DNA of 64,000 nucleotides from Chromobacterium paludis (lineage in GTDB: Bacteria; Pseudomonadota; Gammaproteobacteria; Burkholderiales; Chromobacteriaceae). Positions 1-64,000 of this stretch are shown here, one piece after another; the stretch's first letter is position 1; every line of letters starts with the position of its first letter. A program made the position numbers and the translations under genes. Location of the stretch: positions 2,046,001 to 2,110,000 of the forward strand of contig NZ_CP043473.1 of assembly GCF_008275125.1 (NCBI RefSeq), written 5' to 3'. The notes beneath the pieces were generated by a model. That model saw only the letters and a program-made list of their open reading frames with translations. It ran no database searches and was not told the origin of the DNA.

Positions 1-2
1 CG

Positions 3-389
3 GCCTTCGCCTTCGCCGTGTTCATCGAGATGGGCAAGCTGCCCTTCGACTTGGCCGAAGCCGAGCAGGAGCTGCAGGAAGGCCCGCTGACCGAATACTC
101 CGGCCCCTCGCTGGCGCTGCTGAAACTCGGCCTGGCGCTGAAAAAAGTGGTGCTGGCGCAGTTCATGCTGGGCGTGTTCCTGCCGCTGGGCGCGGCGGAC
201 AGCCTGGCGCCGGCCGCGCTGCTGGCCGCAGCGGCCTGGCTGCCGCTCAAGCTGCTGGCGGTGTTCGTCGTCGCTTCCGTCATCGAGAACAGCATGGCGC
301 GCGGCCGCTTCCTGCTCACCGCGCGCGTCACCTGGGTGGGCTTCGGCCTGGCCGCGCTGTCCTTTGCTTTCTATCTCACCGGTCTTTAA
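3..389 (+). CDS. hyfC: Hydrogenase-4 component C (NuoH-like membrane subunit), 5' truncated by the window edge
   Basis: This is the C-terminal part of a NuoH/HycD/HyfC-type integral membrane subunit, which anchors the hydrogenase peripheral arm to the membrane. The frame is open to the window edge, so the true start lies upstream. The run PFDLAEAEQELQEG followed by EYSG is the conserved cytoplasmic loop of this family, and the remainder is hydrophobic with about three membrane spans. It ends 9 bases before hyfD, in the usual hyf order. HycD of formate hydrogenlyase is the alternative name; the hyfD, hyfE and hyfF genes that follow make the Hyf assignment better. Confidence 0.9.
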   Translation, partial: AFAFAVFIEMGKLPFDLAEAEQELQEGPLTEYSGPSLALLKLGLALKKVVLAQFMLGVFLPLGAADSLAPAALLAAAAWLPLKLLAVFVVASVIENSMARGRFLLTARVTWVGFGLAALSFAFYLTGL

Positions 390-398
390 GGAGCATTC

Positions 399-1838
399 AT
401 GGAACCCCTCGCTCTGGCGACCATCCTGCTGCCCTTCCTAGGCACGGCCCTGGTATTGGCCAGCCCGCGCCCAGCCGGCCGCTTCCTGGCGCCGCTGTTC
501 GCGCTGCTGGCGACCATAGGCGCCATCTGGCTGGCCGCGGCCTTCAAAACGGCCGGCGGCATGGCCGCGCACTACCCCTTGCTCAGCTTCAACGGCATCG
601 AGCTGTTGGGCCTGGCCGTGGACCGGCTCAGCACGCTGATAGGCATGGCCGTGGTGGGGCTGGGCTTTTTGGTGGCGCTGTACTCCACCGCCTATATGAC
701 GCCGGCCAACCGCGAGCATCCGCACGCCGCCGCGCCGCGCTACTACGCCTACCTGCTGGTGTTCATCGGCGCGATGGCCGGCCTGGTGCTATCGTCCACG
801 CTCTTGGGCCAGCTGGTGTGCTTCGAGATCACCGGCGCCTGCTCCTGGGGGCTGATCGGCTATTACCAGAAACCCAAGGCGCTGCAGTCTGCCTTGAAAG
901 CCTTGCTGATCACCCATGTCGGCTCGCTGGGCCTGTACCTGGCCGCCGGCTGGCTGTTCGCGCATAGCGGCAGCTTCAGCCTCTCCGCGATCTCGGCGCT
1001 GCCGGATGCCGCCAAGGTCGTGGTGCTGCTGGGCGTGCTGTGGGCGGCCTGGGGCAAATCGGCCCAGCTGCCGCTGCACATGTGGCTGCCGGACGCGATG
1101 GAGGCCCCGACGCCGGTGTCCGCCTATCTGCACGCGGCCTCCATGGTGAAGGTGGGCGTCTACATCTTCGCCCGCGCGCTGGACGCCGCCGGCAGCGTGC
1201 CGCACCTGGTGGGCTGGGTGGGCGCGGTGATGGCCACCGTCACGCTGCTGTACGGCTTCTGGATGTATCTGCCGCAAACCGACATGAAGCGGCTGTTGGC
1301 CTACTCCACCATCACCCAGTTGTCCTACATCTTCCTGGCCCTATCGCTGTCGGCCTTCGGCTCGCGCCTGGCTTTCAACGGGGCCATCGCCCACATCTTC
1401 AACCACGCCTTCGCCAAGAGCCTGTTCTTCCTGGTGGCCGGCGCGCTCAGCTACAGCTGCGGCACGCGGATGCTACCTTCCTTGCGCGGCCTGCTGCGCG
1501 GCGCGCCGCTATTGGGCGCGAGCTTTTGCGTGGCCGCGCTGGCCATTACCGGCGTGCCGCCGTTCAACGGCTTCTTCAGCAAGTTCGCCATCTTCGCCGC
1601 CGGCTTCCAGTTATCGGCCGGCGAACCGTGGCTGCTGCCGCTGATGTTGCTGGCGATGGCGGAATCGGTGGCCAGCTTCGCCTGGTTCCTGCGCTGGTTC
1701 GGCAAGACGGTGCCGGGCGAACCGTCCCCTGTGGTGGCCGCGGCCCAGCCGCTGCCTTGGCAAATGAAAACCGTGCTGGCCGCGCTGCTGGCGATGAGTC
1801 TGGCTTCCAGCTTCATCGCCGCGGCGTGGCTGGCTTGA
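399..1838 (+). CDS. hyfD: Hydrogenase-4 component D (antiporter-like membrane subunit)
   Basis: A 479-aa, very hydrophobic protein of the NuoL/M/N and Mrp antiporter family, equal in length to E. coli HyfD as remembered. The run GKSAQLPLHMWLPDAMEAPTPVSAYLHA, at about residues 219-245, is the family signature and includes the conserved Lys of the proton channel. About 14 membrane spans are expected. GGAG lies just before the ATG, and the next gene starts 10 bases after the stop. HyfD and HyfF are thought to add proton-pumping modules to the group 4 hydrogenase; pumping is inferred from the family and is not visible in sequence. Confidence 0.93.
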   Translation: MEPLALATILLPFLGTALVLASPRPAGRFLAPLFALLATIGAIWLAAAFKTAGGMAAHYPLLSFNGIELLGLAVDRLSTLIGMAVVGLGFLVALYSTAYMTPANREHPHAAAPRYYAYLLVFIGAMAGLVLSSTLLGQLVCFEITGACSWGLIGYYQKPKALQSALKALLITHVGSLGLYLAAGWLFAHSGSFSLSAISALPDAAKVVVLLGVLWAAWGKSAQLPLHMWLPDAMEAPTPVSAYLHAASMVKVGVYIFARALDAAGSVPHLVGWVGAVMATVTLLYGFWMYLPQTDMKRLLAYSTITQLSYIFLALSLSAFGSRLAFNGAIAHIFNHAFAKSLFFLVAGALSYSCGTRMLPSLRGLLRGAPLLGASFCVAALAITGVPPFNGFFSKFAIFAAGFQLSAGEPWLLPLMLLAMAESVASFAWFLRWFGKTVPGEPSPVVAAAQPLPWQMKTVLAALLAMSLASSFIAAAWLA

Positions 1839-1848
1839 GGAGGCGAGG

Positions 1849-2499
1849 ATGGACGGCATGCTGATCGTCAACAACCTGGCCGGGCTGTTGATCGTCACTT
1901 CGCTCTTGGTGATTTGCGCCAATCGCGTGGCGACGGCCGCCTGGTTCTATGTCTTGCAATCGCTGACGCTGGTGGGCGTGTTCCTGGCGCTGGCCAGCGC
2001 CCAGGGCTCGCACGAGCTGACGCTGTGGGCGGCTTCGGCCTTCGTCACCAAGGTGGTGCTGGCGCCGCTGATCCTGATCAAGCTGCTGGGGCCGCTGCCG
2101 GATGATCCTGAGCTGACCGGCCTGCTCGGCCCGGCCTGGATGGCCGTGCTGGCGGCGCTGATCGTACTGGTCAGCTGGTACGCGGTGGATGCCGTGCGGC
2201 TGGCGGTGGTGGCGCCGTTGAAGCCGGCGCTGGCGGTGTCGCTGGGCCACTTCCTGCTGGGCCTGGCCTGCATCGTCACCTCGCGCAACATCCTCAAGCA
2301 GATTTTCGGCTACTGCCTGATGGAGAACGGCGCCCACCTGACGCTGGCGCTGATGGCCGGCAAGGCGCCTGAGGTGGTGGAGATAGGCATCGCCACCGAC
2401 GCGGTGTGCGCGGTGCTGATCATGGCGCTGCTGGCGCGCCGCATTCATCGCACGCTGCAAACGCTGGACGTGCGGCAACTGACCGCTTTGAAGGGCTGA
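1849..2499 (+). CDS. hyfE: Hydrogenase-4 component E (NuoK-like extended subunit)
   Basis: A 216-aa hydrophobic protein matching the length of HyfE. It is almost entirely membrane segments, six or seven by eye, including a NuoK-like half with Glu in the segment YCLMENGAHLTLALMAGKAPEVVEIG. A strong GAGG ribosome-binding region precedes the ATG. It lies 10 bases after hyfD and 4 bases before hyfF, so translation is probably coupled. HyfE distinguishes Hyf-type complexes from the simpler Hyc formate hydrogenlyase, which lacks it. Confidence 0.92.
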   Translation: MDGMLIVNNLAGLLIVTSLLVICANRVATAAWFYVLQSLTLVGVFLALASAQGSHELTLWAASAFVTKVVLAPLILIKLLGPLPDDPELTGLLGPAWMAVLAALIVLVSWYAVDAVRLAVVAPLKPALAVSLGHFLLGLACIVTSRNILKQIFGYCLMENGAHLTLALMAGKAPEVVEIGIATDAVCAVLIMALLARRIHRTLQTLDVRQLTALKG

Positions 2500-2503
2500 G
2501 GCC

Positions 2504-4021
2504 ATGACTGCTACGCATTGGCTTGTTCTGCTGTTGTTGATTCCGCTCGCCGCCTCCGCGCTGTGCGCGGGCAGCCGGCTGGCGGGCGCGGGCGGCGCCA
2601 GGCTGGCCGCCGCGCTGCATCTGGCCAGCGTCTCGTTGCTGCTGGCGCTATCGCTGGCCGCCTGCGTAGGGGTCGTAAGCGGCGGACCGCTGGCGGCGCT
2701 GGACGGCTGGCTGCGCGTCGACGCGCTGGGCGCGCTGTTCCTGGCGCTGATCGGCGTGCTCGGTTTCACCACCGGCCTGTACGCGGTGGGTTATATGCGC
2801 CATGAGCGGGAGCACGGCGAGGTGGGGCCGGAACGGCTGGCCGGCTTCTACGCCCTCTTCCAGCTGTTCCTGTTCACCATGCTGCTGGCCGTCACCGCCA
2901 ACAACGTCATCATGATGTGGGTGGCGGTGGAAGCCACCACGCTGGGCTCGGCCTTCCTGGTGGGCTTTTACGGCCAGCGCTCCTCGCTGGAGGCGGCCTG
3001 GAAATACATGGTGATCTGCACCGTGGGCGTGGCCTTCGGCCTCTACGGCGTGGTGCTGGTCTATTCCAACGCCGCCAGCCTGCTGGGCGACCACGGCGGC
3101 GCGGCGCAATGGACCACGCTGCTGGCCATGGCCCATCAGCTGGACCCGGCGCTGACGCGCATCGCCTTCGTCTTCGTGCTGATCGGCTTCGGCACCAAGG
3201 CCGGCTTCTTCCCCATGCACGCCTGGCTGCCGGACGCGCACAGCGAGGCGCCCAGCCCGATCAGCGCGCTGCTGTCCGCCGTGCTGCTCAACTGCGCGCT
3301 GCTGATCGTGATTCGCTTCCACATGCTGGCCTCGCGCGCGCTGGGGCCGGGTTTCTCGGAAACGCTGCTGCTGGTTTTCGGCCTGATGTCGGTGGCGGTG
3401 GCCGCGCTGTTCATCCTGTCGCAGCGCCACATCAAGCGGCTGCTGGCTTATTCCAGCGTGGAGAACATGGGGCTGATCGCCATCGCCCTGGGCCTGGGCG
3501 GCCCGCTGGGCGTGATGGCGGCGCTGTTCCACACCGTCAACCACAGCCTGGCCAAGGCGCTGCTGTTCTGCGGCTCCGGCAATGTGCTGCTCAAGTACGG
3601 CACGCCGGACATGGGCTCGGTCAAGGGCCTGCTGCGCGCCGCGCCGCTGACGGCCATGCTGTTCGGCGCCGGCGCGCTGGCGCTGGGCGGCATCCCGCCG
3701 TTCAACGTGTTCTACAGCGAGTTCCTGATCGTGGCGGCCGGCTTCAGCCAGGGCCATGCCGCGCTCACCGTCGTCGTGCTGCTGCTGTTGACCATCGTAC
3801 TGGCGGGACTGGCGCGCATGCTGGCGGCGATCTTGTTCGGCCCCGCGCCGGACGAGGTGGAGCCGGGCGAGGCCGGCTGGCTGACGCTGCTGCCGCTGAT
3901 CCTGCTGATGCTGGCCATGCTGGCGATAGGCCTGTTCATGCCGGACAGCCTGCAAACCCTGCTGCGCGAGGCCAGCCAGCTGGTGCTGGCCGCAGCCGAC
4001 CACCCTGTAGCCATCCGCTGA
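2504..4021 (+). CDS. hyfF: Hydrogenase-4 component F (second antiporter-like subunit)
   Basis: A 505-aa NuoL/M/N-type membrane protein, slightly shorter than E. coli HyfF. The channel signature GTKAGFFPMHAWLPDAHSEAPSPISALLS lies near residues 229-256, and a second conserved Lys region (HSLAKALLF) near residue 350. It is paralogous to hyfD in the same operon. Transcription continues into hyfG after 16 bases. The inferred role is a membrane proton-translocating module that docks on HyfC. Confidence 0.92.
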   Translation: MTATHWLVLLLLIPLAASALCAGSRLAGAGGARLAAALHLASVSLLLALSLAACVGVVSGGPLAALDGWLRVDALGALFLALIGVLGFTTGLYAVGYMRHEREHGEVGPERLAGFYALFQLFLFTMLLAVTANNVIMMWVAVEATTLGSAFLVGFYGQRSSLEAAWKYMVICTVGVAFGLYGVVLVYSNAASLLGDHGGAAQWTTLLAMAHQLDPALTRIAFVFVLIGFGTKAGFFPMHAWLPDAHSEAPSPISALLSAVLLNCALLIVIRFHMLASRALGPGFSETLLLVFGLMSVAVAALFILSQRHIKRLLAYSSVENMGLIAIALGLGGPLGVMAALFHTVNHSLAKALLFCGSGNVLLKYGTPDMGSVKGLLRAAPLTAMLFGAGALALGGIPPFNVFYSEFLIVAAGFSQGHAALTVVVLLLLTIVLAGLARMLAAILFGPAPDEVEPGEAGWLTLLPLILLMLAMLAIGLFMPDSLQTLLREASQLVLAAADHPVAIR

Positions 4022-4037
4022 GGCCTGGGAGAAAAAC

Positions 4038-5744
4038 ATGAACGACGACAAACTGGGCCAAAACTACCTGGATGGCCTGAAACAACGCTTCCCGCACGCG
4101 GTGCTGGAAGCGGAATGGCAAACCGCCGACCAACTGACGGTCACCGTCAAGCTGGACAGCCTGCCCGAGACGGTGGCGTGGCTGTATTACCAGAACGAGG
4201 GCTGGCTGTCGGTGCTGTTCGGCAACGACGAGCGGCCGCTGAACGGCCACTTCGCCGTCTACTACGTGCTGTCGATGGAAGGGCCGGTCAAGTGCTGGCT
4301 GGTGGTGCGCGCGCTGATAGACCCGGAGCGGCCGGAATTTCCTTCGGTCACGCCGCGCGTGCCGGCGGCGGTGTGGGGCGAGCGCGAAGTGCGCGACATG
4401 TACGGCCTGACGCCGGTCGGCATCCCGGACGAGCGGCGGCTGGTGCTGCCGGACGATTGGCCGGACGATCTCTACCCCTTGCGCAAGGACGCGATGGCCT
4501 ACAACCAGCGCCCCGCCCCCACCACCGACACCGAAACCTACGCCTTCGTCAACGACGCGGCCGGCGTCACCCGCGACGTGCCGCTGGGCCCGCTGCACAT
4601 CACCTCGGACGAGCCGGGCCACTTCAGATTGTTCGTGGACGGCGAAACCATCGTCGACGCCGACTACCGCATGTTCTACGTGCACCGCGGCATGGAAAAA
4701 CTGGCCGAAACGCGGATGGGCTACGACGAAGTCACCTTCCTGTCCGACCGCGTCTGTGGCATCTGCGGCTTCACCCACAGCGTGGCCTACGCCAGCGCGG
4801 TGGAAAACGCGCTGGGCCTGGCCGTGCCGCCGCGCGCGCAAATGATACGCAGCGTGTTCCTGGAGGTGGAGCGGCTGCACAGCCACTTGCTCAACCTGGG
4901 GCTGGCCAGCCACTTCGTCGGCTTCGACACCGGCTTCATGCAGTTTTTCCGCGTCCGCGAAAAAGCCATGACCATGGCGGAGCTGCTCACCGGCGCGCGC
5001 AAGACCTACGGCATGAACCTGATAGGCGGCGTGCGCCGCGATATTCTCAAGGAAGAACGCCAGCGCACGCTCAAACTGGTGGCCGAGCTGCGCGAGGAAA
5101 CCACGCGGCTGGTGGACATGCTGCTGTCCACGCCCAACCTGCGCCAGCGCACCAGCGGCGTGGGCATTCTGGACCGCAAAGTCGCGCGCGACTTCAGCCC
5201 GGTGGGCCCCCTGCTGCGCGCCAGCGGCTTTGCCCGCGACATCCGCGCCGACCATACCTACGGCGCCTACGCCAGCCTGCCTTTCGACGTCCACACCGAA
5301 GACAGCTGCGACGTGCTGGGCCGGGTATTGATCCGCGCCCGCGAATTCTTCGACTCACTGGCCATGATCCAGCACGCGCTGGAAAACCTGCCCGCCGGCC
5401 CGGTATTGCTGGAAGGCTTCGCCTACCAGCCGCACCAGTTCGCGCTGGGCTTTGCCGAAGCGCCGCGCGGCGAGGACATCCACTGGGCGATGACCGGCGA
5501 CAACCAGAAACTCTACCGCTGGCGCTGCCGCGCGCCCACCTACGCCAACTGGCCGCCGCTGCGCTACATGCTGCGCGGCAACACCGTGTCCGACGCGCCG
5601 CTGATCGTGGCCAGCATAGACCCCTGCTACTCCTGCACCGACCGCGTGACGCTGGTGGACGTGAAAAAGAAAAAGTCCACCACCGTGCCCTACCAGGAAA
5701 TCGAGCGCTATGGCCGCGAGCGCAAAGATTCGCCGCTCAAATAG
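4038..5744 (+). CDS. hyfG: Hydrogenase-4 large catalytic subunit with fused NuoC-like N-domain
   Basis: A 568-aa fusion like HycE/HyfG. Residues 1 to about 160 are the 30-kDa NuoC-like domain (AVWGEREVRDMYG is characteristic), and the rest is the NuoD/[NiFe] large-subunit domain. Both nickel-binding motifs are present: RVCGICGFTH near residues 236-245 and DPCYSC near residues 527-532. The residues after DPCYSCTDR form a C-terminal tail of about 30 aa, which by family knowledge is removed by the HycI-type protease encoded four genes downstream. Intact Cys pairs argue for an active NiFe(CN)2CO site rather than a complex I relic. Confidence 0.95.
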   Translation: MNDDKLGQNYLDGLKQRFPHAVLEAEWQTADQLTVTVKLDSLPETVAWLYYQNEGWLSVLFGNDERPLNGHFAVYYVLSMEGPVKCWLVVRALIDPERPEFPSVTPRVPAAVWGEREVRDMYGLTPVGIPDERRLVLPDDWPDDLYPLRKDAMAYNQRPAPTTDTETYAFVNDAAGVTRDVPLGPLHITSDEPGHFRLFVDGETIVDADYRMFYVHRGMEKLAETRMGYDEVTFLSDRVCGICGFTHSVAYASAVENALGLAVPPRAQMIRSVFLEVERLHSHLLNLGLASHFVGFDTGFMQFFRVREKAMTMAELLTGARKTYGMNLIGGVRRDILKEERQRTLKLVAELREETTRLVDMLLSTPNLRQRTSGVGILDRKVARDFSPVGPLLRASGFARDIRADHTYGAYASLPFDVHTEDSCDVLGRVLIRAREFFDSLAMIQHALENLPAGPVLLEGFAYQPHQFALGFAEAPRGEDIHWAMTGDNQKLYRWRCRAPTYANWPPLRYMLRGNTVSDAPLIVASIDPCYSCTDRVTLVDVKKKKSTTVPYQEIERYGRERKDSPLK

Positions 5745-5753
5745 GAAAACGCC

Positions 5754-6293
5754 ATGTTCAAGCTATTCAAGATCATAGCCAAGGCGGGCGAACCGACGAC
5801 GAAATACCCGTTCGCTCCGTTTCCGGTCAGCCCCGGCTTTCGCGGCAAGCCGGAGCTGAACGCCCGCCAATGCATCGCCTGCGCCGCCTGCACCCAGGCC
5901 TGTCCGGCCGGCGCGCTGACGATGCAAACCGACAGCCGCGCCGGGCGGCGCGAATGGGCGCTGAACCTGGGCCGCTGCATCTTCTGCGGCCGCTGCGAGG
6001 AAGTCTGCCCCACCCGCGCCATCCAGCTGACCCAGGCATTCGAGCTGGCGGTGGCCAGCAAGGCGGACTTGATCCAGCGCGCCAGCTTCCGGCTGGAAAA
6101 CTGCGCCTGCTGCGGCAGACCCTTCGCGCCGCGCAAGGAAGTCCACCACGCGATGGATCTGCTGCGCCAGAGCGGCCTCGCCCTGGACGACACCCTGCGC
6201 GGCCTGTACGCCACCTGTCCCGAATGCAAGCGCAAGCGAACCATAGAACGCGATGCGCTGCCGCTTAGCCGCCGCGAGGAGGAGCGAGCATGA
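5754..6293 (+). CDS. hyfH: Hydrogenase-4 ferredoxin-like subunit, two [4Fe-4S] clusters
   Basis: A 179-aa NuoI/HycF-type iron-sulphur protein. Two CxxCxxCxxxCP motifs are visible: [12 protein letters not shown] at about residues 40-51 and [12 protein letters not shown] at about 75-86. A further Cys set follows, CACC near residue 116 and CPEC near residue 155, typical of the HycF/HyfH C-terminal extension. It carries electrons between partner dehydrogenase clusters and the catalytic pair HyfG/HyfI. The stop overlaps the start of hyfI in an ATGA, so the two are translationally coupled. Confidence 0.93.
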
Positions 6294-7090
6294 TTCCCAT
6301 CCAAGCCGACGCCGGCCTGATCGTCCCGCGCGACGAATACGGCATGCCCAAGCCGCTGACCGAGAGCGAGGGCATCGTCCAGCTGAAACAGAAGCTGCTG
6401 AAAGACATCCAGCGCTCCGCCTACGTCTACCGCGTGGACTGCGGCGGCTGCAACGGCTGCGAGATCGAGATCTTCGCCGCCATCACCCCGGTGTTCGACG
6501 CCGAGCGCTTCGGCATCAAGGTAGTGGCCTCGCCGCGCCACGCCGACATCCTGCTGTTCACCGGCGCCGTCACCCGCGCCATGCGCATGCCGGCGCTGCG
6601 CGCCTGGCAGGCCGCGCCGGATCCCAAGATTTCCGTCTCCTACGGCGCCTGCGGCTGCAGCGGCGGCATCTTCCACGACCTGTACTGCGTATGGGGCGGT
6701 AGCGACAAGATCGTGCCGGTGGACGTTTACATTCCCGGCTGCCCGCCCACGCCGGCCGCCACGATTTACGGCTTCGCCATGGCGCTGGGCCTGCTGGAGC
6801 AAAAACTGCGCGCCACGCATCAGGAAGAAGGCGAATGCGACCGCGCCTTGTTGCCGCACCCGTCCATCCCGCTGGACGCGCGGGTGCGCATCGAACGCGA
6901 GGCGCGGCGGCTGGCCGGCTACCGCAGCGGCCGCCTCCTGGCCGACCAGTTCATGGATCTGGCCGGCCGGGCCGACGGCCTGACGCTGGACGAACGCGTC
7001 AAACGCCATCTCTCGGCGACCGCCGACCCGCGCGAGAACGAAATCTTCACCCGTTTATGGGACATCAGCATGGAAGGAGGCGCGCGATGA
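6290..7090 (+). CDS. hyfI: Hydrogenase-4 small subunit (NuoB-like)
   Basis: A 266-aa protein of the NuoB/[NiFe] small-subunit family holding the proximal [4Fe-4S] cluster. C51-G-G-C54-N-G-C57-E, a later ACGCSGG and a GCPP motif supply the cluster cysteines. The C-terminal 100 residues extend beyond a minimal NuoB, as in HycG/HyfI. The start is fixed by the ATGA overlap with hyfH, and its own stop overlaps the next gene in another ATGA. It forms the electron-transfer arm with HyfG and HyfH. Confidence 0.93.
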
Positions 7091-7497
7091 GCCGCATCGT
7101 GTTTCACGCGCTGGGCCGCAAATTCCTGCAGCGCGAAGAAGACATGCCCGCCGACGACAACGCGCGCCAAGTGATCTACCAGACGCTGGCGCTGGGCCAC
7201 CACATCGGCGTGATCGACTGCCTGCAACCGAGGATCAGCTGCCCGGAAGAAGGCTACGCCGAATGGCTGGCCGCGCTGCCCGAGGGCGAAGCGCGGCGCA
7301 AGCTGGCCGGTGTGCTGCGCTTCGGCGAAATCATGATAGACGCCAGCCATGCCGCGCTGCTGGCCCTGGCGTTGACGCGCAGACGAGACGCCATGAATGA
7401 CACGCAACGCGGCTGGAGCGACGCGCTGATGCGCGAGCTGGCGGCGATGGACGCCGAGCCGGCGCTTTACCTGATGGTGAAACGACATGAAGACTGA
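7087..7497 (+). CDS. hycH: Formate hydrogenlyase maturation protein HycH/HyfJ family
   Basis: A 136-aa soluble protein resembling HycH/HyfJ, whose family is needed for maturation of the FHL large subunit. The ATG at 7087 overlaps the hyfI stop as ATGA; an open frame extends further upstream but runs inside hyfI and is discarded. The segment [19 protein letters not shown] and the C-terminal [10 protein letters not shown] fit the family by eye. Its end overlaps hycI by 11 bases. Membership rests on context plus moderate sequence resemblance. Confidence 0.85.
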
Positions 7498-7966
7498 CGC
7501 GCCCGATCTGATCCTGGCCGTGGGCAACAGCATGATGGGCGACGACGGCGCCGGCCCGCTGCTGGCCGACCGGATGAAACAGAACCCGATTGCCGGCTGG
7601 AACGTGGAGGACGGCGGCAGCGCGCCGGAAAACGCCGCCCACCGCATCGCCGCGCGCGCGCCGCGCCGCGTGGTGCTGGTGGACGCCGCCGACATGGGTT
7701 TGCCCCCCGGCGAAATCCGCCGCGTGCCGCCGGCGGCGCTGGCCGAGATGTTCATCATGAGCACCCACGACCTGCCCCTGAGCTTTTTGATGGAAAGGCT
7801 GGCCGAAACGGTGCCGCAAGTGGAGTTCATCGGCATCCAGCCCGATCTGGTGGCGTTTTACTGCCCGATGACAGAACCGGTGCGCCAAGCGGTGGACCGG
7901 CTCTACGCCGCGCTGCGGGACGATCCGGCGCTGGACAGTCTGCCCTGGCTGTCTGACGCAGATTAA
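7487..7966 (+). CDS. hycI: Hydrogenase maturation endopeptidase HycI
   Basis: A 159-aa protease that trims the C-terminal tail of the hydrogenase large subunit after nickel insertion. The conserved nickel-sensing residues are visible in AVGNSMMGDDGAGPLL (Asp near 22), VDAADMGLPPGE (Asp near 65) and STHDLPL (His near 94). The match to E. coli HycI runs along almost the whole length. The substrate is very probably HyfG in the same operon. It is the last structural gene; the regulator follows 93 bases later. Confidence 0.94.
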   Translation: MKTDAPDLILAVGNSMMGDDGAGPLLADRMKQNPIAGWNVEDGGSAPENAAHRIAARAPRRVVLVDAADMGLPPGEIRRVPPAALAEMFIMSTHDLPLSFLMERLAETVPQVEFIGIQPDLVAFYCPMTEPVRQAVDRLYAALRDDPALDSLPWLSDAD

Positions 7967-8059
7967 ACGCGCGGCGATTAGGCGGCCCGCATGCTATGAG
8001 CAGGCGCGGCCGGCCGGTAAAATTTATCCTGCAAGTTCCCGCCGCCACCGAGCCCGACC

Positions 8060-9694
8060 ATGCCGATAACCGCGCCCCACTCCTGCGGCCAGGACGCGCC
8101 GCCGCCCGCCGACCCGGTCGCCGCGCTGCGCGCCGACCGCGACCAGCTGCAAATCCTGGTGGACGTCACCAACGCGGTGCTGTCCACGCTGCAGCTGGAA
8201 GAGCTGGCGGAAAAAGCGGCCCAAGCTTTGCAGCTGGCCTTCGGCGTCAGCTTCGTCGGCCTCAATTTGCATGGCGAGAACGACAGCGAACTGCAAGTGC
8301 ATGACATCTACCTGGAACGCGAAGGCCGCGAGCGTTGCCGCCACACTTGCTATCCGCGCGACAGACTGCCGGCGCGCGAGGCCATGCTGGGCCATCAGCT
8401 GCTGCTGGCCAGCGAGCCGACGCTGGAGCAGATGGCCGCCGTCCACCCGCGCTTCGCCGAAGTGATGCGCGCCGGCTGCCGCTCGCTGTGCGTGCTGCCG
8501 CTGTGCGGCGCCACCGGCACCGTGGGCGCGCTGCTGCTGGCCTACCCCGGCGACAGCGGCTATTTCCGCGCCGTGCTGCCGCTCTTGCAGCAGGTGGCGG
8601 CGCGGCTGACGCTGGGCCTGGCCAACGCCCAGTCCTACCAGGAAATTTCCCGCCTCAAGGATCAGCTGGCGACCGAAAACCTGCAACTGACCAGCGAGAT
8701 CCAGCATTACCAGAATTTCGACGAAATCATCGGCCAGAGCGCGGCCATGTCCGCCGTGCTGGAGCAAGTGGAGATCGTCGCCGCCAGCGATTGCTCGGTG
8801 CTGATTCTGGGCGAAACCGGCACCGGCAAAGAGCTGATCGCCCGCGCCATCCACGCCCACAGCCCGCGCGCCGGCAAGCGCATGGTCAATATGAACTGCG
8901 CCGCCATTCCCGCCGGCCTGCTGGAAAGCGAGCTGTTCGGCCACGAAAAAGGCGCCTTCACCGGCGCCGCCGCCCAGCGCATGGGCCGTTTCGAGCTGGC
9001 TGACCAGGGCACGCTGTTCCTGGACGAAGTGGGCGACATTCCGCTGGAGCTGCAGCCCAAGCTGCTGCGCGTGCTGCAGGAACGCGAGGTGGAGCGGCTG
9101 GGCGGGCAAAAGATCATCCCGGTGGACGTGCGCGTGATCTCGGCCACCAGCTGCGACCTGATGGGCATGATCGCCGACAAGCGCTACCGCAGCGACCTCT
9201 ACTACCGGCTCAACGTCTTCCCCATCGTCTTGCCGCCGCTCAGGGAGCGCCCGGACGACATTCCGCTGCTGGCGCAGTTCTTCACCCAAAAGTTTTCGCG
9301 CCGGATGAGCCGCGGCATCGAAAGCATCCCGGCCGACACGCTGCAGCGGCTGCAAGGCCACGATTGGCCCGGCAATGTGCGCGAGCTGCAAAACGTGATC
9401 GAGCGCGCGGTCATCCTCACCCGCGGGCCGGTGCTCAAACTGCCGCAAGCCGACCTCGCCTGCCGCCAGGCCCCGCCCTGTCCGCCCCCCGCCGCGCCGG
9501 CGCGGCGGGAAACGCCCTTGTTCGACGCCAGCGAGCCGGAAAAAGAGCGCATCCTCAGGGTGCTGCAGGCGTGCAACGGCATCGTCGCCGGCCCGCGCGG
9601 CGCGGCGGCCAAGCTGGGGCTGAAGCGCACCACCCTGCTGTCGCGGATGCAGCGGCTGGGCATCAGCAGCCGCCCCGTCGAAACCGAAACGTAG
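8060..9694 (+). CDS. Sigma-54-dependent activator, FhlA/HyfR-like with one GAF domain
   Basis: A 544-aa enhancer-binding protein. Order: GAF sensor at about residues 40-190, short helical linker, AAA+ domain at about 220-450 with Walker A GETGTGKE near 251, the sigma-54 contact loop GAFTGA near 298 and Walker B LFLDEVGD, then a Fis-type helix-turn-helix at about 500-540. FhlA and HyfR carry two GAF domains and are near 690 aa; this one has lost the first or represents a short variant. Its position after hycI suggests it activates the hyf operon, probably in response to formate. The operon promoter lies outside the window. The TAG stop is supplied by a palindromic repeat. Confidence 0.9.
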   Translation: MPITAPHSCGQDAPPPADPVAALRADRDQLQILVDVTNAVLSTLQLEELAEKAAQALQLAFGVSFVGLNLHGENDSELQVHDIYLEREGRERCRHTCYPRDRLPAREAMLGHQLLLASEPTLEQMAAVHPRFAEVMRAGCRSLCVLPLCGATGTVGALLLAYPGDSGYFRAVLPLLQQVAARLTLGLANAQSYQEISRLKDQLATENLQLTSEIQHYQNFDEIIGQSAAMSAVLEQVEIVAASDCSVLILGETGTGKELIARAIHAHSPRAGKRMVNMNCAAIPAGLLESELFGHEKGAFTGAAAQRMGRFELADQGTLFLDEVGDIPLELQPKLLRVLQEREVERLGGQKIIPVDVRVISATSCDLMGMIADKRYRSDLYYRLNVFPIVLPPLRERPDDIPLLAQFFTQKFSRRMSRGIESIPADTLQRLQGHDWPGNVRELQNVIERAVILTRGPVLKLPQADLACRQAPPCPPPAAPARRETPLFDASEPEKERILRVLQACNGIVAGPRGAAAKLGLKRTTLLSRMQRLGISSRPVETET

Positions 9695-9722
9695 GGCGGA
9701 AGCCCCTGCGGGGCGTTCCGCC
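9691..9722 (+). repeat. Palindromic intergenic repeat, GTAGGGCGGA type
   Basis: An imperfect hairpin: GTAGGGCGGAAGCCCC, a short TGC loop, then GGGGCGTTCCGCC. The GGCGG/CCGCC outer stem and GCCCC/GGGGC inner stem pair. TAG at 9692-9694 is the stop codon of the sigma-54 activator. It may double as a weak terminator since CTTTGA follows. Related copies lie at 9876-9912 and 12851-12886. Confidence 0.75.
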
Positions 9723-9747
9723 TTTGAGCTAGATGGATGCTCCCAAC

Positions 9748-9780
9748 GCGCGGGCAAGGCCTAGGCCTGCCCGCCCTACG
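9748..9780. repeat. Palindromic intergenic repeat, GCGGGCA...TGCCCGCCCTACG type
   Basis: A hairpin built on CGGGCAAGGCC / GGCCTGCCCG followed by the CCCTACG end shared with the other repeats. A close relative with a different loop is at 43052-43082. It sits in the 213-base gap between the activator and the convergent glutathione transferase gene. Confidence 0.7.
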
Positions 9781-9875
9781 CGTGAGCCATTTCCTCCGCA
9801 AACGGGTAACGCATTGGGCCAAACAGAATTGATTCGGATATCGCGCCGAAGATCGAACAGCGAGCGCGGCCGCAC

Positions 9876-9912
9876 GGCGGATCGCCCCGCCAGCGGCGGC
9901 ATCCGCCCTACC
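9876..9912 (-). repeat. Palindromic intergenic repeat, GTAGGGCGGA type
   Basis: Read on the minus strand it begins GTAGGGCGGATGCC and ends GGGGCGATCCGCC, an imperfect palindrome of the same family as 9691-9722. Its TAG (complement of 9908-9910) is the stop codon of the glutathione transferase gene. The gap between this copy and 9780 holds no recognisable gene. Confidence 0.75.
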
Positions 9913-10519
9913 GGAGCTGATGCGCGCGCCAGGCGGCGAACGCGGGGCGCTGCCACTGGCGCTCGACGTAATCGGCCAGACGGGCCGGCAACTCCTCCCG
10001 CGTCAGCCGCTTGAGCAGCAAGGCCAGCTCGGTATCGATCACGCTCCATTCGCCAAACAAATGGCCGCCGTCGGCCGGCACCACCGCCTCCGCCACCGCG
10101 ATCAACTTGTCCGCCGCTTTTCGCGCCGCCTCGCCCAAGGGCTGGGCAGGCTTCATGCCGTACACCACCTCGGTGCTGCGCTCATCGCGCAGCGGCAGCA
10201 GGTCGCTGCGCAGCCAGGCTTGCAGCTGGCGGGCGCGGGCGCGTTGCTGCACATTGCCCGGCAAGACGCGCGCGGTGTCGGGATAGGCTTCTTCCAGATA
10301 TTCGATGATGGCCGACGACTCGCTCAAATGAAAATCGCCGTCCACCAGCATGGGCACGCGGGACGTCAGCGATTGCGCGCGGTAGGCCGGTTCAAACTGT
10401 TCGCCGCCGGCCAGATCGCGGGTGAGCGCCTCGAAAGGCAGGCCTTTCTCGGTCAGCGCGACAAAAACGGCCATCGCGTAGGGGCTGATGAAATCCTGAT
10501 CGACATAAAGCTGCAGCAT
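9908..10519 (-). CDS. yfcF: Glutathione S-transferase, YfcF-like
   Basis: A 203-aa GST. The N-terminal thioredoxin-fold half has SRVPMLVDGDFHLSESSAI, the cis-Pro and Glu-Ser glutathione-binding region, and the C-terminal helical half has QAWLRSDLLPLRDER, both closely resembling E. coli YfcF. The start at 10519 is preferred because it aligns with YfcF and has AGGA upstream; an in-frame ATG at 10549 lacks a ribosome-binding site. The gene is monocistronic, converging on the hyf regulator. YfcF-type enzymes conjugate or reduce organic peroxides; the substrate here is unknown. Confidence 0.88.
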   Translation of the reverse strand: MLQLYVDQDFISPYAMAVFVALTEKGLPFEALTRDLAGGEQFEPAYRAQSLTSRVPMLVDGDFHLSESSAIIEYLEEAYPDTARVLPGNVQQRARARQLQAWLRSDLLPLRDERSTEVVYGMKPAQPLGEAARKAADKLIAVAEAVVPADGGHLFGEWSVIDTELALLLKRLTREELPARLADYVERQWQRPAFAAWRAHQLR

Positions 10520-10598
10520 GGCGATGTAATCCTGAATGGAAAATGCCATGCTAGGGACAATATGCCGTCCGGGCAAGCGCGCCGCGGCGAACGGTGCG

Positions 10599-11270
10599 TC
10601 AAGAAATACGCAACGATGCCCTCACCGCGGCGGCATCGGAAAAGTCCGCGTGGCAATGCGCCGCGCCCGCTTCCCGCAGCGCCGCGATGCGGTCGCCTAT
10701 GCCGACAAAGTCGAAGCCCAACTCGCAAGACGCCCGCCAGTCCCACAAGCCGTCGCCCAGGTAGACCACCCGCTCGAAACGATCCCGCCCGGTCGCCGCC
10801 AGCGCTTGCGAACAGGCATGGCGCATGATGTCGGTGCGCTGTTCGCCATCCTCGCTGCAGCTCATGACGATGGCGGACGCGTCGATGTCGCTGGCCTCCA
10901 ATTTGAACATCGCCTCTTCGCGCCAGCAGCCGGTGGCGATGGCCACGGCGATATCGCGCTGCCCCATCAAGCCGCGCAAGAAAGCCCTTGCGCCGGGAAT
11001 GGCGGCAAAATCGTCAGGCTGGGTCCGCCGCCGCTCATGCAAGCGCCGCATCATGGCTTGCTTCACCATGCCTGAGCGCGAAGCCTCCACTCCCATGCGG
11101 CGCAGGACTTCCTCGGTCACCCCATCCGAGGTGATGCGGGCATAGTGATGCCAGTCGGTATCATGGAATGGCGCGCCGGCCACTTCGGACACCGCCTCGG
11201 CGAAAACCTGTTGATCGTATTGATAGGAGCTTGTCAGCGTGCCGTCGATGTCGAACATCAGCAAAACCAT
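10599..11270 (-). CDS. HAD-superfamily hydrolase (phosphatase)
   Basis: A 223-aa haloacid dehalogenase-like protein. Motif I is MFDIDGTLTSSY (nucleophile Asp and acid/base Asp DxD), motif II is near IAIATGCW, and motif IV is GDGLWDWRAS with the metal-binding Asp. A helical cap of phosphoglycolate-phosphatase type lies between motifs I and II. The ATG at 11270 with an upstream GGGACAG is used; the longer frame lacks a better start. The substrate is not predictable. It lies 79 bases upstream of yfcF on the same strand, so co-transcription is possible. Confidence 0.85.
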   Translation of the reverse strand: MVLLMFDIDGTLTSSYQYDQQVFAEAVSEVAGAPFHDTDWHHYARITSDGVTEEVLRRMGVEASRSGMVKQAMMRRLHERRRTQPDDFAAIPGARAFLRGLMGQRDIAVAIATGCWREEAMFKLEASDIDASAIVMSCSEDGEQRTDIMRHACSQALAATGRDRFERVVYLGDGLWDWRASCELGFDFVGIGDRIAALREAGAAHCHADFSDAAAVRASLRIS

Positions 11271-11406
11271 GGTCTGTCCCTGCCTGGCGAAAGGCAGGAA
11301 AGTAGCAGGCCAGGCAAAAAATGACAAATGGAAATCAAGAATGGTGCGAACGGTGGCTGGGCCAACGTTAAGTCCTGCCCCACCAGTCCAATGCGGCGAA
11401 CGGGAA

Positions 11407-11676
11407 TCAACGCCCCTGTTCGGAGCGAACATCCAGCTCCAGCAATAGCCGCGTCCGCTCCTCGCGCGCCACCGCTCGCCAGTCGCGGCCGGTCAGCGCG
11501 CCCTCCAGCGCCCATAGCAGATTGAGGCTGGCGCCGGGCCAGGCGGCGCGAACGCGCAAATAGGCGCCCACCGCGCCCAGCTCTTGCAACTGCGCCAGGG
11601 AGGCGATGCCCGCGGCGGCAAGCATGCGGGAGGATTGAGGCCCCAAACCGCGCAAGGAGGCGATGGGGCCGCTCAT
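11407..11676 (-). CDS. TfoX C-terminal domain protein
   Basis: An 89-aa protein matching the stand-alone TfoX/Sxy C-terminal domain: LRGLGPQSSRMLAAAGI is a helix-hairpin-helix-like start, followed by SLAQLQELGAVGAYLRVR and an L-x-x-L-W-A-L-E-G-A-L-T-G-R-D-W motif. TfoX in gammaproteobacteria promotes competence gene expression, but lone C-domains are widespread and uncharacterised. The start 2 bases after the cysM stop shows they form one transcript. No N-terminal TfoX domain is present. Confidence 0.82.
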   Translation of the reverse strand: MSGPIASLRGLGPQSSRMLAAAGIASLAQLQELGAVGAYLRVRAAWPGASLNLLWALEGALTGRDWRAVAREERTRLLLELDVRSEQGR

Positions 11677-11678
11677 GC

Positions 11679-12563
11679 TCAGCCGAACAAGCCGGTGGAC
11701 AGGTAGCGGTCGCCGCGGTCGCACACTACGGACACGATGACCGCGTCCTTCAACTGCGCGTCCAACCGCAGCGCCACCGCCAGCGCGCCGCCGGACGACG
11801 GCCCGGCCAGGATGCCCTCGCGCCGCGCCAGCAGCCGGGCGGTGTCTTCCGCCTCTTGCTGGCCCACGGTCTGGATTTCATCTATGCGGTCGAAATCGCA
11901 GATCTTGGGCACGTACGGGTCTTCCCATTTGCGGATGCCGGCGATCTGGCTGCCCGGCTCCGGATGGACGCCGACGATGCGGATGGCCGGGTTCTTTTCC
12001 TTCAGGAAACGGCTGGTGCCCATGATGGTGCCGGTGGTGCCCATGCTGGACACGAAATGGCTGATCTTGCCGCCGGTCTGCTCCCAGATTTCCGGGCCGG
12101 TGGTTTCGTAATGCGCCAGCGGATTGTCCGGGTTGGAGAACTGGTCCAGGATGCGGCCCTCTCCGGCCGCCTCCATGCTGCGCGCCAGGTCGATGGCGGC
12201 CGGCATCGAGCCCGCCGCCGGCGTCAGGATCACCTCCGCGCCATAGGCGCGCATGGCCTGCACCCGCTCGGCGCTGGAGTTTTCCGGCATGATCAGCACC
12301 ATGCGGTAGCCCATCATCGCCGCCGCCATCGCCAGCGCGATGCCGGTATTGCCGCTGGTGGGTTCGATCAGCGTGTCGCCCGGTTTGATGTCGCCGCGCC
12401 GCTCCGCGCGCCGGATCATCGACAGCGCCGGCCGGTCTTTCACCGAGCCGGCCGGATTATTGCCCTCCAGCTTCAGCAACACCACATTGCCATTGTCCGA
12501 AGGCAGGCGCTTCAGACGGACCAGCGGCGTGCCGCCGACGAAATCTTCCAGATGTTTGTACAC
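11679..12563 (-). CDS. cysM: Cysteine synthase B (O-acetylserine sulfhydrylase B)
   Basis: A 294-aa PLP enzyme making cysteine from O-acetylserine and sulfide or thiosulfate. The PLP lysine motif NNPAGSVKDRP is near residues 35-45 (CysM/CysK type), the asparagine loop PTSGNTGIALA follows, and GTTGTIMGTSR binds the PLP phosphate. A C-terminal SSGGA completes the site. Translation starts at a GTG at 12563 with GGGAGA upstream; an ATG further upstream lies in unrelated sequence. CysM is favoured over CysK by length and by SSMGTTGTIMG. It is followed by the TfoX-C gene. Confidence 0.93.
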   Translation of the reverse strand: MYKHLEDFVGGTPLVRLKRLPSDNGNVVLLKLEGNNPAGSVKDRPALSMIRRAERRGDIKPGDTLIEPTSGNTGIALAMAAAMMGYRMVLIMPENSSAERVQAMRAYGAEVILTPAAGSMPAAIDLARSMEAAGEGRILDQFSNPDNPLAHYETTGPEIWEQTGGKISHFVSSMGTTGTIMGTSRFLKEKNPAIRIVGVHPEPGSQIAGIRKWEDPYVPKICDFDRIDEIQTVGQQEAEDTARLLARREGILAGPSSGGALAVALRLDAQLKDAVIVSVVCDRGDRYLSTGLFG

Positions 12564-12881
12564 GGTGTGTCTCCCAGAACAGGCCCCATTATATCGTTTG
12601 GCTATCAGCGAAGACGAAATGCTTATTTCTAATCTAATAACCGGCGGTAAGGGCATGCGGCGATTCGTCGAAACGCGTTTTGGCGTCCCCCCTCTCCCGC
12701 CACGCAAGGGAAGAGGGAGGACAGGCCGGGTGGGCTGTGGCCTGAAACCCAGCTCGCAGCGCAGACTCGCTGAAAGCCTCTCTCCCCTCGCGGGAGAGGG
12801 GTTGGGGAGAGGGGGACGCCATGCCCGCGACTCATGCCCCAGCGCCTACCGGCGGATCGCCCCGTCAGCGGGGCATCCACC
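12564..12881. other. Intergenic region between cysM and lldP
   Basis: About 320 bases with no convincing gene. It carries the cysM promoter region next to 12563 (TATCGTTTGG and an AT-rich patch at 12575-12640), an inverted-repeat-bounded element at 12681-12821 and a palindromic repeat that starts at 12851. Confidence 0.7.
12681..12821. repeat. 141-bp intergenic element bounded by inverted repeats
   Basis: The left end TGGCGTCCCCCCTCTCCC (12681-12698) and the complement of 12805-12821 are identical except for one C. Internally each end can also fold on itself, as CCCTCTCCC / GGGAAGAGGG and CCTCTCCCC / GGGAGAGGGG. There is no open frame. CTCTCCC-rich elements recur in many proteobacterial genomes, so this may be a non-autonomous mobile or structural repeat. 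Confidence 0.6.
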
Positions 12882-12886
12882 CTACC
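12851..12886 (-). repeat. Palindromic intergenic repeat, GTAGGGTGGA type
   Basis: On the minus strand it reads GTAGGGTGGATGCCCC, CGCTGA loop, GGGGCGATCCGCC: the same plan as the two repeats near 9.7-9.9 kb. The TAG at the complement of 12882-12884 is the stop codon of lldP. It could act as the 3' hairpin of the lactate operon. Confidence 0.75.
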
Positions 12887-14516
12887 CCATCTGCGCCATC
12901 AGCCAGGTCAGGCAGCCGACGAAGCTGCAGAAGATCAGGCTGTGCTTCAGGGTGAAACGGAACAGGTCCGCCTCCTTGCCGATCAAGCCCACCGCCGCGC
13001 AAGCGACGGCGATGGATTGCGGCGAGATCATCTTGCCGGTGACGCCGCCAGTGGTATTGGCCGCCACCAGCAGCACGTCCGACACGCCCAGCTGGTGCGC
13101 GGTGGCGGCCTGCAAGGCGGAGAACAAGGCGTTGGACGAAGTGTCGGAGCCGGTCAGGAACACGCCCAGCCAGCCCAGGAAGGGCGAGAAGAACGGGAAG
13201 GCCTGGCCGGTGTTTGCCAGACACAGCGCCAGGGTGCTGGACATGCCGGAATAATTGGCGACGAAGGCGAAGGCCAACACCATGCCGATGGACAGGATGG
13301 GCCGGCGCAGCTCCATCAAGGTCTCGGCGAAGGCGCGCGCGCCGTCCGCCGGGCGGAACTTCAGCAAGACCATGGATAGCAGCGCGGACAGGAAGATGGC
13401 GCTGCCGACGGCGGACACGAAATCCAGCTTGTACAAGGCCTCGTAAGGCGCGTCATGGGACACGATGGGCGCGGTTTTGACCACCAATTTGTCCAGCCCT
13501 GGCACATGCAGCTTCCAGATCCAGCCCTCCAGCGCGCCGCCCTTGGCGAACAGCGCCTTGAACGGCTTGACGCTCCACACCGTCACCAGGGCGGTCAGGA
13601 TCAGAAACGGGCTCCAGGCGCGGGCGATCTGCCCGACGCTGAAACCGCTGGCCAGGCGCGCGGACGGCGCGCGGCGGCCCTTGAAGGTGAAGATTTCAGC
13701 CGGCTGCCATACCTTCAGGAACAACGTCAGGCAGACCAGGCTGACCAGCGCCGAGGTGATGTCCGGCAGTTCCGGCCCGATGTAGTTGGACGTGAAAAAC
13801 TGGGTGACGGCGAACGACACCCCGGCCACCAGGATGGCCGGCCAGGTCTGGCGCACGCCCTTGAGGCCGTCCATCATCATGACCAGCCAGAACGGCACGA
13901 TCACCGACAGGATGGGCAGTTGGTGGCCGGCCTTGGCGCCGATCAGGAACGGATCCAGCCCGGTGACCTGCCCGGCGACGATGATCGGTATCCCCATCGC
14001 GCCGAAAGCCACCGGCGCGGTGTTGGCGATCAGGCATAGCCCGGCCGCGTACAGCGGATTGAAGCCCAGCCCCACCAGCAGCGCGGCGGTGATGGCCACC
14101 GGCGCGCCGAAGCCGGCCGCGCCCTCCAGGAAGGCACCGAAGGAAAAGCCCACCAGCAGCATCTGCAGCCGCTGGTCCTCGGTCACGGACAATACCGAAG
14201 CGCGGATGATGTCGAACTGCCCGGTCTTGACCGTGATCTTGTACAGGAACACCGCGGCGATGATGATCCAGGCGATGGGCCACAAGCCGTAGCCGAAGCC
14301 GAAAGCCGCCGCCGCCAGCGCCATCTTGGCCGGCATGCCGTAAAACAATATGGCCACCGCCAGCGCGATCAGCACGGTCAGCGTGCCGGCGATATGGCCC
14401 TTCAGCCGCAACACCGCCAGCGCGACGAAGAAAAAGGCGATGGGCAACGCGGCCATCAAGGCCGACAGCGCGAGGCCGCCGGAGGGGAAATACTGCTGGG
14501 TCCAGATGTCTTGCAT
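12882..14516 (-). CDS. lldP: L-lactate permease
   Basis: A 544-aa LctP/LldP-family symporter importing L- and D-lactate (and glycolate) with protons. It is strongly hydrophobic with about 12-14 spans. [19 protein letters not shown] and the C-terminal [10 protein letters not shown] are family hallmarks, and the length agrees with the E. coli protein. It is the last gene of the lactate operon, 125 bases after the D-lactate dehydrogenase, and its stop lies in a palindromic repeat. The gap may allow a separate promoter, but none was recognised. Confidence 0.94.
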
Positions 14517-14641
14517 GTTCAGCTTCTCCTCATTCTGGTTTCGCCGGCGCAGCCGCTCCCCTGCCGGTCAACGGAATCGTTGCGGCATGGCGGGGCTGGC
14601 GGGCGTTTCTTAGGTTGACTTCAGCGTTGAAAAGGCGGCCT

Positions 14642-17461
14642 TCATGACGGGCCGTTGATGGGGGTGGTGCAAAAATCCAGCAGCGCTTCGATGCTGGCGT
14701 AGGGAATCCCGCCATGCTCGGTCAGGCCGATCTGGCAGGTGCGGCTCATCGACACGCCGTGGCGGCAGGCATCCGGCAAGGCCGGCTTCAATCTCCTCAG
14801 GCTGTGGGCGTTCAGTTCCGGCACAGTGAAGCCCTTGTCGCCGGCGAAGCCGCAGCAGGCGATGTCCGGCACCGTCAGTTGCTCGCAGCAGCTGGCCGCC
14901 AGCTGCTTCAGGCTGGCCGCCGCGCCCATGGCGGTGGCGCTGCAGGGGATGTGCAGCGCCAGCTGCGGAAGCTTTTGCGCGATGGAGAGCCTGGGCAAGA
15001 CCTTCTGCGCCAGGAAGCTGGCGGCGTCGAACAGTTGCAGCCGCGCGTCCAGCAGCCCCTCGGCCTGCGCCTGCTTGACCCGCACCGCGCACGGGCTGTT
15101 GTCGAGATACACCGGGTGGCGGCCATCGCCGCTCGCTTGCAGCAAGGCTTGATTCAGCGATGCCTGGCTGCCGGCCAGGGCATCCGCCGCATTAGCGGAG
15201 GCGAAAGGCTGGCCGCAGCACAAGCCGTCATGGCCGGGCGGATAGACAGGAGCGAAGCCGGCGCGGCGCAACAGCCTGACGGTATGAGCGGCGACAGACT
15301 CCCCGCCCTCGCCCTCGGCCAGCGTTCGGTTGACGCAGCTGACGAACAGCACCACTGGCTCGCCCTCCCCGCCCGTCTCGCGCAGCGGCGCGGCAGCGCG
15401 CGGCAAACTAGCCGGAACCAAGGGGATGACCTTGCGCTCGCCCGGCTGGCGGCGCGTCAATGCGTTCAAGCGCTGCGTTCCCGCCAGATGCGCCAGCTTC
15501 AAACCGGTCCTCGCCGCCGCCGTCATCCAGTCCATATGCCGCGCGGCGAAGCCGGCCAAGGCGGGACGTTGGCTTGGGCCTTGCAACTTCTTCATCAGCA
15601 GGCCGGTATTGATGCCCACCGGGCAGCGTGTGGCGCACATGCCGGTGGCGGCGCAGGTGGCTATGGCGCGGTAGCGGTAGCCGGCCTTCAGCGCCGCCAG
15701 TTCCATCGCCCCCTCGCCGTCGCGCTCCAGCTGGCGGATGCGCCGCCAGGCGACGATGCGCTGGCGCGGACTCAGCGTCAGGCCGTGCGAGGGACAGGCC
15801 GGCTCGCAGAAGCCGCACTCGGTGCAGCGGTCCACCAAATCATCCGCCGCCGGCATGGGCTTCAGGTTTTCCAGATGCAGCCTGTCGTTGTCGGTGATGA
15901 TCACGCCGGGATTGAGCAGGCCGTCCGGGTCGAACAAGGCCTTGATGCGGCGCATGATATGCCAGGCGGCGTCGCCCCACTCCTGGCGCACAAAGGGCGC
16001 CACATTGCGGCCGGTGCCGTGCTCGGCCTTCAGCGAGCCGTCGTACTCGCCGGCCACCAGATCGCTGACGTCTTGCATGAAAGCGTCGTAGCGCGCCACC
16101 TCGGCCGGGCTTTCGAAGCCGGGCGCGAACACGAAGTGCAGATTGCCGTCCAGCGCATGGCCGAACAGCAGCGCCTCGTGGTAACCATGCTTGTCGAACA
16201 ACGCGCTCAGCCTGGCCACGCCGTCCGCCAGTTGCGGAACCGGAAACGCCACGTCCTCTATCACCACCGTGGTCCCCGTCGGCCGCGCCGCCCCCACCGC
16301 CGGGAACAGGCCCTTGCGCAAGGCCCAGTAGGTTTCGCACTCGCGCGCGTCGCGGCTGAAGCCGCTGGAGACTTTGGGCTTGAAACCAGCCAGCAGCGCA
16401 TCGATCTGGGCCGAGCATGCGTCCAGCCTGGCCTCGCTTTCCGCCCGCAGTTCGATCAGCAAACAGGCGCTGTCCGGCCCCACCGGCCGATGCAGGAAAT
16501 CCGGCAGTCCCGGCTTGCCCTGCACCGCGCGCAGGCTGCGGCTGTCTATCAGCTCCACCGCCGACACGCCGCCGGCATCTCGCGCCGCGCTCAGCGCCGA
16601 TACCGCGTGGCAACAGGACGCCAGATCGTCGAACCACACCAGCGCCGAGGCCTTGTGCGGATGCTCGATCACGGTATGGAAGGTAATCTCGGAAATGAAG
16701 CCCAGCGTGCCTTCGGAGCCGATCATCAAATGGCTGAGCATTTCCAGCGGATCGGCGAAATCCAGCAAGGCGTTGATGCCGTAGCCGGTGGTGTTCTTCA
16801 GCCGGTATTTGCGGCGCACCCGCGCCGCCAGCTGCGGATCACCGGCCAGCTCGCGCGACAGCTGGGCCAGGCCATCGAGCATATCCGCATGAGATACGCG
16901 AAACGCCGCCACGCTGGCCGCGTCGGCGGTATCCAGCGCGGCGCCATCCAACAGCAACACCCGCAGCGAATGCAGGGTGTGGTAGCTGTTGTCGCGGGTG
17001 CCGCAGCACATGCCGCTGGAGTTGTTGGCGGCGATGCCGCCTATCTTGGCGGTGTTGATCGACGCAGGATCGGGGCCGATCTTGCGGCCTAACGGCGCCA
17101 GCATCGCGTTGGCGTGCGAGCCTATCATGCCGGGCTTGAGACGGATGCGCTCGCCGCCGTCCAGCACTTCGCCCTGGTTGAAGCCGTCGCCCAGCAGAAT
17201 CAACACCGAATCGCTGACCGCCTGGCCGGACAGGCTGGTGCCGGCGGCACGGAAGGTGACGGCGACGCGGTGCAATCTCGCCAGCCGCAGCAGCTCGGCC
17301 ACTTCGGCCTCGGTTTCCACCTTGGCGACGATCTGCGGCCGCAGGCGGTAAAAGCTGGCGTCGGTGCCGTAGGCCAGGGTGGACAATGGGTCCGTGTAGA
17401 TGCGCTTGTCCGGCATGACGCGGCGCAGGTCTTGCAGAAACGCTTGGTGGGCCGGACTCAT
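14642..17461 (-). CDS. FAD-binding and Fe-S-binding oxidoreductase, probable quinone-linked D-lactate dehydrogenase (Dld-II type)
   Basis: A 939-aa fusion. The N-terminal half is a PCMH-type FAD domain (VTFRAAGTSLSGQAVSD) plus a FAD-oxidase C-domain; the C-terminal half has two ferredoxin-like motifs (CTECGFCEPACP and CAATGMCATRCP) and a CCG domain with CCGQPFAS and CCGFAGDKG. This is the architecture of Dld-II/YdiJ proteins. The start at 17461 overlaps the lutB stop as ATGA. Its place among lutABC and lldP supports D-lactate as substrate; glycolate or 2-hydroxyglutarate remain possible. It is probably membrane-peripheral, passing electrons to quinone. Confidence 0.9.
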   Translation of the reverse strand: MSPAHQAFLQDLRRVMPDKRIYTDPLSTLAYGTDASFYRLRPQIVAKVETEAEVAELLRLARLHRVAVTFRAAGTSLSGQAVSDSVLILLGDGFNQGEVLDGGERIRLKPGMIGSHANAMLAPLGRKIGPDPASINTAKIGGIAANNSSGMCCGTRDNSYHTLHSLRVLLLDGAALDTADAASVAAFRVSHADMLDGLAQLSRELAGDPQLAARVRRKYRLKNTTGYGINALLDFADPLEMLSHLMIGSEGTLGFISEITFHTVIEHPHKASALVWFDDLASCCHAVSALSAARDAGGVSAVELIDSRSLRAVQGKPGLPDFLHRPVGPDSACLLIELRAESEARLDACSAQIDALLAGFKPKVSSGFSRDARECETYWALRKGLFPAVGAARPTGTTVVIEDVAFPVPQLADGVARLSALFDKHGYHEALLFGHALDGNLHFVFAPGFESPAEVARYDAFMQDVSDLVAGEYDGSLKAEHGTGRNVAPFVRQEWGDAAWHIMRRIKALFDPDGLLNPGVIITDNDRLHLENLKPMPAADDLVDRCTECGFCEPACPSHGLTLSPRQRIVAWRRIRQLERDGEGAMELAALKAGYRYRAIATCAATGMCATRCPVGINTGLLMKKLQGPSQRPALAGFAARHMDWMTAAARTGLKLAHLAGTQRLNALTRRQPGERKVIPLVPASLPRAAAPLRETGGEGEPVVLFVSCVNRTLAEGEGGESVAAHTVRLLRRAGFAPVYPPGHDGLCCGQPFASANAADALAGSQASLNQALLQASGDGRHPVYLDNSPCAVRVKQAQAEGLLDARLQLFDAASFLAQKVLPRLSIAQKLPQLALHIPCSATAMGAAASLKQLAASCCEQLTVPDIACCGFAGDKGFTVPELNAHSLRRLKPALPDACRHGVSMSRTCQIGLTEHGGIPYASIEALLDFCTTPINGPS

Positions 17462-18915
17462 GCGGACCTCCCCTTGTTCGCTTCGCGTTCGCGGACCAGC
17501 TCGTGCAGCGTCTTGGCCGCCGGCGTCAGCGGCAGGTGGTTCTGCGTCCAACCGAGCTGATTCTTGGGCGTGTGCTGGCGAAGGCGCGTGGCCGCCCAGC
17601 CGAATAGCCGGTATAGATTGGGTGAGGCATGAACCAGCCGCCAGCCCTTCCAGGCCAGGCGCTCCGCGCCGCCGGCCGCCGCGCCCTGACCGCGCAGCGG
17701 GTGCGCCACGCGTTCATCGGCCGGCCGCTGGCTTTCCTCGCGCAGCCGCATCAGCATCTCCGGGATCGGAATCCGCACCGGACATACCTCGCCGCAAGCG
17801 CCGCACAGGCTGGACGCGGTCGGCAGGTCGCGGGTGTTTTCCAGCCCCATCAGATGCGGCGAGATGATTTCGCCTATCGGTCCCGGATACGTCGTGCCGT
17901 AAGCGTGGCCGCCGATGCGGGTGTAGACCGGACAATGGTTCATGCAGGCGCCGCAGCGTATGCATTGCAATGTCTTGCGCAGCTGCTCGTCGGCGTAGGC
18001 CTGGCTGCGGCCGTTGTCCAGCAGCACCAGATGCACTTCGCGCGGGCCATCCTTCTCGCCTGCACGGCGTGGACCGCTGATCATATTGAAGTAGGTGGTG
18101 ATGGGCTGGCCGATGGCGGAGCGGGTCAGCAGGCTGTACAGCGGCGCCACATCCTCCAGCTTTTCCACCACCTTTTCGATGCCGGTGATGGCGATGTGAA
18201 CGTCCGGCACCGTGGTGCACATGCGGCCGTTGCCTTCGTTTTCCACCAGGCACAAGGTGCCGGTTTCGGCCACTGCGAAGTTGACGCCGGACAGGCCGAC
18301 ATCGGCATCCAGAAACTTGCGGCGCAGCACGCGGCGGCCGATCTGGATCAACGCGTCCACGTCCTCGGTGTAGGGCGTGTCCGGCAGCTGCTCGTGGAAC
18401 AGCTGGGCGATATCCTGCTTGGTCTTGTGGATGGCCGGCATGATGATGTGGGTGGGTTTCTCGCCCGCCAGCTGGACGATGTACTCGCCCATATCGCTCT
18501 CAACCGCCTCCACGCCCTGATCGGCCAGGTAATGGTTGAGCTCGATCTCCTCGCTGACCATGGACTTGCCTTTGACCATCCGCTTGCCCTGCCGGGCGGC
18601 GACAATGCCGTGGATGATGCGGTTGGCCTCCTCCGCCGTTTCCGCCCAATGCACTTTCACGCCGTTTGCCGTGAGCTTGTCTTCCAGCTGTTCCAGCAGC
18701 TCCGGCAGCCGGGACAAACAGCGCTGGCGTATGCCCTCGCCCAGCGTGCGCAGCGCGGACAGCTCCGCCTCGTCCGGAAATGCCGCCAGCCGCTTGGCCA
18801 TCAGGAAGTCCATCGATCCGCGCAGGCTTTGCCGCAGCTTGTCGTCACTCAGCGCCAGCCGCGCGTTGTCCTTGAAGGCGCGCGACGGGTAGACGGTGAT
18901 CTTCTGCTCATTCAT
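17458..18915 (-). CDS. lutB: L-lactate oxidation iron-sulphur protein LutB/LldF
   Basis: A 485-aa subunit of the LutABC (LldEFG) L-lactate dehydrogenase. An N-terminal LUD domain (GKSMVSEEIELNHYL; AETGTLCLVENEGNGR) precedes a ferredoxin-like region with CIRCGACMNHCP near residue 316 and CGACGEVCP near 365. Starts and stops on both sides are ATGA overlaps with lutC and the D-lactate dehydrogenase, so stoichiometric translation is expected. It oxidises L-lactate to pyruvate together with LutA and LutC. Confidence 0.94.
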   Translation of the reverse strand: MNEQKITVYPSRAFKDNARLALSDDKLRQSLRGSMDFLMAKRLAAFPDEAELSALRTLGEGIRQRCLSRLPELLEQLEDKLTANGVKVHWAETAEEANRIIHGIVAARQGKRMVKGKSMVSEEIELNHYLADQGVEAVESDMGEYIVQLAGEKPTHIIMPAIHKTKQDIAQLFHEQLPDTPYTEDVDALIQIGRRVLRRKFLDADVGLSGVNFAVAETGTLCLVENEGNGRMCTTVPDVHIAITGIEKVVEKLEDVAPLYSLLTRSAIGQPITTYFNMISGPRRAGEKDGPREVHLVLLDNGRSQAYADEQLRKTLQCIRCGACMNHCPVYTRIGGHAYGTTYPGPIGEIISPHLMGLENTRDLPTASSLCGACGEVCPVRIPIPEMLMRLREESQRPADERVAHPLRGQGAAAGGAERLAWKGWRLVHASPNLYRLFGWAATRLRQHTPKNQLGWTQNHLPLTPAAKTLHELVREREANKGRSA

Positions 18916-19610
18916 CTCGCCTCTCCTTCCACATCATGGATGGCGATATGCGGCGGCAGCACGGCCAACACCAACAGCTCGCGCGGGCCGTGCGCGCCGT
19001 AGGCCAGCGTTTGCTGGATGTCCGCGGTCTTGGACGGCCCGGAGATCAGCAGCGCGTTGGTGGGCATGCCGGCAGACCAATTCTCGCCCTTCATCGCCGA
19101 ATAGAAATCCGGGTACAAGGTCGCGGCGTCGAACAAGGCGATGTGCAAGGGCGGCACCAGGCTCATGGTGCGCGGCTCTGCCTCGTCCGGCCACAATACC
19201 AGCGTGCCGGTGGCGGCGATGCCGCAGCGGACCGACGTGAAACCGGCGGCGATGTCGAACAACTCCGCCTTCCAGCCATCCACCTCGCGTTCGAACCAGA
19301 CGATGCGCGGCGCGCCCGCCCTGCCCTCAAGGCATTGCGCCAGCCTGCGGCCATGCGGCGTGTCGGACAACAGGATGGAATCTTGCGGATGCGCGGCCAG
19401 CCAGCCGGCCAGCGCCGCGTCCCACTCGGCCCCGCGCGTCCACAGGATGTCGGTTTTCACCGCGCGCATCATCGCCGCCCAATGGCGCAAGCGGGCGATT
19501 TCATCGTCCTGGCTGGCAAAGCGCTGGAAATGGCTGGCCAGGTCCGGGCGCGAAAACGCCTGCCGTGGCGCGGCGCGCAGCCTCTGCAAGATGGAAGCTC
19601 GGGCGCTCAT
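18912..19610 (-). CDS. lutC: L-lactate utilisation protein LutC/LldG
   Basis: A 232-aa LUD-domain protein. The C-terminal half carries GIAATGTLVLWPDEAEPR and PTNALLISGPSKTADIQQTLAYGAHGP, the conserved LUD signatures. The ATG at 19610 overlaps the lutA stop as ATGA; frames upstream of it run inside lutA. The order lutA-lutC-lutB differs from the B. subtilis lutABC order. It is the third component of the L-lactate oxidising complex. Confidence 0.92.
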   Translation of the reverse strand: MSARASILQRLRAAPRQAFSRPDLASHFQRFASQDDEIARLRHWAAMMRAVKTDILWTRGAEWDAALAGWLAAHPQDSILLSDTPHGRRLAQCLEGRAGAPRIVWFEREVDGWKAELFDIAAGFTSVRCGIAATGTLVLWPDEAEPRTMSLVPPLHIALFDAATLYPDFYSAMKGENWSAGMPTNALLISGPSKTADIQQTLAYGAHGPRELLVLAVLPPHIAIHDVEGEAR

Positions 19611-20350
19611 CGCTTGCCTCCGGTGCGCTCCAGCAGAAAGCTGGCCAGATGCCGGCCCTGGAAGCCGCTGCCGCACTGGCCCAGCTTGCCGTTGATATTG
19701 AGCAGGCAGCCGCCGTCGGCGGTAACGAATTCCACCGCGCCGCTGTCCTGCAGGGACTGGGCCTTGTCCGCCACCATCGCGCCGGCGATGTCCGGATGCT
19801 TGATGGAGAAAGTGCCGCCAAAGCCGCAGCATTCGGACTCATGGTCATGCGCCACGCGCTCGACGTTCTGCAGCCGGTCCACCAGCGCCCAACTGCTCTT
19901 GTGCACATTCATCTCTCGCCGCGCCGAGCAGGAGGTATGCACCGCCACCTTGACCGGCGCGCCCTGGTCTTGCGGCCGCCAGTCCAGGTGATTGAGCAGG
20001 AAATCGGAAAATTCCACCACTCGCGCGGCGATGGCGCAGGCCGCCATTTCATCCGCCTCGCCGGCGAACAGGCGAGGCCAATGGTGCTGGATCATGCCGC
20101 CGCAGGAGCCGGACGGCACCACGATGGGCCAGTCCTCCGGGAAACAGGCCAGCTGCGCGCGCGCCACGGCCAGCGCTTCCTTGGGATGGCCGCTGGTATA
20201 GGCCGGCTGGCCGCAGCAGCTCTGGGCCTGGGGGTAGTGCACCCGCACGCCCAGGCCTTCCAGCAGGGCGATGGCGTCTAGGCCAGCTTCCGGCAGGAAC
20301 AGGTCGAGCAGACAGGTGCCGAACAGGTAAACGTCGGCAGGCGTCTTCAT
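19607..20350 (-). CDS. lutA: L-lactate utilisation protein LutA/LldE (CCG-domain)
   Basis: A 247-aa protein with two CCG domains: SCCGQPAYTSGH near residue 44 and ECCGFGGTFSIKHP near 175. These cysteines bind the non-cubane Fe-S cluster typical of heterodisulfide-reductase-type subunits. It is the first gene of the operon. AAAGGAAG precedes the ATG, and a perfect PdhR-type operator lies 14 bases further upstream. It partners LutB and LutC in oxidising L-lactate to pyruvate. Confidence 0.94.
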   Translation of the reverse strand: MKTPADVYLFGTCLLDLFLPEAGLDAIALLEGLGVRVHYPQAQSCCGQPAYTSGHPKEALAVARAQLACFPEDWPIVVPSGSCGGMIQHHWPRLFAGEADEMAACAIAARVVEFSDFLLNHLDWRPQDQGAPVKVAVHTSCSARREMNVHKSSWALVDRLQNVERVAHDHESECCGFGGTFSIKHPDIAGAMVADKAQSLQDSGAVEFVTADGGCLLNINGKLGQCGSGFQGRHLASFLLERTGGKR

Positions 20351-20363
20351 GGCTTCCTTTGTA

Positions 20364-20380
20364 AATTGGTAAGACCAATT
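20364..20380. promoter_or_regulatory. PdhR/LldR-type operator in front of the lactate operon
   Basis: A perfect inverted repeat AATTGGT-AAG-ACCAATT, matching the known ATTGGTnnnACCAAT consensus of PdhR-family GntR regulators. It is 14-30 bases upstream of the lutA start, where repressor binding would block transcription. The likely cognate regulator is at 23896. Confidence 0.88.
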
Positions 20381-20798
20381 ATTCTTATGAAAACCACTTT
20401 AGAGTGAATGCTTGAATCCGTCAATATGACGGGCGTGCCCAAGCGTACAGACGCGCGCCTGTCATCACCCGCTCCCGCCGCCGCCCATGAGGCAAGCGCC
20501 ATCGCGCGGGGGCTGGCCTTGTGGTTTTTTGGAGAACGCGGGAATCCGCGCAAATAAAAAGAATGTGACCCAACGCCGTCTGATGGGTCTTACCGGACCC
20601 AGAACCTCGGACACAATCCTTGGCCTTGCATTGAACCGACGGGCTGCGCCGCTTGCGTCGATGCCTCGTTTCTGGCGCTGGGCGGGCCTTTGCTAGCGAC
20701 GCCCAGGCCCGTGTGGCCATGCGCGATGCGCCGGCCGAAAGCGGCTTTTGCGCGCATGAAGCGGAATCGCTCGCGCATCGCGCTCTGGCATTCAACCA
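20381..20798. other. Intergenic region between lutA and arsR
   Basis: About 420 bases with no gene that I can support. Open frames here have unlike-coding composition and no ribosome-binding sites. The left edge should contain the lut promoter (TAAGAATAAT read leftward is a possible -10 region) and the right edge the ars promoter. No repeat or RNA gene was recognised. Confidence 0.6.
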
Positions 20799-20822
20799 AT
20801 ATTTCCATAATAATGGAAATAT
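20799..20822. promoter_or_regulatory. ArsR operator overlapping the arsR start codon
   Basis: A perfect 10-bp inverted repeat ATATTTCCAT / ATGGAAATAT separated by AATA. The right arm runs into the ATG of arsR at 20821, so a bound repressor would cover the translation start region. It is markedly AT-rich against its surroundings. ArsR-family sites are typically such AT-rich dyads. Confidence 0.75.
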
Positions 20823-21171
20823 GGAAACATTAACCGCCGCCGAACGCCTGGCCGCCCTGGGGCATGAGTCCAGGCTGTCCATCTACCGCCTGCTGGTCGA
20901 AGCCGGCCCGGATGGGCTGATCGCCAGCGCCATCGCCGAGACGCTGGGCCTGCCCGCCGCCACGCTGTCCTTCCACCTGTCGCACCTAAGCCGGGTGGGT
21001 CTGGTCAAGGGCGAGCGCGAGAGCCGCTTCATCCGCTATTCAGCCGAATACGGCGCGATGGACGCGCTGATAGCCTTTCTGACCCGCAACTGCTGCCAAG
21101 GCGAGCCCTGCCTGCCGCAAACCGCCTGCTGCGAACCTCAGCCATCCGATAACGGAGACAAACACTCATGA
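20821..21171 (+). CDS. arsR: ArsR-family arsenic-responsive repressor
   Basis: A 116-aa winged-helix repressor. The recognition helix region LPAATLSFHLSHLSRVGLVKGERESR is typical. The metal-binding cysteines are C-terminal: C91, C92 and C97, with a further C103-C104, resembling the C-terminal Cys-triad type of ArsR rather than the E. coli CVC helix type. The ATG at 20821 is preferred because METLTAAERLAALGHESRL aligns with ArsR N-termini; longer frames would translate the operator. There is little Shine-Dalgarno sequence before it. The stop overlaps arsC in ATGA. Confidence 0.9.
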   Translation: METLTAAERLAALGHESRLSIYRLLVEAGPDGLIASAIAETLGLPAATLSFHLSHLSRVGLVKGERESRFIRYSAEYGAMDALIAFLTRNCCQGEPCLPQTACCEPQPSDNGDKHS

Positions 21172-21581
21172 GCCAACTGAAAACCGTGCTGGTGCTGTGC
21201 ACCGGCAATTCCTGCCGCTCCCAGATGGGCGAGGCCATCCTCAATCACGAACTGGCCGGCCTGGCCCGCGCCCTCTCCGCCGGCACCGCGCCGCAGCCCA
21301 AGGTGGCCGATGGCGCGATTGAGGCCTTGCGGCTGATCGGCTTGCCCACCGACGGTTTGCATCCCAAGGATGTGGAAGCCGTGATGAACGAGGATATCGA
21401 TCTGGTGGTCAGCGTCTGCGACAACGCCAGGGAAAGCTGCCCGGTGTTTCCCCGCCCGGTCAAGCGCATCCACGTCGGTTTTCATGATCCGCACGGCGAG
21501 CCGCTGGACAGCTTCATCCGCGTGCGCGACGACATCCGCGAGCGGCTGGTTCCCGCCGTGCGCGCGGCCCTGGATATTTGA
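21168..21581 (+). CDS. arsC: Arsenate reductase, low-molecular-weight phosphatase type
   Basis: A 137-aa LMW-PTP-fold enzyme reducing arsenate to arsenite. The P-loop CTGNSCRS (CX5R) is at residues 11-18, and further cysteines in VCDNARESCPVFP fit the thioredoxin-coupled redox relay; this is not the glutaredoxin-dependent R773 ArsC type. The gene is coupled to arsR by ATGA and followed 9 bases later by the exporter. Two thiols near residues 84 and 91 would complete the disulfide cascade. Confidence 0.92.
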   Translation: MSQLKTVLVLCTGNSCRSQMGEAILNHELAGLARALSAGTAPQPKVADGAIEALRLIGLPTDGLHPKDVEAVMNEDIDLVVSVCDNARESCPVFPRPVKRIHVGFHDPHGEPLDSFIRVRDDIRERLVPAVRAALDI

Positions 21582-21590
21582 GGAGAACGC

Positions 21591-22658
21591 ATGAGCACGC
21601 AGCACAACACGGCAGTCCCGTCCGTCGCGCGCGGTCCCGCCATGGGCTTGTTCGAACGCTATCTGACGGTATGGGTGCTATTGTGCATCGCGGCCGGCAT
21701 CGCCATCGGCCAGCTGGCGCCCAGTCTGTCCCATGCGATGGGCCGGCTGGAAATCGCCCGCGTCAACCTGCCGGTGGGCCTGCTGATCTGGGTGATGATC
21801 ATCCCCATGCTGGTGAAGGTGGATTTCGGCGCGCTGCACGAGGTGAAACAACATGTGCGCGGCATCGCCGTCACCCTGTTCGTCAACTGGCTGGTCAAGC
21901 CATTCTCCATGGCGCTGCTGGGCTGGCTGTTCATCCGCCAGCTGTTCGCGCCCTGGCTGCCGGCGGAGCAGCTGGACAGCTATATCGCCGGCCTGATCCT
22001 GCTGGCCGCCGCGCCCTGCACCGCCATGGTCTTCGTCTGGAGCCGGCTCACTAACGGCGACCCGCTGTTCACGCTGTCGCAAGTGGCGCTGAACGACGCC
22101 ATCATGCTGTTCGCCTTCGCCCCCTTGGTCGGCCTGCTGCTGGGCATCTCCGCCATCGTCGTGCCCTGGGACACGCTGCTGGCTTCGGTCCTGCTCTACA
22201 TCCTGATCCCGGTGATCCTGGCTCAGCTCTGGCGCAAGATGCTGCTCGCCAAAGGCCAGACCGCCTTCGACGCCGCCATGGCCAAGATCGGACCGTGGTC
22301 CATGGCCGCGCTATTGGCGACCTTGGTGCTGCTATTCGCCTTCCAGGGCGAGGCCATCCTGCGCCAGCCGCTGGTGATCGCGCTGTTGGCCGTGCCCATC
22401 CTGATCCAGGTGTTCTTCAACTCCGCCCTGGCTTACTGGCTGAACAAGAAGGCTGGGGAGAAACATAGCGTGGCCTGCCCGTCGGCGCTGATAGGCGCGT
22501 CCAATTTCTTCGAGCTGGCCGTCGCCGCCGCCATCAGCCTGTTCGGCTTCCACTCCGGCGCGGCGCTCGCCACCGTGGTGGGCGTGCTGATAGAGGTGCC
22601 GGCCATGCTGCTGGTGGTCAAGGCGGTGAACGCCAGCAAGCGCTGGTATGAGTCGTAA
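21591..22658 (+). CDS. arsB: ACR3-family arsenite efflux permease
   Basis: A 355-aa, about ten-span transporter of the ACR3 family, not the 12-span ArsB antiporter family. Conserved elements include APCTAMVFVWSRL with the essential Cys in span 4, VNWLVKPFSMA, and the C-terminal IGASNFFELAVAAAISLFG with Glu. It exports arsenite produced by ArsC. AGGAGA precedes the ATG. The gene is last in arsR-arsC-acr3. Confidence 0.93.
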   Translation: MSTQHNTAVPSVARGPAMGLFERYLTVWVLLCIAAGIAIGQLAPSLSHAMGRLEIARVNLPVGLLIWVMIIPMLVKVDFGALHEVKQHVRGIAVTLFVNWLVKPFSMALLGWLFIRQLFAPWLPAEQLDSYIAGLILLAAAPCTAMVFVWSRLTNGDPLFTLSQVALNDAIMLFAFAPLVGLLLGISAIVVPWDTLLASVLLYILIPVILAQLWRKMLLAKGQTAFDAAMAKIGPWSMAALLATLVLLFAFQGEAILRQPLVIALLAVPILIQVFFNSALAYWLNKKAGEKHSVACPSALIGASNFFELAVAAAISLFGFHSGAALATVVGVLIEVPAMLLVVKAVNASKRWYES

Positions 22659-22810
22659 ATAAGGCTGCTCACGCCAGCCCAAGCCAGCGAGCCGCCCTGA
22701 CCCGCCGGCAAAATGCCTGATCCAGCGCTTCGCTTCCATGCCGAACGCTCTGCGCCATCCGGGGCGGCGCCCTCCTGCTCGGGCTTGCCAAGGAGGCTGG
22801 GCTAGCGGCG

Positions 22811-23764
22811 TTAAGCCACCTTCTCCGGCGGCAGCATGGCCCTGAGTTTGCTGGCCAGCTTCTGCGGCTCATCCTTGGACACATAGGCATCCACCCCTAC
22901 CGACTCGCCCAGTTTCTTGTTGGCCATACCGGACAAGGACGAGTGCATCAGCACCGGGATGCCGGCGAAGCGCGGATCGTCCTTGATCATCTTGGTCAGC
23001 ATGTATCCATCCATTTCCGGCATTTCCACATCGGTCAGGATCAGGTGCAACACCTCGCTCAGCGGGTAGCCGGCGGCATCGGCCTGCTGCGCCATTTTTT
23101 GCAGATCCTCCCAGCCGCGCATGCCGTTGATGGCCGAAGTATGGCGGATGTGCATCGCCTCCAGCGTGCGCTCGATCTGCTTGCGCGCCACCGCGCTGTC
23201 ATCGGCGAAGAAGATGTGGCACTCCGTCTTCACCGGCTCAATGGCGATATAGCTCTGCGCATCATCCACCACGCAGGTTTCGGCCAGCACCTTCTCCACG
23301 TCCAGCATCATCACCAGCGTGCCGTTTTCCAGCTCGGTCACCGCAGTGACCAGGCCGGCCATGCGGTTGGTGATCATGTCCGGTGGCACCCGCATCGACG
23401 ACCAGTCCAGCCGCAGTATGGTATCCACCGCCTCCACCAGGAAGCCCTGGGTGTGGCCGTTGTACTCCGTGATGATCATGATTTCCGGCCGGCGCGGCGT
23501 CACCACGCCGGTGTATTTGGCCAGATCCACCACCGGCACCAAGGCGCCTCGCAGGCTGACCATGCCTTCCACCGAGGCCGGCATTTCGGGCGCCGATGTG
23601 ATTTCCGGCGTGCGCATCACCTCGCGCACCTTGAACACATTGATGCCGAACACCTCCTTGCGACCGGTACGCTGGTCATCCCCCAGCGAGAACAGCAGAA
23701 TTTCCAGCTTGTTGGTGCCCGCCAGCTTGGTCCGGGCATCAACTTTCTTCAATAGGTCGGACAT
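22811..23764 (-). CDS. cheV: Chemotaxis protein CheV (CheW-REC fusion)
   Basis: A 317-aa adaptor. Residues 1 to about 165 are a CheW domain (GMVSLRGALVPVVDLAKYTG is the receptor/CheA interface), and residues about 182-315 are a response-regulator receiver with the acidic pocket FADDS near 187-190, the phospho-acceptor Asp245 in LTDVEMPEMDGY and the conserved Lys in VSKDEP. It couples chemoreceptors to CheA and its phosphorylation may act in adaptation. It stands alone here with no other che genes nearby. Confidence 0.94.
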   Translation of the reverse strand: MSDLLKKVDARTKLAGTNKLEILLFSLGDDQRTGRKEVFGINVFKVREVMRTPEITSAPEMPASVEGMVSLRGALVPVVDLAKYTGVVTPRRPEIMIITEYNGHTQGFLVEAVDTILRLDWSSMRVPPDMITNRMAGLVTAVTELENGTLVMMLDVEKVLAETCVVDDAQSYIAIEPVKTECHIFFADDSAVARKQIERTLEAMHIRHTSAINGMRGWEDLQKMAQQADAAGYPLSEVLHLILTDVEMPEMDGYMLTKMIKDDPRFAGIPVLMHSSLSGMANKKLGESVGVDAYVSKDEPQKLASKLRAMLPPEKVA

Positions 23765-23871
23765 GGTGGCACTCTCCGGCGAAAAAGCATGAGGTCTTTA
23801 TAGCAAATATCAAAAATCAGACTGTGCCCCCACCATGACAGAAAATAGCCGCCTCTGCTATGCTGGATGGC

Positions 23872-23885
23872 CTGGTCTGACCAAT
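23872..23885. promoter_or_regulatory. Probable PdhR/LldR-type operator, autoregulatory
   Basis: CTGGT-CTG-ACCAAT, a near match to the perfect operator before lutA, ends 10 bases before the start of the GntR-family gene. The right half-site is complete and the left differs at the outermost positions. It suggests autoregulation. Confidence 0.65.
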
Positions 23886-23895
23886 ATCCCTCCCC

Positions 23896-24675
23896 ATGAG
23901 CTACCCCAAAGTCTCCCTGCCCAAGCTGTCCGACGTGATCGTGCGGCAACTGGAAAAACGCATACTCGACGGCGTGCTCAAGCCAGGCGACCGCCTGCCG
24001 CCGGAGCGGCAATTGGCCGAGGAGTTCGGCGTGTCCCGCCCCTCGCTGCGCGAGGCCATCCAACAGCTGGCCTCGCGCGGCCTGCTGTCCAGCCGCCAGG
24101 GCGGCGGCACCTGGGTGACCGACAGGCTGGAGACGGCGTTTTCCGATCCTTGGGAAAAACTGCTGGGACAGCATGAGGAACTGCACGGCGACGTGCTGGA
24201 GTTTCGCCGCGTGCTGGAAGGCACGGTGGCGCGCTGTGCCGCCAGCCGCGCCACGCCGGCCGATCTGGAACGGCTGCAGCGCTGCGTGGACCGGCTGCAA
24301 AAAGCCTATCGCGGCGGCGATCTGGCGGAGCAGGCGCAGGCCGATGTGGAATTTCACCAGGCGGTGGCCGAAGCCTCGCACAACGTCTTGTTCGCCCATT
24401 TGTCCGGCAGCCTGCTGGCCATGCTGCAGCGCCATGTCAAAGACAATATCGCCAATCTGTTCGCCGTCGGCGAGGTGGCCGAGGCGCTGCGCGAGCAGCA
24501 CTTGGCGATCTGGCAGGCGATACGCGACCGCCAGCCCGACTCCGCGCAGCGGGCGGCGGAACGCCATCTGGATTTCGTCGCCGACACCTTGCAAAACCAG
24601 CAAATCCTGGCCGAGCGAGACGCGCGCGCCCGCGCGCGCCTGGCGCATGAAAACGCCGGCCCAGCAGCCGACTGA
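23896..24675 (+). CDS. FadR-subfamily GntR regulator, PdhR-like (probable lactate operon repressor)
   Basis: A 259-aa regulator. The N-terminal winged helix (residues about 8-75; LKPGDRLPPERQLAEEFGVSRPSLREAI) is very close to E. coli PdhR, including the opening S-Y-P-K-V-S-L-P-K-L-S-D-V-I. The C-terminal FCD domain (about 90-235) keeps metal-binding His residues (DVEFHQAVAEASHN; EQHLAI; AERHLDF). Matching ATTGGTnnnACCAAT-type sites in front of lutA and of itself make it the likely lactate- or pyruvate-responsive controller. It is distant from the lut operon (3.5 kb), with ars and cheV between. Confidence 0.88.
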   Translation: MSYPKVSLPKLSDVIVRQLEKRILDGVLKPGDRLPPERQLAEEFGVSRPSLREAIQQLASRGLLSSRQGGGTWVTDRLETAFSDPWEKLLGQHEELHGDVLEFRRVLEGTVARCAASRATPADLERLQRCVDRLQKAYRGGDLAEQAQADVEFHQAVAEASHNVLFAHLSGSLLAMLQRHVKDNIANLFAVGEVAEALREQHLAIWQAIRDRQPDSAQRAAERHLDFVADTLQNQQILAERDARARARLAHENAGPAAD

Positions 24676-24717
24676 CGCCAGGCGACACACGCCCCTGCCT
24701 GGCCGACCCATCCATGC

Positions 24718-24751
24718 AAAAGCCGCGCCCTCTTGCGATAGCGCGGCTTTT
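24718..24751. terminator. Bidirectional rho-independent terminator
   Basis: A perfect 11-bp stem AAAAGCCGCGC / GCGCGGCTTTT with a 12-base loop. It separates the convergent GntR regulator and hldD genes and has A and T runs on both sides. Confidence 0.85.
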
Positions 24752-24771
24752 GAGCGCGGGGGCGGAAACGA

Positions 24772-25773
24772 TCAGCCCTGGCGATCCATCAACCAGTCCA
24801 CATAGCGGTCCACGCCTTCGCTGACCGACAGCATGGGTTCCTGGTAACCGGCCGCGCGCAGCTTGGCGATGTCGGCCTGGGTAAAGCTCTGGTATTTGCC
24901 CTTCAGCGCATCCGGGAAGGGGATGTACTCAACGATGCCCTGGGCGACCATCTCGGCCAGCGTCAGCGCCGGCTTGCCCTCGTGGCGGCGGCAGGCGTTG
25001 ACCGTGGCCTCGGCCACATCGTTGAAGGGCTGGGAGCGGCCACTGCCCAGGTTGAAGATGCCGCTCTTCTCCGGGTGGTCCAGGAAATGCAGATTGACCT
25101 TGACCACATCCTCCACCGACACGAAGTCCCGGCTCTGCATGCCGTCTCCCCAGCCGTCCCAGCCGCCAAACAGCTTGACCTTGCCGTGCTCGCGGTACTG
25201 GTTGAAATGGTGGAAGGCGACAGAAGCCATGCGCCCCTTATGCTGCTCGCGCGGGCCGTAGACATTGAAATAGCGGAAACCGACCGCCTGCGCGGAAAGG
25301 CCTTCCTTCATGCGCTGGCGCAGCACCTGGTCGAACAGGAACTTGGAGTAGCCGTAGACGTTCAACGGTCCCTCGTATTCGCGCTGCTCCTTGAATTCCG
25401 TGCCCTTGCCGTAGGTGGCGGCACTGGAGGCGAACAGGAACTGGATTTCCTCATGCTGACAGTAGTCGAACAGCGCCAGCGTGTACTGATAGTTGTTGTC
25501 CATCATGTACTTGCCGTCGTGGTTCATCGTATCCGAGCACGCGCCCTGATGCAGGATGGCGCTCAGCTCGCCTTCGTACTCGCCGTCCAGCAACAGGTGC
25601 AGGAACTCATGCTTGTCGAGATAGTGGCTGATCTCGCAATCGACCAGGTTATGGAACTTGTCGCCGTTGGACAGATTATCCACGGCGATGATGTCGGTGA
25701 TGCCCCGCTGGTTCAGGCCTTTGACCAGGTTGGAGCCGATGAAACCGGCGGCGCCGGTGACGACGATAGTCAT
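24772..25773 (-). CDS. hldD: ADP-L-glycero-D-manno-heptose 6-epimerase
   Basis: A 333-aa extended short-chain dehydrogenase/reductase. The NADP-binding GAAGFIGSN is at residues 7-15 and the catalytic YxxxK is in [19 protein letters not shown] and the sequence of the middle region ([17 protein letters not shown]) fit HldD (RfaD). It converts ADP-D,D-heptose to the L,D form used in LPS inner core. The length resembles neisserial HldD. The ATG at 25773 is used; the longer frame is non-coding. It belongs with hldA, ugd and pyrF on the same strand. Confidence 0.95.
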
Positions 25774-25819
25774 GTATTGATCCTTAGTTCGACAACGGGC
25801 CTCCGGGCCCGGATGAAAT

Positions 25820-26410
25820 TCAGAAGCCGGCGCCCGGCTGGGCCAGATAGGCCTGTTCGGCCGGCGTGCTCGGCCGGCCCAGGGCGGCGTTGCGATGCGG
25901 AAAGCGGCCAAACTCGACGATCACGTCGCGATGGCGTCGGGCATAGTCCAGATAGCCGCTGCCTGGCAGCTCCGCGTCCAACGCCTCGAACAACTGCACG
26001 GACCGCTGCTGATCGGCCAGCTCCTCGCTATGCTCGAACGGCAGATAAACGAATACCCGCGCCACCGGAGGCAACTGGCGATCCAGCCCTCTCTCCAGCG
26101 CCAAGTGGGCGCCCGCGCAAGCCTTGGCGTCGCTGGCAAAGGCCTTGGCCTCGCCGCGGAACAGGTTGCGCGGAAACTGGTCGGCCACGATCAGCCAAGC
26201 CAGCGCGGCCTTGGCGTCGCCTTCGTCCATTTCCAGCTCGCCAGCCTGCAAACGCAAGCAGACGTCGCCAAAATGGCGGCGGATGGCGGCATCAAAGGCC
26301 TCGTCCCGGACAAACCAGGCGCCGCGCGCCGTGCCCAGACTGGCCTCGTCCACGCCGCCGAACCAGAAGGTCAACACCGCGTCGACCTGTTCCTTCGTCA
26401 ACTTCGTCAT
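25820..26410 (-). CDS. DUF924 family protein
   Basis: A 196-aa soluble helical protein of DUF924 (a TPR-like fold by structural genomics). Hallmarks are VLTFWFGG near the N-terminus, [26 protein letters not shown], and [22 protein letters not shown]. The function of the family is not known. The ATG at 26410 is preferred over 26431. It lies between hldA and hldD with gaps of 42 and 46 bases, so it may be carried in the same transcript without sharing their pathway. Confidence 0.88.
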
Positions 26411-26452
26411 GCCCCCTCCTCGCCTTGTCAAATCCGCTTGCCCGCCCGCGCC

Positions 26453-27415
26453 TTACAGCGCCAGCAGTTCCTGTTGCGTGCACACGGCGGTGCCCAGCTT
26501 GCCCACCACCACGCCGGCCGCGGCATTGGCCAGGCTCATCGCCATGGGCAGGCTCAGGCCGGCGGCCAGCGCCAGGCCCAGCGTGCCGATCACCGTGTCT
26601 CCGGCGCCGGACACGTCGTAGACTTCGCGCGCCAGCGTGGGCTGATGCAGCGCGCCCTCGGCGCGGAACAGCGTCATGCCCTCCTCGCTGCGCGTCACCA
26701 GCAGGGCATCCAGCTTCAGTTCATCGCGCAGGGCCTGGGCCTTGGCGGTCAGGCTGGCTTCGTCCTTCCAGCTGCCCGCCACCTGACGGAACTCGCTGCG
26801 GTTAGGCGTCAGCAGCGTGGCGCCGGCGTACTTGCTGTAATCATCCCCTTTGGGGTCGATCAGCACCGGCTTGCCTGCCGCCTGCGCCAGCCGGATCATC
26901 TCCGCCACGTGGGTCAGGCCGCCCTTGCCGTAGTCGGACAGGATCACCACGTCGTTGTCGGCGACGATGTCGGCAAACTCTTGCAGCTTGTCCGCCAGGA
27001 TTTCATGGCTGGGCGCGTCTTCGAAATCCAGCCGGATCAGTTGCTGCTGCCTCGCCACCACGCGCAGTTTCACCGTGGTGGCGATCTTGGCGTCTCGCTT
27101 CAGCGAAGTGGCGATGCCGTCCCGCACCAGCAGCGCTTCCAGCGCGTTTGCCGCCTCGTCGTCGCCCACGACGGACAGAATGCTGGCCTGGCCGCCCAGG
27201 CCGGCGATATTGCGCGCGACATTGGCCGCGCCGCCCGCGCGCTCTTCGCTGCGCGCGATCCTGGCCACCGGCACCGGCGCTTCCGGCGAAATCCGGGACA
27301 CGTCGCCGAACCAGTAACGGTCCAGCATCACATCGCCCACCACCAGCACGCGGGCGCCCGCCAGCCGCTTGGCCAGCTCAGGAGCGTTCAGCCCCAGGTC
27401 TTGCATTACACCCAT
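26453..27415 (-). CDS. hldA: D-glycero-beta-D-manno-heptose-7-phosphate kinase
   Basis: A 320-aa PfkB-type kinase corresponding to the N-terminal (kinase) domain of E. coli HldE. VVGDVMLDRYWFGDVSRISPEAPVPV and the PfkB signature DVSGAGDTVIG (catalytic Asp) are visible. The HldE adenylyltransferase domain is missing, so a separate hldC should exist elsewhere, as in other betaproteobacteria. Two in-frame ATGs (27415, 27406) are possible, neither with a strong ribosome-binding site. It lies 10 bases after ugd. Confidence 0.93.
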   Translation of the reverse strand: MGVMQDLGLNAPELAKRLAGARVLVVGDVMLDRYWFGDVSRISPEAPVPVARIARSEERAGGAANVARNIAGLGGQASILSVVGDDEAANALEALLVRDGIATSLKRDAKIATTVKLRVVARQQQLIRLDFEDAPSHEILADKLQEFADIVADNDVVILSDYGKGGLTHVAEMIRLAQAAGKPVLIDPKGDDYSKYAGATLLTPNRSEFRQVAGSWKDEASLTAKAQALRDELKLDALLVTRSEEGMTLFRAEGALHQPTLAREVYDVSGAGDTVIGTLGLALAAGLSLPMAMSLANAAAGVVVGKLGTAVCTQQELLAL

Positions 27416-27425
27416 GATTGTTCTT

Positions 27426-28745
27426 TCAGCGGCCTATGGCTTGGTAGTCGAAGCCTTGTTCGCGCAGCCAGGCCGGGTCGTACATATTGCGGCCGTCAAA
27501 AATCAACGGCTGTTTCAGGCTCCGCTTGACCGCCTCGAAATCCGGCGCGCGGAACATTTTCCATTCGGTGACGATGAGCAAGGCGTCCGCGCCGCTCAGC
27601 GCGCCCATCATGTCATCGACGAAGCGCATGCCCGGCACGCCGGCCATCACGCGCTGCGCTTCGTGCGCGGCCACCGGATCGAAGGCGGTTATGGTCGCGC
27701 CGCGACGGGTCAGTTCCTGCGCGATCACGCGGCTGGGCGCTTCGCGCATATCGTCGGTGTTCGGCTTGAATGCCAGGCCCCACATGGCGAGGCGCCGGCC
27801 GGACAGGTCTTCGCCGAAACGGGCGACCACCTTCTCGACCAGGCGCAGCTTTTGCGCGTCGTTGGCTTCCTCCACCGCGGTCAGCACGCGCAGCGTGTGG
27901 CCGTTTTCCTTGGCCGTCTGCACCAGCGCCTTGACATCCTTGGGGAAGCAGGAGCCGCCATAGCCCACGCCCGGATACAGGAAGTGATAGCCGATGCGTG
28001 GATCGGAGCCCATGCCCAGCCGCACCTGTTCGATGTCGGCGCCCATGGTCTCGGCCAGATTGGCCAGTTCGTTCATGAAGGAGATACGCGTGGCCAGCAT
28101 AGCGTTGGCCGCGTATTTAGTCAGCTCGGCCGAGCGCACGTCCATCAGCAGCACGCGCTCGTGGTTGCGCTGAAAGGGCTTGTACAGGCGGCGCATGATC
28201 TCCGCGCCGCGCTCGTCGTCCACGCCGATCACCACGCGGTCGGGACGCATGAAATCGTCGATGGCCGCGCCTTCCTTCAGGAACTCGGGATTGGACACCA
28301 CGCTGAACGGGATGTCTACGCCGCGCGCCGCCAGCTCCTCGGCGATGACGGCGCGCACCTTGTCCGCGGTGCCCACCGGCACGGTGGACTTGTCCACCAC
28401 CACGCGGTAGTCCGTCATGTGGCGGGCGATATTGCGCGCCGCGGCCAGCACGTATTGCAGATCGGCGGAGCCATCCTCATCCGGGGGGGTGCCCACGGCG
28501 ATGAACTGCACTTCGCCGAAAGCGACCGACTCGGCCACGTCGGTGGTGAAATGCAGGCGGCCGGCAGCCACGTTGCGCTTCACCATGTCTTCCAGGCCCG
28601 GTTCGAAAATGGGAATGCCGCCGCTTTGCAGAATCTCGATCTTGCGCGGATCCACATCCAGGCAGCAGACGTGGTAGCCGGTCTCGGCCAGGCAGGTGCC
28701 GGTCACCAGGCCCACATAGCCGGAACCAATAACAGTGATTTTCAT
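27426..28745 (-). CDS. ugd: UDP-glucose 6-dehydrogenase
   Basis: A 439-aa NAD-dependent enzyme making UDP-glucuronate by two-step oxidation. The Rossmann [10 protein letters not shown] is at residues 7-16, the catalytic cysteine is in [13 protein letters not shown] near residue 260, and the C-terminal domain has FDGRNMYDP. The start at 28745 overlaps the pyrF stop as ATGA. The product feeds capsule, exopolysaccharide or lipid A aminoarabinose synthesis, and the neighbouring heptose genes agree with a cell-envelope role. Confidence 0.95.
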
Positions 28746-29485
28746 GATTGTTGGGTCCGGAAGTGCGCGATGTCTTGGTTGATGGCGCGCAGCGTCGCCA
28801 GCGGGTCGGCGCTGCCGGTGATGGAGCGGCCGATCACCAGGTAGTCGGCGCCGGCCGCCAGCGCGGCAAGCGGCGTCATCACGCGGCGCTGGTCGTCGTT
28901 GCTGCCTTCGGCCAGGCGGATACCCGGCGTCACCAGCTTGAAGTCCTGGCCCAGGGCCTGCTTCAGCATCACGGCCTCTTGCGCCGAGCACACCACGCCG
29001 TCCAGGCCGCAATCGCGCGTCAGCGTCGCCAGCCGCAGCACATGTTCTTCCGGCGACGCGGCGATGCCGACCTCGGCCAGGTCAGACGCCTCCATGCTGG
29101 TCAACACCGTCACCGCGATCAACAACGGACGCTGGCTGTAGCCGGCCAGCGCCGCGCGCGCGGCCTCCATCATGCGGCGGCCGCCGGAGGCATGCACATT
29201 GACCATCCACACGCCAGCATCGGCCGCCGCCTTGCAGGCATGAGCCACCGTGTTCGGGATATCGTGGAACTTCATGTCCAGAAACACTTGAAAACCGCGC
29301 GCGGCCAACGATTCGACCAGATGGCGGCCGCTGGAAGTGAATAACTCCTTGCCCACTTTCAAGCGGCATTCCGCCGGATCCAGCCGGCTGGCGAATGCCA
29401 AGGCCTTGGCGGCCTCGTCAAAATCCAGCGCCACCACTACCGGGGAGATTTCGCGCGCGTCCGCGCTTGCGATCAGAGGGTTCAT
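28742..29485 (-). CDS. pyrF: Orotidine 5'-phosphate decarboxylase
   Basis: A 247-aa TIM-barrel enzyme for the last step of UMP synthesis. The catalytic motif [14 protein letters not shown] near residue 67-80 has the Asp-Lys-Asp set, and [10 protein letters not shown] and [10 protein letters not shown] bind phosphate. Its end overlaps ugd in ATGA, which links supply of UMP to UDP-sugar use, though this may be simple gene packing. It lies 64 bases after lapB. Confidence 0.95.
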
Positions 29486-29549
29486 CGATGCTCCATTATT
29501 CTGATTCCCGCGCGCCGGCCCCTCCGGCCGCGCGATTTTTTTATCGTGC

Positions 29550-30707
29550 TCAGGTCTCCGAGCGGTTGGGCGTGAAGCTCTCCCACTCTCCGCAGGCCGG
29601 GCAATGCCAGAAGAAGGCGCGCGAACGGAAGTTGCAGCACTTGCAGCGATGCACGCTCAGACGTTGGGAGTGCTTGAGGATCAGCGCGCGCGCCACCTCG
29701 GCATCCATCCGCCCCTCCGGCGACAACTCGTCCATCTGCGCCTCTATCATCCGGTACACGCCGGCCAGGCTGGGGCGCGCATGCACCGCCTCGCGCACGC
29801 CTTCCAGCGCCTTGGCCTCGCCCTCGTAAGTGGCGATTTTCTGGTACAGCAAATCCGTCAGTTCCAGCTGCGGGAAGGTGCGCTGATAACCGCGCAACAG
29901 CGCGATGCCCTCCAAGGGGCGGCCTTGCTTCTCATACGCGTCGAACAGACGTTCGGCCGCCATGGACAGATATTCGTAGCTCTGCTTTTCTATGCCCTGC
30001 CAGGCTTCAATCGCCAGCGCGGCATTGCCCTCGGCGAACTCGATGTCGCCCAGGATCAAGCTGGCCCGCACGCATTTGCGGTTCGCCGCCAGCGCCTCGG
30101 CGACATGGCGTCGGGCCTCGGCGTAATTCGATTTGTACAATTCGCCCTGCGCCAGTTCGCAATAGAACTGCGCTACCTCATGCTGGAAAGAATGGGCGTC
30201 GCTGCGCAGCTCCTTGGCGGTTTCAATCGCCTTGCCCCAGTCCCGGTCCTGCTGGTAAATGTCCAACAGCTGGCGGCGCGCCGCCAACGCCATATTGCCA
30301 TCCAGCAGCTTCACCAAGATCTCTTCCGCACGATCCACCAGACCCGCCTTGCGGAAATCCTGCGCCAATTCATTGCGCACCAGGTCGCGCTGTTCGCCGG
30401 GCAGATCGGAAGAATCCAGCATCTGCTGGTGCAGGCGGATGGCGCGGTCGTTTTCGCCGCGCTTGCGATACAGTTTGCCCAGAATATGCTGCAGCTCGAG
30501 GGCGGCGCCTTGCTGACGGGCCACTTCGGCCAGCGCCTGCGCCGCCACATCGGTCTTGTCCTCAACCAGCGCATCGAGGCCGCGAAAATAGGATATGGGT
30601 ACAGACTTGGCCTGCTTCAGCACGGTGCGCATGTCGACACGGGCCGCAAACCAGCCGAGTCCGAAGAAGGCCGGAAACAGCAGCAGCCACCACAAATCAA
30701 GTTCCAA
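29550..30707 (-). CDS. lapB: Lipopolysaccharide assembly protein LapB (YciM)
   Basis: A 385-aa protein with an N-terminal membrane anchor ([19 protein letters not shown]), TPR repeats across residues about 45-340, and a C-terminal rubredoxin-like zinc/iron knuckle CKCCNF...CPACGEW. It matches E. coli LapB in layout and length. LapB adapts LpxC to FtsH and so limits LPS synthesis. The start is most likely the TTG at 30707, which has AAAGGA six bases upstream; the longer frame has no suitable start. It lies 56 bases after lapA. Confidence 0.93.
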
Positions 30708-30763
30708 CAGCAATCCTTTCGGGATAATGGGCGCGGGCCGAGGACTCAGCCCACCGGGGAAGG

Positions 30764-31057
30764 TCAATCAGCCAGCGCGTCGCTGGGATCGCTGACCGTC
30801 TTGCGGACAGGCGGGCGGCTGCGCAGCTCTTTTTTCAGCTGCGACAGCTCGCGGCGGGTCTTCAAATAGAAGCTGAAGGTAGCCAGCAGGCCCACCAGCG
30901 CGCCGGCGACGAAGAACAGCAACAGGAACACAATGAGCGGAGCCGACCAGGATTGGCCAAAGAACAGCTTGAATTCGACTGCATGGCTGTTTTGCACGGT
31001 AACGGCGACCAACAGCAATAACAGCGCCAGTTCCACGATACGCAACAAATATCGCAT
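30764..31057 (-). CDS. lapA: Lipopolysaccharide assembly protein LapA (DUF1049)
   Basis: A 97-aa inner-membrane protein with two hydrophobic spans (RIVELALLLLLVAVTVQN and APLIVFLLLFFVAGALVGLLA) and a basic, coiled-coil-prone C-terminus (RRELSQLKKELRSR). This is the LapA/YciS pattern. It is paired with lapB, as in enterobacteria, and sits after the ihfB terminator. Confidence 0.9.
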   Translation of the reverse strand: MRYLLRIVELALLLLLVAVTVQNSHAVEFKLFFGQSWSAPLIVFLLLFFVAGALVGLLATFSFYLKTRRELSQLKKELRSRPPVRKTVSDPSDALAD

Positions 31058-31137
31058 GATTTCGCCCGATGAGTTTGCCGGAATGCGATTTTAAACGATA
31101 GCAGCGCGCAACCCAAGCCCAGGCGGCAAAACAAAAA

Positions 31138-31164
31138 AAGCGCCGCAATCAAAGCGGCGCTTTT
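31138..31164. terminator. Rho-independent terminator after ihfB
   Basis: Stem AAGCGCCGC / GCGGCGCTT with a 7-base AATCAAA loop. On the minus strand it is followed by a run of T (complement of the A run at 31133-31139). It separates rpsA-ihfB from lapA-lapB. Confidence 0.85.
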
Positions 31165-31187
31165 CAGCATCAACCGGAGGAAAGGCA

Positions 31188-31502
31188 TCAAGCCTGGGTC
31201 TGCTCCAAGAGGGATAGATCCACACGCTCGCGCAATTCCTTGCCGGCCTTGAAATGAGGCACGTATTTCTCAGGAACCGAGACGCTGGTGCCCGACTTGG
31301 GGTTGCGGCCGACACGCGGCGGACGGTAGTTCAGATCGAAGCTACCGAAGCCGCGGATCTCGATCCGGCTTCCCTGAGCCAGGTTGTTGGCCATCGCGTC
31401 CAAAATGGTCTTGACGGCCAACTCAGCATCTTTGTAGACCAACTGAGAATTGCGCTCGGCGAGTCTCTCGGACAGCCTGGCGATCAGCTCAGATTTGGTC
31501 AT
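31188..31502 (-). CDS. ihfB: Integration host factor beta subunit
   Basis: A 104-aa HU/IHF-family DNA-bending protein. The beta-arm region [33 protein letters not shown] carries the conserved GRNPKTG-like motif with Pro that intercalates into DNA. The start is the ATG at 31502; an in-frame GTG directly before it is an alternative. Length is ten residues longer than E. coli IhfB, at the C-terminus. It is immediately downstream of rpsA, as in most proteobacteria. Confidence 0.95.
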
Positions 31503-31509
31503 CACGCTA

Positions 31510-33201
31510 TTACTCGTTGGAGCCGGACAGTTTAGCCTTCAGCAGGGCACCCAGATTGGTGGTGCCGGCGGAAGCGCTATCAACAGCCAGGTTCTTCAGA
31601 GCGGCGCTGTCGTCCTGAGCGTCCTTAGCCTTGATGGACAGGCTGATGTTGCGGGACTTGCGGTCCACGGCAACGATCACGGCCTCAACTGCATCGCCAT
31701 CCTTCAGGACGGAGCGAGCGTCTTCCACGCGGTCGCGGGACAGTTCGGAAGCGCGCAGGTAGCCTTCAACGTCGGCGTCCAGAGCGATAACCGCGCCCTT
31801 GGCGTCAACAGACTTGACGGTACCCTTGACCAGAGCGCCCTTGTCGTTCATGGCAACGAAGTTGTTGAACGGATCGCCTTCCAGCTGCTTGATGCCCAGG
31901 GAGATGCGTTCTTTTTCCACGTCGATGGACAGAACAACGGCTTCCACCTCGTCGCCCTTCTTGAACTTGCGCACGGCTTCTTCGCCAGCTTCGTTCCAGG
32001 ACAGGTCGGACAGGTGAACCAGGCCGTCGATGCCGCCCGGCAGACCCACGAACACGCCGAAGTCGGTGATGGACTTGATCGCGCCCTTCAGCTTGTCGCC
32101 CTTGTGGAAGTTGTCGGCAAACTCGTTCCACGGGTTGGCCAGGCACTGCTTCATGCCCAGGGAGATGCGACGACGGTCTTCGTCGATTTCCAGGATCATG
32201 ACTTCCACTTCGTCGCCAACTTGAACCACCTTGGACGGGTGAACGTTCTTGTTGGTCCAGTCCATTTCGGACACGTGCACCAGGCCTTCGATGCCTTGTT
32301 CGATTTCCACGAACGCGCCGTAGTCGGTCAGGTTGGTCACCTTGCCGAACAGACGGGTGCCGGACGGGTAGCGGCGGGACAGGCCCACCCACGGATCTTC
32401 GCCCAGTTGCTTCAGGCCCAGGGATACGCGGTTCTTCTCTTGGTCGAACTTCAGTACCTTGGCTTCCACTTCGTCGCCCACGGCCAGAACTTCGGACGGG
32501 TGCTTCACGCGGCGCCATGCCAGGTCGGTGATGTGCAGCAGGCCATCGATGCCGCCCAGGTCAACGAACGCACCGTAGTCGGTGATGTTCTTGACGATAC
32601 CCTTGATGACTGCGCCCTCTTTCAGGGTTTCCAGCAGAGCCTTGCGCTCTTCGCCCAGGGTTTCTTCCAGCACGGAGCGACGGGAAACCACGACGTTGTT
32701 GCGCTTGCGATCCAGCTTGATAACCTTGAACTCGATCTGCTTGTTTTCGTACGGGGTGGTGTCTTTCACCGGACGCACGTCGACCAGGGAACCCGGCAGG
32801 AAGGCGCGGATGCCGTTGACCATGACAGTCAGGCCGCCCTTCACCTTGCCGCTGATCATGCCGGACAGGATGGTGCCGGCTTCCAGCGCTTCTTCCAGCT
32901 CAACCCAAGCGGCCATGCGCTTGGCTTTTTCGCGGGACAGCTTGGTTTCGCCGAAGCCGTTTTCCAGCGCGTCGATGGCGACGGTAACGAAATCGCCGAT
33001 GGCGACTTCGACCACGCCTTGGTCATTCTTGAACTCTTCAGCCGGAATCAGCGATTCGGACTTCAGGCCGGCGTTCACGGTCACAAAGTTGGAATCAACT
33101 GCCACGACTTCAGCAGTGATCACTTCGCCCACGCGCATATCGTGCAGGGTGAGGCTTTCCTCGAACAGTTGAGCAAAGTTTTCCATGGAGAGGGTAGTCA
33201 T
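31510..33201 (-). CDS. rpsA: 30S ribosomal protein S1
   Basis: A 563-aa protein with six S1 (OB-fold) repeats; the last four, at about residues 190-540, show the repeated [15 protein letters not shown]...GLxHxS pattern. It binds mRNA on the 30S subunit for initiation. The ATG at 33201 is used; a second in-frame ATG at 33186 ([11 protein letters not shown]) is also plausible because many S1 proteins begin close to that point. Codon use is biased towards fewer rare codons, consistent with high expression. A hairpin lies in its leader. Confidence 0.96.
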
Positions 33202-33255
33202 CAAGCGTACTCTCGGTTGCAGGCCTTGCGGCTTGCGGGGTTAGGGTTGAACACT

Positions 33256-33287
33256 CGGCCGTTCTTGCGATGCAGCAAAAACGGCCG
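33256..33287. other. Hairpin in the cmk-rpsA gap
   Basis: CGGCCGTT / AACGGCCG forms an 8-bp stem around a 16-base loop that can pair further (TTGC / GCAA). It lies in the rpsA leader 55-86 bases before the start. A T-run precedes rather than follows it on the transcribed strand, so it is not a standard terminator. It may be an rpsA leader structure or mRNA 3' end of cmk. Confidence 0.5.
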
Positions 33288-33295
33288 TTAAAAAA

Positions 33296-33964
33296 TCAAT
33301 GGCCGGAAACCTGTCTTTCCTCGAACCACATGAGGACCTTGTCGACCGCCTGGTCTATGGTCAGCTCCGTGGTATCGAGCAAAAAGGCGTCCGGCTCCTG
33401 GCGCAGCGGCGCTACCGGCCGGGCGGCATCGCGCGCGTCCCGATCGATAATGTCCTGCATAATTCGGGGGAGATTAGCAGATTCCCCTTTGCCGATCAAC
33501 TGCTTATGGCGACGGGAGGCCCTTTCCTCGGCGCTGGCGGTCAGAAACACCTTCAGCGTGGCGTCCGGAAACACCACCGAACCCATGTCGCGGCCATCGG
33601 TCACCAGGCCCGGCAACGCGCGAAAATCCCGCTGACGCTGCAATAGCGCGGCGCGCACCGCCGGCAGCGCGCCGACCTTGGACGCGCCGATGCCGATTTC
33701 CTCGGCGCGGATATCCGCGCTGGCATCGTTGCCTTCCAGCCACACCGCGCCGTCGGAAAACTCCACCGGCAGGCCCGCGGCGGCCTCGGCCAGCGCCGGC
33801 TCATCGTCCCAAGCAATGCCGCGACGGCGCGCATGCAGCGCCAGCAGCCGGTACAGCGAGCCGGAATCGAGGTAATGGTAGGCTAGGCGCGCGGCCACCA
33901 GGGCCGCCACCGTGCCCTTGCCGGAGGCCGAGGGGCCGTCGATGGTAATCACCGGAACTGTCAT
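33296..33964 (-). CDS. cmk: Cytidylate kinase
   Basis: A 222-aa (d)CMP kinase. The Walker A loop is [10 protein letters not shown] at residues 9-18; the CMP-binding insert and [16 protein letters not shown] follow, and RDARD in the lid region is conserved. The length fits. It precedes rpsA on the same strand, the near-universal cmk-rpsA order. The ATG at 33964 is used; the upstream extension overlaps the aroA promoter region. aroA is divergent, unlike enterobacteria where it precedes cmk. Confidence 0.95.
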
Positions 33965-34150
33965 GGCAATCTGAATCCTGTCTGCAATCTTCTTAGCCTC
34001 CGGCGCCACGCCAGGCCGCCGGTCAAACCGCGCATTGTAACTCAAGTGATGGCGCGCGGCGCGGCGGACTGCCGCGCAGGCAATTGCACGCGGCGCCGTG
34101 TGGCGGGTACAGTGTCCCCTCACTCCCTTCCACAGCGCACGATTCGACAC

Positions 34151-35440
34151 ATGGAACAACTTCACCTCGCCCCACGCGGCCGGCTGTCCGGCTCAATCAA
34201 GCTCCCCGGCTCCAAGAGCATTTCCAACCGCACCCTGCTGCTGGCCGCGCTGTCCGGCGGCAGCACCCTGGTGCGCGATTTGCTGGATTCCGACGACATC
34301 CGCCACATGCTGGCCGCGCTGAAGCTGCTGGGCGTGAAAATAGAACAACAAGGCGATGGCCGCGACTTCCGCGTGCACGGCTGCGGCGGCGAATTCCCGG
34401 TCAAGAACGCCGACTTGTTCCTCGGCAACGCCGGCACCGCCTTCCGCCCGCTGACCGCGGCCCTGGCGCTGATGAGCGGCCATTACCAGCTGTCCGGCGT
34501 GCCGCGCATGCACGAGCGCCCCATCGGCGACCTGGTCGACGCGCTGAACGCCGCCGGCGCCCGCATCGAATACCTGGGCCAGCCGGGCTTTCCGCCGCTG
34601 GCCATCTCCCCGGCCGAGATACGCTGCGCCGCCCCCATCCAGGTAAAGGGCAATGTCTCCAGCCAATTCCTGACCGCCTTGCTGATGGCGCTGCCGCTGA
34701 CCGGCGAAACCTCGGAGATAGAAGTCGTGGGCGAACTCATCTCCAAGCCCTACATCGAAATCACCCTGAACCTGATGGCGCGCTTCGGCGTGCGCGTGGA
34801 GCGCGAAGGCTGGCAGCGTTTCGTCATTCCGGGCGGCCAGCACTACATCTCGCCGGGCGAGGTCTATGTCGAGGGCGACGCCTCCAGCGCGTCCTACTTC
34901 CTGGCGGCCGGCGCGCTGGCCGGCGGTCCGGTGCGCGTGGAAGGCGTGGGCGAGGCCAGCATTCAGGGCGACGTGCGCTTCGCCGAGGCGCTGGAGTTGA
35001 TGGGCGCGACCGTTCGCCGCGGCGACAATTGGATAGAAGCGCGCATGGAAGGCAAGCTCAAAGCCATAGATCTGGATTGCAACCACATCCCGGACGCGGC
35101 GATGACGCTGGCCGTGGCCGCGCTGGCCGCCGACGGCGCCACCACGCTGCGCAATATCGCCAGCTGGCGCGTGAAGGAAACCGACCGCCTGTCGGCGATG
35201 GCCGCCGAGCTGCGCAAAGTGGGCGCGATCGTGGAGGAAGGACCGGACTACATCCGCGTCACCCCCCCGTCGGCGCTGACGCCCAACGCCGAAATCGACA
35301 CCTACGACGACCACCGCATGGCCATGTGCTTCTCGCTGGTTTCGCTGCTGGGCGCACCGGTCACCATCAACGACCCCAAATGCGTGGCCAAGACCTTCCC
35401 CGACTATTTCGAGGCCCTGGCCGCGCTGCAGGCGCAATAG
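34151..35440 (+). CDS. aroA: 3-phosphoshikimate 1-carboxyvinyltransferase (EPSP synthase)
   Basis: A 429-aa shikimate-pathway enzyme condensing shikimate-3-phosphate with phosphoenolpyruvate. The N-terminal [34 protein letters not shown] (near residues 90-106), [10 protein letters not shown] and the C-terminal [13 protein letters not shown] are the diagnostic motifs. The second motif has the glycine-alanine pattern of class I (glyphosate-sensitive type) enzymes. ATG at 34151 is the correct start by alignment to the family; longer frames are not coding. Confidence 0.96.
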
Positions 35441-35500
35441 CCACAACATATTGATTCATCATCGCCAAGGCTTCACAATATATGGAAAAGGAGCCTAGCC

Positions 35501-35920
35501 ATGAGCAATCTATTCCAGATGCGCCGCGATTTCATGCGGCGCTTCGACCTTCCCTCCCCCTCCCGCCCCGAATTCCAGCCCGAACAACTGGCGATGTGGC
35601 AAACCATGCTGGACGAAGAGCTGGACGAACTGCGTCAGGCGCTGGCAGATTACCGCGAACTGCCGGCGCAATCTCCCGAGCAACAGCTGCAAAGCCGCGC
35701 CGAACTGACCGCCGAGGCGGTGGACGTGCTCAATGTGGTATGCGGCCTCTTGCTCTCGCAAGGCCTGCCGCTAGAAGCGATGTGCGAGGCGATACACGAC
35801 GCCAATCTGCGCAAATGCGTGGGCGGCAAGGTGCTGCGGCGCGCAGACGGCAAAATCTTGAAGCCGGAAGGCTGGCAGCCAGCGGACAAACTGGGCGTGA
35901 TCCGGCTGGCCCAGGACTAA
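35501..35920 (+). CDS. MazG-like / phosphoribosyl-ATP pyrophosphohydrolase-like protein
   Basis: A 139-aa all-alpha NTP pyrophosphatase-like protein. The helices contain WQTMLDEELDELRQAL and AEAVDVLNVVCGLL, an EExxE...ExxD metal-binding pattern, followed by the ending KVLRRADGKILKPEGWQPADK typical of this subfamily. It probably hydrolyses a nucleoside triphosphate or related phosphate compound; substrate unknown. AAAAGGAG precedes the ATG. The gene is monocistronic. Confidence 0.8.
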   Translation: MSNLFQMRRDFMRRFDLPSPSRPEFQPEQLAMWQTMLDEELDELRQALADYRELPAQSPEQQLQSRAELTAEAVDVLNVVCGLLLSQGLPLEAMCEAIHDANLRKCVGGKVLRRADGKILKPEGWQPADKLGVIRLAQD

Positions 35921-36018
35921 ACGCCAAGGCCACAGGGCAAGCAACTTGTCCAGCATTAAGACCGGCTTAAGTTAGACGCGCTAAGCTTGGCTTATCGTCA
36001 ACCCAGACAGGAGCCGAC

Positions 36019-36564
36019 ATGCTGCGCAATTCCCAACTAAGCTACGGCCGCGTCGCCCGCGGTTTGCACTGGCTGTGCGCGCTGGCCGTGATCGCCGCGC
36101 TGGCCATTATCGAACTCAAGGGCTTTTTCCCCAAGGGCAGCGCCGCGCGCGGCGCGCTGAGCTACGCCCACATCCAGGCCGGGCTGATCGTGCTGCTGCT
36201 GGTCCTTCCCCGGCTGGCTTGGCGCCTGGGCAATCCGCCGCCAGCCATCACGCCGGCGCCCAGCCCGCTGATGAAACAGCTGTCCCATGCCGGCCACTGG
36301 GCGCTGTACGCGCTGATGCTGGCGCTGCCTGTGCTCGGCATCGCCTTCATCCAGGCCAATGGCCGCGAAGTGGCCTTCTTTGGCCTGGCCTTGCCCGCCC
36401 TGCTGCCAACCGATCCCGCCCTGGGCAGACCGTTGAAAGAAATTCACGAGCTGCTGGGCAACGCTCTGCTGTGGCTGAGCATCCTGCACGCAGCGGCGGC
36501 CGTCTGGCACCACGCCATCGTCAAGGACAACACCGTCACCCGCCTGATCGGCCCGCTGCGTTGA
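36019..36564 (+). CDS. Cytochrome b561
   Basis: A 181-aa four-span membrane cytochrome of the bacterial b561 family. Candidate heme-binding histidines are in RGLHWLCAL, YAHIQAGLIVLLL, SHAGHWALYALMLALP and LHAAAAVWHHAIVKDNT. It is expected to move electrons from ubiquinol, for example in superoxide oxidation. Its 3' end overlaps the convergent LacI-type gene by 29 bases. Confidence 0.9.
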   Translation: MLRNSQLSYGRVARGLHWLCALAVIAALAIIELKGFFPKGSAARGALSYAHIQAGLIVLLLVLPRLAWRLGNPPPAITPAPSPLMKQLSHAGHWALYALMLALPVLGIAFIQANGREVAFFGLALPALLPTDPALGRPLKEIHELLGNALLWLSILHAAAAVWHHAIVKDNTVTRLIGPLR

Positions 36565-37552
36565 TTGAGCCTCTGGGCAGGCTGGAGCCGCGCGCCACCA
36601 GCCTGCCGGCCAGCACCACCTTGCGCGGCGGACGCTCCGGCTGCCGCAGCCGCTCCAATAGCATTTCCATCGCCTCGCGGCCGATGTCGTCCACTGGCTG
36701 CTCGATCACCGTCACGCCTGGCTCGGTCAGCTCGGTCCAGCTGTCGTTGTCGAAACCGGCCAGCGCCAGCCGCTCGGGCACGGCGAAGCCGGCCGCGCGC
36801 ACCGCCTTGGCCGCGCCCAGCAGCAGCAAGCCATTGCTGGCGATCAGCGCCTCCGGCGCGTCCGCCTCTGCCAACCAGGCTGCCACCGACGTTTGCGCCG
36901 CCGCCGCGCTGGGCGCGACGAAACGCGCCGGCGCCGGCAAGCCGGCGCGCTGCATCGCCTCGACAAAACCGGCGTGCCGCTCCGCGCCGGTGCTGCTGGT
37001 ATTGCCGAACAAGCCGCCTATGCGCCGATAGCCGGCAGCCAGCAAATGCTCCACCAGCTGCGCCGCCGCCCGCCTATTGTCCAGCAGCACTGCGTCGCAG
37101 CTGGCCGCCGCGCCGGCGCGGTCAATCAGCACCACTGGAAAACCCAGCGCAGCCGCGTCCAGGCTGTCCGCCGTGGCGCGCGTAGCGGCGAAGATCACCC
37201 CGCTCACGCGCTCCTCCTGCATCAGCCGCAGATACATCGCCTCCTTGTCCGGGTTTTCATCGGTATTGCACAGAATCACCCGCATGCCGGCGCGATAGGC
37301 CACATCCTCCACCGCGCGGCTCACCGCGGTGAAGAAGGGGTTGCGGATATCCGACACGATCAGCCCTATGGTTTGCGTGTGCTGCGAGCGCAGCCGCCGC
37401 GCCGACAAATTGGGCCGATAGCCGCTCTGGGCGATGGCCGCCTCCACCTTGGCGCGCAGCGCCGGGCTGACCGGGCCGTCGCCCAAGGCGCGCGACACAG
37501 TGGCCACCGACACGCCCGCCAAGCGGGCCACATCCTTGATGCTGGTAGTCAT
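36536..37552 (-). CDS. LacI-family repressor, probable fructose operon regulator
   Basis: A 338-aa regulator. The N-terminal helix-turn-helix is SIKDVARLAGVSVATVSRALGDGP, followed by a hinge (NLSARRLRSQHTQTIGLIVSDI) and a periplasmic-binding-like effector domain ending with dimer contacts. It is divergent from fruB; a perfect LacI-type dyad lies 8 bases before its start and an imperfect copy before fruB. The effector is probably fructose-1-phosphate, by analogy with FruR/Cra. The last 29 bases overlap the cytochrome b561 gene. Confidence 0.88.
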   Translation of the reverse strand: MTTSIKDVARLAGVSVATVSRALGDGPVSPALRAKVEAAIAQSGYRPNLSARRLRSQHTQTIGLIVSDIRNPFFTAVSRAVEDVAYRAGMRVILCNTDENPDKEAMYLRLMQEERVSGVIFAATRATADSLDAAALGFPVVLIDRAGAAASCDAVLLDNRRAAAQLVEHLLAAGYRRIGGLFGNTSSTGAERHAGFVEAMQRAGLPAPARFVAPSAAAAQTSVAAWLAEADAPEALIASNGLLLLGAAKAVRAAGFAVPERLALAGFDNDSWTELTEPGVTVIEQPVDDIGREAMEMLLERLRQPERPPRKVVLAGRLVARGSSLPRGSINAAGRSGG

Positions 37553-37559
37553 GGATTAA

Positions 37560-37571
37560 GAAAACGTTTTC
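37560..37571. promoter_or_regulatory. LacI-type operator (regulator side)
   Basis: A perfect 12-bp palindrome GAAAACGTTTTC, 8 bases upstream of the LacI-type gene. The central CG with A/T arms is the usual LacI/GalR-family operator core. Confidence 0.8.
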
Positions 37572-37693
37572 ATAGATAACGGCGATGCTGCACCACTATG
37601 CAGCCGCTGGCAAGGCCATGCTGCAATGGCGATTAAGTCATAGCCGCCTCTATTTTCGATTTAGGTCAAACACTCTGGATTGACACCAGCAAT

Positions 37694-37705
37694 GTAATCG
37701 TTTTC
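37694..37705. promoter_or_regulatory. LacI-type operator (fruBKA side)
   Basis: GTAATCGTTTTC matches the perfect operator at 37560 at 10 of 12 positions. It ends 39 bases before the fruB start, close to where a promoter is expected. Confidence 0.65.
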
Positions 37706-37744
37706 AATTCCAGTCATATCGAGTCCAAGAATGAGGTCCGCATC

Positions 37745-40246
37745 GTGTCCGACGCCCTGCTCAACCCGCAATTGATACGCCTGGGCTGCCGCCCCGCCAG
37801 CAAGGAAGCGGCCATTCTCGAAGCCGGCAGGATGCTGGCCGACGCCGGCTGCATCGCGCCCGCCTACATAGACAGCCTGCTGCGCCGCGAGGCGGTGGCC
37901 AACACCTATCTGGGCAACGGCATCGCCATCCCGCACGGCATGGTGGAGGACCGCGCCCTGGTGCTGCGCACCGGCATCGCCATTCTGCAAATCCCGGAAG
38001 GGCTGGAGTGGAATCCCGGCCAGCGCACCCATCTGCTGTGCGCCATCGCCGCCCGCTCCGACGACCACCTGTCCATGCTGCGCCAGTTAACCCGGCTGCT
38101 GCAGGACGAGGCCAGACTGCTGCCGCTGTTCGTCACCCGCGATAGCGCCGACCTGATCGCCGCGCTACGCCAGCCGGAGGAAGACCTGCCGCCGGACGCG
38201 GAAGCGCATGACCTGGACGTGAGCGAAGAATGGCGGCTGGACTACCCCAACGGCCTGCACGCCCGCCCCGCCGCGCTATGGGTGGACGCGGCGCGGCGCA
38301 GCCCTGCCCAGTTGCAGGTTCGCCACGGCAACCAGACCGCCGACGCCAAGAACCTGATCGCGCTGCTGCAGCTGGGCCTGCGCCAGGGCGATTTGGTCAC
38401 CGTCTCCGGCCGCGGCCATCAGGCTGAAGCCGGCGTGCGCCAGCTCGTCAAGGCCATGCGCGAGGCCAGCCTGGCGGAGCAGACCGCCGCCGCCATCGCC
38501 GCCCAGCGCGCCGCGGCGCAACGGCCGCGCGCCGGCTGGCAACCGGCGGGCGCGCTGATTTCGCTGCCCGGCATCGCCGCCAGCCCCGGCCTCGCCATCG
38601 GCGCCGCGCGCGTGCTCGCCAGCCAGCGGCTGCAGGTGCCGGACCGCCCCATCAGCCTGGCTGAAGGCGGCGACCGCCTGCATGAGGCGCTGGCCGCCAC
38701 CCGTCGCCAGCTGTCACAACTGGCCGACGCCACCCAGGCCACGCTGGGCGCGGCCGAGGCCGGCATTTTCCACGCCCAGGCGGAGCTCTTGAACGATACC
38801 GATCTGATTACCCTGAGCTGCCAGCTGATGGTGGCCGGCCATGGCGTGGAGTGGGCCTGGCACCAGGCGGTGGAGCGGCTGGCCGAGAAAATCTCCGCGC
38901 TGGGCAACCCGCTGCTGGCCGCCCGCGCCGCCGACCTGCGCGACGTGGGCCGCCGCGTGCTGTTCCAGCTGGATCCGGCGCTGCAGGGACACGCCCCGGC
39001 CGACTTCGGCCCGGACACCATCCTGCTGGCCTCGGACCTCGCGCCATCCGACACCGCCAGTCTGGACCTGTCCCGCGTCAAGGGTCTGGCCACCGCCCAC
39101 GGCGGCCCCACCGCCCACACCGCCATCCTGGCTCGCACTCTTGGCCTGCCCGCCGTGGTCGCCGCAGGGCCGGCACTCTTGGACGTGGCCGACGGCAGCC
39201 CGGCCATCCTGGACGGCGACGCCGGCCGGCTGTATCTGAACCCCAGCGAAGCCGACCTCGCCTCCGCCCGCGCCTGGCAACAGGCGCAGCGCGACGAGCG
39301 CGAGCGGCAGCAGGCGGAGCGGCAGCAGCCGGGCCAGACCGCCGACGGCGCGCGCATCGAAATCGCCGCCAACATCAATCGTCCGGACCAGGCCGCCGCC
39401 GCGCTGGAAGCCGGCGCCGAGGGCGTGGGCCTGATGCGCACCGAATTCCTGTTCCTGGAGCGCGACGCCGCGCCGGACGAGGAAGAACAGCTGAAAACCT
39501 ATCTGGCGATGCAGCAGGCGCTGCAAGGCCGGCCGCTGATCGTGCGCGCGCTGGACATCGGCGGCGACAAGCAGGTGCCCTACCTGAACCTGCCGCAGGA
39601 GGACAACCCCTTCCTGGGCATGCGCGGCGCGCGCCTGCTGCTGGCGCGCCGCGAACTGCTGGAACCGCAGCTGCGCGCCCTTTATCGAACCGCCAAGGCC
39701 GGCAAGCCGCTGTCCATCATGTTTCCCATGATCAGCTCGCTGAAGGAAATCACCCGGCTCAAGGGCATTTGCGAGAGCGTGCGCCAGGAGATGGGCGCGC
39801 CTGCCGTGCCCATCGGCATCATGGTGGAGGTGCCGGCCGCCGCGCTGCTGGCCGACCAGCTGGCCCCCTATGTCGACTTCTTCTCCATCGGCACCAATGA
39901 CCTGACCCAGTACGCGCTGGCCATGGACCGCCAGCACCCGGAACTGGCCGCCGAGGCCGACAGCCTGCACCCGGCCGTACTGCGGCTGATCCATCAGACC
40001 GTGCAAGGCGCGGCGGCGCACCAGCGCTGGGTGGGCGTATGCGGCGGCATCGCCGGCGACCCGCAAGGTGCGGCCGTGCTGGCCGGCCTGGGCGTCAACG
40101 AATTGTCCATGAGCCCGCACGACATCGCCGCGGTCAAGGCCATGCTGCGCCGCCACCCGCTGGCCAAGCTGCAAAGCCTGGCCATGCAAGCCCTGGCCTG
40201 CGACAGCGCCGACGAAGTGCGGCAGCTGCTGGAGGGCCTGACATGA
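37745..40246 (+). CDS. fruB: Fructose PTS multiphosphoryl transfer protein (EIIA-HPr-EI fusion)
   Basis: An 833-aa fusion that carries phosphate from PEP to FruA. EIIA-Fru occupies about residues 1-150 (phospho-His in [11 protein letters not shown] near 64), HPr about 160-245 (phospho-His in [12 protein letters not shown] near 176), and Enzyme I about 275-833 (phospho-His in [14 protein letters not shown] near 460; PEP-binding GLMRTEFLF and [15 protein letters not shown]). Translation starts at a GTG at 37745 with GAGGT seven bases upstream. It can power fructose uptake without a separate ptsH/ptsI. It ends in an ATGA overlap with fruK. Confidence 0.95.
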
Positions 40247-41199
40247 GCGGCGCCATCCACACCGTCACCGCCAATCCGGCATTGGACCAGACCGTCACCC
40301 TGGACGCGCTGATCCCCGGCAGCGTCAACCTGGCGCGCGCCGCCACGGTCAACGCCGGCGGCAAGGGCGTCAACGTGGCCAGCTGCCTGGCCGACTGGGG
40401 CCTGCGCGCCAGCGCCCACGGCCTGCTGGGCCGCGACAACGCCGCGCCGTTCGAACAACTATTCGCCGCCAAGCGCATAGGCGACCGCATGCTGCGCGTG
40501 GCTGGCGGAACGCGCACCAATATCAAGCTGGCAGATCTCCAGCGCGGCGACACCACCGACGTCAACCTGCCCGGCCCCGCGGTCGGCGAGGCCGAGCTGG
40601 CGGCGCTTGCCGCCGGACTGGCCGACGCCGGCTCGGGCGACCTGGCGGTGTTGGCCGGCAGCCTGCCGCCCGGCTTGCCGATAGATGCTTGGGCCAGGCT
40701 GTGCGCGCAACTGAAACGGCAAGGCGTCTGGGTGCTGCTGGACAGCAGCGGCCCGGCCCTGGCCGCCGCGCTGGCCAATCCGCCCGAGGCGCTGCCCGAT
40801 TGCGTCAAGCCCAATCGGGAGGAGCTGGCGCAATGGGCCGGCCGCGAGCTGAACAGCCTGGACGACATCGTCCAATGCGCGCGCGGACTGCTGCGGCTGG
40901 GCATAGGCCGCGTCGTGGCATCCCTGGGCGAGCAAGGCGCCTTGCTGGTGGACGGCGACGCGGCGCTGCTGGCCAGCCTGCCGCCGCAACGGCCGCTCAG
41001 CACCGTGGGCGCCGGCGACGCGCTGGTGGCGGGGCTAGCCGCCGCCCGCAGCCAAGAACTGGACGCGCCCGCCAGCCTGCGGCTGGCGGTCGCCTTCGCC
41101 GCCGCCAAGCTGCAGCGCATCGGCCCGCACCTGCCGCCGCCGCCGCAAATCCGCGAACTGGCCGCCGCCGTCAGCCTGCAAACCCTGGCCGCCCACTGA
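40243..41199 (+). CDS. fruK: 1-phosphofructokinase
   Basis: A 318-aa PfkB-type kinase converting fructose-1-phosphate to fructose-1,6-bisphosphate. [10 protein letters not shown], the N-terminal GGKGVNVA motif and the C-terminal [12 protein letters not shown] (catalytic Asp) are diagnostic. ATG overlaps the fruB stop as ATGA. The longer frame upstream lies within fruB. Confidence 0.95.
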
Positions 41200-41231
41200 T
41201 ACGCGCGCCACTTTCCAGACAGGGGAAACAC

Positions 41232-42893
41232 ATGAGCATTGTCGCCATCATCCGCTCCGGCGAGCGCAGCACCCAGGCCCGGCTCGCCGCCGAGGCGCTG
41301 CGCCAGGCCGCCGCGCGGCAACAGCAGGATATCGCCATTGAAATCGACGGCCAGCCGGCCCTCGCTGCCGCGCAGCTAGCCGGCGCGCGCCAGGTCTTGC
41401 TGGTGGACAACCCGGACGATGGCCGCGTTGGCCGGCTGCCGGCGCGCCGCGTCACGCTGGACCAGGTATTGGCCGATCCGGCCGCGCAGCTGGACGGCTC
41501 TGCGGCCGGCGAGCACGCGCTCAGCATCGTCGCCATCACCGGCTGCCCCACCGGCATCGCCCACACTTTCATGGCGGCCGAGGGGCTGACCCAGGCCGCC
41601 AAGGCGCTGGGCTACGCCATCAAGGTGGAGACTCAGGGATCGGTGGGCGCGCAAAACGCGCTGAGCGCCGCTGACATCGCCGCCGCCGATCTGGTCATCA
41701 TCGCCGCCGACACCCAGGTGCAGCTGGACCGTTTCGCCGGCAAGCCGCTGTTCAAGGCCGGCACCAAGGCCGCCATCGCCGACGGCCAGGGCCTGATCCG
41801 CCGCGCCCAGGCCGAGGCGCAGCCCTGGGCCGCCGACCACGCGCCCGCCGCTGCGGCAGCCAAGCCGGACAAGGCCAAGGACGGCCCCTACCGCCACCTG
41901 ATGACCGGCGTCTCCTTCATGCTGCCCTTCGTCACCGCCGGCGGCATCCTGATCGCGCTGGCCTTCGCCCTGGGCGGCATCTACGCTTTCGACGACGCGC
42001 ACAAGGGCACGCTGGCCTGGTCGCTGTTCCAGATCGGCGCCAAATCCGCCTTTGCGCTGATGGTGCCGATACTGGCCGGCTACATCGCCTACTCCATCGC
42101 CGACCGCCCCGGCATCGCCCCCGGCATGGTGGGCGGCATGCTGGCCGCCAGCTTGGGATCGGGCTTTCTGGGCGGCATCGTCGCCGGCTTCATCGCCGGC
42201 TACGCCACGCGCGAGCTGAACCGCCGCATCCAGCTGGGCCAGCACCTGAACGGGCTGAAGCCGGTGCTGATCCTGCCGGTGCTGGGCTCCCTGCTGGTGG
42301 GCCTCTTGATGATCTACGTGGTGGGCCAGCCGGTGGCCGCCGCGCTGGCGGCGCTGACCGAGGCGCTGAAAGGCATGCAGGGCAGCAGCGCCCTGGCGCT
42401 GGGCGCGCTGTTGGGCGCGATGATGGCCTTCGACATGGGCGGCCCGGTCAACAAGGCGGCCTACGCCTTCGCCACTGGCCTGATCGCCAGCCAGGTCTAC
42501 ACCCCGATGGCGGCGGTGATGGCGGCCGGCATGACGCCGCCGCTGGGGCTGGCGCTGGCCACCCGCCTGTTCCGCGACCGCTTCACCCTGGACGAGCAAG
42601 AAGCCGGCAAGGCCGCCGGCGTGCTGGGCCTGGCCTTCATCAGCGAGGGCGCGATACCGTTCGCCGCCCGCGATCCGCTGCGGGTGATCCCGGCGCTGAT
42701 GGCCGGCTCCGCCCTGGCCGGCGCCATCTCGATGACCATGGGCGTGGAGCTGAAAGTGCCGCACGGCGGCGTGTTCGTGCTGCCCATCCCCAACGCGGTG
42801 GAACACCTGGGCAGCTATCTGATCGCCCTGGCAGCCGGCACCGCAGTCACTGCGCTGATGCTGAGAGTGCTGAAAAAGCCAGCCTTGGGCTGA
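41232..42893 (+). CDS. fruA: Fructose-specific PTS permease EIIBC
   Basis: A 553-aa membrane permease. Residues 1 to about 90 are a degenerate IIB' domain lacking the active cysteine. Residues about 97-195 are IIB with the phospho-Cys in [16 protein letters not shown] near 104, and about 225-553 are IIC with about nine spans and the conserved substrate-site segment [15 protein letters not shown]. The duplicated IIB'-IIB-IIC layout is the E. coli FruA layout. AGGGGAAA precedes the ATG. It is the last gene of fruBKA. Confidence 0.95.
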
Positions 42894-42914
42894 GGCCATT
42901 GGGGGTATCAATGC

Positions 42915-42942
42915 AAAACGCGGCGCCCAGGCGCCGCGTTTT
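42915..42942. terminator. Terminator of fruBKA
   Basis: A near-perfect 13-bp stem AAAACGCGGCGCC / GGCGCCGCGTTTT with a minimal CA loop, 22 bases after the fruA stop. Confidence 0.88.
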
Positions 42943-43051
42943 CACTGGCGCGGGCCGCATGCGCCGTCGCCGAAAGGCCCGGCGCGGAACGCATTCAGAC
43001 CCGTAGGGGGCACGTCCCAGGCATGCCCAGGCGGACGCCTAGACAATGGCC

Positions 43052-43082
43052 GCGCGGGCAAATCAAGACTTGCCCGCCCTAC
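43052..43082. repeat. Palindromic intergenic repeat, GCGGGCA...TGCCCGCCCTACG type
   Basis: GCGCGGGCAA, a TCAAGAC loop, TTGCCCGCCCTACG: the same stem and tail as the copy at 9748-9780. The preceding bases 42998-43050 contain further short dyads (CCAGGCATGCCCAGG). The region 42943-43108 holds no gene. Confidence 0.7.
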
Positions 43083-43108
43083 GTTTCAAACGGCATTGGC
43101 TCGTTCAA

Positions 43109-43621
43109 TCAGCCCCGCTCGCCCGGCCACAGCCACTGCGCCAGCGGCTCGCCCTCATCGTCCACCAACACCTCGCCGCGCATGAAACCCAGCCTGGCCG
43201 CCAGCCGCGACGACGGCGCATTGTCCGGATTGATCTGGGCCAGCACCTGTCGCGCGCCGCCGGCCAGCGCCCGCTCCAGCAATAAGCGCACGGCGACCGT
43301 GGCGATGCCCGCGCCGCGCCGCTCAGGCGCGACCGCGTAGCCTATCTCCACCAAGCCCAGGCAGGGTTCGCCCTTGAAACCGCAAGCGCCCACGATGACG
43401 CCATCCGCGTCCCGCATCGCGTACGGCAGGCACCAGCGTTCCTCCCTGCCTTCCGACAACAGACGCCAGGCCCGCCGCGCCACCTCAGGCGGCGGCAGCG
43501 CGCCTTCCAAACAGCGTCCATTCAAGCCGACGGGCGGCATGCCCTCCGCCAAAGCGATCAGCGCGGCAAACGGGATGGTTTCCAGGCGAATCGCCGGTTG
43601 GCACTCAGACGAAGCGGACAT
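43109..43621 (-). CDS. GNAT-family N-acetyltransferase
   Basis: A 170-aa GNAT enzyme. The acetyl-CoA loop appears as VEIGYAVAPERRGAGIATVAVRLLLERAL, and QINPDNAPSSRLAARLGFMR is the following helix/strand. The ATG at 43621 lies within the end of the GFA-family gene (17-base overlap). The target is unknown; the RimJ/RimL-like ending suggests a protein or small amine substrate. Confidence 0.85.
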   Translation of the reverse strand: MSASSECQPAIRLETIPFAALIALAEGMPPVGLNGRCLEGALPPPEVARRAWRLLSEGREERWCLPYAMRDADGVIVGACGFKGEPCLGLVEIGYAVAPERRGAGIATVAVRLLLERALAGGARQVLAQINPDNAPSSRLAARLGFMRGEVLVDDEGEPLAQWLWPGERG

Positions 43622-44021
43622 TGGCAATCCAATTGCGCGCGCGGCGCGCCAGCCTGTCGGCCTCGCTCTCGCCATCGAACGAAACCACCACCGCCTCGGA
43701 GATAGGCAGATCCGGAGTATCGAAAGCATTGACGCTGACCACGGCATGCGGCCGGCCGTCCATCTCGCAGACAGCCAGCGGCGCGATGCCGCAGTCGGAA
43801 CAGATATGGAAATCGGCGGTAGCGGTGCCGAAGCGGTAATGCGAGACTCGCTGCGGATCGCGCAAGGCCACCGTGAGGCTAGCCGCAGGGGACGCGGTCC
43901 ACACGCCGCCGTGCTTGCGGCAGAAGGAACAGCCGCAGCGGCGGGCGGGAATGGCCTGCGCATCAGGCCAGTCCAGATCAAAAGCGATATTGCCGCAGTG
44001 GCAGCTGCCGTAAATCCGCAT
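43605..44021 (-). CDS. GFA-family zinc protein
   Basis: A 138-aa member of the GFA/CENP-V family, with zinc cysteines in GSCHCGNIAFDLDW, RRCGCSFCRKHGG and HICSDCGIAPL, and the usual order. The family is named for glutathione-dependent formaldehyde activation, but most members are uncharacterised. Start at the ATG 44021, preferred over 44072 by alignment with the family. It overlaps the GNAT gene and probably shares its transcript. Confidence 0.88.
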   Translation of the reverse strand: MRIYGSCHCGNIAFDLDWPDAQAIPARRCGCSFCRKHGGVWTASPAASLTVALRDPQRVSHYRFGTATADFHICSDCGIAPLAVCEMDGRPHAVVSVNAFDTPDLPISEAVVVSFDGESEADRLARRARNWIANVRFV

Positions 44022-44093
44022 CGAACGCTCCGCGAAACGGCGCCTAGCGCCGCAATGCAAAAAGCATATCACGCGATTTGCGCGGCGGCTCCC

Positions 44094-44540
44094 TCAACGT
44101 TGCGTCAAAGCCTTGCGCATATCGCGCGCCGCCTTCAAGGGCGTGGCGGAGAAACGGGTGGCGGCGAAGTGTCCGGCCTGGCGCGAGGCCGTGGACAGCG
44201 CCGCGCCGGAGGCACAGCCCAGCTCCAGCGCCTGGCGCATCGCGGCGATGGGCGCCGCGTCGCCCTCAGGCAGCTGGCGCTGCAGGCTGCGCGCCATCTC
44301 CACCCACAAGCGTTCCGCCGCCAGCATCAGCTCGCGCTGGGTGTCGGCCTGAGCCTGCCACAGCGCGGCGCCCGCCATCAGGCCGCCATCGAAGCGTCGC
44401 TCCATTTCCGGCCGCGTCAAGGAAAAACCAGGAGACAGCCAGTTGCAACAGGCATCTTCCTGCGCCTCCAGCCAACGCCGCTGCCCTCTTTCCATCGCGC
44501 CGCAGTAGCTTTCCACCGCGCTCATCCACCAGCTGACCAT
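44094..44540 (-). CDS. Helical, phasin-like protein of unknown function
   Basis: A 148-aa soluble, largely alpha-helical protein rich in Ala, Gln, Trp and Arg, without a signal peptide or membrane span. The amphipathic helices (QAQADTQRELMLAAERLWVEMARSLQRQ) resemble phasin or polyhydroxyalkanoate granule-associated proteins, but no diagnostic motif is present. ATG at 44540 has GAGGAGAG upstream. It starts 17 bases after the lysR-type gene and is probably co-transcribed with it. Function is uncertain. Confidence 0.6.
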   Translation of the reverse strand: MVSWWMSAVESYCGAMERGQRRWLEAQEDACCNWLSPGFSLTRPEMERRFDGGLMAGAALWQAQADTQRELMLAAERLWVEMARSLQRQLPEGDAAPIAAMRQALELGCASGAALSTASRQAGHFAATRFSATPLKAARDMRKALTQR

Positions 44541-44557
44541 GCTCTCTCCTCGCTCAT

Positions 44558-45457
44558 TCAGGCCAAAGCTTGCGCGTTGGACAGCCCCCAGACTGCCCGC
44601 AACTCCCGCAGCAGCGCCTCCAGCACCGGATCGCCTTCCCGGTCCGCCGGGTAGACGAATTGCAGGTCCGCAGTCTTGCGCAGTTCCGGCACCAGCCAGA
44701 CGCGGCCGCTGTCTTGCCAGGCCAGCGCGTCTTCCTCGCGCACCAGCGCCGCGCCCACGCCCGCCGCCGCCAGTTCCAGGATGACCGACAGATGGTCGCT
44801 CTCCGCGACTTTCTTGGGGGAAATGTTCAGCTCGCGCCATAGCTCGGCGGTAATCTTGGACAGGCTGGAAAACTGCGAAATGCCCACCCAGGGCAATTTG
44901 CCCAGCTCCTTCAGCCGGCCGCCGGACAATTGCCCGGCCCAGGCCGCTGGCAAAGCCACGCGGAAAGTCTGCGTCTGCAAGGGCACGGTGCTGACATTCA
45001 TATACGGGTTCTTGCCCAGATAGAAACCGGCATCCAGTTCCTTCTTGCGCACCAGATTCAGCACATCCACCGATACGCCGTGCTTGAGCTGAACCTCCAG
45101 CAAGGGATACTTGCCCACCAGCGCCGCCACCCACGGCCCCAGCTTCAGGATCTCCGGCATCAAGGTCACCCCGATGCGAGCCTGGCCCGCCAGTTGCCCC
45201 TTGAGCTGCCGCGCATGATGGATGATGTCGCGCGCGGCGGCCAACACCCCTTGGGCCTGCGGCAACAGCTCCTGCCCCGCCTGAGTCAGGCTGACGCCGC
45301 CCGCGCTGCGCTCGAACAAGGGCATGCCCACTTCTTCCTCCAGCGCCTTGATCTGCGCGGTTACCGCCGGTTGCGACAAGTGCAACAGTTCGGCCGCTTG
45401 CGTCAGGTGGCCTTGCTGCGCCACGGTGACAAAGGTCCGCAACTGATAGATTTCCAT
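44558..45457 (-). CDS. LysR-family transcriptional regulator
   Basis: A 299-aa regulator. The N-terminal winged helix is QLRTFVTVAQQGHLTQAAELLHLSQPAVTAQIKALEEEVGMPLFERS; the remainder is a periplasmic-binding-type effector domain. The ATG at 45457 fits the family start. It lies between an enoyl-CoA hydratase gene (with its own terminator) and the phasin-like gene. Its targets are unknown; there is no divergent neighbour. Confidence 0.9.
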   Translation of the reverse strand: MEIYQLRTFVTVAQQGHLTQAAELLHLSQPAVTAQIKALEEEVGMPLFERSAGGVSLTQAGQELLPQAQGVLAAARDIIHHARQLKGQLAGQARIGVTLMPEILKLGPWVAALVGKYPLLEVQLKHGVSVDVLNLVRKKELDAGFYLGKNPYMNVSTVPLQTQTFRVALPAAWAGQLSGGRLKELGKLPWVGISQFSSLSKITAELWRELNISPKKVAESDHLSVILELAAAGVGAALVREEDALAWQDSGRVWLVPELRKTADLQFVYPADREGDPVLEALLRELRAVWGLSNAQALA

Positions 45458-45558
45458 GCTTTCCCCTGCTTGTTTTAGCATCCGCGCTGGCAAAGGCATG
45501 CCGCGCGGACGGATTATGCCAATGCCGTTCAGGCTAGCACAGGGACTGCCGCAGGCTC

Positions 45559-45597
45559 AAAAACAAACCGCCTGACGCGACATGCGCGTTCAGGCGG
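45559..45597 (-). terminator. Terminator after the enoyl-CoA hydratase gene
   Basis: Stem CCGCCTGA / TCAGGCGG with a 14-base loop that can pair further; on the minus strand it is followed by TTTGTTTTT. It isolates the LysR gene from upstream transcription. Confidence 0.82.
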
Positions 45598-45628
45598 TCA
45601 GGTCATGACGCATCCACGGCGGATCGCA

Positions 45629-46414
45629 TCAATCGTCGTCCTCTTGCATCCAGCTGGGCGCGCGCTTGGCCAGGAAGGCTGCCACGCCCTCCAGCTGCTC
45701 GTCGGACCCCACCAGGCCCAGGGTGGCGGCGCGCTCGCGCTTCAGGTGCTCGTCCAAGGTCAGGTTGGGGCTGTCCTCGATCAGCTGTCGCGCAGCGGCC
45801 ACCGAGGCCGGCGCCTGGCTGGCCACCTTGTTGGCCAGACTGACGGCTACGATCTTGGCGAAGCCCTGATCCACCACTTCTTCGATCAGGCCTATCTTCA
45901 GCGCCTGCTCGGCCGAGACCAGTTCGCCGCCCAAGATGATGCGCTTGGCCCAGGACACGCCCACTTTGTCGGCCAGGGTCTTGGTGCCGCCTGCGGCCGG
46001 GATGATGCCGACCTTGGCTTCCGGCAGCCCCAGCTTGGCGCCGCGTTCGGCGACGATGTAGTCGCACACCAGCGCGCACTCCAGGCCGCCGCCCAGCGCA
46101 AAACCGTTGACCGCCGCCACGGTGACGCCGCGATAGCCGCGGATGGCGTGCAGCGCATTGGCGAAGGCTTGCAGCAGCGTATCCGCCTCGGCCTTGTCAC
46201 CCGAGGCAAACTGCTTCAAATCCGCGCCAGCGGAGAAAAAAGCGTCGCCGGCGCCGGTAATCACCACGGAACGCACGTCATCGTCAGCGTTCAAGGCCTG
46301 CAGCGTCGCGGCCAACTCATTCAGACCCTCGGTCGTCAGCAGATTGGCAGGTAGGTTGGAAAGCGTAATGATGGCCGATTTGCCCAGCCGTTCAAGTGTC
46401 AGATACCTGGCCAT
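45629..46414 (-). CDS. Enoyl-CoA hydratase/isomerase family protein
   Basis: A 261-aa crotonase-fold enzyme. Both crotonase catalytic acids have counterparts: Glu in GFALGGGLECALVCDY and Glu in LGLPEAKVGIIPAAGGTK. The oxyanion-hole segment FSAGADLKQFA is present. This supports hydration of enoyl-CoA in fatty acid oxidation, though some relatives use other acyl-CoAs. It is monocistronic with a terminator downstream. Confidence 0.9.
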   Translation of the reverse strand: MARYLTLERLGKSAIITLSNLPANLLTTEGLNELAATLQALNADDDVRSVVITGAGDAFFSAGADLKQFASGDKAEADTLLQAFANALHAIRGYRGVTVAAVNGFALGGGLECALVCDYIVAERGAKLGLPEAKVGIIPAAGGTKTLADKVGVSWAKRIILGGELVSAEQALKIGLIEEVVDQGFAKIVAVSLANKVASQAPASVAAARQLIEDSPNLTLDEHLKRERAATLGLVGSDEQLEGVAAFLAKRAPSWMQEDDD

Positions 46415-46770
46415 ATTGTGTTCCTCACTGTATCCCCGTTTCCTTTTGTTTAGCAGCCCGGGACATCTCGACCATCGCTAGGCGCTTGGCCGCTCCCAAT
46501 GACGATCCGGGGCTGTGCTGGAGGTGCGTGTCGCTCGGCGGCGCCATCGCCTCCCATGTTTCGTCAAACCTGACATTTTCTGTGCAAACTGTCCTTTTGG
46601 CCAGTAGGCGAAACAATTATATCCAACCTTTTTTGTAGAATGTTCGTTTCGACAATGCCAAAAAGAATCCTCGGCCGTTCTTCCCACCCTCACGTCAAGC
46701 CGATTCCCGTCCTCCTGCATCATCGTCATGCCGCTCTGTTAACATAGAGCTTTCATCGGCGATTTGCGGC
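46415..46770. other. Intergenic region between enoyl-CoA hydratase and TauE/SafE-like gene
   Basis: 356 bases separating divergent genes. The middle (about 46560-46670) is AT-rich and likely holds promoters for both sides. No coding frame, RNA gene or clear operator is supportable. Confidence 0.6.
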
Positions 46771-47448
46771 ATGTTAGAGAGCAACTTCTGGATTCTGCTG
46801 GCGGCGGGCTTGCTGGGCGGCGGCCACTGCGTGGGCATGTGCGGCGGCATCGTCGCCGCGCTGACCTTGAACCACCCTGCCGGCGCGGCGCGCTGGCGCG
46901 TGCTGGCCGGCTACAATCTGGGCCGCATCGCCAGCTATGCCGCAATCGGCGCCCTGCTGGGCGGCCTCGCCTCCGCCGGACTCAGCCTGGCCTCGTCCCA
47001 CCCCTACCAAATCGCGCTGATGGCACTGGCCAACCTGATGCTGGTGGCCATGGGGCTCTATCTGGCCGGCTTCGCGCAGGCCGTCGTGGCGCTGGAAAAA
47101 TTGGGGCAACCGGTCTGGCGGCGGCTGCAGCCGCTGGTGGGCCGCCTGCTGCCGGTGCGCTCGGCCGGCGGCGCCGTTGCCGTCGGCGCGGTGTGGGGCT
47201 GGCTGCCCTGCGGTCTGGTCTACAGCGCCTCGCTCTCCGCGCTGGCCAGCGGCTCCGCCTGGCATGGCGCAGGGCTGATGCTGGCCTTCGGCCTGGGCAC
47301 CTTGCCCAATCTGCTGTTGATGGGCGTGTTCGCCGACGGCCTGCGGCGCTGGATGCAACAACGCCCAGTGCGGCTACTGGCCGGACTGGGCGTGGCGGGC
47401 ATCGGCGCCTGGCGGCTGGCGCAGATTGTCAGCGGAATGATTTCATGA
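46771..47448 (+). CDS. Sulfite exporter TauE/SafE family (cytochrome oxidase assembly-associated type) membrane protein
   Basis: A 225-aa protein with about six spans. The N-terminal GGGHCVGMCGGIVAALTL and the later GWLPCGLVYSASLSAL are the Cys-containing motifs of the DsbD_2/TauE-like group, often encoded with cbb3 oxidase maturation genes and thought to handle copper or redox equivalents. No oxidase genes are near here. Its last 20 bases overlap the convergent znuA gene. Confidence 0.85.
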   Translation: MLESNFWILLAAGLLGGGHCVGMCGGIVAALTLNHPAGAARWRVLAGYNLGRIASYAAIGALLGGLASAGLSLASSHPYQIALMALANLMLVAMGLYLAGFAQAVVALEKLGQPVWRRLQPLVGRLLPVRSAGGAVAVGAVWGWLPCGLVYSASLSALASGSAWHGAGLMLAFGLGTLPNLLLMGVFADGLRRWMQQRPVRLLAGLGVAGIGAWRLAQIVSGMIS

Positions 47449-48325
47449 TGGTTTCGACGTTGTAGCGCATCAGCTGCAGATAGCCGGCCGCCGGGCCATT
47501 GGGGCCGGACAAGGCGTCGGCGTACAGCTTGCCGCCTATCGTCACCTTGGCCTCGGCCGACAATTGCTTCAACAGCCGCGCGTCGGTCATGTTCTCCATG
47601 AACACGGCCCTCACGCCCTCCTTGCGCACCTGGCGCGTCAATTGCGCCACGCCCTTGGCCGAGGCCTCCGAGTCGGTGCTGACGCCCTGCACCGCCAGCA
47701 CCTGCAGCTGGTAATGCTCGCCCAAATAGCCAAAGGCGTCGTGCGAAGTCAGCATCTTGCGCTTGGCGGCCGGCACGGAGGCGAACTGCTGCTTGGCCCA
47801 GTCGTCCAGCGCCTTCACCTTGGCGGCATAATCGGCGGCGCGGCGTTGGTATTCGGCCTTGCCGGCCGGATCGGCCTGAATCAGGCCGGCGCTGATGTTC
47901 TTGATATAGGTCTGCACCCGCGCCGGATCATGCCAGGCATGCGGATCGACCTCGCCATGGCTGTGATCGTGCTCGCCTTCGGCGTGCTCCTCTTCCGGCG
48001 CCTGCCGGGTCTGGATGCCCTTGGAGGCCACCACGGTCACGCCGCGGAAGTTGGCCGCCTTGCCCAGACGCGACATCCAGCCCTCCAGGCCCAGGCCGTT
48101 CACCACCAAAACCTTGGCCGACGACACTTTCTTGATGTCGGCTGGCGACGGCTGGAACACATGCGCGTCCTGGTCCGGGCCGACCAGCGATACCACTTCG
48201 ACGCGGTCGCCGCCTATCTGGCGAGTCATGTCGGCGATGATGCTGAAACTGGCCACCACCGGCAGCTTGGCCAGCGCCAAGGCCGGCATGCCCAGCAGCA
48301 ATAATGCGGCTAGAGTCTTCTTCAT
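47429..48325 (-). CDS. znuA: Zinc ABC transporter substrate-binding protein
   Basis: A 298-aa periplasmic cluster-9 binding protein with a signal peptide (ALLLLGMPALALA, residues about 6-19). Metal-binding His appear in DAHVFQPSPAD, in DPHAWHDP and in KMLTSHDAFGY. The acidic His-rich loop EEEHAEGEHDHSHGE near residue 120 is characteristic of zinc ZnuA. It is 17 bases after znuB. Last gene of the operon. Confidence 0.94.
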   Translation of the reverse strand: MKKTLAALLLLGMPALALAKLPVVASFSIIADMTRQIGGDRVEVVSLVGPDQDAHVFQPSPADIKKVSSAKVLVVNGLGLEGWMSRLGKAANFRGVTVVASKGIQTRQAPEEEHAEGEHDHSHGEVDPHAWHDPARVQTYIKNISAGLIQADPAGKAEYQRRAADYAAKVKALDDWAKQQFASVPAAKRKMLTSHDAFGYLGEHYQLQVLAVQGVSTDSEASAKGVAQLTRQVRKEGVRAVFMENMTDARLLKQLSAEAKVTIGGKLYADALSGPNGPAAGYLQLMRYNVETIMKSFR

Positions 48326-48342
48326 GAGGCTTCTCCTTCGGT

Positions 48343-49218
48343 TCAAGATTCGAGATGCCGCGCGCGGATGTAGCGCGGCAAGGCGCCGCCCACCGGGGCG
48401 AACAGCAAGGACAAGAGGTAGACTAGGCCTGCCAGCAGGATGATGGCCGGGCCGGACGGCAGCTCAAAGTGATAGGACAGCAACAGCCCGCCCAGGCCGC
48501 TGAAGAAGGCGATGCCGATGGCCAGCGCCAGCATGATTTCGATGCGCTCGGTCCATAGCCGCGAGGTGATGGCTGGCAGCATCATCAAGCCCACCGCCAT
48601 CAAGGTGCCCAGGGACTGGAAGCCCGCCACCAGATTCAGCACCACCAGCATCAGGAACAACAGATGCCACCAGGCGCCGCGCGCGCCCACCGCGCGCAGG
48701 TAGACCGGGTCCAGGCTCTCCAGCAGCAGCGGCCGGTAGATGATGGCCAAGGTCAGCAGCGTCACCGTGGCCACGCCCGCCACCAGATACAGCGCCGCGT
48801 CGTCCACCGCCAGCACTGAGCCAAACAGGATGTGCATCAAGTCGACATTGCTGCCGCCCTTGGACACCAACAGCACGCCCAACGACAGCGAAAGCAGATA
48901 AAAGGCGGCGAAGCTGGCGTCCTCCTTGATGCTGGTGAAGCGCGTGGCCAGCCCGGCCAGCAAGGCCACCAGCACGCCGGCGACAAAGCCGCCCAGGCTC
49001 ATGGCCGGCAGGCTGAGACCGGCGAACATGAAGCCGACCGCCGCGCCAGGCAGCACCGCGTGGCTCATCGCGTCGCCCATCAGGCTCATGCGCCGCATCA
49101 CCAAGAACAGGCCGATCGGGCCGGAGCCCAGCGCCAGGGCCAGGCAGCCGGCCAAAGCGCGGCGCATGAAGGCGAATTCGACAAAGGGAGAAACCAGCAA
49201 ATCGTACAAGTGTTGCAT
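48343..49218 (-). CDS. znuB: Zinc ABC transporter permease
   Basis: A 291-aa ABC-3-family permease with about eight or nine spans. FLVMRRMSLMGDAMSHAVLPGAAVGF and the AVGLMMLPAITSRLW segment are conserved in ZnuB/MntB. ATG overlaps the znuC stop as ATGA, so it is translated together with the ATPase. Manganese is a formal alternative, but the operon context is zinc. Confidence 0.93.
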   Translation of the reverse strand: MQHLYDLLVSPFVEFAFMRRALAGCLALALGSGPIGLFLVMRRMSLMGDAMSHAVLPGAAVGFMFAGLSLPAMSLGGFVAGVLVALLAGLATRFTSIKEDASFAAFYLLSLSLGVLLVSKGGSNVDLMHILFGSVLAVDDAALYLVAGVATVTLLTLAIIYRPLLLESLDPVYLRAVGARGAWWHLLFLMLVVLNLVAGFQSLGTLMAVGLMMLPAITSRLWTERIEIMLALAIGIAFFSGLGGLLLSYHFELPSGPAIILLAGLVYLLSLLFAPVGGALPRYIRARHLES

Positions 49219-49961
49219 CAGGCGCTTGCTCCATCCAGGCCGCAAACCGGCGCCTGGGCCTGCCAGTGGGCGGCGGTTTCCACCGCGCGCCGCAGATTGT
49301 CTTCGGTCAATACCATGGTGCTGTCGCCCCAGGCGATCACCTCGCGCGCCATCAGCAGCGTATGCGGGAAATGCGCTCTCACTTGCAGCGCGTCGTGCAG
49401 CACAGCGATGACCGTGCGCTTTTCCTCGCGCCAGCGCGCCACCAGCTTCAGCAAATCCTCGGTGGTTTTGGCGTCCACCGCGTTGAAAGGCTCGTCCAGC
49501 AGAATCACCTTGGCGTCCTGCACCAGGATGCGGGCGAACAGCACGCGCTGGAACTGGCCGCTGGACAGCGCGGCGATGGGACGCAAGGCGAAATCGGCCA
49601 GCCCCACCTGCTCCAGCGCGTCGATGGCGCGCGCCATGCCGTCGCGCCCCACCCGTCCGAACGGGCCGCTCTTGTGCCACAGGCCGGTGCCGACCAGCTC
49701 CAGCACGCTGACTGGCATGCTGCGGTCTATTTCGGCCTGCTGCGGCAGATAGGCGATGTCGGCGCGGCGGTAGCCGTTCAGGTCCACATTGCCGGAATCG
49801 GGCGTCAGCGCGCCTATCATCGCCTTCAACAGCGTGCTTTTGCCGGCGCCGTTCGGCCCGCAAATCGCGGTGGCGTCGCCTTCGGCGAAGCGGCCGCTGA
49901 TGTGGTGCACCGCCGGGTGGCGCTGGTAGGATACCGTCAGGTTGTTCAACACTATGCTCAT
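49218..49961 (-). CDS. znuC: Zinc ABC transporter ATP-binding protein
   Basis: A 247-aa ABC ATPase. Walker A CGPNGAGKST near residue 34, Q-loop LPQQAEIDR, signature LSSGQFQRVLFA, Walker B VILLDEPFNAVD and the H-loop in AVLHDAL are all intact. The start at 49961 overlaps the stop of the preceding small His-rich gene as ATGA. It powers zinc uptake with ZnuB/ZnuA. Confidence 0.94.
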   Translation of the reverse strand: MSIVLNNLTVSYQRHPAVHHISGRFAEGDATAICGPNGAGKSTLLKAMIGALTPDSGNVDLNGYRRADIAYLPQQAEIDRSMPVSVLELVGTGLWHKSGPFGRVGRDGMARAIDALEQVGLADFALRPIAALSSGQFQRVLFARILVQDAKVILLDEPFNAVDAKTTEDLLKLVARWREEKRTVIAVLHDALQVRAHFPHTLLMAREVIAWGDSTMVLTEDNLRRAVETAAHWQAQAPVCGLDGASA

Positions 49962-50143
49962 GCCAACTCCTGCAAAGCCCACCACACCAGGAGCCACAGC
50001 CCGGCCAAGGGCAGCAGCGTCAGCAGCACGCGCTGGCCGGCCGACATCGACAGCAGGCTCAGCGGCGGGCGCAGATTGGATGCCGTGAGGTGCTGATGGC
50101 CGGTATGCGCATGATCATGGCCGTGAGAATGCGTTTGACTCAT
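49958..50143 (-). CDS. Small His-rich single-span membrane protein in the zinc operon
   Basis: A 61-aa protein with seven His in the first 18 residues (positions 5, 7, 9, 11, 13, 16, 18; pattern HxHxHxHxH) and one hydrophobic span at about 39-57. It is joined by ATGA overlaps to the COG0523 gene upstream and znuC downstream, which fixes both ends and argues it is expressed. The His tail should bind Zn(II). I do not recognise a characterised family. It could deliver zinc between the GTPase and the transporter, but that is inference. Confidence 0.8.
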   Translation of the reverse strand: MSQTHSHGHDHAHTGHQHLTASNLRPPLSLLSMSAGQRVLLTLLPLAGLWLLVWWALQELA

Positions 50144-51057
50144 TCCAGACACTCCTTCAGCCAGGCTTCCACCTGCTCGGCCTCAAACGCCGGCGCGATC
50201 AGCTCGAAGCGGCTGTCGCGCCGCCACGACACCTGCGCGGCGCCCCACTGTCCGGCCGCCCAGTTCAGCCACACCCAGCTGTCCAGCACGCGGAACACGC
50301 CCTTGGCGCGCACCAAGCCCGGCACTTTCTTGGGCAAGTCGTCGAAGAAACGGGTCAGCCGCTCGCCATCGAAATTCCGTTCCGGATCGAAGGTCCAGCC
50401 GGCCGCCTGCCATTGGCTGGCGTTATCGGGCAGCACCGCCGGCCGGTAGCGCGGCTTGGCCGCCAGCTCGGCGTCCAGCCAGGACACGTCCAATTGGCCG
50501 TCGCGCACCTCGCCGACCAGCGATTTGGGCGGAAACAGCGCCGCCGCCTGCGCGCGGAAGGCTTCCATGGTCGGGATGTCGGCGGTGTCCATCTTGTTGG
50601 CCACCAGCACGTCGGCGATGGAAATCTGGTCGCGGTACAGCGGCTGGCGATGGTAATCGGGCTGGATGAACTGGCGCGGGTCCACCAGGGTCAGCACGGC
50701 GGCCACCTCCAGCGCCTCGCCCAGCGGCTTGGCGCGCAGTTCGTCGATGACGCCGGCGGCATGGGCCAGGCCGCTGGCTTCGATCAGCAGGCGGTCCGGC
50801 TTTTCGCGGCGCAGCAGCGTGGCCACCGTGGCGGTCATTTGCGGGCCGGCCACGCAGCACAGGCAGCCGCCGGCGATCTCGGCCACGGCCAGCTCGTCGT
50901 TGAGCAGCGCGGCGCCGTCTATGCCCACTTCGCCGAATTCATTGACGATCACCGCCCACTTCTCATGTTGCGGGCGATTGGCGATCAGGTGGCGCAGCGC
51001 GGTGGTCTTGCCCACGCCCAGAAAGCCGGTAAACAGATTGACTTTGGTTTTTTTCAT
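50140..51057 (-). CDS. COG0523 (CobW/ZNG-like) GTP-binding metallochaperone
   Basis: A 305-aa P-loop GTPase. Walker A GFLGVGKTT at residues 11-19, the metal-binding GCLCC motif at 64-68 and the base-specificity motif NKMD near 154 identify the family; the C-terminal CobW_C domain begins near residue 215. In zur-linked subgroups it is thought to supply zinc to client proteins under limitation. It follows zur by 16 bases and overlaps the His-rich gene by ATGA. Confidence 0.92.
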   Translation of the reverse strand: MKKTKVNLFTGFLGVGKTTALRHLIANRPQHEKWAVIVNEFGEVGIDGAALLNDELAVAEIAGGCLCCVAGPQMTATVATLLRREKPDRLLIEASGLAHAAGVIDELRAKPLGEALEVAAVLTLVDPRQFIQPDYHRQPLYRDQISIADVLVANKMDTADIPTMEAFRAQAAALFPPKSLVGEVRDGQLDVSWLDAELAAKPRYRPAVLPDNASQWQAAGWTFDPERNFDGERLTRFFDDLPKKVPGLVRAKGVFRVLDSWVWLNWAAGQWGAAQVSWRRDSRFELIAPAFEAEQVEAWLKECLE

Positions 51058-51073
51058 GGCGGATTTCAGAAAT

Positions 51074-51523
51074 TCAGACGGCGCAGGACTGGCAGCGGCC
51101 GGCCAGCACCAGATTTTGCGGGCTGAGGGCGAAACCGGCCGCCTGCGCCATTTCGCGCAGGCTGGCCAGCCCGTCGGCGGCGTCCACTTCGTTGACGCGG
51201 CCGCATTGCTCGCACACCAGGATCAGGCTTTCATGCTGGCAATCGAAGTGATCGCAGACGATGAAGCCATTGAGCGCGTCCACCTTATGCAACAGGCCGT
51301 GCTCCACTAGGAAATCCAGCGCGCGGTAGACGGTGGGCGGCGCGGCGCTGCCGCGCTGCTGCTGCAGATCCGCCAGCACTTGGTAGGCCTTGACCACGCC
51401 GCGATGGTTCAGCACCAGCTCCAGCACTTGGCGGCGCAAATCGGTGAGTTTGCTGCCGCGCGCCGCGCAATGGCGCTCGGCGGCGGCGAGATAGGTGGAT
51501 CGGTCCATTCGCTTGGCTTGCAT
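51074..51523 (-). CDS. zur: Zinc uptake regulator Zur (Fur family)
   Basis: A 149-aa metalloregulator. PPTVYRALDFLVEHGLLHKVDALNGFIVCDHFDCQHESLILVCEQCGRV matches Zur, with the structural zinc cysteines CxxC (CEQC) and a final CQSC. Three starts are possible: TTG 51541, ATG 51523 and ATG 51508; 51523 is chosen, with limited support. A Zur-box dyad lies just upstream, so the gene is probably autoregulated and heads the zinc operon. Confidence 0.93.
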   Translation of the reverse strand: MQAKRMDRSTYLAAAERHCAARGSKLTDLRRQVLELVLNHRGVVKAYQVLADLQQQRGSAAPPTVYRALDFLVEHGLLHKVDALNGFIVCDHFDCQHESLILVCEQCGRVNEVDAADGLASLREMAQAAGFALSPQNLVLAGRCQSCAV

Positions 51524-51541
51524 GCAGTCTCGATCCGACAA

Positions 51542-51558
51542 ATGTTACTTTATAACAT
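51542..51558. promoter_or_regulatory. Zur box
   Basis: ATGTTA-CTTTA-TAACAT is a perfect 6-bp dyad; the flanking bases extend the match to the known gammaproteobacterial Zur consensus (AAATGTTATAnTATAACATTTC). It is placed 20 bases before the zur ATG. The divergent cytochrome c' gene starts 96 bases on the other side. Confidence 0.85.
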
Positions 51559-51654
51559 CCGACATGCCAACCCTTTACATTTTATGGGTTTTGGCCCTGT
51601 CAACCCTGTGATAGGCTGCCACGTTGTTTTCCATGCCATAGACAGGGGGTTTCG

Positions 51655-52083
51655 ATGAAAAAGATGTTGATGGCTTCGCTGGCTTTGCTGCTCGCGGGCC
51701 AGGCTCTGGCTGCAGACCCGATTGGCCAACGCAAGGAAGTATTCAAGCAATACAAGACCGTGGTTGGCGCCATGGGCAAGGTCGTCAAGGGCGACGCGCC
51801 GTATAACAAGGACGAGTTCGCCAAGCTGGCCGGCCAGTTGGAACAACTGTCCCAGCAGCCCTGGCAATACTTCCCGGCCGGCAGCAACGCAGGCAAGACC
51901 GATGCTCGCCCCGAGATCTGGAGCCGGCCAACAGACTGGCAACAAGCCATAGACAAGCACAAGGCCGCCACCGCCAAGCTCAAGCAGGTGGCGCTGAGCG
52001 GCGATCTGGCGGCGATCAAGGCGCAGTTCGGCGCGACGCAGCAGACCTGCAAGGCCTGTCACAAGGATTTCCGCAAAGATTGA
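51655..52083 (+). CDS. Cytochrome c' (class II), copy 1
   Basis: A 142-aa periplasmic cytochrome. Signal peptide residues 1-20 end ALAAD. The single heme site CKACH is near the C-terminus (about residues 133-137), the class II arrangement in a four-helix bundle. Its family binds NO or CO, or carries electrons. A paralogue follows after 73 bases, with PYNK, AGS and RPEIW segments shared. Confidence 0.92.
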   Translation: MKKMLMASLALLLAGQALAADPIGQRKEVFKQYKTVVGAMGKVVKGDAPYNKDEFAKLAGQLEQLSQQPWQYFPAGSNAGKTDARPEIWSRPTDWQQAIDKHKAATAKLKQVALSGDLAAIKAQFGATQQTCKACHKDFRKD

Positions 52084-52156
52084 GGCGGCTTGCCGCCATG
52101 TCATGACCAGCGGGCGGCCCGCGCCGCCCTTCTCCCACCGTTCTAACCAGGCCGAC

Positions 52157-52600
52157 ATGAACAAGATACTGACCGCGCTGCTGCTGGCAGCCATCGCCAT
52201 CCCCGCCGCCCACGCCGATGACGCGCCGGCAGAGATTCGCACCAAGGCATTCAAGAAAATGCTGCTGCAATCGTTCGAGCCGATGGGCATGACCGTGCGC
52301 GGCCGCGCGCCCTACAACAAGGCGCAGTTCGAACAGCAAGCAGAGGCGCTGAAGACGTTGGCCGCCGAACCGTTCAAACACTTCCCGGCAGGCAGCATCA
52401 GCGACAAGAGCCGCGCCAAGCCAGAAATCTGGAGCCAGCCGGCCAAGTTCCAGGCCGACCGCGACGGCTTCCTGAAGTCAGTCGACAATCTGGCCGAAGT
52501 GGCCAAGAGCGGCGATCTGGCTTCGATCAAGAAGGCCTACGGCCAGGTCGCGCAAAACTGCAAAACCTGTCACGACGCCTTCCGCGGGCCGGAAAGATAA
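52157..52600 (+). CDS. Cytochrome c' (class II), copy 2
   Basis: A 147-aa periplasmic cytochrome with signal peptide ending AAHAD near residue 21 and the heme site CKTCH near residue 136. It is clearly a tandem paralogue of the preceding gene (APYNKAQF, AKPEIWSQPAKFQ, SGDLASIKKAYGQ). The ATG at 52157 is used instead of an upstream start without signal peptide. Transcription ends at the shared terminator. Confidence 0.92.
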   Translation: MNKILTALLLAAIAIPAAHADDAPAEIRTKAFKKMLLQSFEPMGMTVRGRAPYNKAQFEQQAEALKTLAAEPFKHFPAGSISDKSRAKPEIWSQPAKFQADRDGFLKSVDNLAEVAKSGDLASIKKAYGQVAQNCKTCHDAFRGPER

Positions 52601-52623
52601 ACGCCACGCGCGATGAAAACGAA

Positions 52624-52646
52624 AAAGCCGGCGTCATGCCGGCTTT
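52624..52646. terminator. Bidirectional terminator
   Basis: AAAGCCGGC / GCCGGCTTT, a 9-bp stem with a GTCAT loop, between convergent cytochrome c' and cytochrome b genes. Confidence 0.85.
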
Positions 52647-52666
52647 GAGCTTTGCGAGAGCGGCGC

Positions 52667-53323
52667 TCAACGCAGCAGCGTGAAATACAGGCCGCCCGCC
52701 GACAACAGCAAAGCCGCCAACGCCAGCGCGCCATGCGCGAAATGCAGCCGCGGCTTTTCACCCGTCATCCTCTTGTAGCCGGTCAGCATCGGCCCCACCA
52801 GATTCTGTTTCTTCACCACGCGATACAGGATGATCGCGGTCACATGCAGCGCCACCAAGCCCAGCAAACCATTAAACAGCAACTTGTGCGCGCCGGTGAC
52901 GGATTCAGCCAGCCCGCTGTCGATATGCTTGGCCAGCGGGCCGTCATACAGGTAGCTGTCCACGTCCGCGGCGAACAGGCCCGTCAGCACCTGGGCCGCC
53001 AGCGCCAGCAACATCACCACCACCATCCAGCCTCCCAGCGGATTATGCCCCGGCGCCTCGCCTTCCGGCAGCTCACCCCTCAGGTAGCGCAAAATGGTCC
53101 GCGGTCCGCGCACGAAGCTGGCAAAACGCGCGGTCTGACTGCCCACCATGCCCCAGATCAGCCGGAACACCAGCAACGAAGCCAGCGCCACGCCGCAATA
53201 GATATGATATTGCAGCCATTCGCCGCCCTGTTCGGCGCAGAACCACATGGCGCCAAACAAAGCAACCAGACTCCAGTGAAACAAGCGCGTCGGCGCATCC
53301 CATATCTTGACCTGCTGCGTCAT
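52667..53323 (-). CDS. Cytochrome b561-type membrane cytochrome
   Basis: A 218-aa membrane protein with four main spans and a fifth short hydrophobic C-terminal segment. Heme-ligand His candidates are in TRLFHWSLVAL, QYHIYCGVALASLLVFRLIWG, GAHKLLFNGLLGLVALHVTAI. It belongs to the Ni-hydrogenase-type b561 group. Conserved pairing with cytochrome c' genes suggests it exchanges electrons with them. The ATG at 53323 has GGAAGG upstream. Confidence 0.9.
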   Translation of the reverse strand: MTQQVKIWDAPTRLFHWSLVALFGAMWFCAEQGGEWLQYHIYCGVALASLLVFRLIWGMVGSQTARFASFVRGPRTILRYLRGELPEGEAPGHNPLGGWMVVVMLLALAAQVLTGLFAADVDSYLYDGPLAKHIDSGLAESVTGAHKLLFNGLLGLVALHVTAIILYRVVKKQNLVGPMLTGYKRMTGEKPRLHFAHGALALAALLLSAGGLYFTLLR

Positions 53324-53530
53324 CGCCTTCCCTTTCCTGATTTGCCAAGCGTCCATTTTGCCGTAACACCGCCGGCTCCGCCGAATAAAACGGACGATAC
53401 GCCGCCATTTTGCGGCAATTTCGGTTAAGATAAGTTTTCCCACTCCAGCCGGATGCCGCGCGCTCCCGCTGGAGCCGTTTTTTTCCGGCGGCCGCCAGGC
53501 CGCGCAACACCGTGTTGGAGACTCAGTCAA

Positions 53531-54805
53531 ATGTCGCAAACCGCCCTTCTTCAGGATCTGGAGGCCCGTGGCCTCATCGCGCAAACCACCGATATGGCCG
53601 CGCTGCAAGAACTGCTGAACAAGGAAACGGTTACGCTTTATTGCGGCTTCGACCCGACCGCGGACAGCCTGCACATCGGCAGCCTGGTGCCTATTCTGAT
53701 GCTGAAACGCTTCCAGCAGGCCGGCCATCGCCCGGTGGCCCTGGTCGGCGGCGCCACCGGCATGATAGGCGACCCCAGCTTCAAGGCCACCGAGCGCAAG
53801 CTGAACACCCCTGACGTCATCGAAAGCTGGGTGGAGAAAATCCGCAAGCAGGTGGAGCCCTTCCTGTCCTTCGACGGCGACAATGCCGCGCTGATGGCCA
53901 ACAATTACGACTGGTTCGGCAAAATGAACGCGCTTGAGTTCCTGCGCGACATCGGCAAGCACTTCTCGGTCAACGCCATGATCAAGAAGGAAGCGGTGCA
54001 GCAGCGCATCGCCCGCGAAGACCAGGGCATCTCCTACACCGAGTTCTCCTACAGCCTGCTGCAAGGCTATGACTTCGCTGAACTGAACACCCGCCTGGGC
54101 TGCAAGCTGCAGATCGGCGGCTCCGACCAATGGGGCAACATCACCGCCGGCACCGACCTGACCCGCCGCCTGAACCAGACCCAGGTTTACGGCCTGACCA
54201 TGCCGCTGGTGACCAAGGCCGACGGCACCAAGTTCGGCAAGACCGAGTCCGGCACCATCTGGCTGGACGCAAAAAAGACCTCGCCCTACGCCTTCTACCA
54301 GTTCTGGCTGTCCACCGCCGATGCCGACGTGTACAAGTTCCTGCGCTACTTCAGCTTCCTGTCGGTGGACGAGATCGCCACCATCGAAGAAGCAGACAAG
54401 ACCCGCGAAGGCAAGCCGGAAGGCCAGCGCATCCTGGCCGAGCAAGTCACCGAGCTGGTGCACGGCAAAGCCGCGCTGGAAGCGGCGCAGCGCATCACCC
54501 ACAGTCTGTTCAGCAACGACCTGTCCAGCCTGACCGCCGACGACTTCGCCCAGCTGGCGCAGGACGGCCTGCCCACCATCCAGCTGGACAAGCGCGCCAA
54601 CGGCCTGATCGACGCGCTGGCAGCCGGCGGCCTGGCCAAGTCCAAGAGCGAGGCGCGCACCTTCATCCAGAGCGGCGCGGTCAGCGTCAACGGCATCAAG
54701 GTGGACAGCCTGGAACACGCCATCGGCGACGACCAACGCCTGTTCGGCCAGTATTCGCTGCTCAAGCGCGGCAAGAAGCTGTACGCGCTGGTGGACTGGC
54801 AATAA
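53531..54805 (+). CDS. tyrS: Tyrosyl-tRNA synthetase
   Basis: A 424-aa class I aminoacyl-tRNA synthetase. The HIGH motif is SLHIGSLVP near residue 48, and the KMSKS counterpart is KFGKTES near 237; the tyrosine-binding GSDQWGN and the C-terminal S4 domain ([17 protein letters not shown]) are intact. The ATG at 53531 is correct by alignment. Its terminator appears split by the insertion sequence that follows. Confidence 0.96.
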
Positions 54806-54823
54806 GCGGTTGCCGCAAAGCGA

Positions 54824-54846
54824 AAGCCCGTCTTATCGACGGGCTT
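54824..54846 (+). terminator. tyrS terminator stem, interrupted by an insertion sequence
   Basis: AAGCCCGTC / GACGGGCTT with a TTATC loop. The expected T-run is missing here but TTTTTT is found at 56227-56232, directly after the right end of the element. Joining 54845 to 56227 restores a textbook terminator. Confidence 0.8.
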
Positions 54847-54868
54847 AATGTGATGGTCAGCCTGACCT

Positions 54869-54905
54869 AAATGCCTCAGCAGGCGTCAAACCTGCTGAGG
54901 CATTT
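54869..54905 (+). other. Perfect hairpin upstream of the transposase
   Basis: A 15-bp stem AAATGCCTCAGCAGG / CCTGCTGAGGCATTT with a 7-base loop, then CTTCTTCTTC. It lies between the left inverted repeat and the transposase start. It may block read-through from tyrS into the transposase or be part of a structured IS end. Confidence 0.75.
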
Positions 54906-54927
54906 CTTCTTCTTCGGGGAGAGCATC

Positions 54928-55974
54928 ATGGCAACCGTCACACTCATCGGTCTGGATATCGGCAAGCACAGCTTTCATCTGATCGGGCACGACCCGCGCG
55001 GCAACCCGGTCCTCAAGAAGCAGTTCAATCGCAACAGTCTCATCGAATTTCTCGCGAAACAGCCTCCCTGCCGCATCGTGATGGAGGCCTGCTGCGGCGC
55101 GCACTGGCTGGCACGCAAGCTGACGGGCTTCGGTCATACCGTACAACTGATCGCACCGCAGTACATCCGCCCGTTTGTCTTCGGCAACAAGAACGATTTC
55201 ATCGATGCCCAGGCCATCTGCGAGGCGGCTACGCGCCCGACCATGCGCTACGTTGCCGCCAAGAGTGCCGAACAGCAAGCCTTGTCGGCACTGCATCGCC
55301 TGCGGGAATCTCGCATTGCCGAACGAATACAGACCAACAACCAGATCCATGCGCTGCTGCTGGAGTTCGGCATCGCGCTTCCTGTCGGGGTGCGGGGGAT
55401 CACGCAGCTGCCGATGCTGCTGATGGACGAGACCAACGGCTTGCCCGTCAAGGCCCGGCAGATCCTGCAACGCCAGCTGGATCACTACCGTCTGCTCAAG
55501 ACCGAGATCGACGAGCTGGATCACGAGATTGCCACAGAAGCCCGACAGGACGATGTCGCCCGGCGGTTGATGACCATTCCCGGCATCGGTGCGATCACCG
55601 CCAGCCAGTTGTCGGCGGACGCCGGCAATGCCAAGGGCTATGGCAATGCCCGTGACTTTGCGGCATCGCTGGGTCTGGTCCCGCGACAATACTCGACAGG
55701 CGGGAAGTCCAAGCTGCTGGGCATCAGCAAACGCGGTGACAAGAGCCTGCGTCGCCTGCTGGTGCAATGCGCACGGGTGATCATGCAGAACGCGCCGCGC
55801 TGGAAGAGTGCGATGGCAGCGTGGACGGTGGCGCTGATGCAGCGTCGCCACTCGAATATCGTGGCCTGCGCACTGGCCAACAAACTGGCACGGGTCGTGT
55901 GGGCGCTACTCGCCAAAGGCGGCGAGTACCGTCCCCAGGCCCGCGCACTGACTGAAATGCAAACCGCCGGGTAA
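54928..55974 (+). CDS. IS110-family transposase (DEDD type)
   Basis: A 348-aa transposase. The N-terminal RuvC-like domain has IGLDIGKHSFHL (Asp10), an E in MEACCGAHW and NKNDFIDAQAI, giving the DEDD set. A coiled-coil-like middle is followed by Transposase_20, with IPGIGAITASQL and the catalytic-Ser segment RQYSTGGKSKLLG. The frame is complete with no stop or shift, so the element may be active. GGGGAGAG precedes the ATG. Position of IRs and the long 3' non-coding tail favour the IS1111 subgroup. Confidence 0.93.
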   Translation: MATVTLIGLDIGKHSFHLIGHDPRGNPVLKKQFNRNSLIEFLAKQPPCRIVMEACCGAHWLARKLTGFGHTVQLIAPQYIRPFVFGNKNDFIDAQAICEAATRPTMRYVAAKSAEQQALSALHRLRESRIAERIQTNNQIHALLLEFGIALPVGVRGITQLPMLLMDETNGLPVKARQILQRQLDHYRLLKTEIDELDHEIATEARQDDVARRLMTIPGIGAITASQLSADAGNAKGYGNARDFAASLGLVPRQYSTGGKSKLLGISKRGDKSLRRLLVQCARVIMQNAPRWKSAMAAWTVALMQRRHSNIVACALANKLARVVWALLAKGGEYRPQARALTEMQTAG

Positions 55975-56207
55975 ACCCGGCGGCGAGTAGAAGCCTGCTT
56001 TTGCCAAGACAGATACTGATGACGACAACCGGCCCACGGCCTGCAGGATACCCCGATCGTAAAAACAGTCATGACAGACTGAGGGCTTTTTAGGGACTTG
56101 CAGGAGCGGCTCACATCATGGATCGGGCTCTATTGTGCCCATCAAGAATCCGGATAGATTAGAGCAAGCCTACCCCGTCATGATTCATCAGCACGCTGTT
56201 CTTGCAA
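55975..56207 (+). ncRNA. Candidate guide (bridge/seek) RNA region of the insertion sequence
   Basis: About 230 non-coding bases between the transposase stop and the right inverted repeat. In IS1111 elements the guide RNA is reported to lie in this 3' interval. Bases 56053-56065 (CCGATCGTAAAAA) are complementary to the genomic right flank at 56228-56240 except for one G-T, and 56083-56091 (GGGCTTTTT) equals the reconstructed target junction. A hairpin CAGTC-ATGACA-GACTG lies between them. Transcription and exact ends are not known. Confidence 0.5.
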
Positions 56208-56249
56208 AGGTCAGGCTGACCATAGATTTTTTATGATCGGCACGCGCGC

Positions 56250-56810
56250 TCAAGCGACGCTGAACGCCTCTCCGGTGGCGAAGAAATGGCCGCCGGCGAT
56301 GTAATGCAGGCTGCGCCTGGCCGGATCCGCGTCTTCAAAATGCCAGTGGCCGGCGCGGAACACCGCGTCGTCCGCCTGGGCCGCGACAACTTCGCCGATG
56401 AACAAATCGTAGCGCTGCTGATTATGCGGCTCCGGCACCACTCTGCACTCCAGATAGCCGATGCAGCCGGCGACGCGAGGCGCGGCGACTATCCGCGCCG
56501 GCAGCGGCTCCAATCCGCTGGCGGCGAACTTGTCTGCGCCGCGGCCGCTTTCGCTGCCGACTTGCACGACTTGCGCCGCCTGGGCGCGGCACGGCACATT
56601 GAGAATGAATTCGCCGCTGGCTTCGATCAGCTCGCGGCTATAAGTGGACTTGTCTATCACCACCAGCACCTTGGGCGGATCGAAGTCCAGCGGCATCGCC
56701 CAGGCCGCCGCCATCACGTTTTGCCGCCCCTCCGCGGCGCTGCTCACCAGCACCGTCGGGCCATGATTCAACAAGCGATAAGACTTGGCCAACTCCACAT
56801 CCACCAGCAT
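56250..56810 (-). CDS. Flavin reductase family protein (FMN-binding)
   Basis: A 186-aa split-barrel flavoprotein of the flavin reductase-like/DIM6 group. LLNHGPTVLVSSAAEGRQNVMAAAWAMPLDFDPPKVLVVIDKSTYSRELIEASGEFILNVP is the typical FMN-binding start. It may reduce flavin for a monooxygenase or act as a reductase on small molecules; no partner gene is nearby. The gene is convergent with the insertion sequence. Confidence 0.88.
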   Translation of the reverse strand: MLVDVELAKSYRLLNHGPTVLVSSAAEGRQNVMAAAWAMPLDFDPPKVLVVIDKSTYSRELIEASGEFILNVPCRAQAAQVVQVGSESGRGADKFAASGLEPLPARIVAAPRVAGCIGYLECRVVPEPHNQQRYDLFIGEVVAAQADDAVFRAGHWHFEDADPARRSLHYIAGGHFFATGEAFSVA

Positions 56811-56853
56811 GTCATCGTCTTTCTGGACAAAGACGCCATTCTAGCAGCCGCGC

Positions 56854-57147
56854 TCAATGGGTCGCGACCACGCCAAGGTGACACAGCCGGGTTTGCAAGC
56901 TGCGATCCCTAGCCAGAACGTCCTCGAACAGCTTGCTGCGCGCACAGATGTGATAGCCATAGCGCCAGTCGCGCACCAGATCGAGGCCAATTTCGAAATA
57001 CTCCGCATCCAGCGTGGCCAGGCTCCTGAGATCAAACGGGCGTCCCAGCTGCAGGTTCACCAACAACTCGATCAACACATCAAGCTGTTCCGGCGACTCA
57101 TTGCGTTCCAGCAACAGTCGCATTTTCTTGGCTGCGTTCACGTCCAT
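56854..57147 (-). CDS. Hypothetical protein
   Basis: A 97-aa soluble helical protein (MDVNAAKKMRLLLERNESPEQLDVLIELLV...). The family is not recognised. The start at 57147 is chosen because sequence further upstream is AT-rich and codes for a hydrophobic, unlikely peptide; the ribosome-binding site is poor. The AT-rich upstream 57150-57230 may be its promoter. It has no obvious domain; His/Cys near the C-terminus (YHICARSK, LCHLGVVATH) are not a known motif. Confidence 0.6.
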   Translation of the reverse strand: MDVNAAKKMRLLLERNESPEQLDVLIELLVNLQLGRPFDLRSLATLDAEYFEIGLDLVRDWRYGYHICARSKLFEDVLARDRSLQTRLCHLGVVATH

Positions 57148-57222
57148 TCCAAAAATATAAATGACATAAAAACGTAGCATGAAACCAATATTTTGGTAAC
57201 TGATTTTTAGCGCTGACGATAT

Positions 57223-57253
57223 AAAAAAAGGCCCGGGCGAATTGCGCCGGGCC
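57223..57253 (-). terminator. Terminator downstream of the DUF3443 gene
   Basis: GGCCCGG / CCGGGCC stem with a 10-base loop; the minus strand continues with a run of T (A run at 57223-57229). It lies 97 bases after the DUF3443 stop. Confidence 0.75.
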
Positions 57254-57349
57254 AGTTTGCCTATCCTCAAGCATCAAGACAGAGGAGATGTCATCGTGAT
57301 GACTATCACTTTATAGATTAGTGCTTGCTGCGCCGCAAGATCCTTCCCG

Positions 57350-58582
57350 TCAGAAAATATACATGGCGCCGCTGCCCAAGGGATTGGAAGCCCCTTCCAG
57401 GCCGATAAACACGCTACGGCCATAGAAAAACGGCAAACCCCAATCAAAATATCCCCCAAAGCTGCTTCCCATCGGCGCGCCTATGCTGGGAAAGGCTGCG
57501 TAGCTATTGGTAGTGAGCACCGTCGCATTGATCAGGCTGAAGTTGATCACGCTGCTGCTGCCATTGCTGGCCGACAACTGCGCGCTCAAATTCAGGGTTT
57601 GACCATTTGCCAGGGCTGGGCAATACCAGGACGCCCCATACAAGGTGCAGGTGGTGATGGCGCCGTCGTCGAAATACAGCAGGTTCGAACCGCTATCCAG
57701 GAAACTGGGATAGGTTTGTCCCTTGTACGTCGTCGTGATCGTGTAACCGTCGCTGGACACGGGATAGGCCTTGGCCGCCGCGGGGAGCGCGTTATTGGAC
57801 TGCGTGCCGATGCCGAAAGTCAGCGTGCCCTGGACCGACGCCGCGCCATAAGCATCCACGCTGGGCAGCTGCAGCATCACGCCATTATTGTCTCCGGAAA
57901 ACGACGCCACCGGGTTGCTGACCTGCTGCGCGACAGGCACCACGCCAGGCAGGCAACTCTGGCCGCTGCACAGATAGTAGAAGCCGTTGCTGCTGACATT
58001 GGCGCAGATACTGCCGCAATCCTGCCGATCCAGGCCGACGCCCAGGATGCCCTTGGCGCCCAAACCGGACAGATTGCCTTCATTGCTGCCCGATCCGCTG
58101 CAGGCGGCAGGCACGGCATAGGGAAGCGAAGCGTCCGCCACCACCTGCATCGGCAGCGCACTGGCCAGTTTACCGCCGATTTTGACGTCGGCCGCGCTGA
58201 CCGCCCCCCAGGTATAGCCGTCTGCGAACTGAGCGCACTCCATGACCTGCCGGCCATTGATGGATTCAATGGCCAAAGCGTTCTGCAAGGTCCCGCCCAG
58301 GGCCGATGCCAGCACCCGCAGCCCGCTGGAGCCGGTATCCACCAGCACGTGATCTATCGTGGAACAGGTGGATGTGCCGGGCGCGCACACCGTGACCGTC
58401 ACATACGGCAGATTCAGCTGCCCCGTCGCCCCGCTAGGCCCCGTATCCACGACCATTGCGACACTGTTGTCGTCGCTGCTGCCGCCGCTGCCGCTTGAGA
58501 TCGTTCCGGCGCCTCCGCCGCCCCCACCGCATCCGCACAACAAAACCGCGACAAAACCCAGCCCCATGAGCATTGTTCTCAT
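57350..58582 (-). CDS. DUF3443 lipoprotein with two aspartic-protease-like motifs
   Basis: A 410-aa exported protein. The lipobox LCGC gives Cys18 as the lipidated residue, followed by a Gly/Ser linker. DTGSSGLRV starts at Asp82 and DSGSNLLYF at Asp296, spaced as the two active-site motifs of pepsin-like proteases, and DWGLPFFYGRSVFIGLEG near the end resembles the last pepsin strand. Many Cys suggest disulfides. It matches DUF3443 of betaproteobacteria. A pepsin fold and protease activity are inferred. It lies 10 bases after the DUF2844 gene. Confidence 0.85.
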   Translation of the reverse strand: MRTMLMGLGFVAVLLCGCGGGGGGAGTISSGSGGSSDDNSVAMVVDTGPSGATGQLNLPYVTVTVCAPGTSTCSTIDHVLVDTGSSGLRVLASALGGTLQNALAIESINGRQVMECAQFADGYTWGAVSAADVKIGGKLASALPMQVVADASLPYAVPAACSGSGSNEGNLSGLGAKGILGVGLDRQDCGSICANVSSNGFYYLCSGQSCLPGVVPVAQQVSNPVASFSGDNNGVMLQLPSVDAYGAASVQGTLTFGIGTQSNNALPAAAKAYPVSSDGYTITTTYKGQTYPSFLDSGSNLLYFDDGAITTCTLYGASWYCPALANGQTLNLSAQLSASNGSSSVINFSLINATVLTTNSYAAFPSIGAPMGSSFGGYFDWGLPFFYGRSVFIGLEGASNPLGSGAMYIF

Positions 58583-58592
58583 CTTCGGCCCC

Positions 58593-59039
58593 TTATTTCA
58601 GCTGATCCGGCGTCACGCCCGCCGGCAACAAGGCTGCATCGTAGGCCAAGCCCTGGAAAGCTCCCATGCGGCCATAGGAATGCACGAAAAAGCTGCCCAC
58701 CTGCCCTCGCATCACATTGAGGCCGCTGCGATTTTGACGCTGGGCGCGCTGAAAGGCCGGGAAGTAGTCTCCCAGCCACTGAGACAGGTTGGGATGGCTT
58801 TTGCCGCGCCAAGCAACGGCGAACACCGTGCCGTCGGCGGCGGCGTATTGTTTGATTTGACGATCGGCCTCATCCACATCCAGGCGCACGGAGTACGCTG
58901 CTGCGGCAGCCGGACGCATGGCCAAAATGGCTTGAGAAGAGCGGTTTGCGACAGGCGTCTGCAACTTCTGGCCCAGCGCGGCATGCGCCGCCGGAACCGC
59001 AAGCGCCAGCAAGAACGTGATGCGGAAGGATGGCTTCAT
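58593..59039 (-). CDS. DUF2844 exported protein
   Basis: A 148-aa protein with signal peptide (TFLLALAVPAAHA, cleavage near residue 20). The body contains IKQYAAADGTVFAVAWRGKSHPNLSQWLGDYFPAF and GLNVMRGQVGSFFVHSYGRMGAF, the DUF2844 pattern. The pair DUF2844-DUF3443 is common in betaproteobacteria, which suggests a shared, undescribed exported function. The two genes are 10 bases apart and surely co-transcribed. Confidence 0.85.
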   Translation of the reverse strand: MKPSFRITFLLALAVPAAHAALGQKLQTPVANRSSQAILAMRPAAAAAYSVRLDVDEADRQIKQYAAADGTVFAVAWRGKSHPNLSQWLGDYFPAFQRAQRQNRSGLNVMRGQVGSFFVHSYGRMGAFQGLAYDAALLPAGVTPDQLK

Positions 59040-59154
59040 CGTGACCCCTTTTCAGACAGATTGAGGGTGATTTCATTTATCCTGTTGCCTACATCTTCCC
59101 TACACTTTCAGCATAATAGATGCGCGCAGCCTCGCCGCATTTTGATGCGCGATG

Positions 59155-59184
59155 AAAAAAAAGCGGGAGGCTTTCGCCTCCCGC
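59155..59184 (-). terminator. Terminator of the Rossmann-protein gene
   Basis: GCGGGAGG / CCTCCCGC stem with a CTTTCG-type loop and eight T on the minus strand, 54 bases after the stop. Confidence 0.87.
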
Positions 59185-59237
59185 ATCTCCTCACTCGGCT
59201 GCTCAGCTTGGCTGAACGGCCGCACAGCTACAACACT

Positions 59238-59612
59238 TCAATACGCCAGCTCGTCATGCCGGGTTTCCACCCAGTGCCCGGCGCCCAGCGACAGCATCAA
59301 CAGTGCCACGCGCTCATGCACGATGACCGTGTGCGCATTGCCGGAAAACTGCATGTAACGGCGCAGATCCTCGCGCACCTTGCGCGAGCCCGTCACGTCG
59401 ATGATGATGTCGACCCGGCTGCCCTGCTCGGCAATCTCGATAAAATTATCGGTCACCGGCACGCCCTTTTCCTTGGCCAACAACACGCCGGGCAACTGCA
59501 GGTTCAGATCCGCCACGCCCACCATCTCGACGAATGGCGCATCCAGCAGTTGCTTCAGCAAGGGCGTGCCGGTTTCGCCCACGCCCACCATGCCGATCCT
59601 GAACTTTTGCAT
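59238..59612 (-). CDS. Stand-alone NAD(P)-binding Rossmann-fold protein
   Basis: A 124-aa protein consisting of one dinucleotide-binding domain: FRIGMVGVGETGTPLLKQLL (GxGxxG), an acidic second strand (VGVADLNLQLPG) and VDIIIDVTGSRKVREDL. The catalytic domain of oxidoreductases such as acetaldehyde or homoserine dehydrogenases is absent. It ends with VETRHDELAY. The ATG at 59612 fits; the longer frame lacks a ribosome-binding site. Similar short proteins are conserved hypotheticals; a NAD-responsive sensor or metabolite chaperone is possible but unproven. Confidence 0.82.
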   Translation of the reverse strand: MQKFRIGMVGVGETGTPLLKQLLDAPFVEMVGVADLNLQLPGVLLAKEKGVPVTDNFIEIAEQGSRVDIIIDVTGSRKVREDLRRYMQFSGNAHTVIVHERVALLMLSLGAGHWVETRHDELAY

Positions 59613-59718
59613 TTTTACCCGCCTCCAGTATGAAACATACACATAACCACGGTTACTGTATGACTACTCAAAATCCGGGGTATTGAGGCAAATCAAACGA
59701 AAAGAAATACAAAAGAAA

Positions 59719-59740
59719 CGGCCCGGCACAGGCCGGGCCT
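59719..59740 (-). terminator. Terminator of the small acidic gene
   Basis: GGCCCGGC / GCCGGGCC stem with an ACAG loop, followed on the minus strand by GTTTCTTTTG, 20 bases after the stop at 59760. Confidence 0.8.
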
Positions 59741-59759
59741 TGATGGAAAATTGCTTGCT

Positions 59760-60011
59760 TCAATGCAGATTGTGCTGGGACAGGAAACGCAGATAGCCCA
59801 GCCCCTCCAGCCAGAAGCCGCCATCCGCCAGCGGCGTGGCATCGGTCAGATCCGCCACCGTCAGCACCAGTTCCTGGCCATCCAGATTGGCTTCCAACAC
59901 CACGTCGTCATCGTCGGAAAATTCCTCCGACACCGAATGGAAGTCCGGCTTGACGAATTGATTGTTGACCTGGATGTAGTCGGACTCATTCAGCAAACGC
60001 AGGATGTTCAT
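59760..60011 (-). CDS. Small acidic hypothetical protein
   Basis: An 83-aa soluble protein with an acidic stretch (SEEFSDDDDVVLEANLDG) followed by a compact alternating segment (QELVLTVADLTDATPLADGGFWLEGLGYLRFL). The AAGGAGGT ribosome-binding site before the ATG at 60011 is the strongest in the window, so it is probably well expressed. It has its own terminator. The family is not recognised. Confidence 0.78.
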   Translation of the reverse strand: MNILRLLNESDYIQVNNQFVKPDFHSVSEEFSDDDDVVLEANLDGQELVLTVADLTDATPLADGGFWLEGLGYLRFLSQHNLH

Positions 60012-60126
60012 GATGACCTCCTTGTGATGCGGTGAGGGGAACAAGGTCTAACAGACAGTTGCGATTCACAAGCCCCGTAACCCGATGGCGTCACTGTCAA
60101 ACAGCCATCGCACCGAAAACCTGCAT

Positions 60127-60801
60127 CTACAGCCAACCACGTTCGGCAAACGATTCAGCATGCCCGCCGGTGACAACAAAATGATCCAGTAACCTGATAT
60201 CGACCAACTCCAGAGCCCGCTTGAGAGCATCGGTCAAGATTCTATCCGCGCTCGAAGGCTCGCTGACGCCGGACGGATGATTGTGCGCCACAATCAGCGC
60301 CGCCGCATTCCGCTCCAGAGCCCGCCGCAGAATCTCGCGCGGATAGACCCGGGTTTCCGTCAACGTGCCTTTGAACAGTTCTTCGACCTCTATCAACCGG
60401 TTTTGTGCCGTCAGAAATATCACAACAAATGTTTCGGTCTCGCGCCTGCCTATGCTCAGCCGGAGATAGTCCCTCACCTGCTGCGGGCTGGCCAGCGCGT
60501 CGCCCAGGTGCATCGGCTCAGACAGGGCCCGCCGCGCCAGCTCCATGCACGCCATCAGCTGCGCGTACTTGGCCTCCCCCAGGCCCGGCCTGGCCTTGAA
60601 CTGCGGCAGCGAGGCGCCGAGCAAGCCCGTCAGCGAGCCAAACTCCTGCAATAACAAGCGCGCCAGCTCCACCGCATTGACACCCTTGACGCCGGTGCGC
60701 AAAAAGATGGCCAACAGCTCCGAATCATTCAGCGAGGCGGCGCCTTGCCGCAGCAACTTCTCCCTCGGACGCTCCGCTTCCGGCCAATCGGCAATAGACA
60801 T
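60127..60801 (-). CDS. radC: RadC family JAMM-domain protein
   Basis: A 224-aa protein. A helix-hairpin-helix-like N-terminus ([19 protein letters not shown]) precedes the JAMM/MPN domain with the zinc motif [14 protein letters not shown]. Despite the name, a DNA repair role is doubtful in the literature. ATG at 60801 is preferred over the upstream ATG at 60861. It diverges from coaBC, a common arrangement. Confidence 0.93.
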
Positions 60802-60962
60802 GCGCATCCTTCCTCTGGCTATAGCATTATTTGTGGCTTCAGGCCAACAAGATAGCAACAAGCAATGACATTAACATTAGATCCACACGCCGACGTAAAG
60901 ACCACCCGAAAGGACAATTCCGCTAAAATGGCCAGTTTACGGCTGCTTTCAAACGCATACAG

Positions 60963-62144
60963 ATGACCGCCAAACGCATACTGCTCGGCATCAGCGGCGG
61001 CATTGCCGCCTACAAGTCGGCCGAACTGGCCCGCCAGCTGATCAAGGCCGGACACGAGGTGGAAGTGGTGATGACAGAATCCGCCACCCGCTTCATTACG
61101 CCCGCCACCTTCCAAGCGCTCACAGGCCACACGGTCTACACCGACCTGTGGGATCCGCGCCCCAGCAACGCCATGGCTCACATCGAGCTGTCGCGCCGGG
61201 CCGACGTTTTCCTGATCGCGCCCGCCACGGCCAACCTGCTGTTCAAGCTGGCGCATGGCGCCTGCGACGACCTGCTGTCCACCATGGCCGCGGCGCGCGC
61301 CTGCCCGCTGGTGGTGGCGCCGGCGATGAATCTGCAGATGTGGCAGAACCCGCCCAACCAGCGCAACATCGCCCAGCTGCAAGCCGATGGCGTGGCCGTA
61401 TTCGGCCCTGGCAACGGCTTCCAGGCCTGCGGCGAAACCGGCGACGGCCGCATGCTGGAGCCGCATCAGATCGTGGAACTGCTGCAAGGCTTCTTCGCCG
61501 AAAAACTGCTGGCCGGCAAGCAAGTGCTGCTGACGGCGGGGCCGACGTATGAGGCCATCGACACCGTGCGCGGCATCACCAATATCAGCTCCGGCAAGAT
61601 GGGTTACGCCCTGGCGCGCGCCTGCCGCGACGCCGGCGCCGAGGTGACGCTGGTATCCGGCCCCACCGGCATGGACGCGCCGCTGAACGTGCGCCGCATC
61701 GACGTGCAAAGCGCGCAGCAAATGCAGCAGGCGGTGCTGGCCGAAGTGGGACGCAGCGATGTGTTCATCGCCGTCGCCGCCGTGGCCGACTACCGGGTGA
61801 AGAACCGCAGCGAGCACAAGATCAAGAAGGGCGCGACGGTTCCCTCCATCGAGCTGGAAGAGAACCCGGACATCCTGGCCACCGTCGCCTCCCTGCCGGC
61901 CGCGCCGTTCTGCGTCGGCTTCGCCGCCGAGAGCCAGAACTTGCTGGAATTCGCCGAGGCCAAGCGCCAGCGCAAGAAGCTGCCGCTGCTGGTGGCCAAT
62001 CTGGCGCAGCAGGCCATGGGGGCCGACGACAATCAGGTGGTGCTGCTGGACAACGCCGGCCAACACCCGCTGCCCGCCATGCCCAAGACCGAGGTGGCCG
62101 CGGCCATCGTCCGCCATCTGGCGACCCTGCTGAAAGCCAACTGA
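60963..62144 (+). CDS. coaBC: Bifunctional phosphopantothenoylcysteine decarboxylase/synthase
   Basis: A 393-aa CoA-biosynthesis fusion. The FMN-dependent decarboxylase (CoaC) occupies about residues 1-185, with [11 protein letters not shown], catalytic His in [12 protein letters not shown], and the substrate-clamp region PAMNLQMW and [10 protein letters not shown]. The synthetase (CoaB) occupies about 190-393 with [24 protein letters not shown] and AAVADYRV. It precedes dut by 50 bases. Confidence 0.95.
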
Positions 62145-62194
62145 ACCCCCATCCGGCGGCCCGCGCGGCCGCCCAAGCAAGACAAGGAAACATC

Positions 62195-62647
62195 ATGCCT
62201 GCCCAAATCGACGTCAAGATCCTGGACGCGCGCCTGCGCGACAACCTGCCCGCCTACGCCACCGCCGGCGCGGCCGGCCTGGACCTGCGCGCCGCCACCG
62301 AACAAACCATGACCATCCAGCCGGGCGAAACCCAGCTGATCCCCACCGGCATCGCCATTCATCTGAACGATCCGGGCCTGGCCGCCATGCTGCTGCCGCG
62401 CTCCGGCCTGGGCCACAAGCACGGCATCGTGCTGGGCAATCTGGTGGGCCTGATCGACTCCGACTATCAAGGCCAGGTCTACGTTTCGGTCTGGAACCGC
62501 GGCCAGCAGCCTTTCCAGCTGGAGCCGATGGAGCGCATCGCCCAGATGGTGATCGTGCCGGTGGTGCAGGCCAGCTTCAACGTGGTGGACGACTTCGACG
62601 CCACCGACCGCGGCGCCGGCGGCTTCGGCAGCACCGGCCGCGGCTAA
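62195..62647 (+). CDS. dut: dUTP diphosphatase
   Basis: A 150-aa trimeric dUTPase. Its conserved motifs are seen in order: [32 protein letters not shown] with the catalytic Asp, ERIAQMV and the C-terminal P-loop-like GGFGSTGRG. It hydrolyses dUTP to dUMP. It is cotranscribed with coaBC, as in many bacteria, and ends before a strong terminator. Confidence 0.96.
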
Positions 62648-62660
62648 TGCCGCCAAAATG

Positions 62661-62694
62661 AAAAACGGCGCGGAGGATCTCCGCGCCGTTTTTT
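62661..62694. terminator. Bidirectional terminator
   Basis: A perfect 15-bp stem AAAAACGGCGCGGAG / CTCCGCGCCGTTTTT with a GAT loop, between convergent dut and the 5'-nucleotidase gene. Confidence 0.92.
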
Positions 62695-62706
62695 ACGCCT
62701 CAAGCC

Positions 62707-64000
62707 TCAAGGCAGCATCGTGATGCGATTCAGCTTGGGCACCGCCAGCTTGGGGTTCGCCTTCAGATACGTCTCCAGCACGTCCACATCCACGCCGCCG
62801 CCCACGCGATCGGTGCCTTGCGTCAGCACGGTGAAGCCGTCGCCGCCGCCGGCGATGAAGTTGTTCACCTGCACCGTGTAGCTGCGCTTGGGATCTATCT
62901 TCACGCCATTGATGGCGATGCTGTTGATGTCCACCTTGCTGCCCGCCGGCGCCGACTGGCTCCAGCTATAGCTGATGCTGGAGGAGACTTGCAGGATCTT
63001 GGGCTGGGCCGGCGTGTTCCACTGCTGCTCCAGCAGCTGGTCGATCTGCGCGCCGGTCAGCTTCATCGTCATCATGGTGTTGGCGAACGGTTGCACCGTA
63101 TAGATTTGCTTGTAGTTGACGTTGCCGCTGGCGTCCGGCGCCAAGTCGGCGCGCACGCCGCCCGGATTCATGAACGCCACTTCCGCGCCCTGGGCCAATC
63201 CGGCTTCGAGCTGCGAATCGGCAATCACGTCGCCCAGCGTCGTCTCGCCCGCCGGGCTGGCGTTGCGCGTCAGGCTGCCGGCCAGAGAGCCGACCACGCG
63301 ACCGGCGATGGGCGCAACCAGGTTCTGATAGGTCTTGACCAGCGCGCTGACGTCGGCGCGCGGCGCGATGTCCTGCGTCACCGGACGGTTGACGGCCTTG
63401 ATGGAGCCCGCCACGAAGCCATGGCTGGCCGGATCCAGCTTGAAGTCGATCTCGGTGAACAATTGGCCGTAGTTCTTGGCGCTGGTCACGCGGCGGCCGT
63501 CGATCTCGCAGTTGTACGGCTGATGGGTATGGCCGGACACCACCAGGCCGACAGATTTGTCTAGCTTCTTCACGATGTCGACGATGGGGCCGGAAATGCC
63601 GACGCAGCCATCGTAAGTGCCGGTCTGGTAGCCGCCTTCGTGGATCAGCACCACCACCGCGCCCACGCCCTGAGCCTTCAGCTTGGGAATCAGCGCGTTG
63701 ACGGTGTCGGCCTCGTCCTTGAAGCTCAGGCCCTGGATGCCGGTGGGCGACACGATTTCCGGCGTGCCCTTCAGCGTCATGCCGATGAAGGCCACCGGGA
63801 TATTGCCGTATTTCTTGATTTCATAGGCCGGGAACAAGGTCGTGCCGTCGGCCTTCTGCACATTGGCCGCCAGGAAGTGGAACTTGGCGCCGGTGAACTT
63901 GCCGTTCTGGCAAGAGGTATCGGCCGCGCCGGGTTTGCAGCCGCCATTTTGCATGCGCAGCAGCTCATCCTGGCCGTCATCGAACTCGTGGTTGCCCACC
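62707..64000 (-). CDS. Bifunctional metallophosphatase/5'-nucleotidase (UshA-like), N-terminus outside the window
   Basis: The visible 430-aa C-terminal part of a periplasmic UshA-type enzyme. The frame is open to the window end. GNHEFDDG (metal-binding motif III) starts at the edge, SGHTHQPY (metal-binding His) is near residue 157, and the 5'-nucleotidase C-domain has NPGGVRADL, the substrate stacking region and NNFIAGGGDGFTVL. The family hydrolyses nucleotides or UDP-sugars outside the cytoplasm. Two Cys in a short insert (CKPGAADTSC) after GNHEF may form a disulfide. Confidence 0.9.
   Translation of the reverse strand, partial: VGNHEFDDGQDELLRMQNGGCKPGAADTSCQNGKFTGAKFHFLAANVQKADGTTLFPAYEIKKYGNIPVAFIGMTLKGTPEIVSPTGIQGLSFKDEADTVNALIPKLKAQGVGAVVVLIHEGGYQTGTYDGCVGISGPIVDIVKKLDKSVGLVVSGHTHQPYNCEIDGRRVTSAKNYGQLFTEIDFKLDPASHGFVAGSIKAVNRPVTQDIAPRADVSALVKTYQNLVAPIAGRVVGSLAGSLTRNASPAGETTLGDVIADSQLEAGLAQGAEVAFMNPGGVRADLAPDASGNVNYKQIYTVQPFANTMMTMKLTGAQIDQLLEQQWNTPAQPKILQVSSSISYSWSQSAPAGSKVDINSIAINGVKIDPKRSYTVQVNNFIAGGGDGFTVLTQGTDRVGGGVDVDVLETYLKANPKLAVPKLNRITMLP

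Follow-up and report, generated by a model that had tools for sequence, protein, structure and literature searches.

The locus considered here raises the question of what the long non-coding 3' end of a mobile element does, and of how that element finds its place in the chromosome. The window, a stretch of 64,000 nucleotides of the Chromobacterium paludis genome, had been read beforehand from its letters alone, and this sequence-only reading placed a candidate guide RNA with target-like stretches at 55975-56245, a span that does cover the non-coding end, the RNA itself being better taken as 56018-56171. As far as comparison of sequences can tell, that interpretation was largely right; a second loop (for the donor), terminators as the target and a terminator within the element itself were not foreseen in it. 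The element belongs to the IS1111 group and is very probably moved by a DEDD recombinase together with an RNA of its 3' end that has a target loop and a donor loop, its copies landing at terminators. Its main parts are:

54847-56226, plus strand: insertion sequence, IS1111 group of the IS110 family, 1380 bp, with operational ends AATGTGA...TAGA
54928-55974, plus strand: transposase/recombinase gene, 348 amino acids, with DEDD_Tnp_IS110 and Transposase_20 domains
54853-54868, plus strand: left subterminal inverted repeat ATGGTCAGCCTGACCT, a perfect 16-bp repeat with 56208-56223
56208-56223, plus strand: right subterminal inverted repeat AGGTCAGGCTGACCAT, a perfect 16-bp repeat with 54853-54868

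The family membership of the recombinase is not in doubt: PF01548 and PF02371 score 3.6e-18 and 8.2e-24, Transposase_20 being C-terminal, and the translation contains GLVPRQYSTG, which agrees with the motif GL-P----S(t)G given for IS1111 in the excerpted text of PMC11187229. The features by which the IS1111 group is recognised are present, namely asymmetric extensions beyond the inverted repeats (about 6-7 bp on the left and 3-4 bp on the right), a non-coding region that is longer 3' of the gene (252 bases) than upstream of it (81), a conserved target, a fixed orientation and RNA guides with the top-strand match 5' of the bottom-strand match. The ends are placed to within one T, and a target-site duplication of one or two T at the T-run of the junction is compatible with the sequences. 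Eight full copies and one left-end fragment are found in the 4.28-Mb one-contig genome. Solo left ends (L018, L037, L047), one in C. paludis and examples of 75 bp and 26 bp in relatives, are perhaps remnants of lost copies.

The 252 bases downstream of the gene contain the following predicted features:

56018-56171, plus strand: predicted bridge or seek RNA of about 154 nt with target loop and donor loop (alignment, fold and covariance model)
56040-56104, plus strand: predicted target-binding stem-loop, stem 56040-56047 with 56097-56104
56056-56065, plus strand: predicted right target guide ATCGTAAAAA, antisense to the right flank (variable window, guide-flank covariation)
56066-56081, plus strand: predicted apical hairpin CAGTC/GACTG separating the two target guides (fold)
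56082-56091, plus strand: predicted left target guide AGGGCTTTTT, sense to the left flank and core (variable window, guide-flank covariation)

Twelve sequences, that of the window included, align over 156 columns; their scaffold is conserved, and what varies are two 10-nt windows, 56056-56065 and 56082-56091, on the opposite strands of one internal loop. The common fold of these twelve has compensatory double changes at 7 of 39 predicted pairs; the stability of the single-sequence fold is ordinary (z -0.60 for 154 nt and -1.26 for 82 nt). A covariance model of the alignment finds the RNA, at E <=1e-6, in 10 of 369 genomes sampled from the class and 5 of 399 sampled from the order (both counts including the window's own genome), and at E 0.01 it gives 42 matches over 49 sources, by which the RNA reaches other families. 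The same 154-nt RNA is present in all eight full copies of the C. paludis genome. Comparison shows the RNA to be conserved; an Rfam scan of 50000-60000 gave no match at the gathering score, and a search of the RNA region against phages gave none.

The sequence-only reading had noted that 56053-56065 (CCGATCGTAAAAA) is complementary to the right flank at 56228-56240 (TTTTTATGATCGG), that 56083-56091 (GGGCTTTTT) is identical to the joined junction GGGCTT|TTTTTT, and that a hairpin CAGTC...GACTG lies between the two. We could confirm the 12 Watson-Crick pairs of 13 plus one G-T pair, the identity across the junction and the hairpin, which stands at 56066-56081. The right guide is narrower than had been claimed: 56056-56065 vary among relatives, and 56053-56055 (CCG) belong to the scaffold, being C[C/T]G with the outer two bases invariant in the 12 aligned sequences, so the whole 13-base match was dropped as a guide in favour of its last ten bases. 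Of the two checks proposed with that reading, the search for a conserved structure led to the compensatory changes and to the recovery of the RNA in other families by the covariance model, and the comparison of guides with flanks showed that they vary together between relatives, which supports the claim that one loop holds an antisense right guide and a sense left guide.

Over 46 insertions with 32 distinct guide pairs, right guides matched their own flanks at 6.59 of 10 bases, against 4.37+-0.23 for shuffled guides, and where a left flank was available (21 pairs) left guides matched at 5.75 of 8 against 2.85+-0.29, each value being reached in 0 of 20,000 shuffles, which leave the same four registers open to own and shuffled right guides and take no account of kinship among elements. 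Within the close clade only, the right value is 7.13 against 5.82 (n=14, 0/20,000) and the left 5.71 against 4.58 (n=7, 85/20,000). The own guide ranked first, ties included, in 15/32 cases on the right and 17/21 on the left. The test left out L078 and L081 (both without right end), L074 (a duplicate of L140) and the spurious left flank of L136; the left flanks of L117, L021 and L022 were positioned manually, while L137 took part with a shortened one.

Individual cases illustrate how guide and flank go together. The Vogesella element has guide AACCTTTTT at flank AACCTT|TTTTTC, that of G009 has GGGCGTTTT at flanks GGCCGT and TGGCGT, that of G046 has GGGTTTTTT at GGGTTT, and an Aeromonas plasmid carries right guide TTCGCTTTG beside flank TTGGCTTTG. 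L109 and L108, which occupy one and the same site in two congeneric species, differ by a single change that guide and flank share (TTGTGG/TTGTAG), and copies with different guide pairs occur in one genome, both in G034 (L032 and L109 vs L107) and in G043 (L033 vs L108). For four elements examined after the test, own right scores of 9, 7, 8 and 7 were reached by 0, 2, 2 and 3 of 33 foreign guides, and own left scores of 4, 6, 6 and 7 by 5, 0, 0 and 1 of 30. Among distant elements, L147 (Salmonella plasmid), L146 (Pseudomonas veronii plasmid) and L135/L138 (G656) have left flanks GGGCTT or GGGTT and matching guides.

Some fits are poor: on the right, L066 scores 2 of 10, L121 scores 3 (its hairpin misaligned), L063, L072 and L118 score 4, and L032, L014 and L017 score 5, the last two being copies within the C. 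paludis genome; on the left, L144 scores 4/8, which 5 of 30 foreign guides reach. The right-guide register shifts by up to 2 nt, chiefly at T-run targets. The guides are constant within the C. paludis genome, and so is the targeted motif GGGCTT|TTTT, as guidance predicts. There the 10-nt right guide scores 9 at the window copy and 8, 6, 6, 6, 6, 5 and 5 at the other seven; the eight right flanks have TTTT in common and diverge beyond it, and past the T-run a strong right match occurs only in the window copy and one other of the eight.

The site itself is composed of:

54824-54846, plus strand: left target half, hairpin AAGCCCGTC..GACGGGCTT from the terminator of the host gene tyrS, its 9-bp stem ending at the boundary
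56227-56232, plus strand: right target half, T-tract that the insertion separates from the host terminator hairpin, identified by flank comparison
Natural target sequence: GGGCTTTTTT

Uninterrupted tyrS ends of the same genus read GGGCTTTTT in 7 of the 13 cases listed (for example GGACGGGCTTTTTT), the other six being different terminator sequences, and this places the element between the hairpin and the T-tract. Throughout the C. paludis genome, the left flank is a hairpin closing in GGGCTT at 9/9 insertions (at L008 with G-T pairs) and the right flank starts with TTTT at 8/8 insertions that have a right end. In the wider set, solo left ends included, a GC-rich hairpin adjoins 22 of 28 distinct left flanks, compared with 526/5000 random positions and 431/1903 element-free positions after GGCTT. 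The pattern GCCC-N(3-20)-GGGCTTTT has 96 matches in the genome (a single hairpin being at times read more than once, in nested form or on the opposite strand), whereas the reversed control has 2, and GGGCTTTTT occurs 123 times, 8 of these being guides inside element copies, against 22; with such counts, the left guide spells a frequent terminator ending. Among the five of the nine insertions for which gene orientation could be read, upstream Pfam-matched genes point at the element in L003, L006 and L007, ending 39-65 bases off, and so does tyrS; at L004 the nearest upstream Pfam gene is oriented away from it.

Could the likeness of guides and flanks have arisen in another way? The sequence-only reading had allowed that the A-run/T-run part might be chance, and one may suppose more broadly that complementarity arose by accident in a low-complexity A/T-run, the non-coding end being a 3' UTR or without a role. 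The match is indeed partly A-run against T-run, and the 9-nt sense word across the middle is reached by 23/2000 random 24-mers, so that the left match on its own is modest; the right match clearly exceeds chance, an equal complement in the non-coding end being found for just 1 of 2000 random window positions and for none of the 238 that begin with TTTT. The T-run, moreover, is itself the target, the T-tract of intrinsic terminators. Chance predicts no guide-flank covariation, and on its presence over 32 guide pairs we rejected pure chance, which we hold to be extremely improbable. It is also very unlikely, if somewhat less so, that the folded terminator hairpin is what is recognised and that the guides resemble the site merely because terminator sequences are common. 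Such recognition would account for the hairpins at all nine insertions of the C. paludis genome and has a parallel in the group IIC introns, which insert downstream of Rho-independent terminators according to the excerpts of PMC3522654; against it, guides follow the particular flank sequence of each relative, the same guide rule holds in relatives with other targets, and the left guides of L145 and L147 match without a detectable hairpin (L147, with its GGGCTT flank, by eye). Hairpin recognition alone was rejected on these grounds.

A guide RNA that reads the target remains the preferred explanation, and its 3' half has two further stretches, which would form the donor loop:

56111-56116, plus strand: predicted right donor guide TCACAT, antisense to ATGTGA of the left end (covariation)
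56155-56160, plus strand: predicted left donor guide TAGA with core TT, sense to the right end and core (covariation)

The right donor guide covaries with the left end, the own pairing being reached in 21/20,000 shuffles over 9 distinct pairs, and a 7-base test of the left donor guide over 25 pairs gives 5.40 against 4.07+-0.20 (0/20,000). Position by position, the left donor guide agrees with the right end in 25/29 elements at position 3 (expected 10.0), in 24/29 against 16.7 at position 5 and in 23/29 against 13.2 at position 6; position 2 is weak (25 against 22.7, 198/5000 shuffles), as is position 7 (343/5000), positions 8-10 are without signal, and positions 1 and 4 are near-invariant and hence uninformative. 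Since they border on the target, positions 5-6 of the right end support a shared core, not the element alone. In the comparisons by position and of the core, L122 (misread by the pattern), L078 (unclear) and L072 (read differently in the 7-base test) were counted as misses, and for L141 the donor guide was assigned by hand.

Donor guide and left target guide have the same core dinucleotide in 24 of 33 elements, against 11.9+-1.9 (0/20,000), and still in 15 of 24 against 5.5+-1.7 (0/20,000) when similar elements are collapsed. Besides these two left guides, the right target guides show it close to their start when inspected by eye; in the right donor guide it was not seen. At the left junction of 21 elements, the first core base follows the guide in 20 and the second is A in 19 whatever the guide, and the right-junction core is that of the donor guide in 24/32. 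This pattern fits a 7-base left extension (AATGTGA) with a crossover inside the core, which would account for the constant A at least in part.

Pairing of a second loop with the element's own ends, the mark of a bispecific bridge RNA, is supported here by covariation only. A seekRNA that reads the target only would have as its functional part the target loop of about 82 nt, the protein reading the ends through the inverted repeats and the donor-like stretches being scaffold. The main RNA species of ISEc11 is 82 nt and the smaller RNA is enough for transposition, according to the excerpts of PMC11187229, the element of the window has a 16-bp inverted repeat, and the donor test was not significant when only the first four bases, those inside the element, were used (1375/20,000). 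A pure scaffold would, however, neither covary with the ends at positions 3, 5 and 6 nor carry the core of the target guide, and the antisense donor side also covaries; donor-guide covariation and a shared core are both predicted by a bridge RNA and not by a target-only RNA. We consider the target-only alternative unlikely, and the comparison suggests a two-sided bridge RNA.

The left end of the element carries one more feature:

54869-54915, plus strand: terminator-like hairpin of 15 pairs with T-rich tail CTTCTTCTTC, upstream of the transposase gene

This hairpin reads AAATGCCTCAGCAGG-CGTCAAA-CCTGCTGAGGCATTT, then CTTCTTCTTC; twelve aligned left ends have double compensatory changes in 6/14 pairs and, by eye, a T-rich tail 3' of it. 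Because insertion parts the host hairpin from its T-tract, the left-end hairpin plausibly restores termination, and it probably stands in for the broken host terminator; plausibly it would also shield the transposase gene from host transcription. The left ends of L015, L016 and L017 vary by +/-3 bases in the CTT repeat that the terminator tail has downstream of the hairpin, ahead of the start codon. At the other end (56208-56232), the right inverted repeat has a short palindrome GGTCAGGCTGACC, next to which an insertion brings the host T-tract, and which was terminator-like in a scan; absent from some relatives, the palindrome might, with the T-tract, end the element's own transcript.

Taken together, we infer a scheme in which the RNA would be transcribed from the 3' end of the element and bound by the DEDD recombinase acting with it. 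The 5' strand of the target loop (56056-56065) would pair on the right of the insertion point, with the top strand, and the 3' strand (56082-56091) on its left, with the bottom strand; the donor loop would read the ends joined in a circular intermediate, its TCACAT contacting the left end, and its TAGATT both the right end and the core dinucleotide. With a left guide that spells the common terminator end GGGCTTTTT, copies would land between hairpin and T-tract at gene ends, where the element's own left-end hairpin (54869-54915) would restore termination. It seems rather probable, with less assurance than for the element itself, that the lineage aims such a two-loop bridge RNA at terminators generally, carries a replacement terminator, and re-aims through the two 10-nt windows even within one genome. 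If so, terminators would be a near-neutral niche with many dozens of sites per genome, each insertion swapping one terminator for another; an element that homes on terminators and seemingly mends them would follow an unusual route to spare its host, and terminators are possibly useful landing sites for programmable insertion.

The kind of system is already known; in the portions of the open-access full-text literature searched, neither terminators as a target of IS110 or IS1111 elements nor a carried terminator was found. IS5075, of the IS1111 group (L144), is alike in that the covariance model finds its RNA and its right guide matches 9/10 of the right flank, and unlike in that its left guide matches only 4/8 in that copy. 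It reportedly targets the terminal inverted repeats of the Tn21 family. The group IIC introns, as described in the excerpts of PMC3522654, also insert at intrinsic terminators by short RNA-DNA pairing and differ in being group II ribozyme elements, the Rfam scan of 50000-60000 giving no ribozyme match at the site in the window. With the bridge RNA of IS621, of the IS110 group, the predicted RNA has in common a target loop and donor stretches with a shared core dinucleotide; unlike what the excerpts of PMC11208160 describe, it lies in the right end, not the left, the element has long inverted repeats, and the right donor guide has no visible core. The IS1111 seekRNA elements ISEc11, ISPa11, ISKpn4 and ISPst6, in the excerpts of PMC11187229, share the recombinase architecture, the subterminal inverted repeats, the 3' non-coding region, a similar long RNA (154 nt in ISEc11) and the published guide order, antisense-right (top strand) 5' of sense-left (bottom strand); the element of the window differs from them by its target, a hairpin/T-tract junction, and by the donor-guide covariation of its 3' half, not found in those excerpts. 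Among the relatives assembled here, IS1111 RNAs have been re-aimed in nature and each comes with its target, so that comparing them gives access to the length, register and core of the guides, and the donor-loop covariation test is an addition that bears on whether IS1111 elements use a seekRNA, which reads the target only, or a bridge RNA, which reads both partners.
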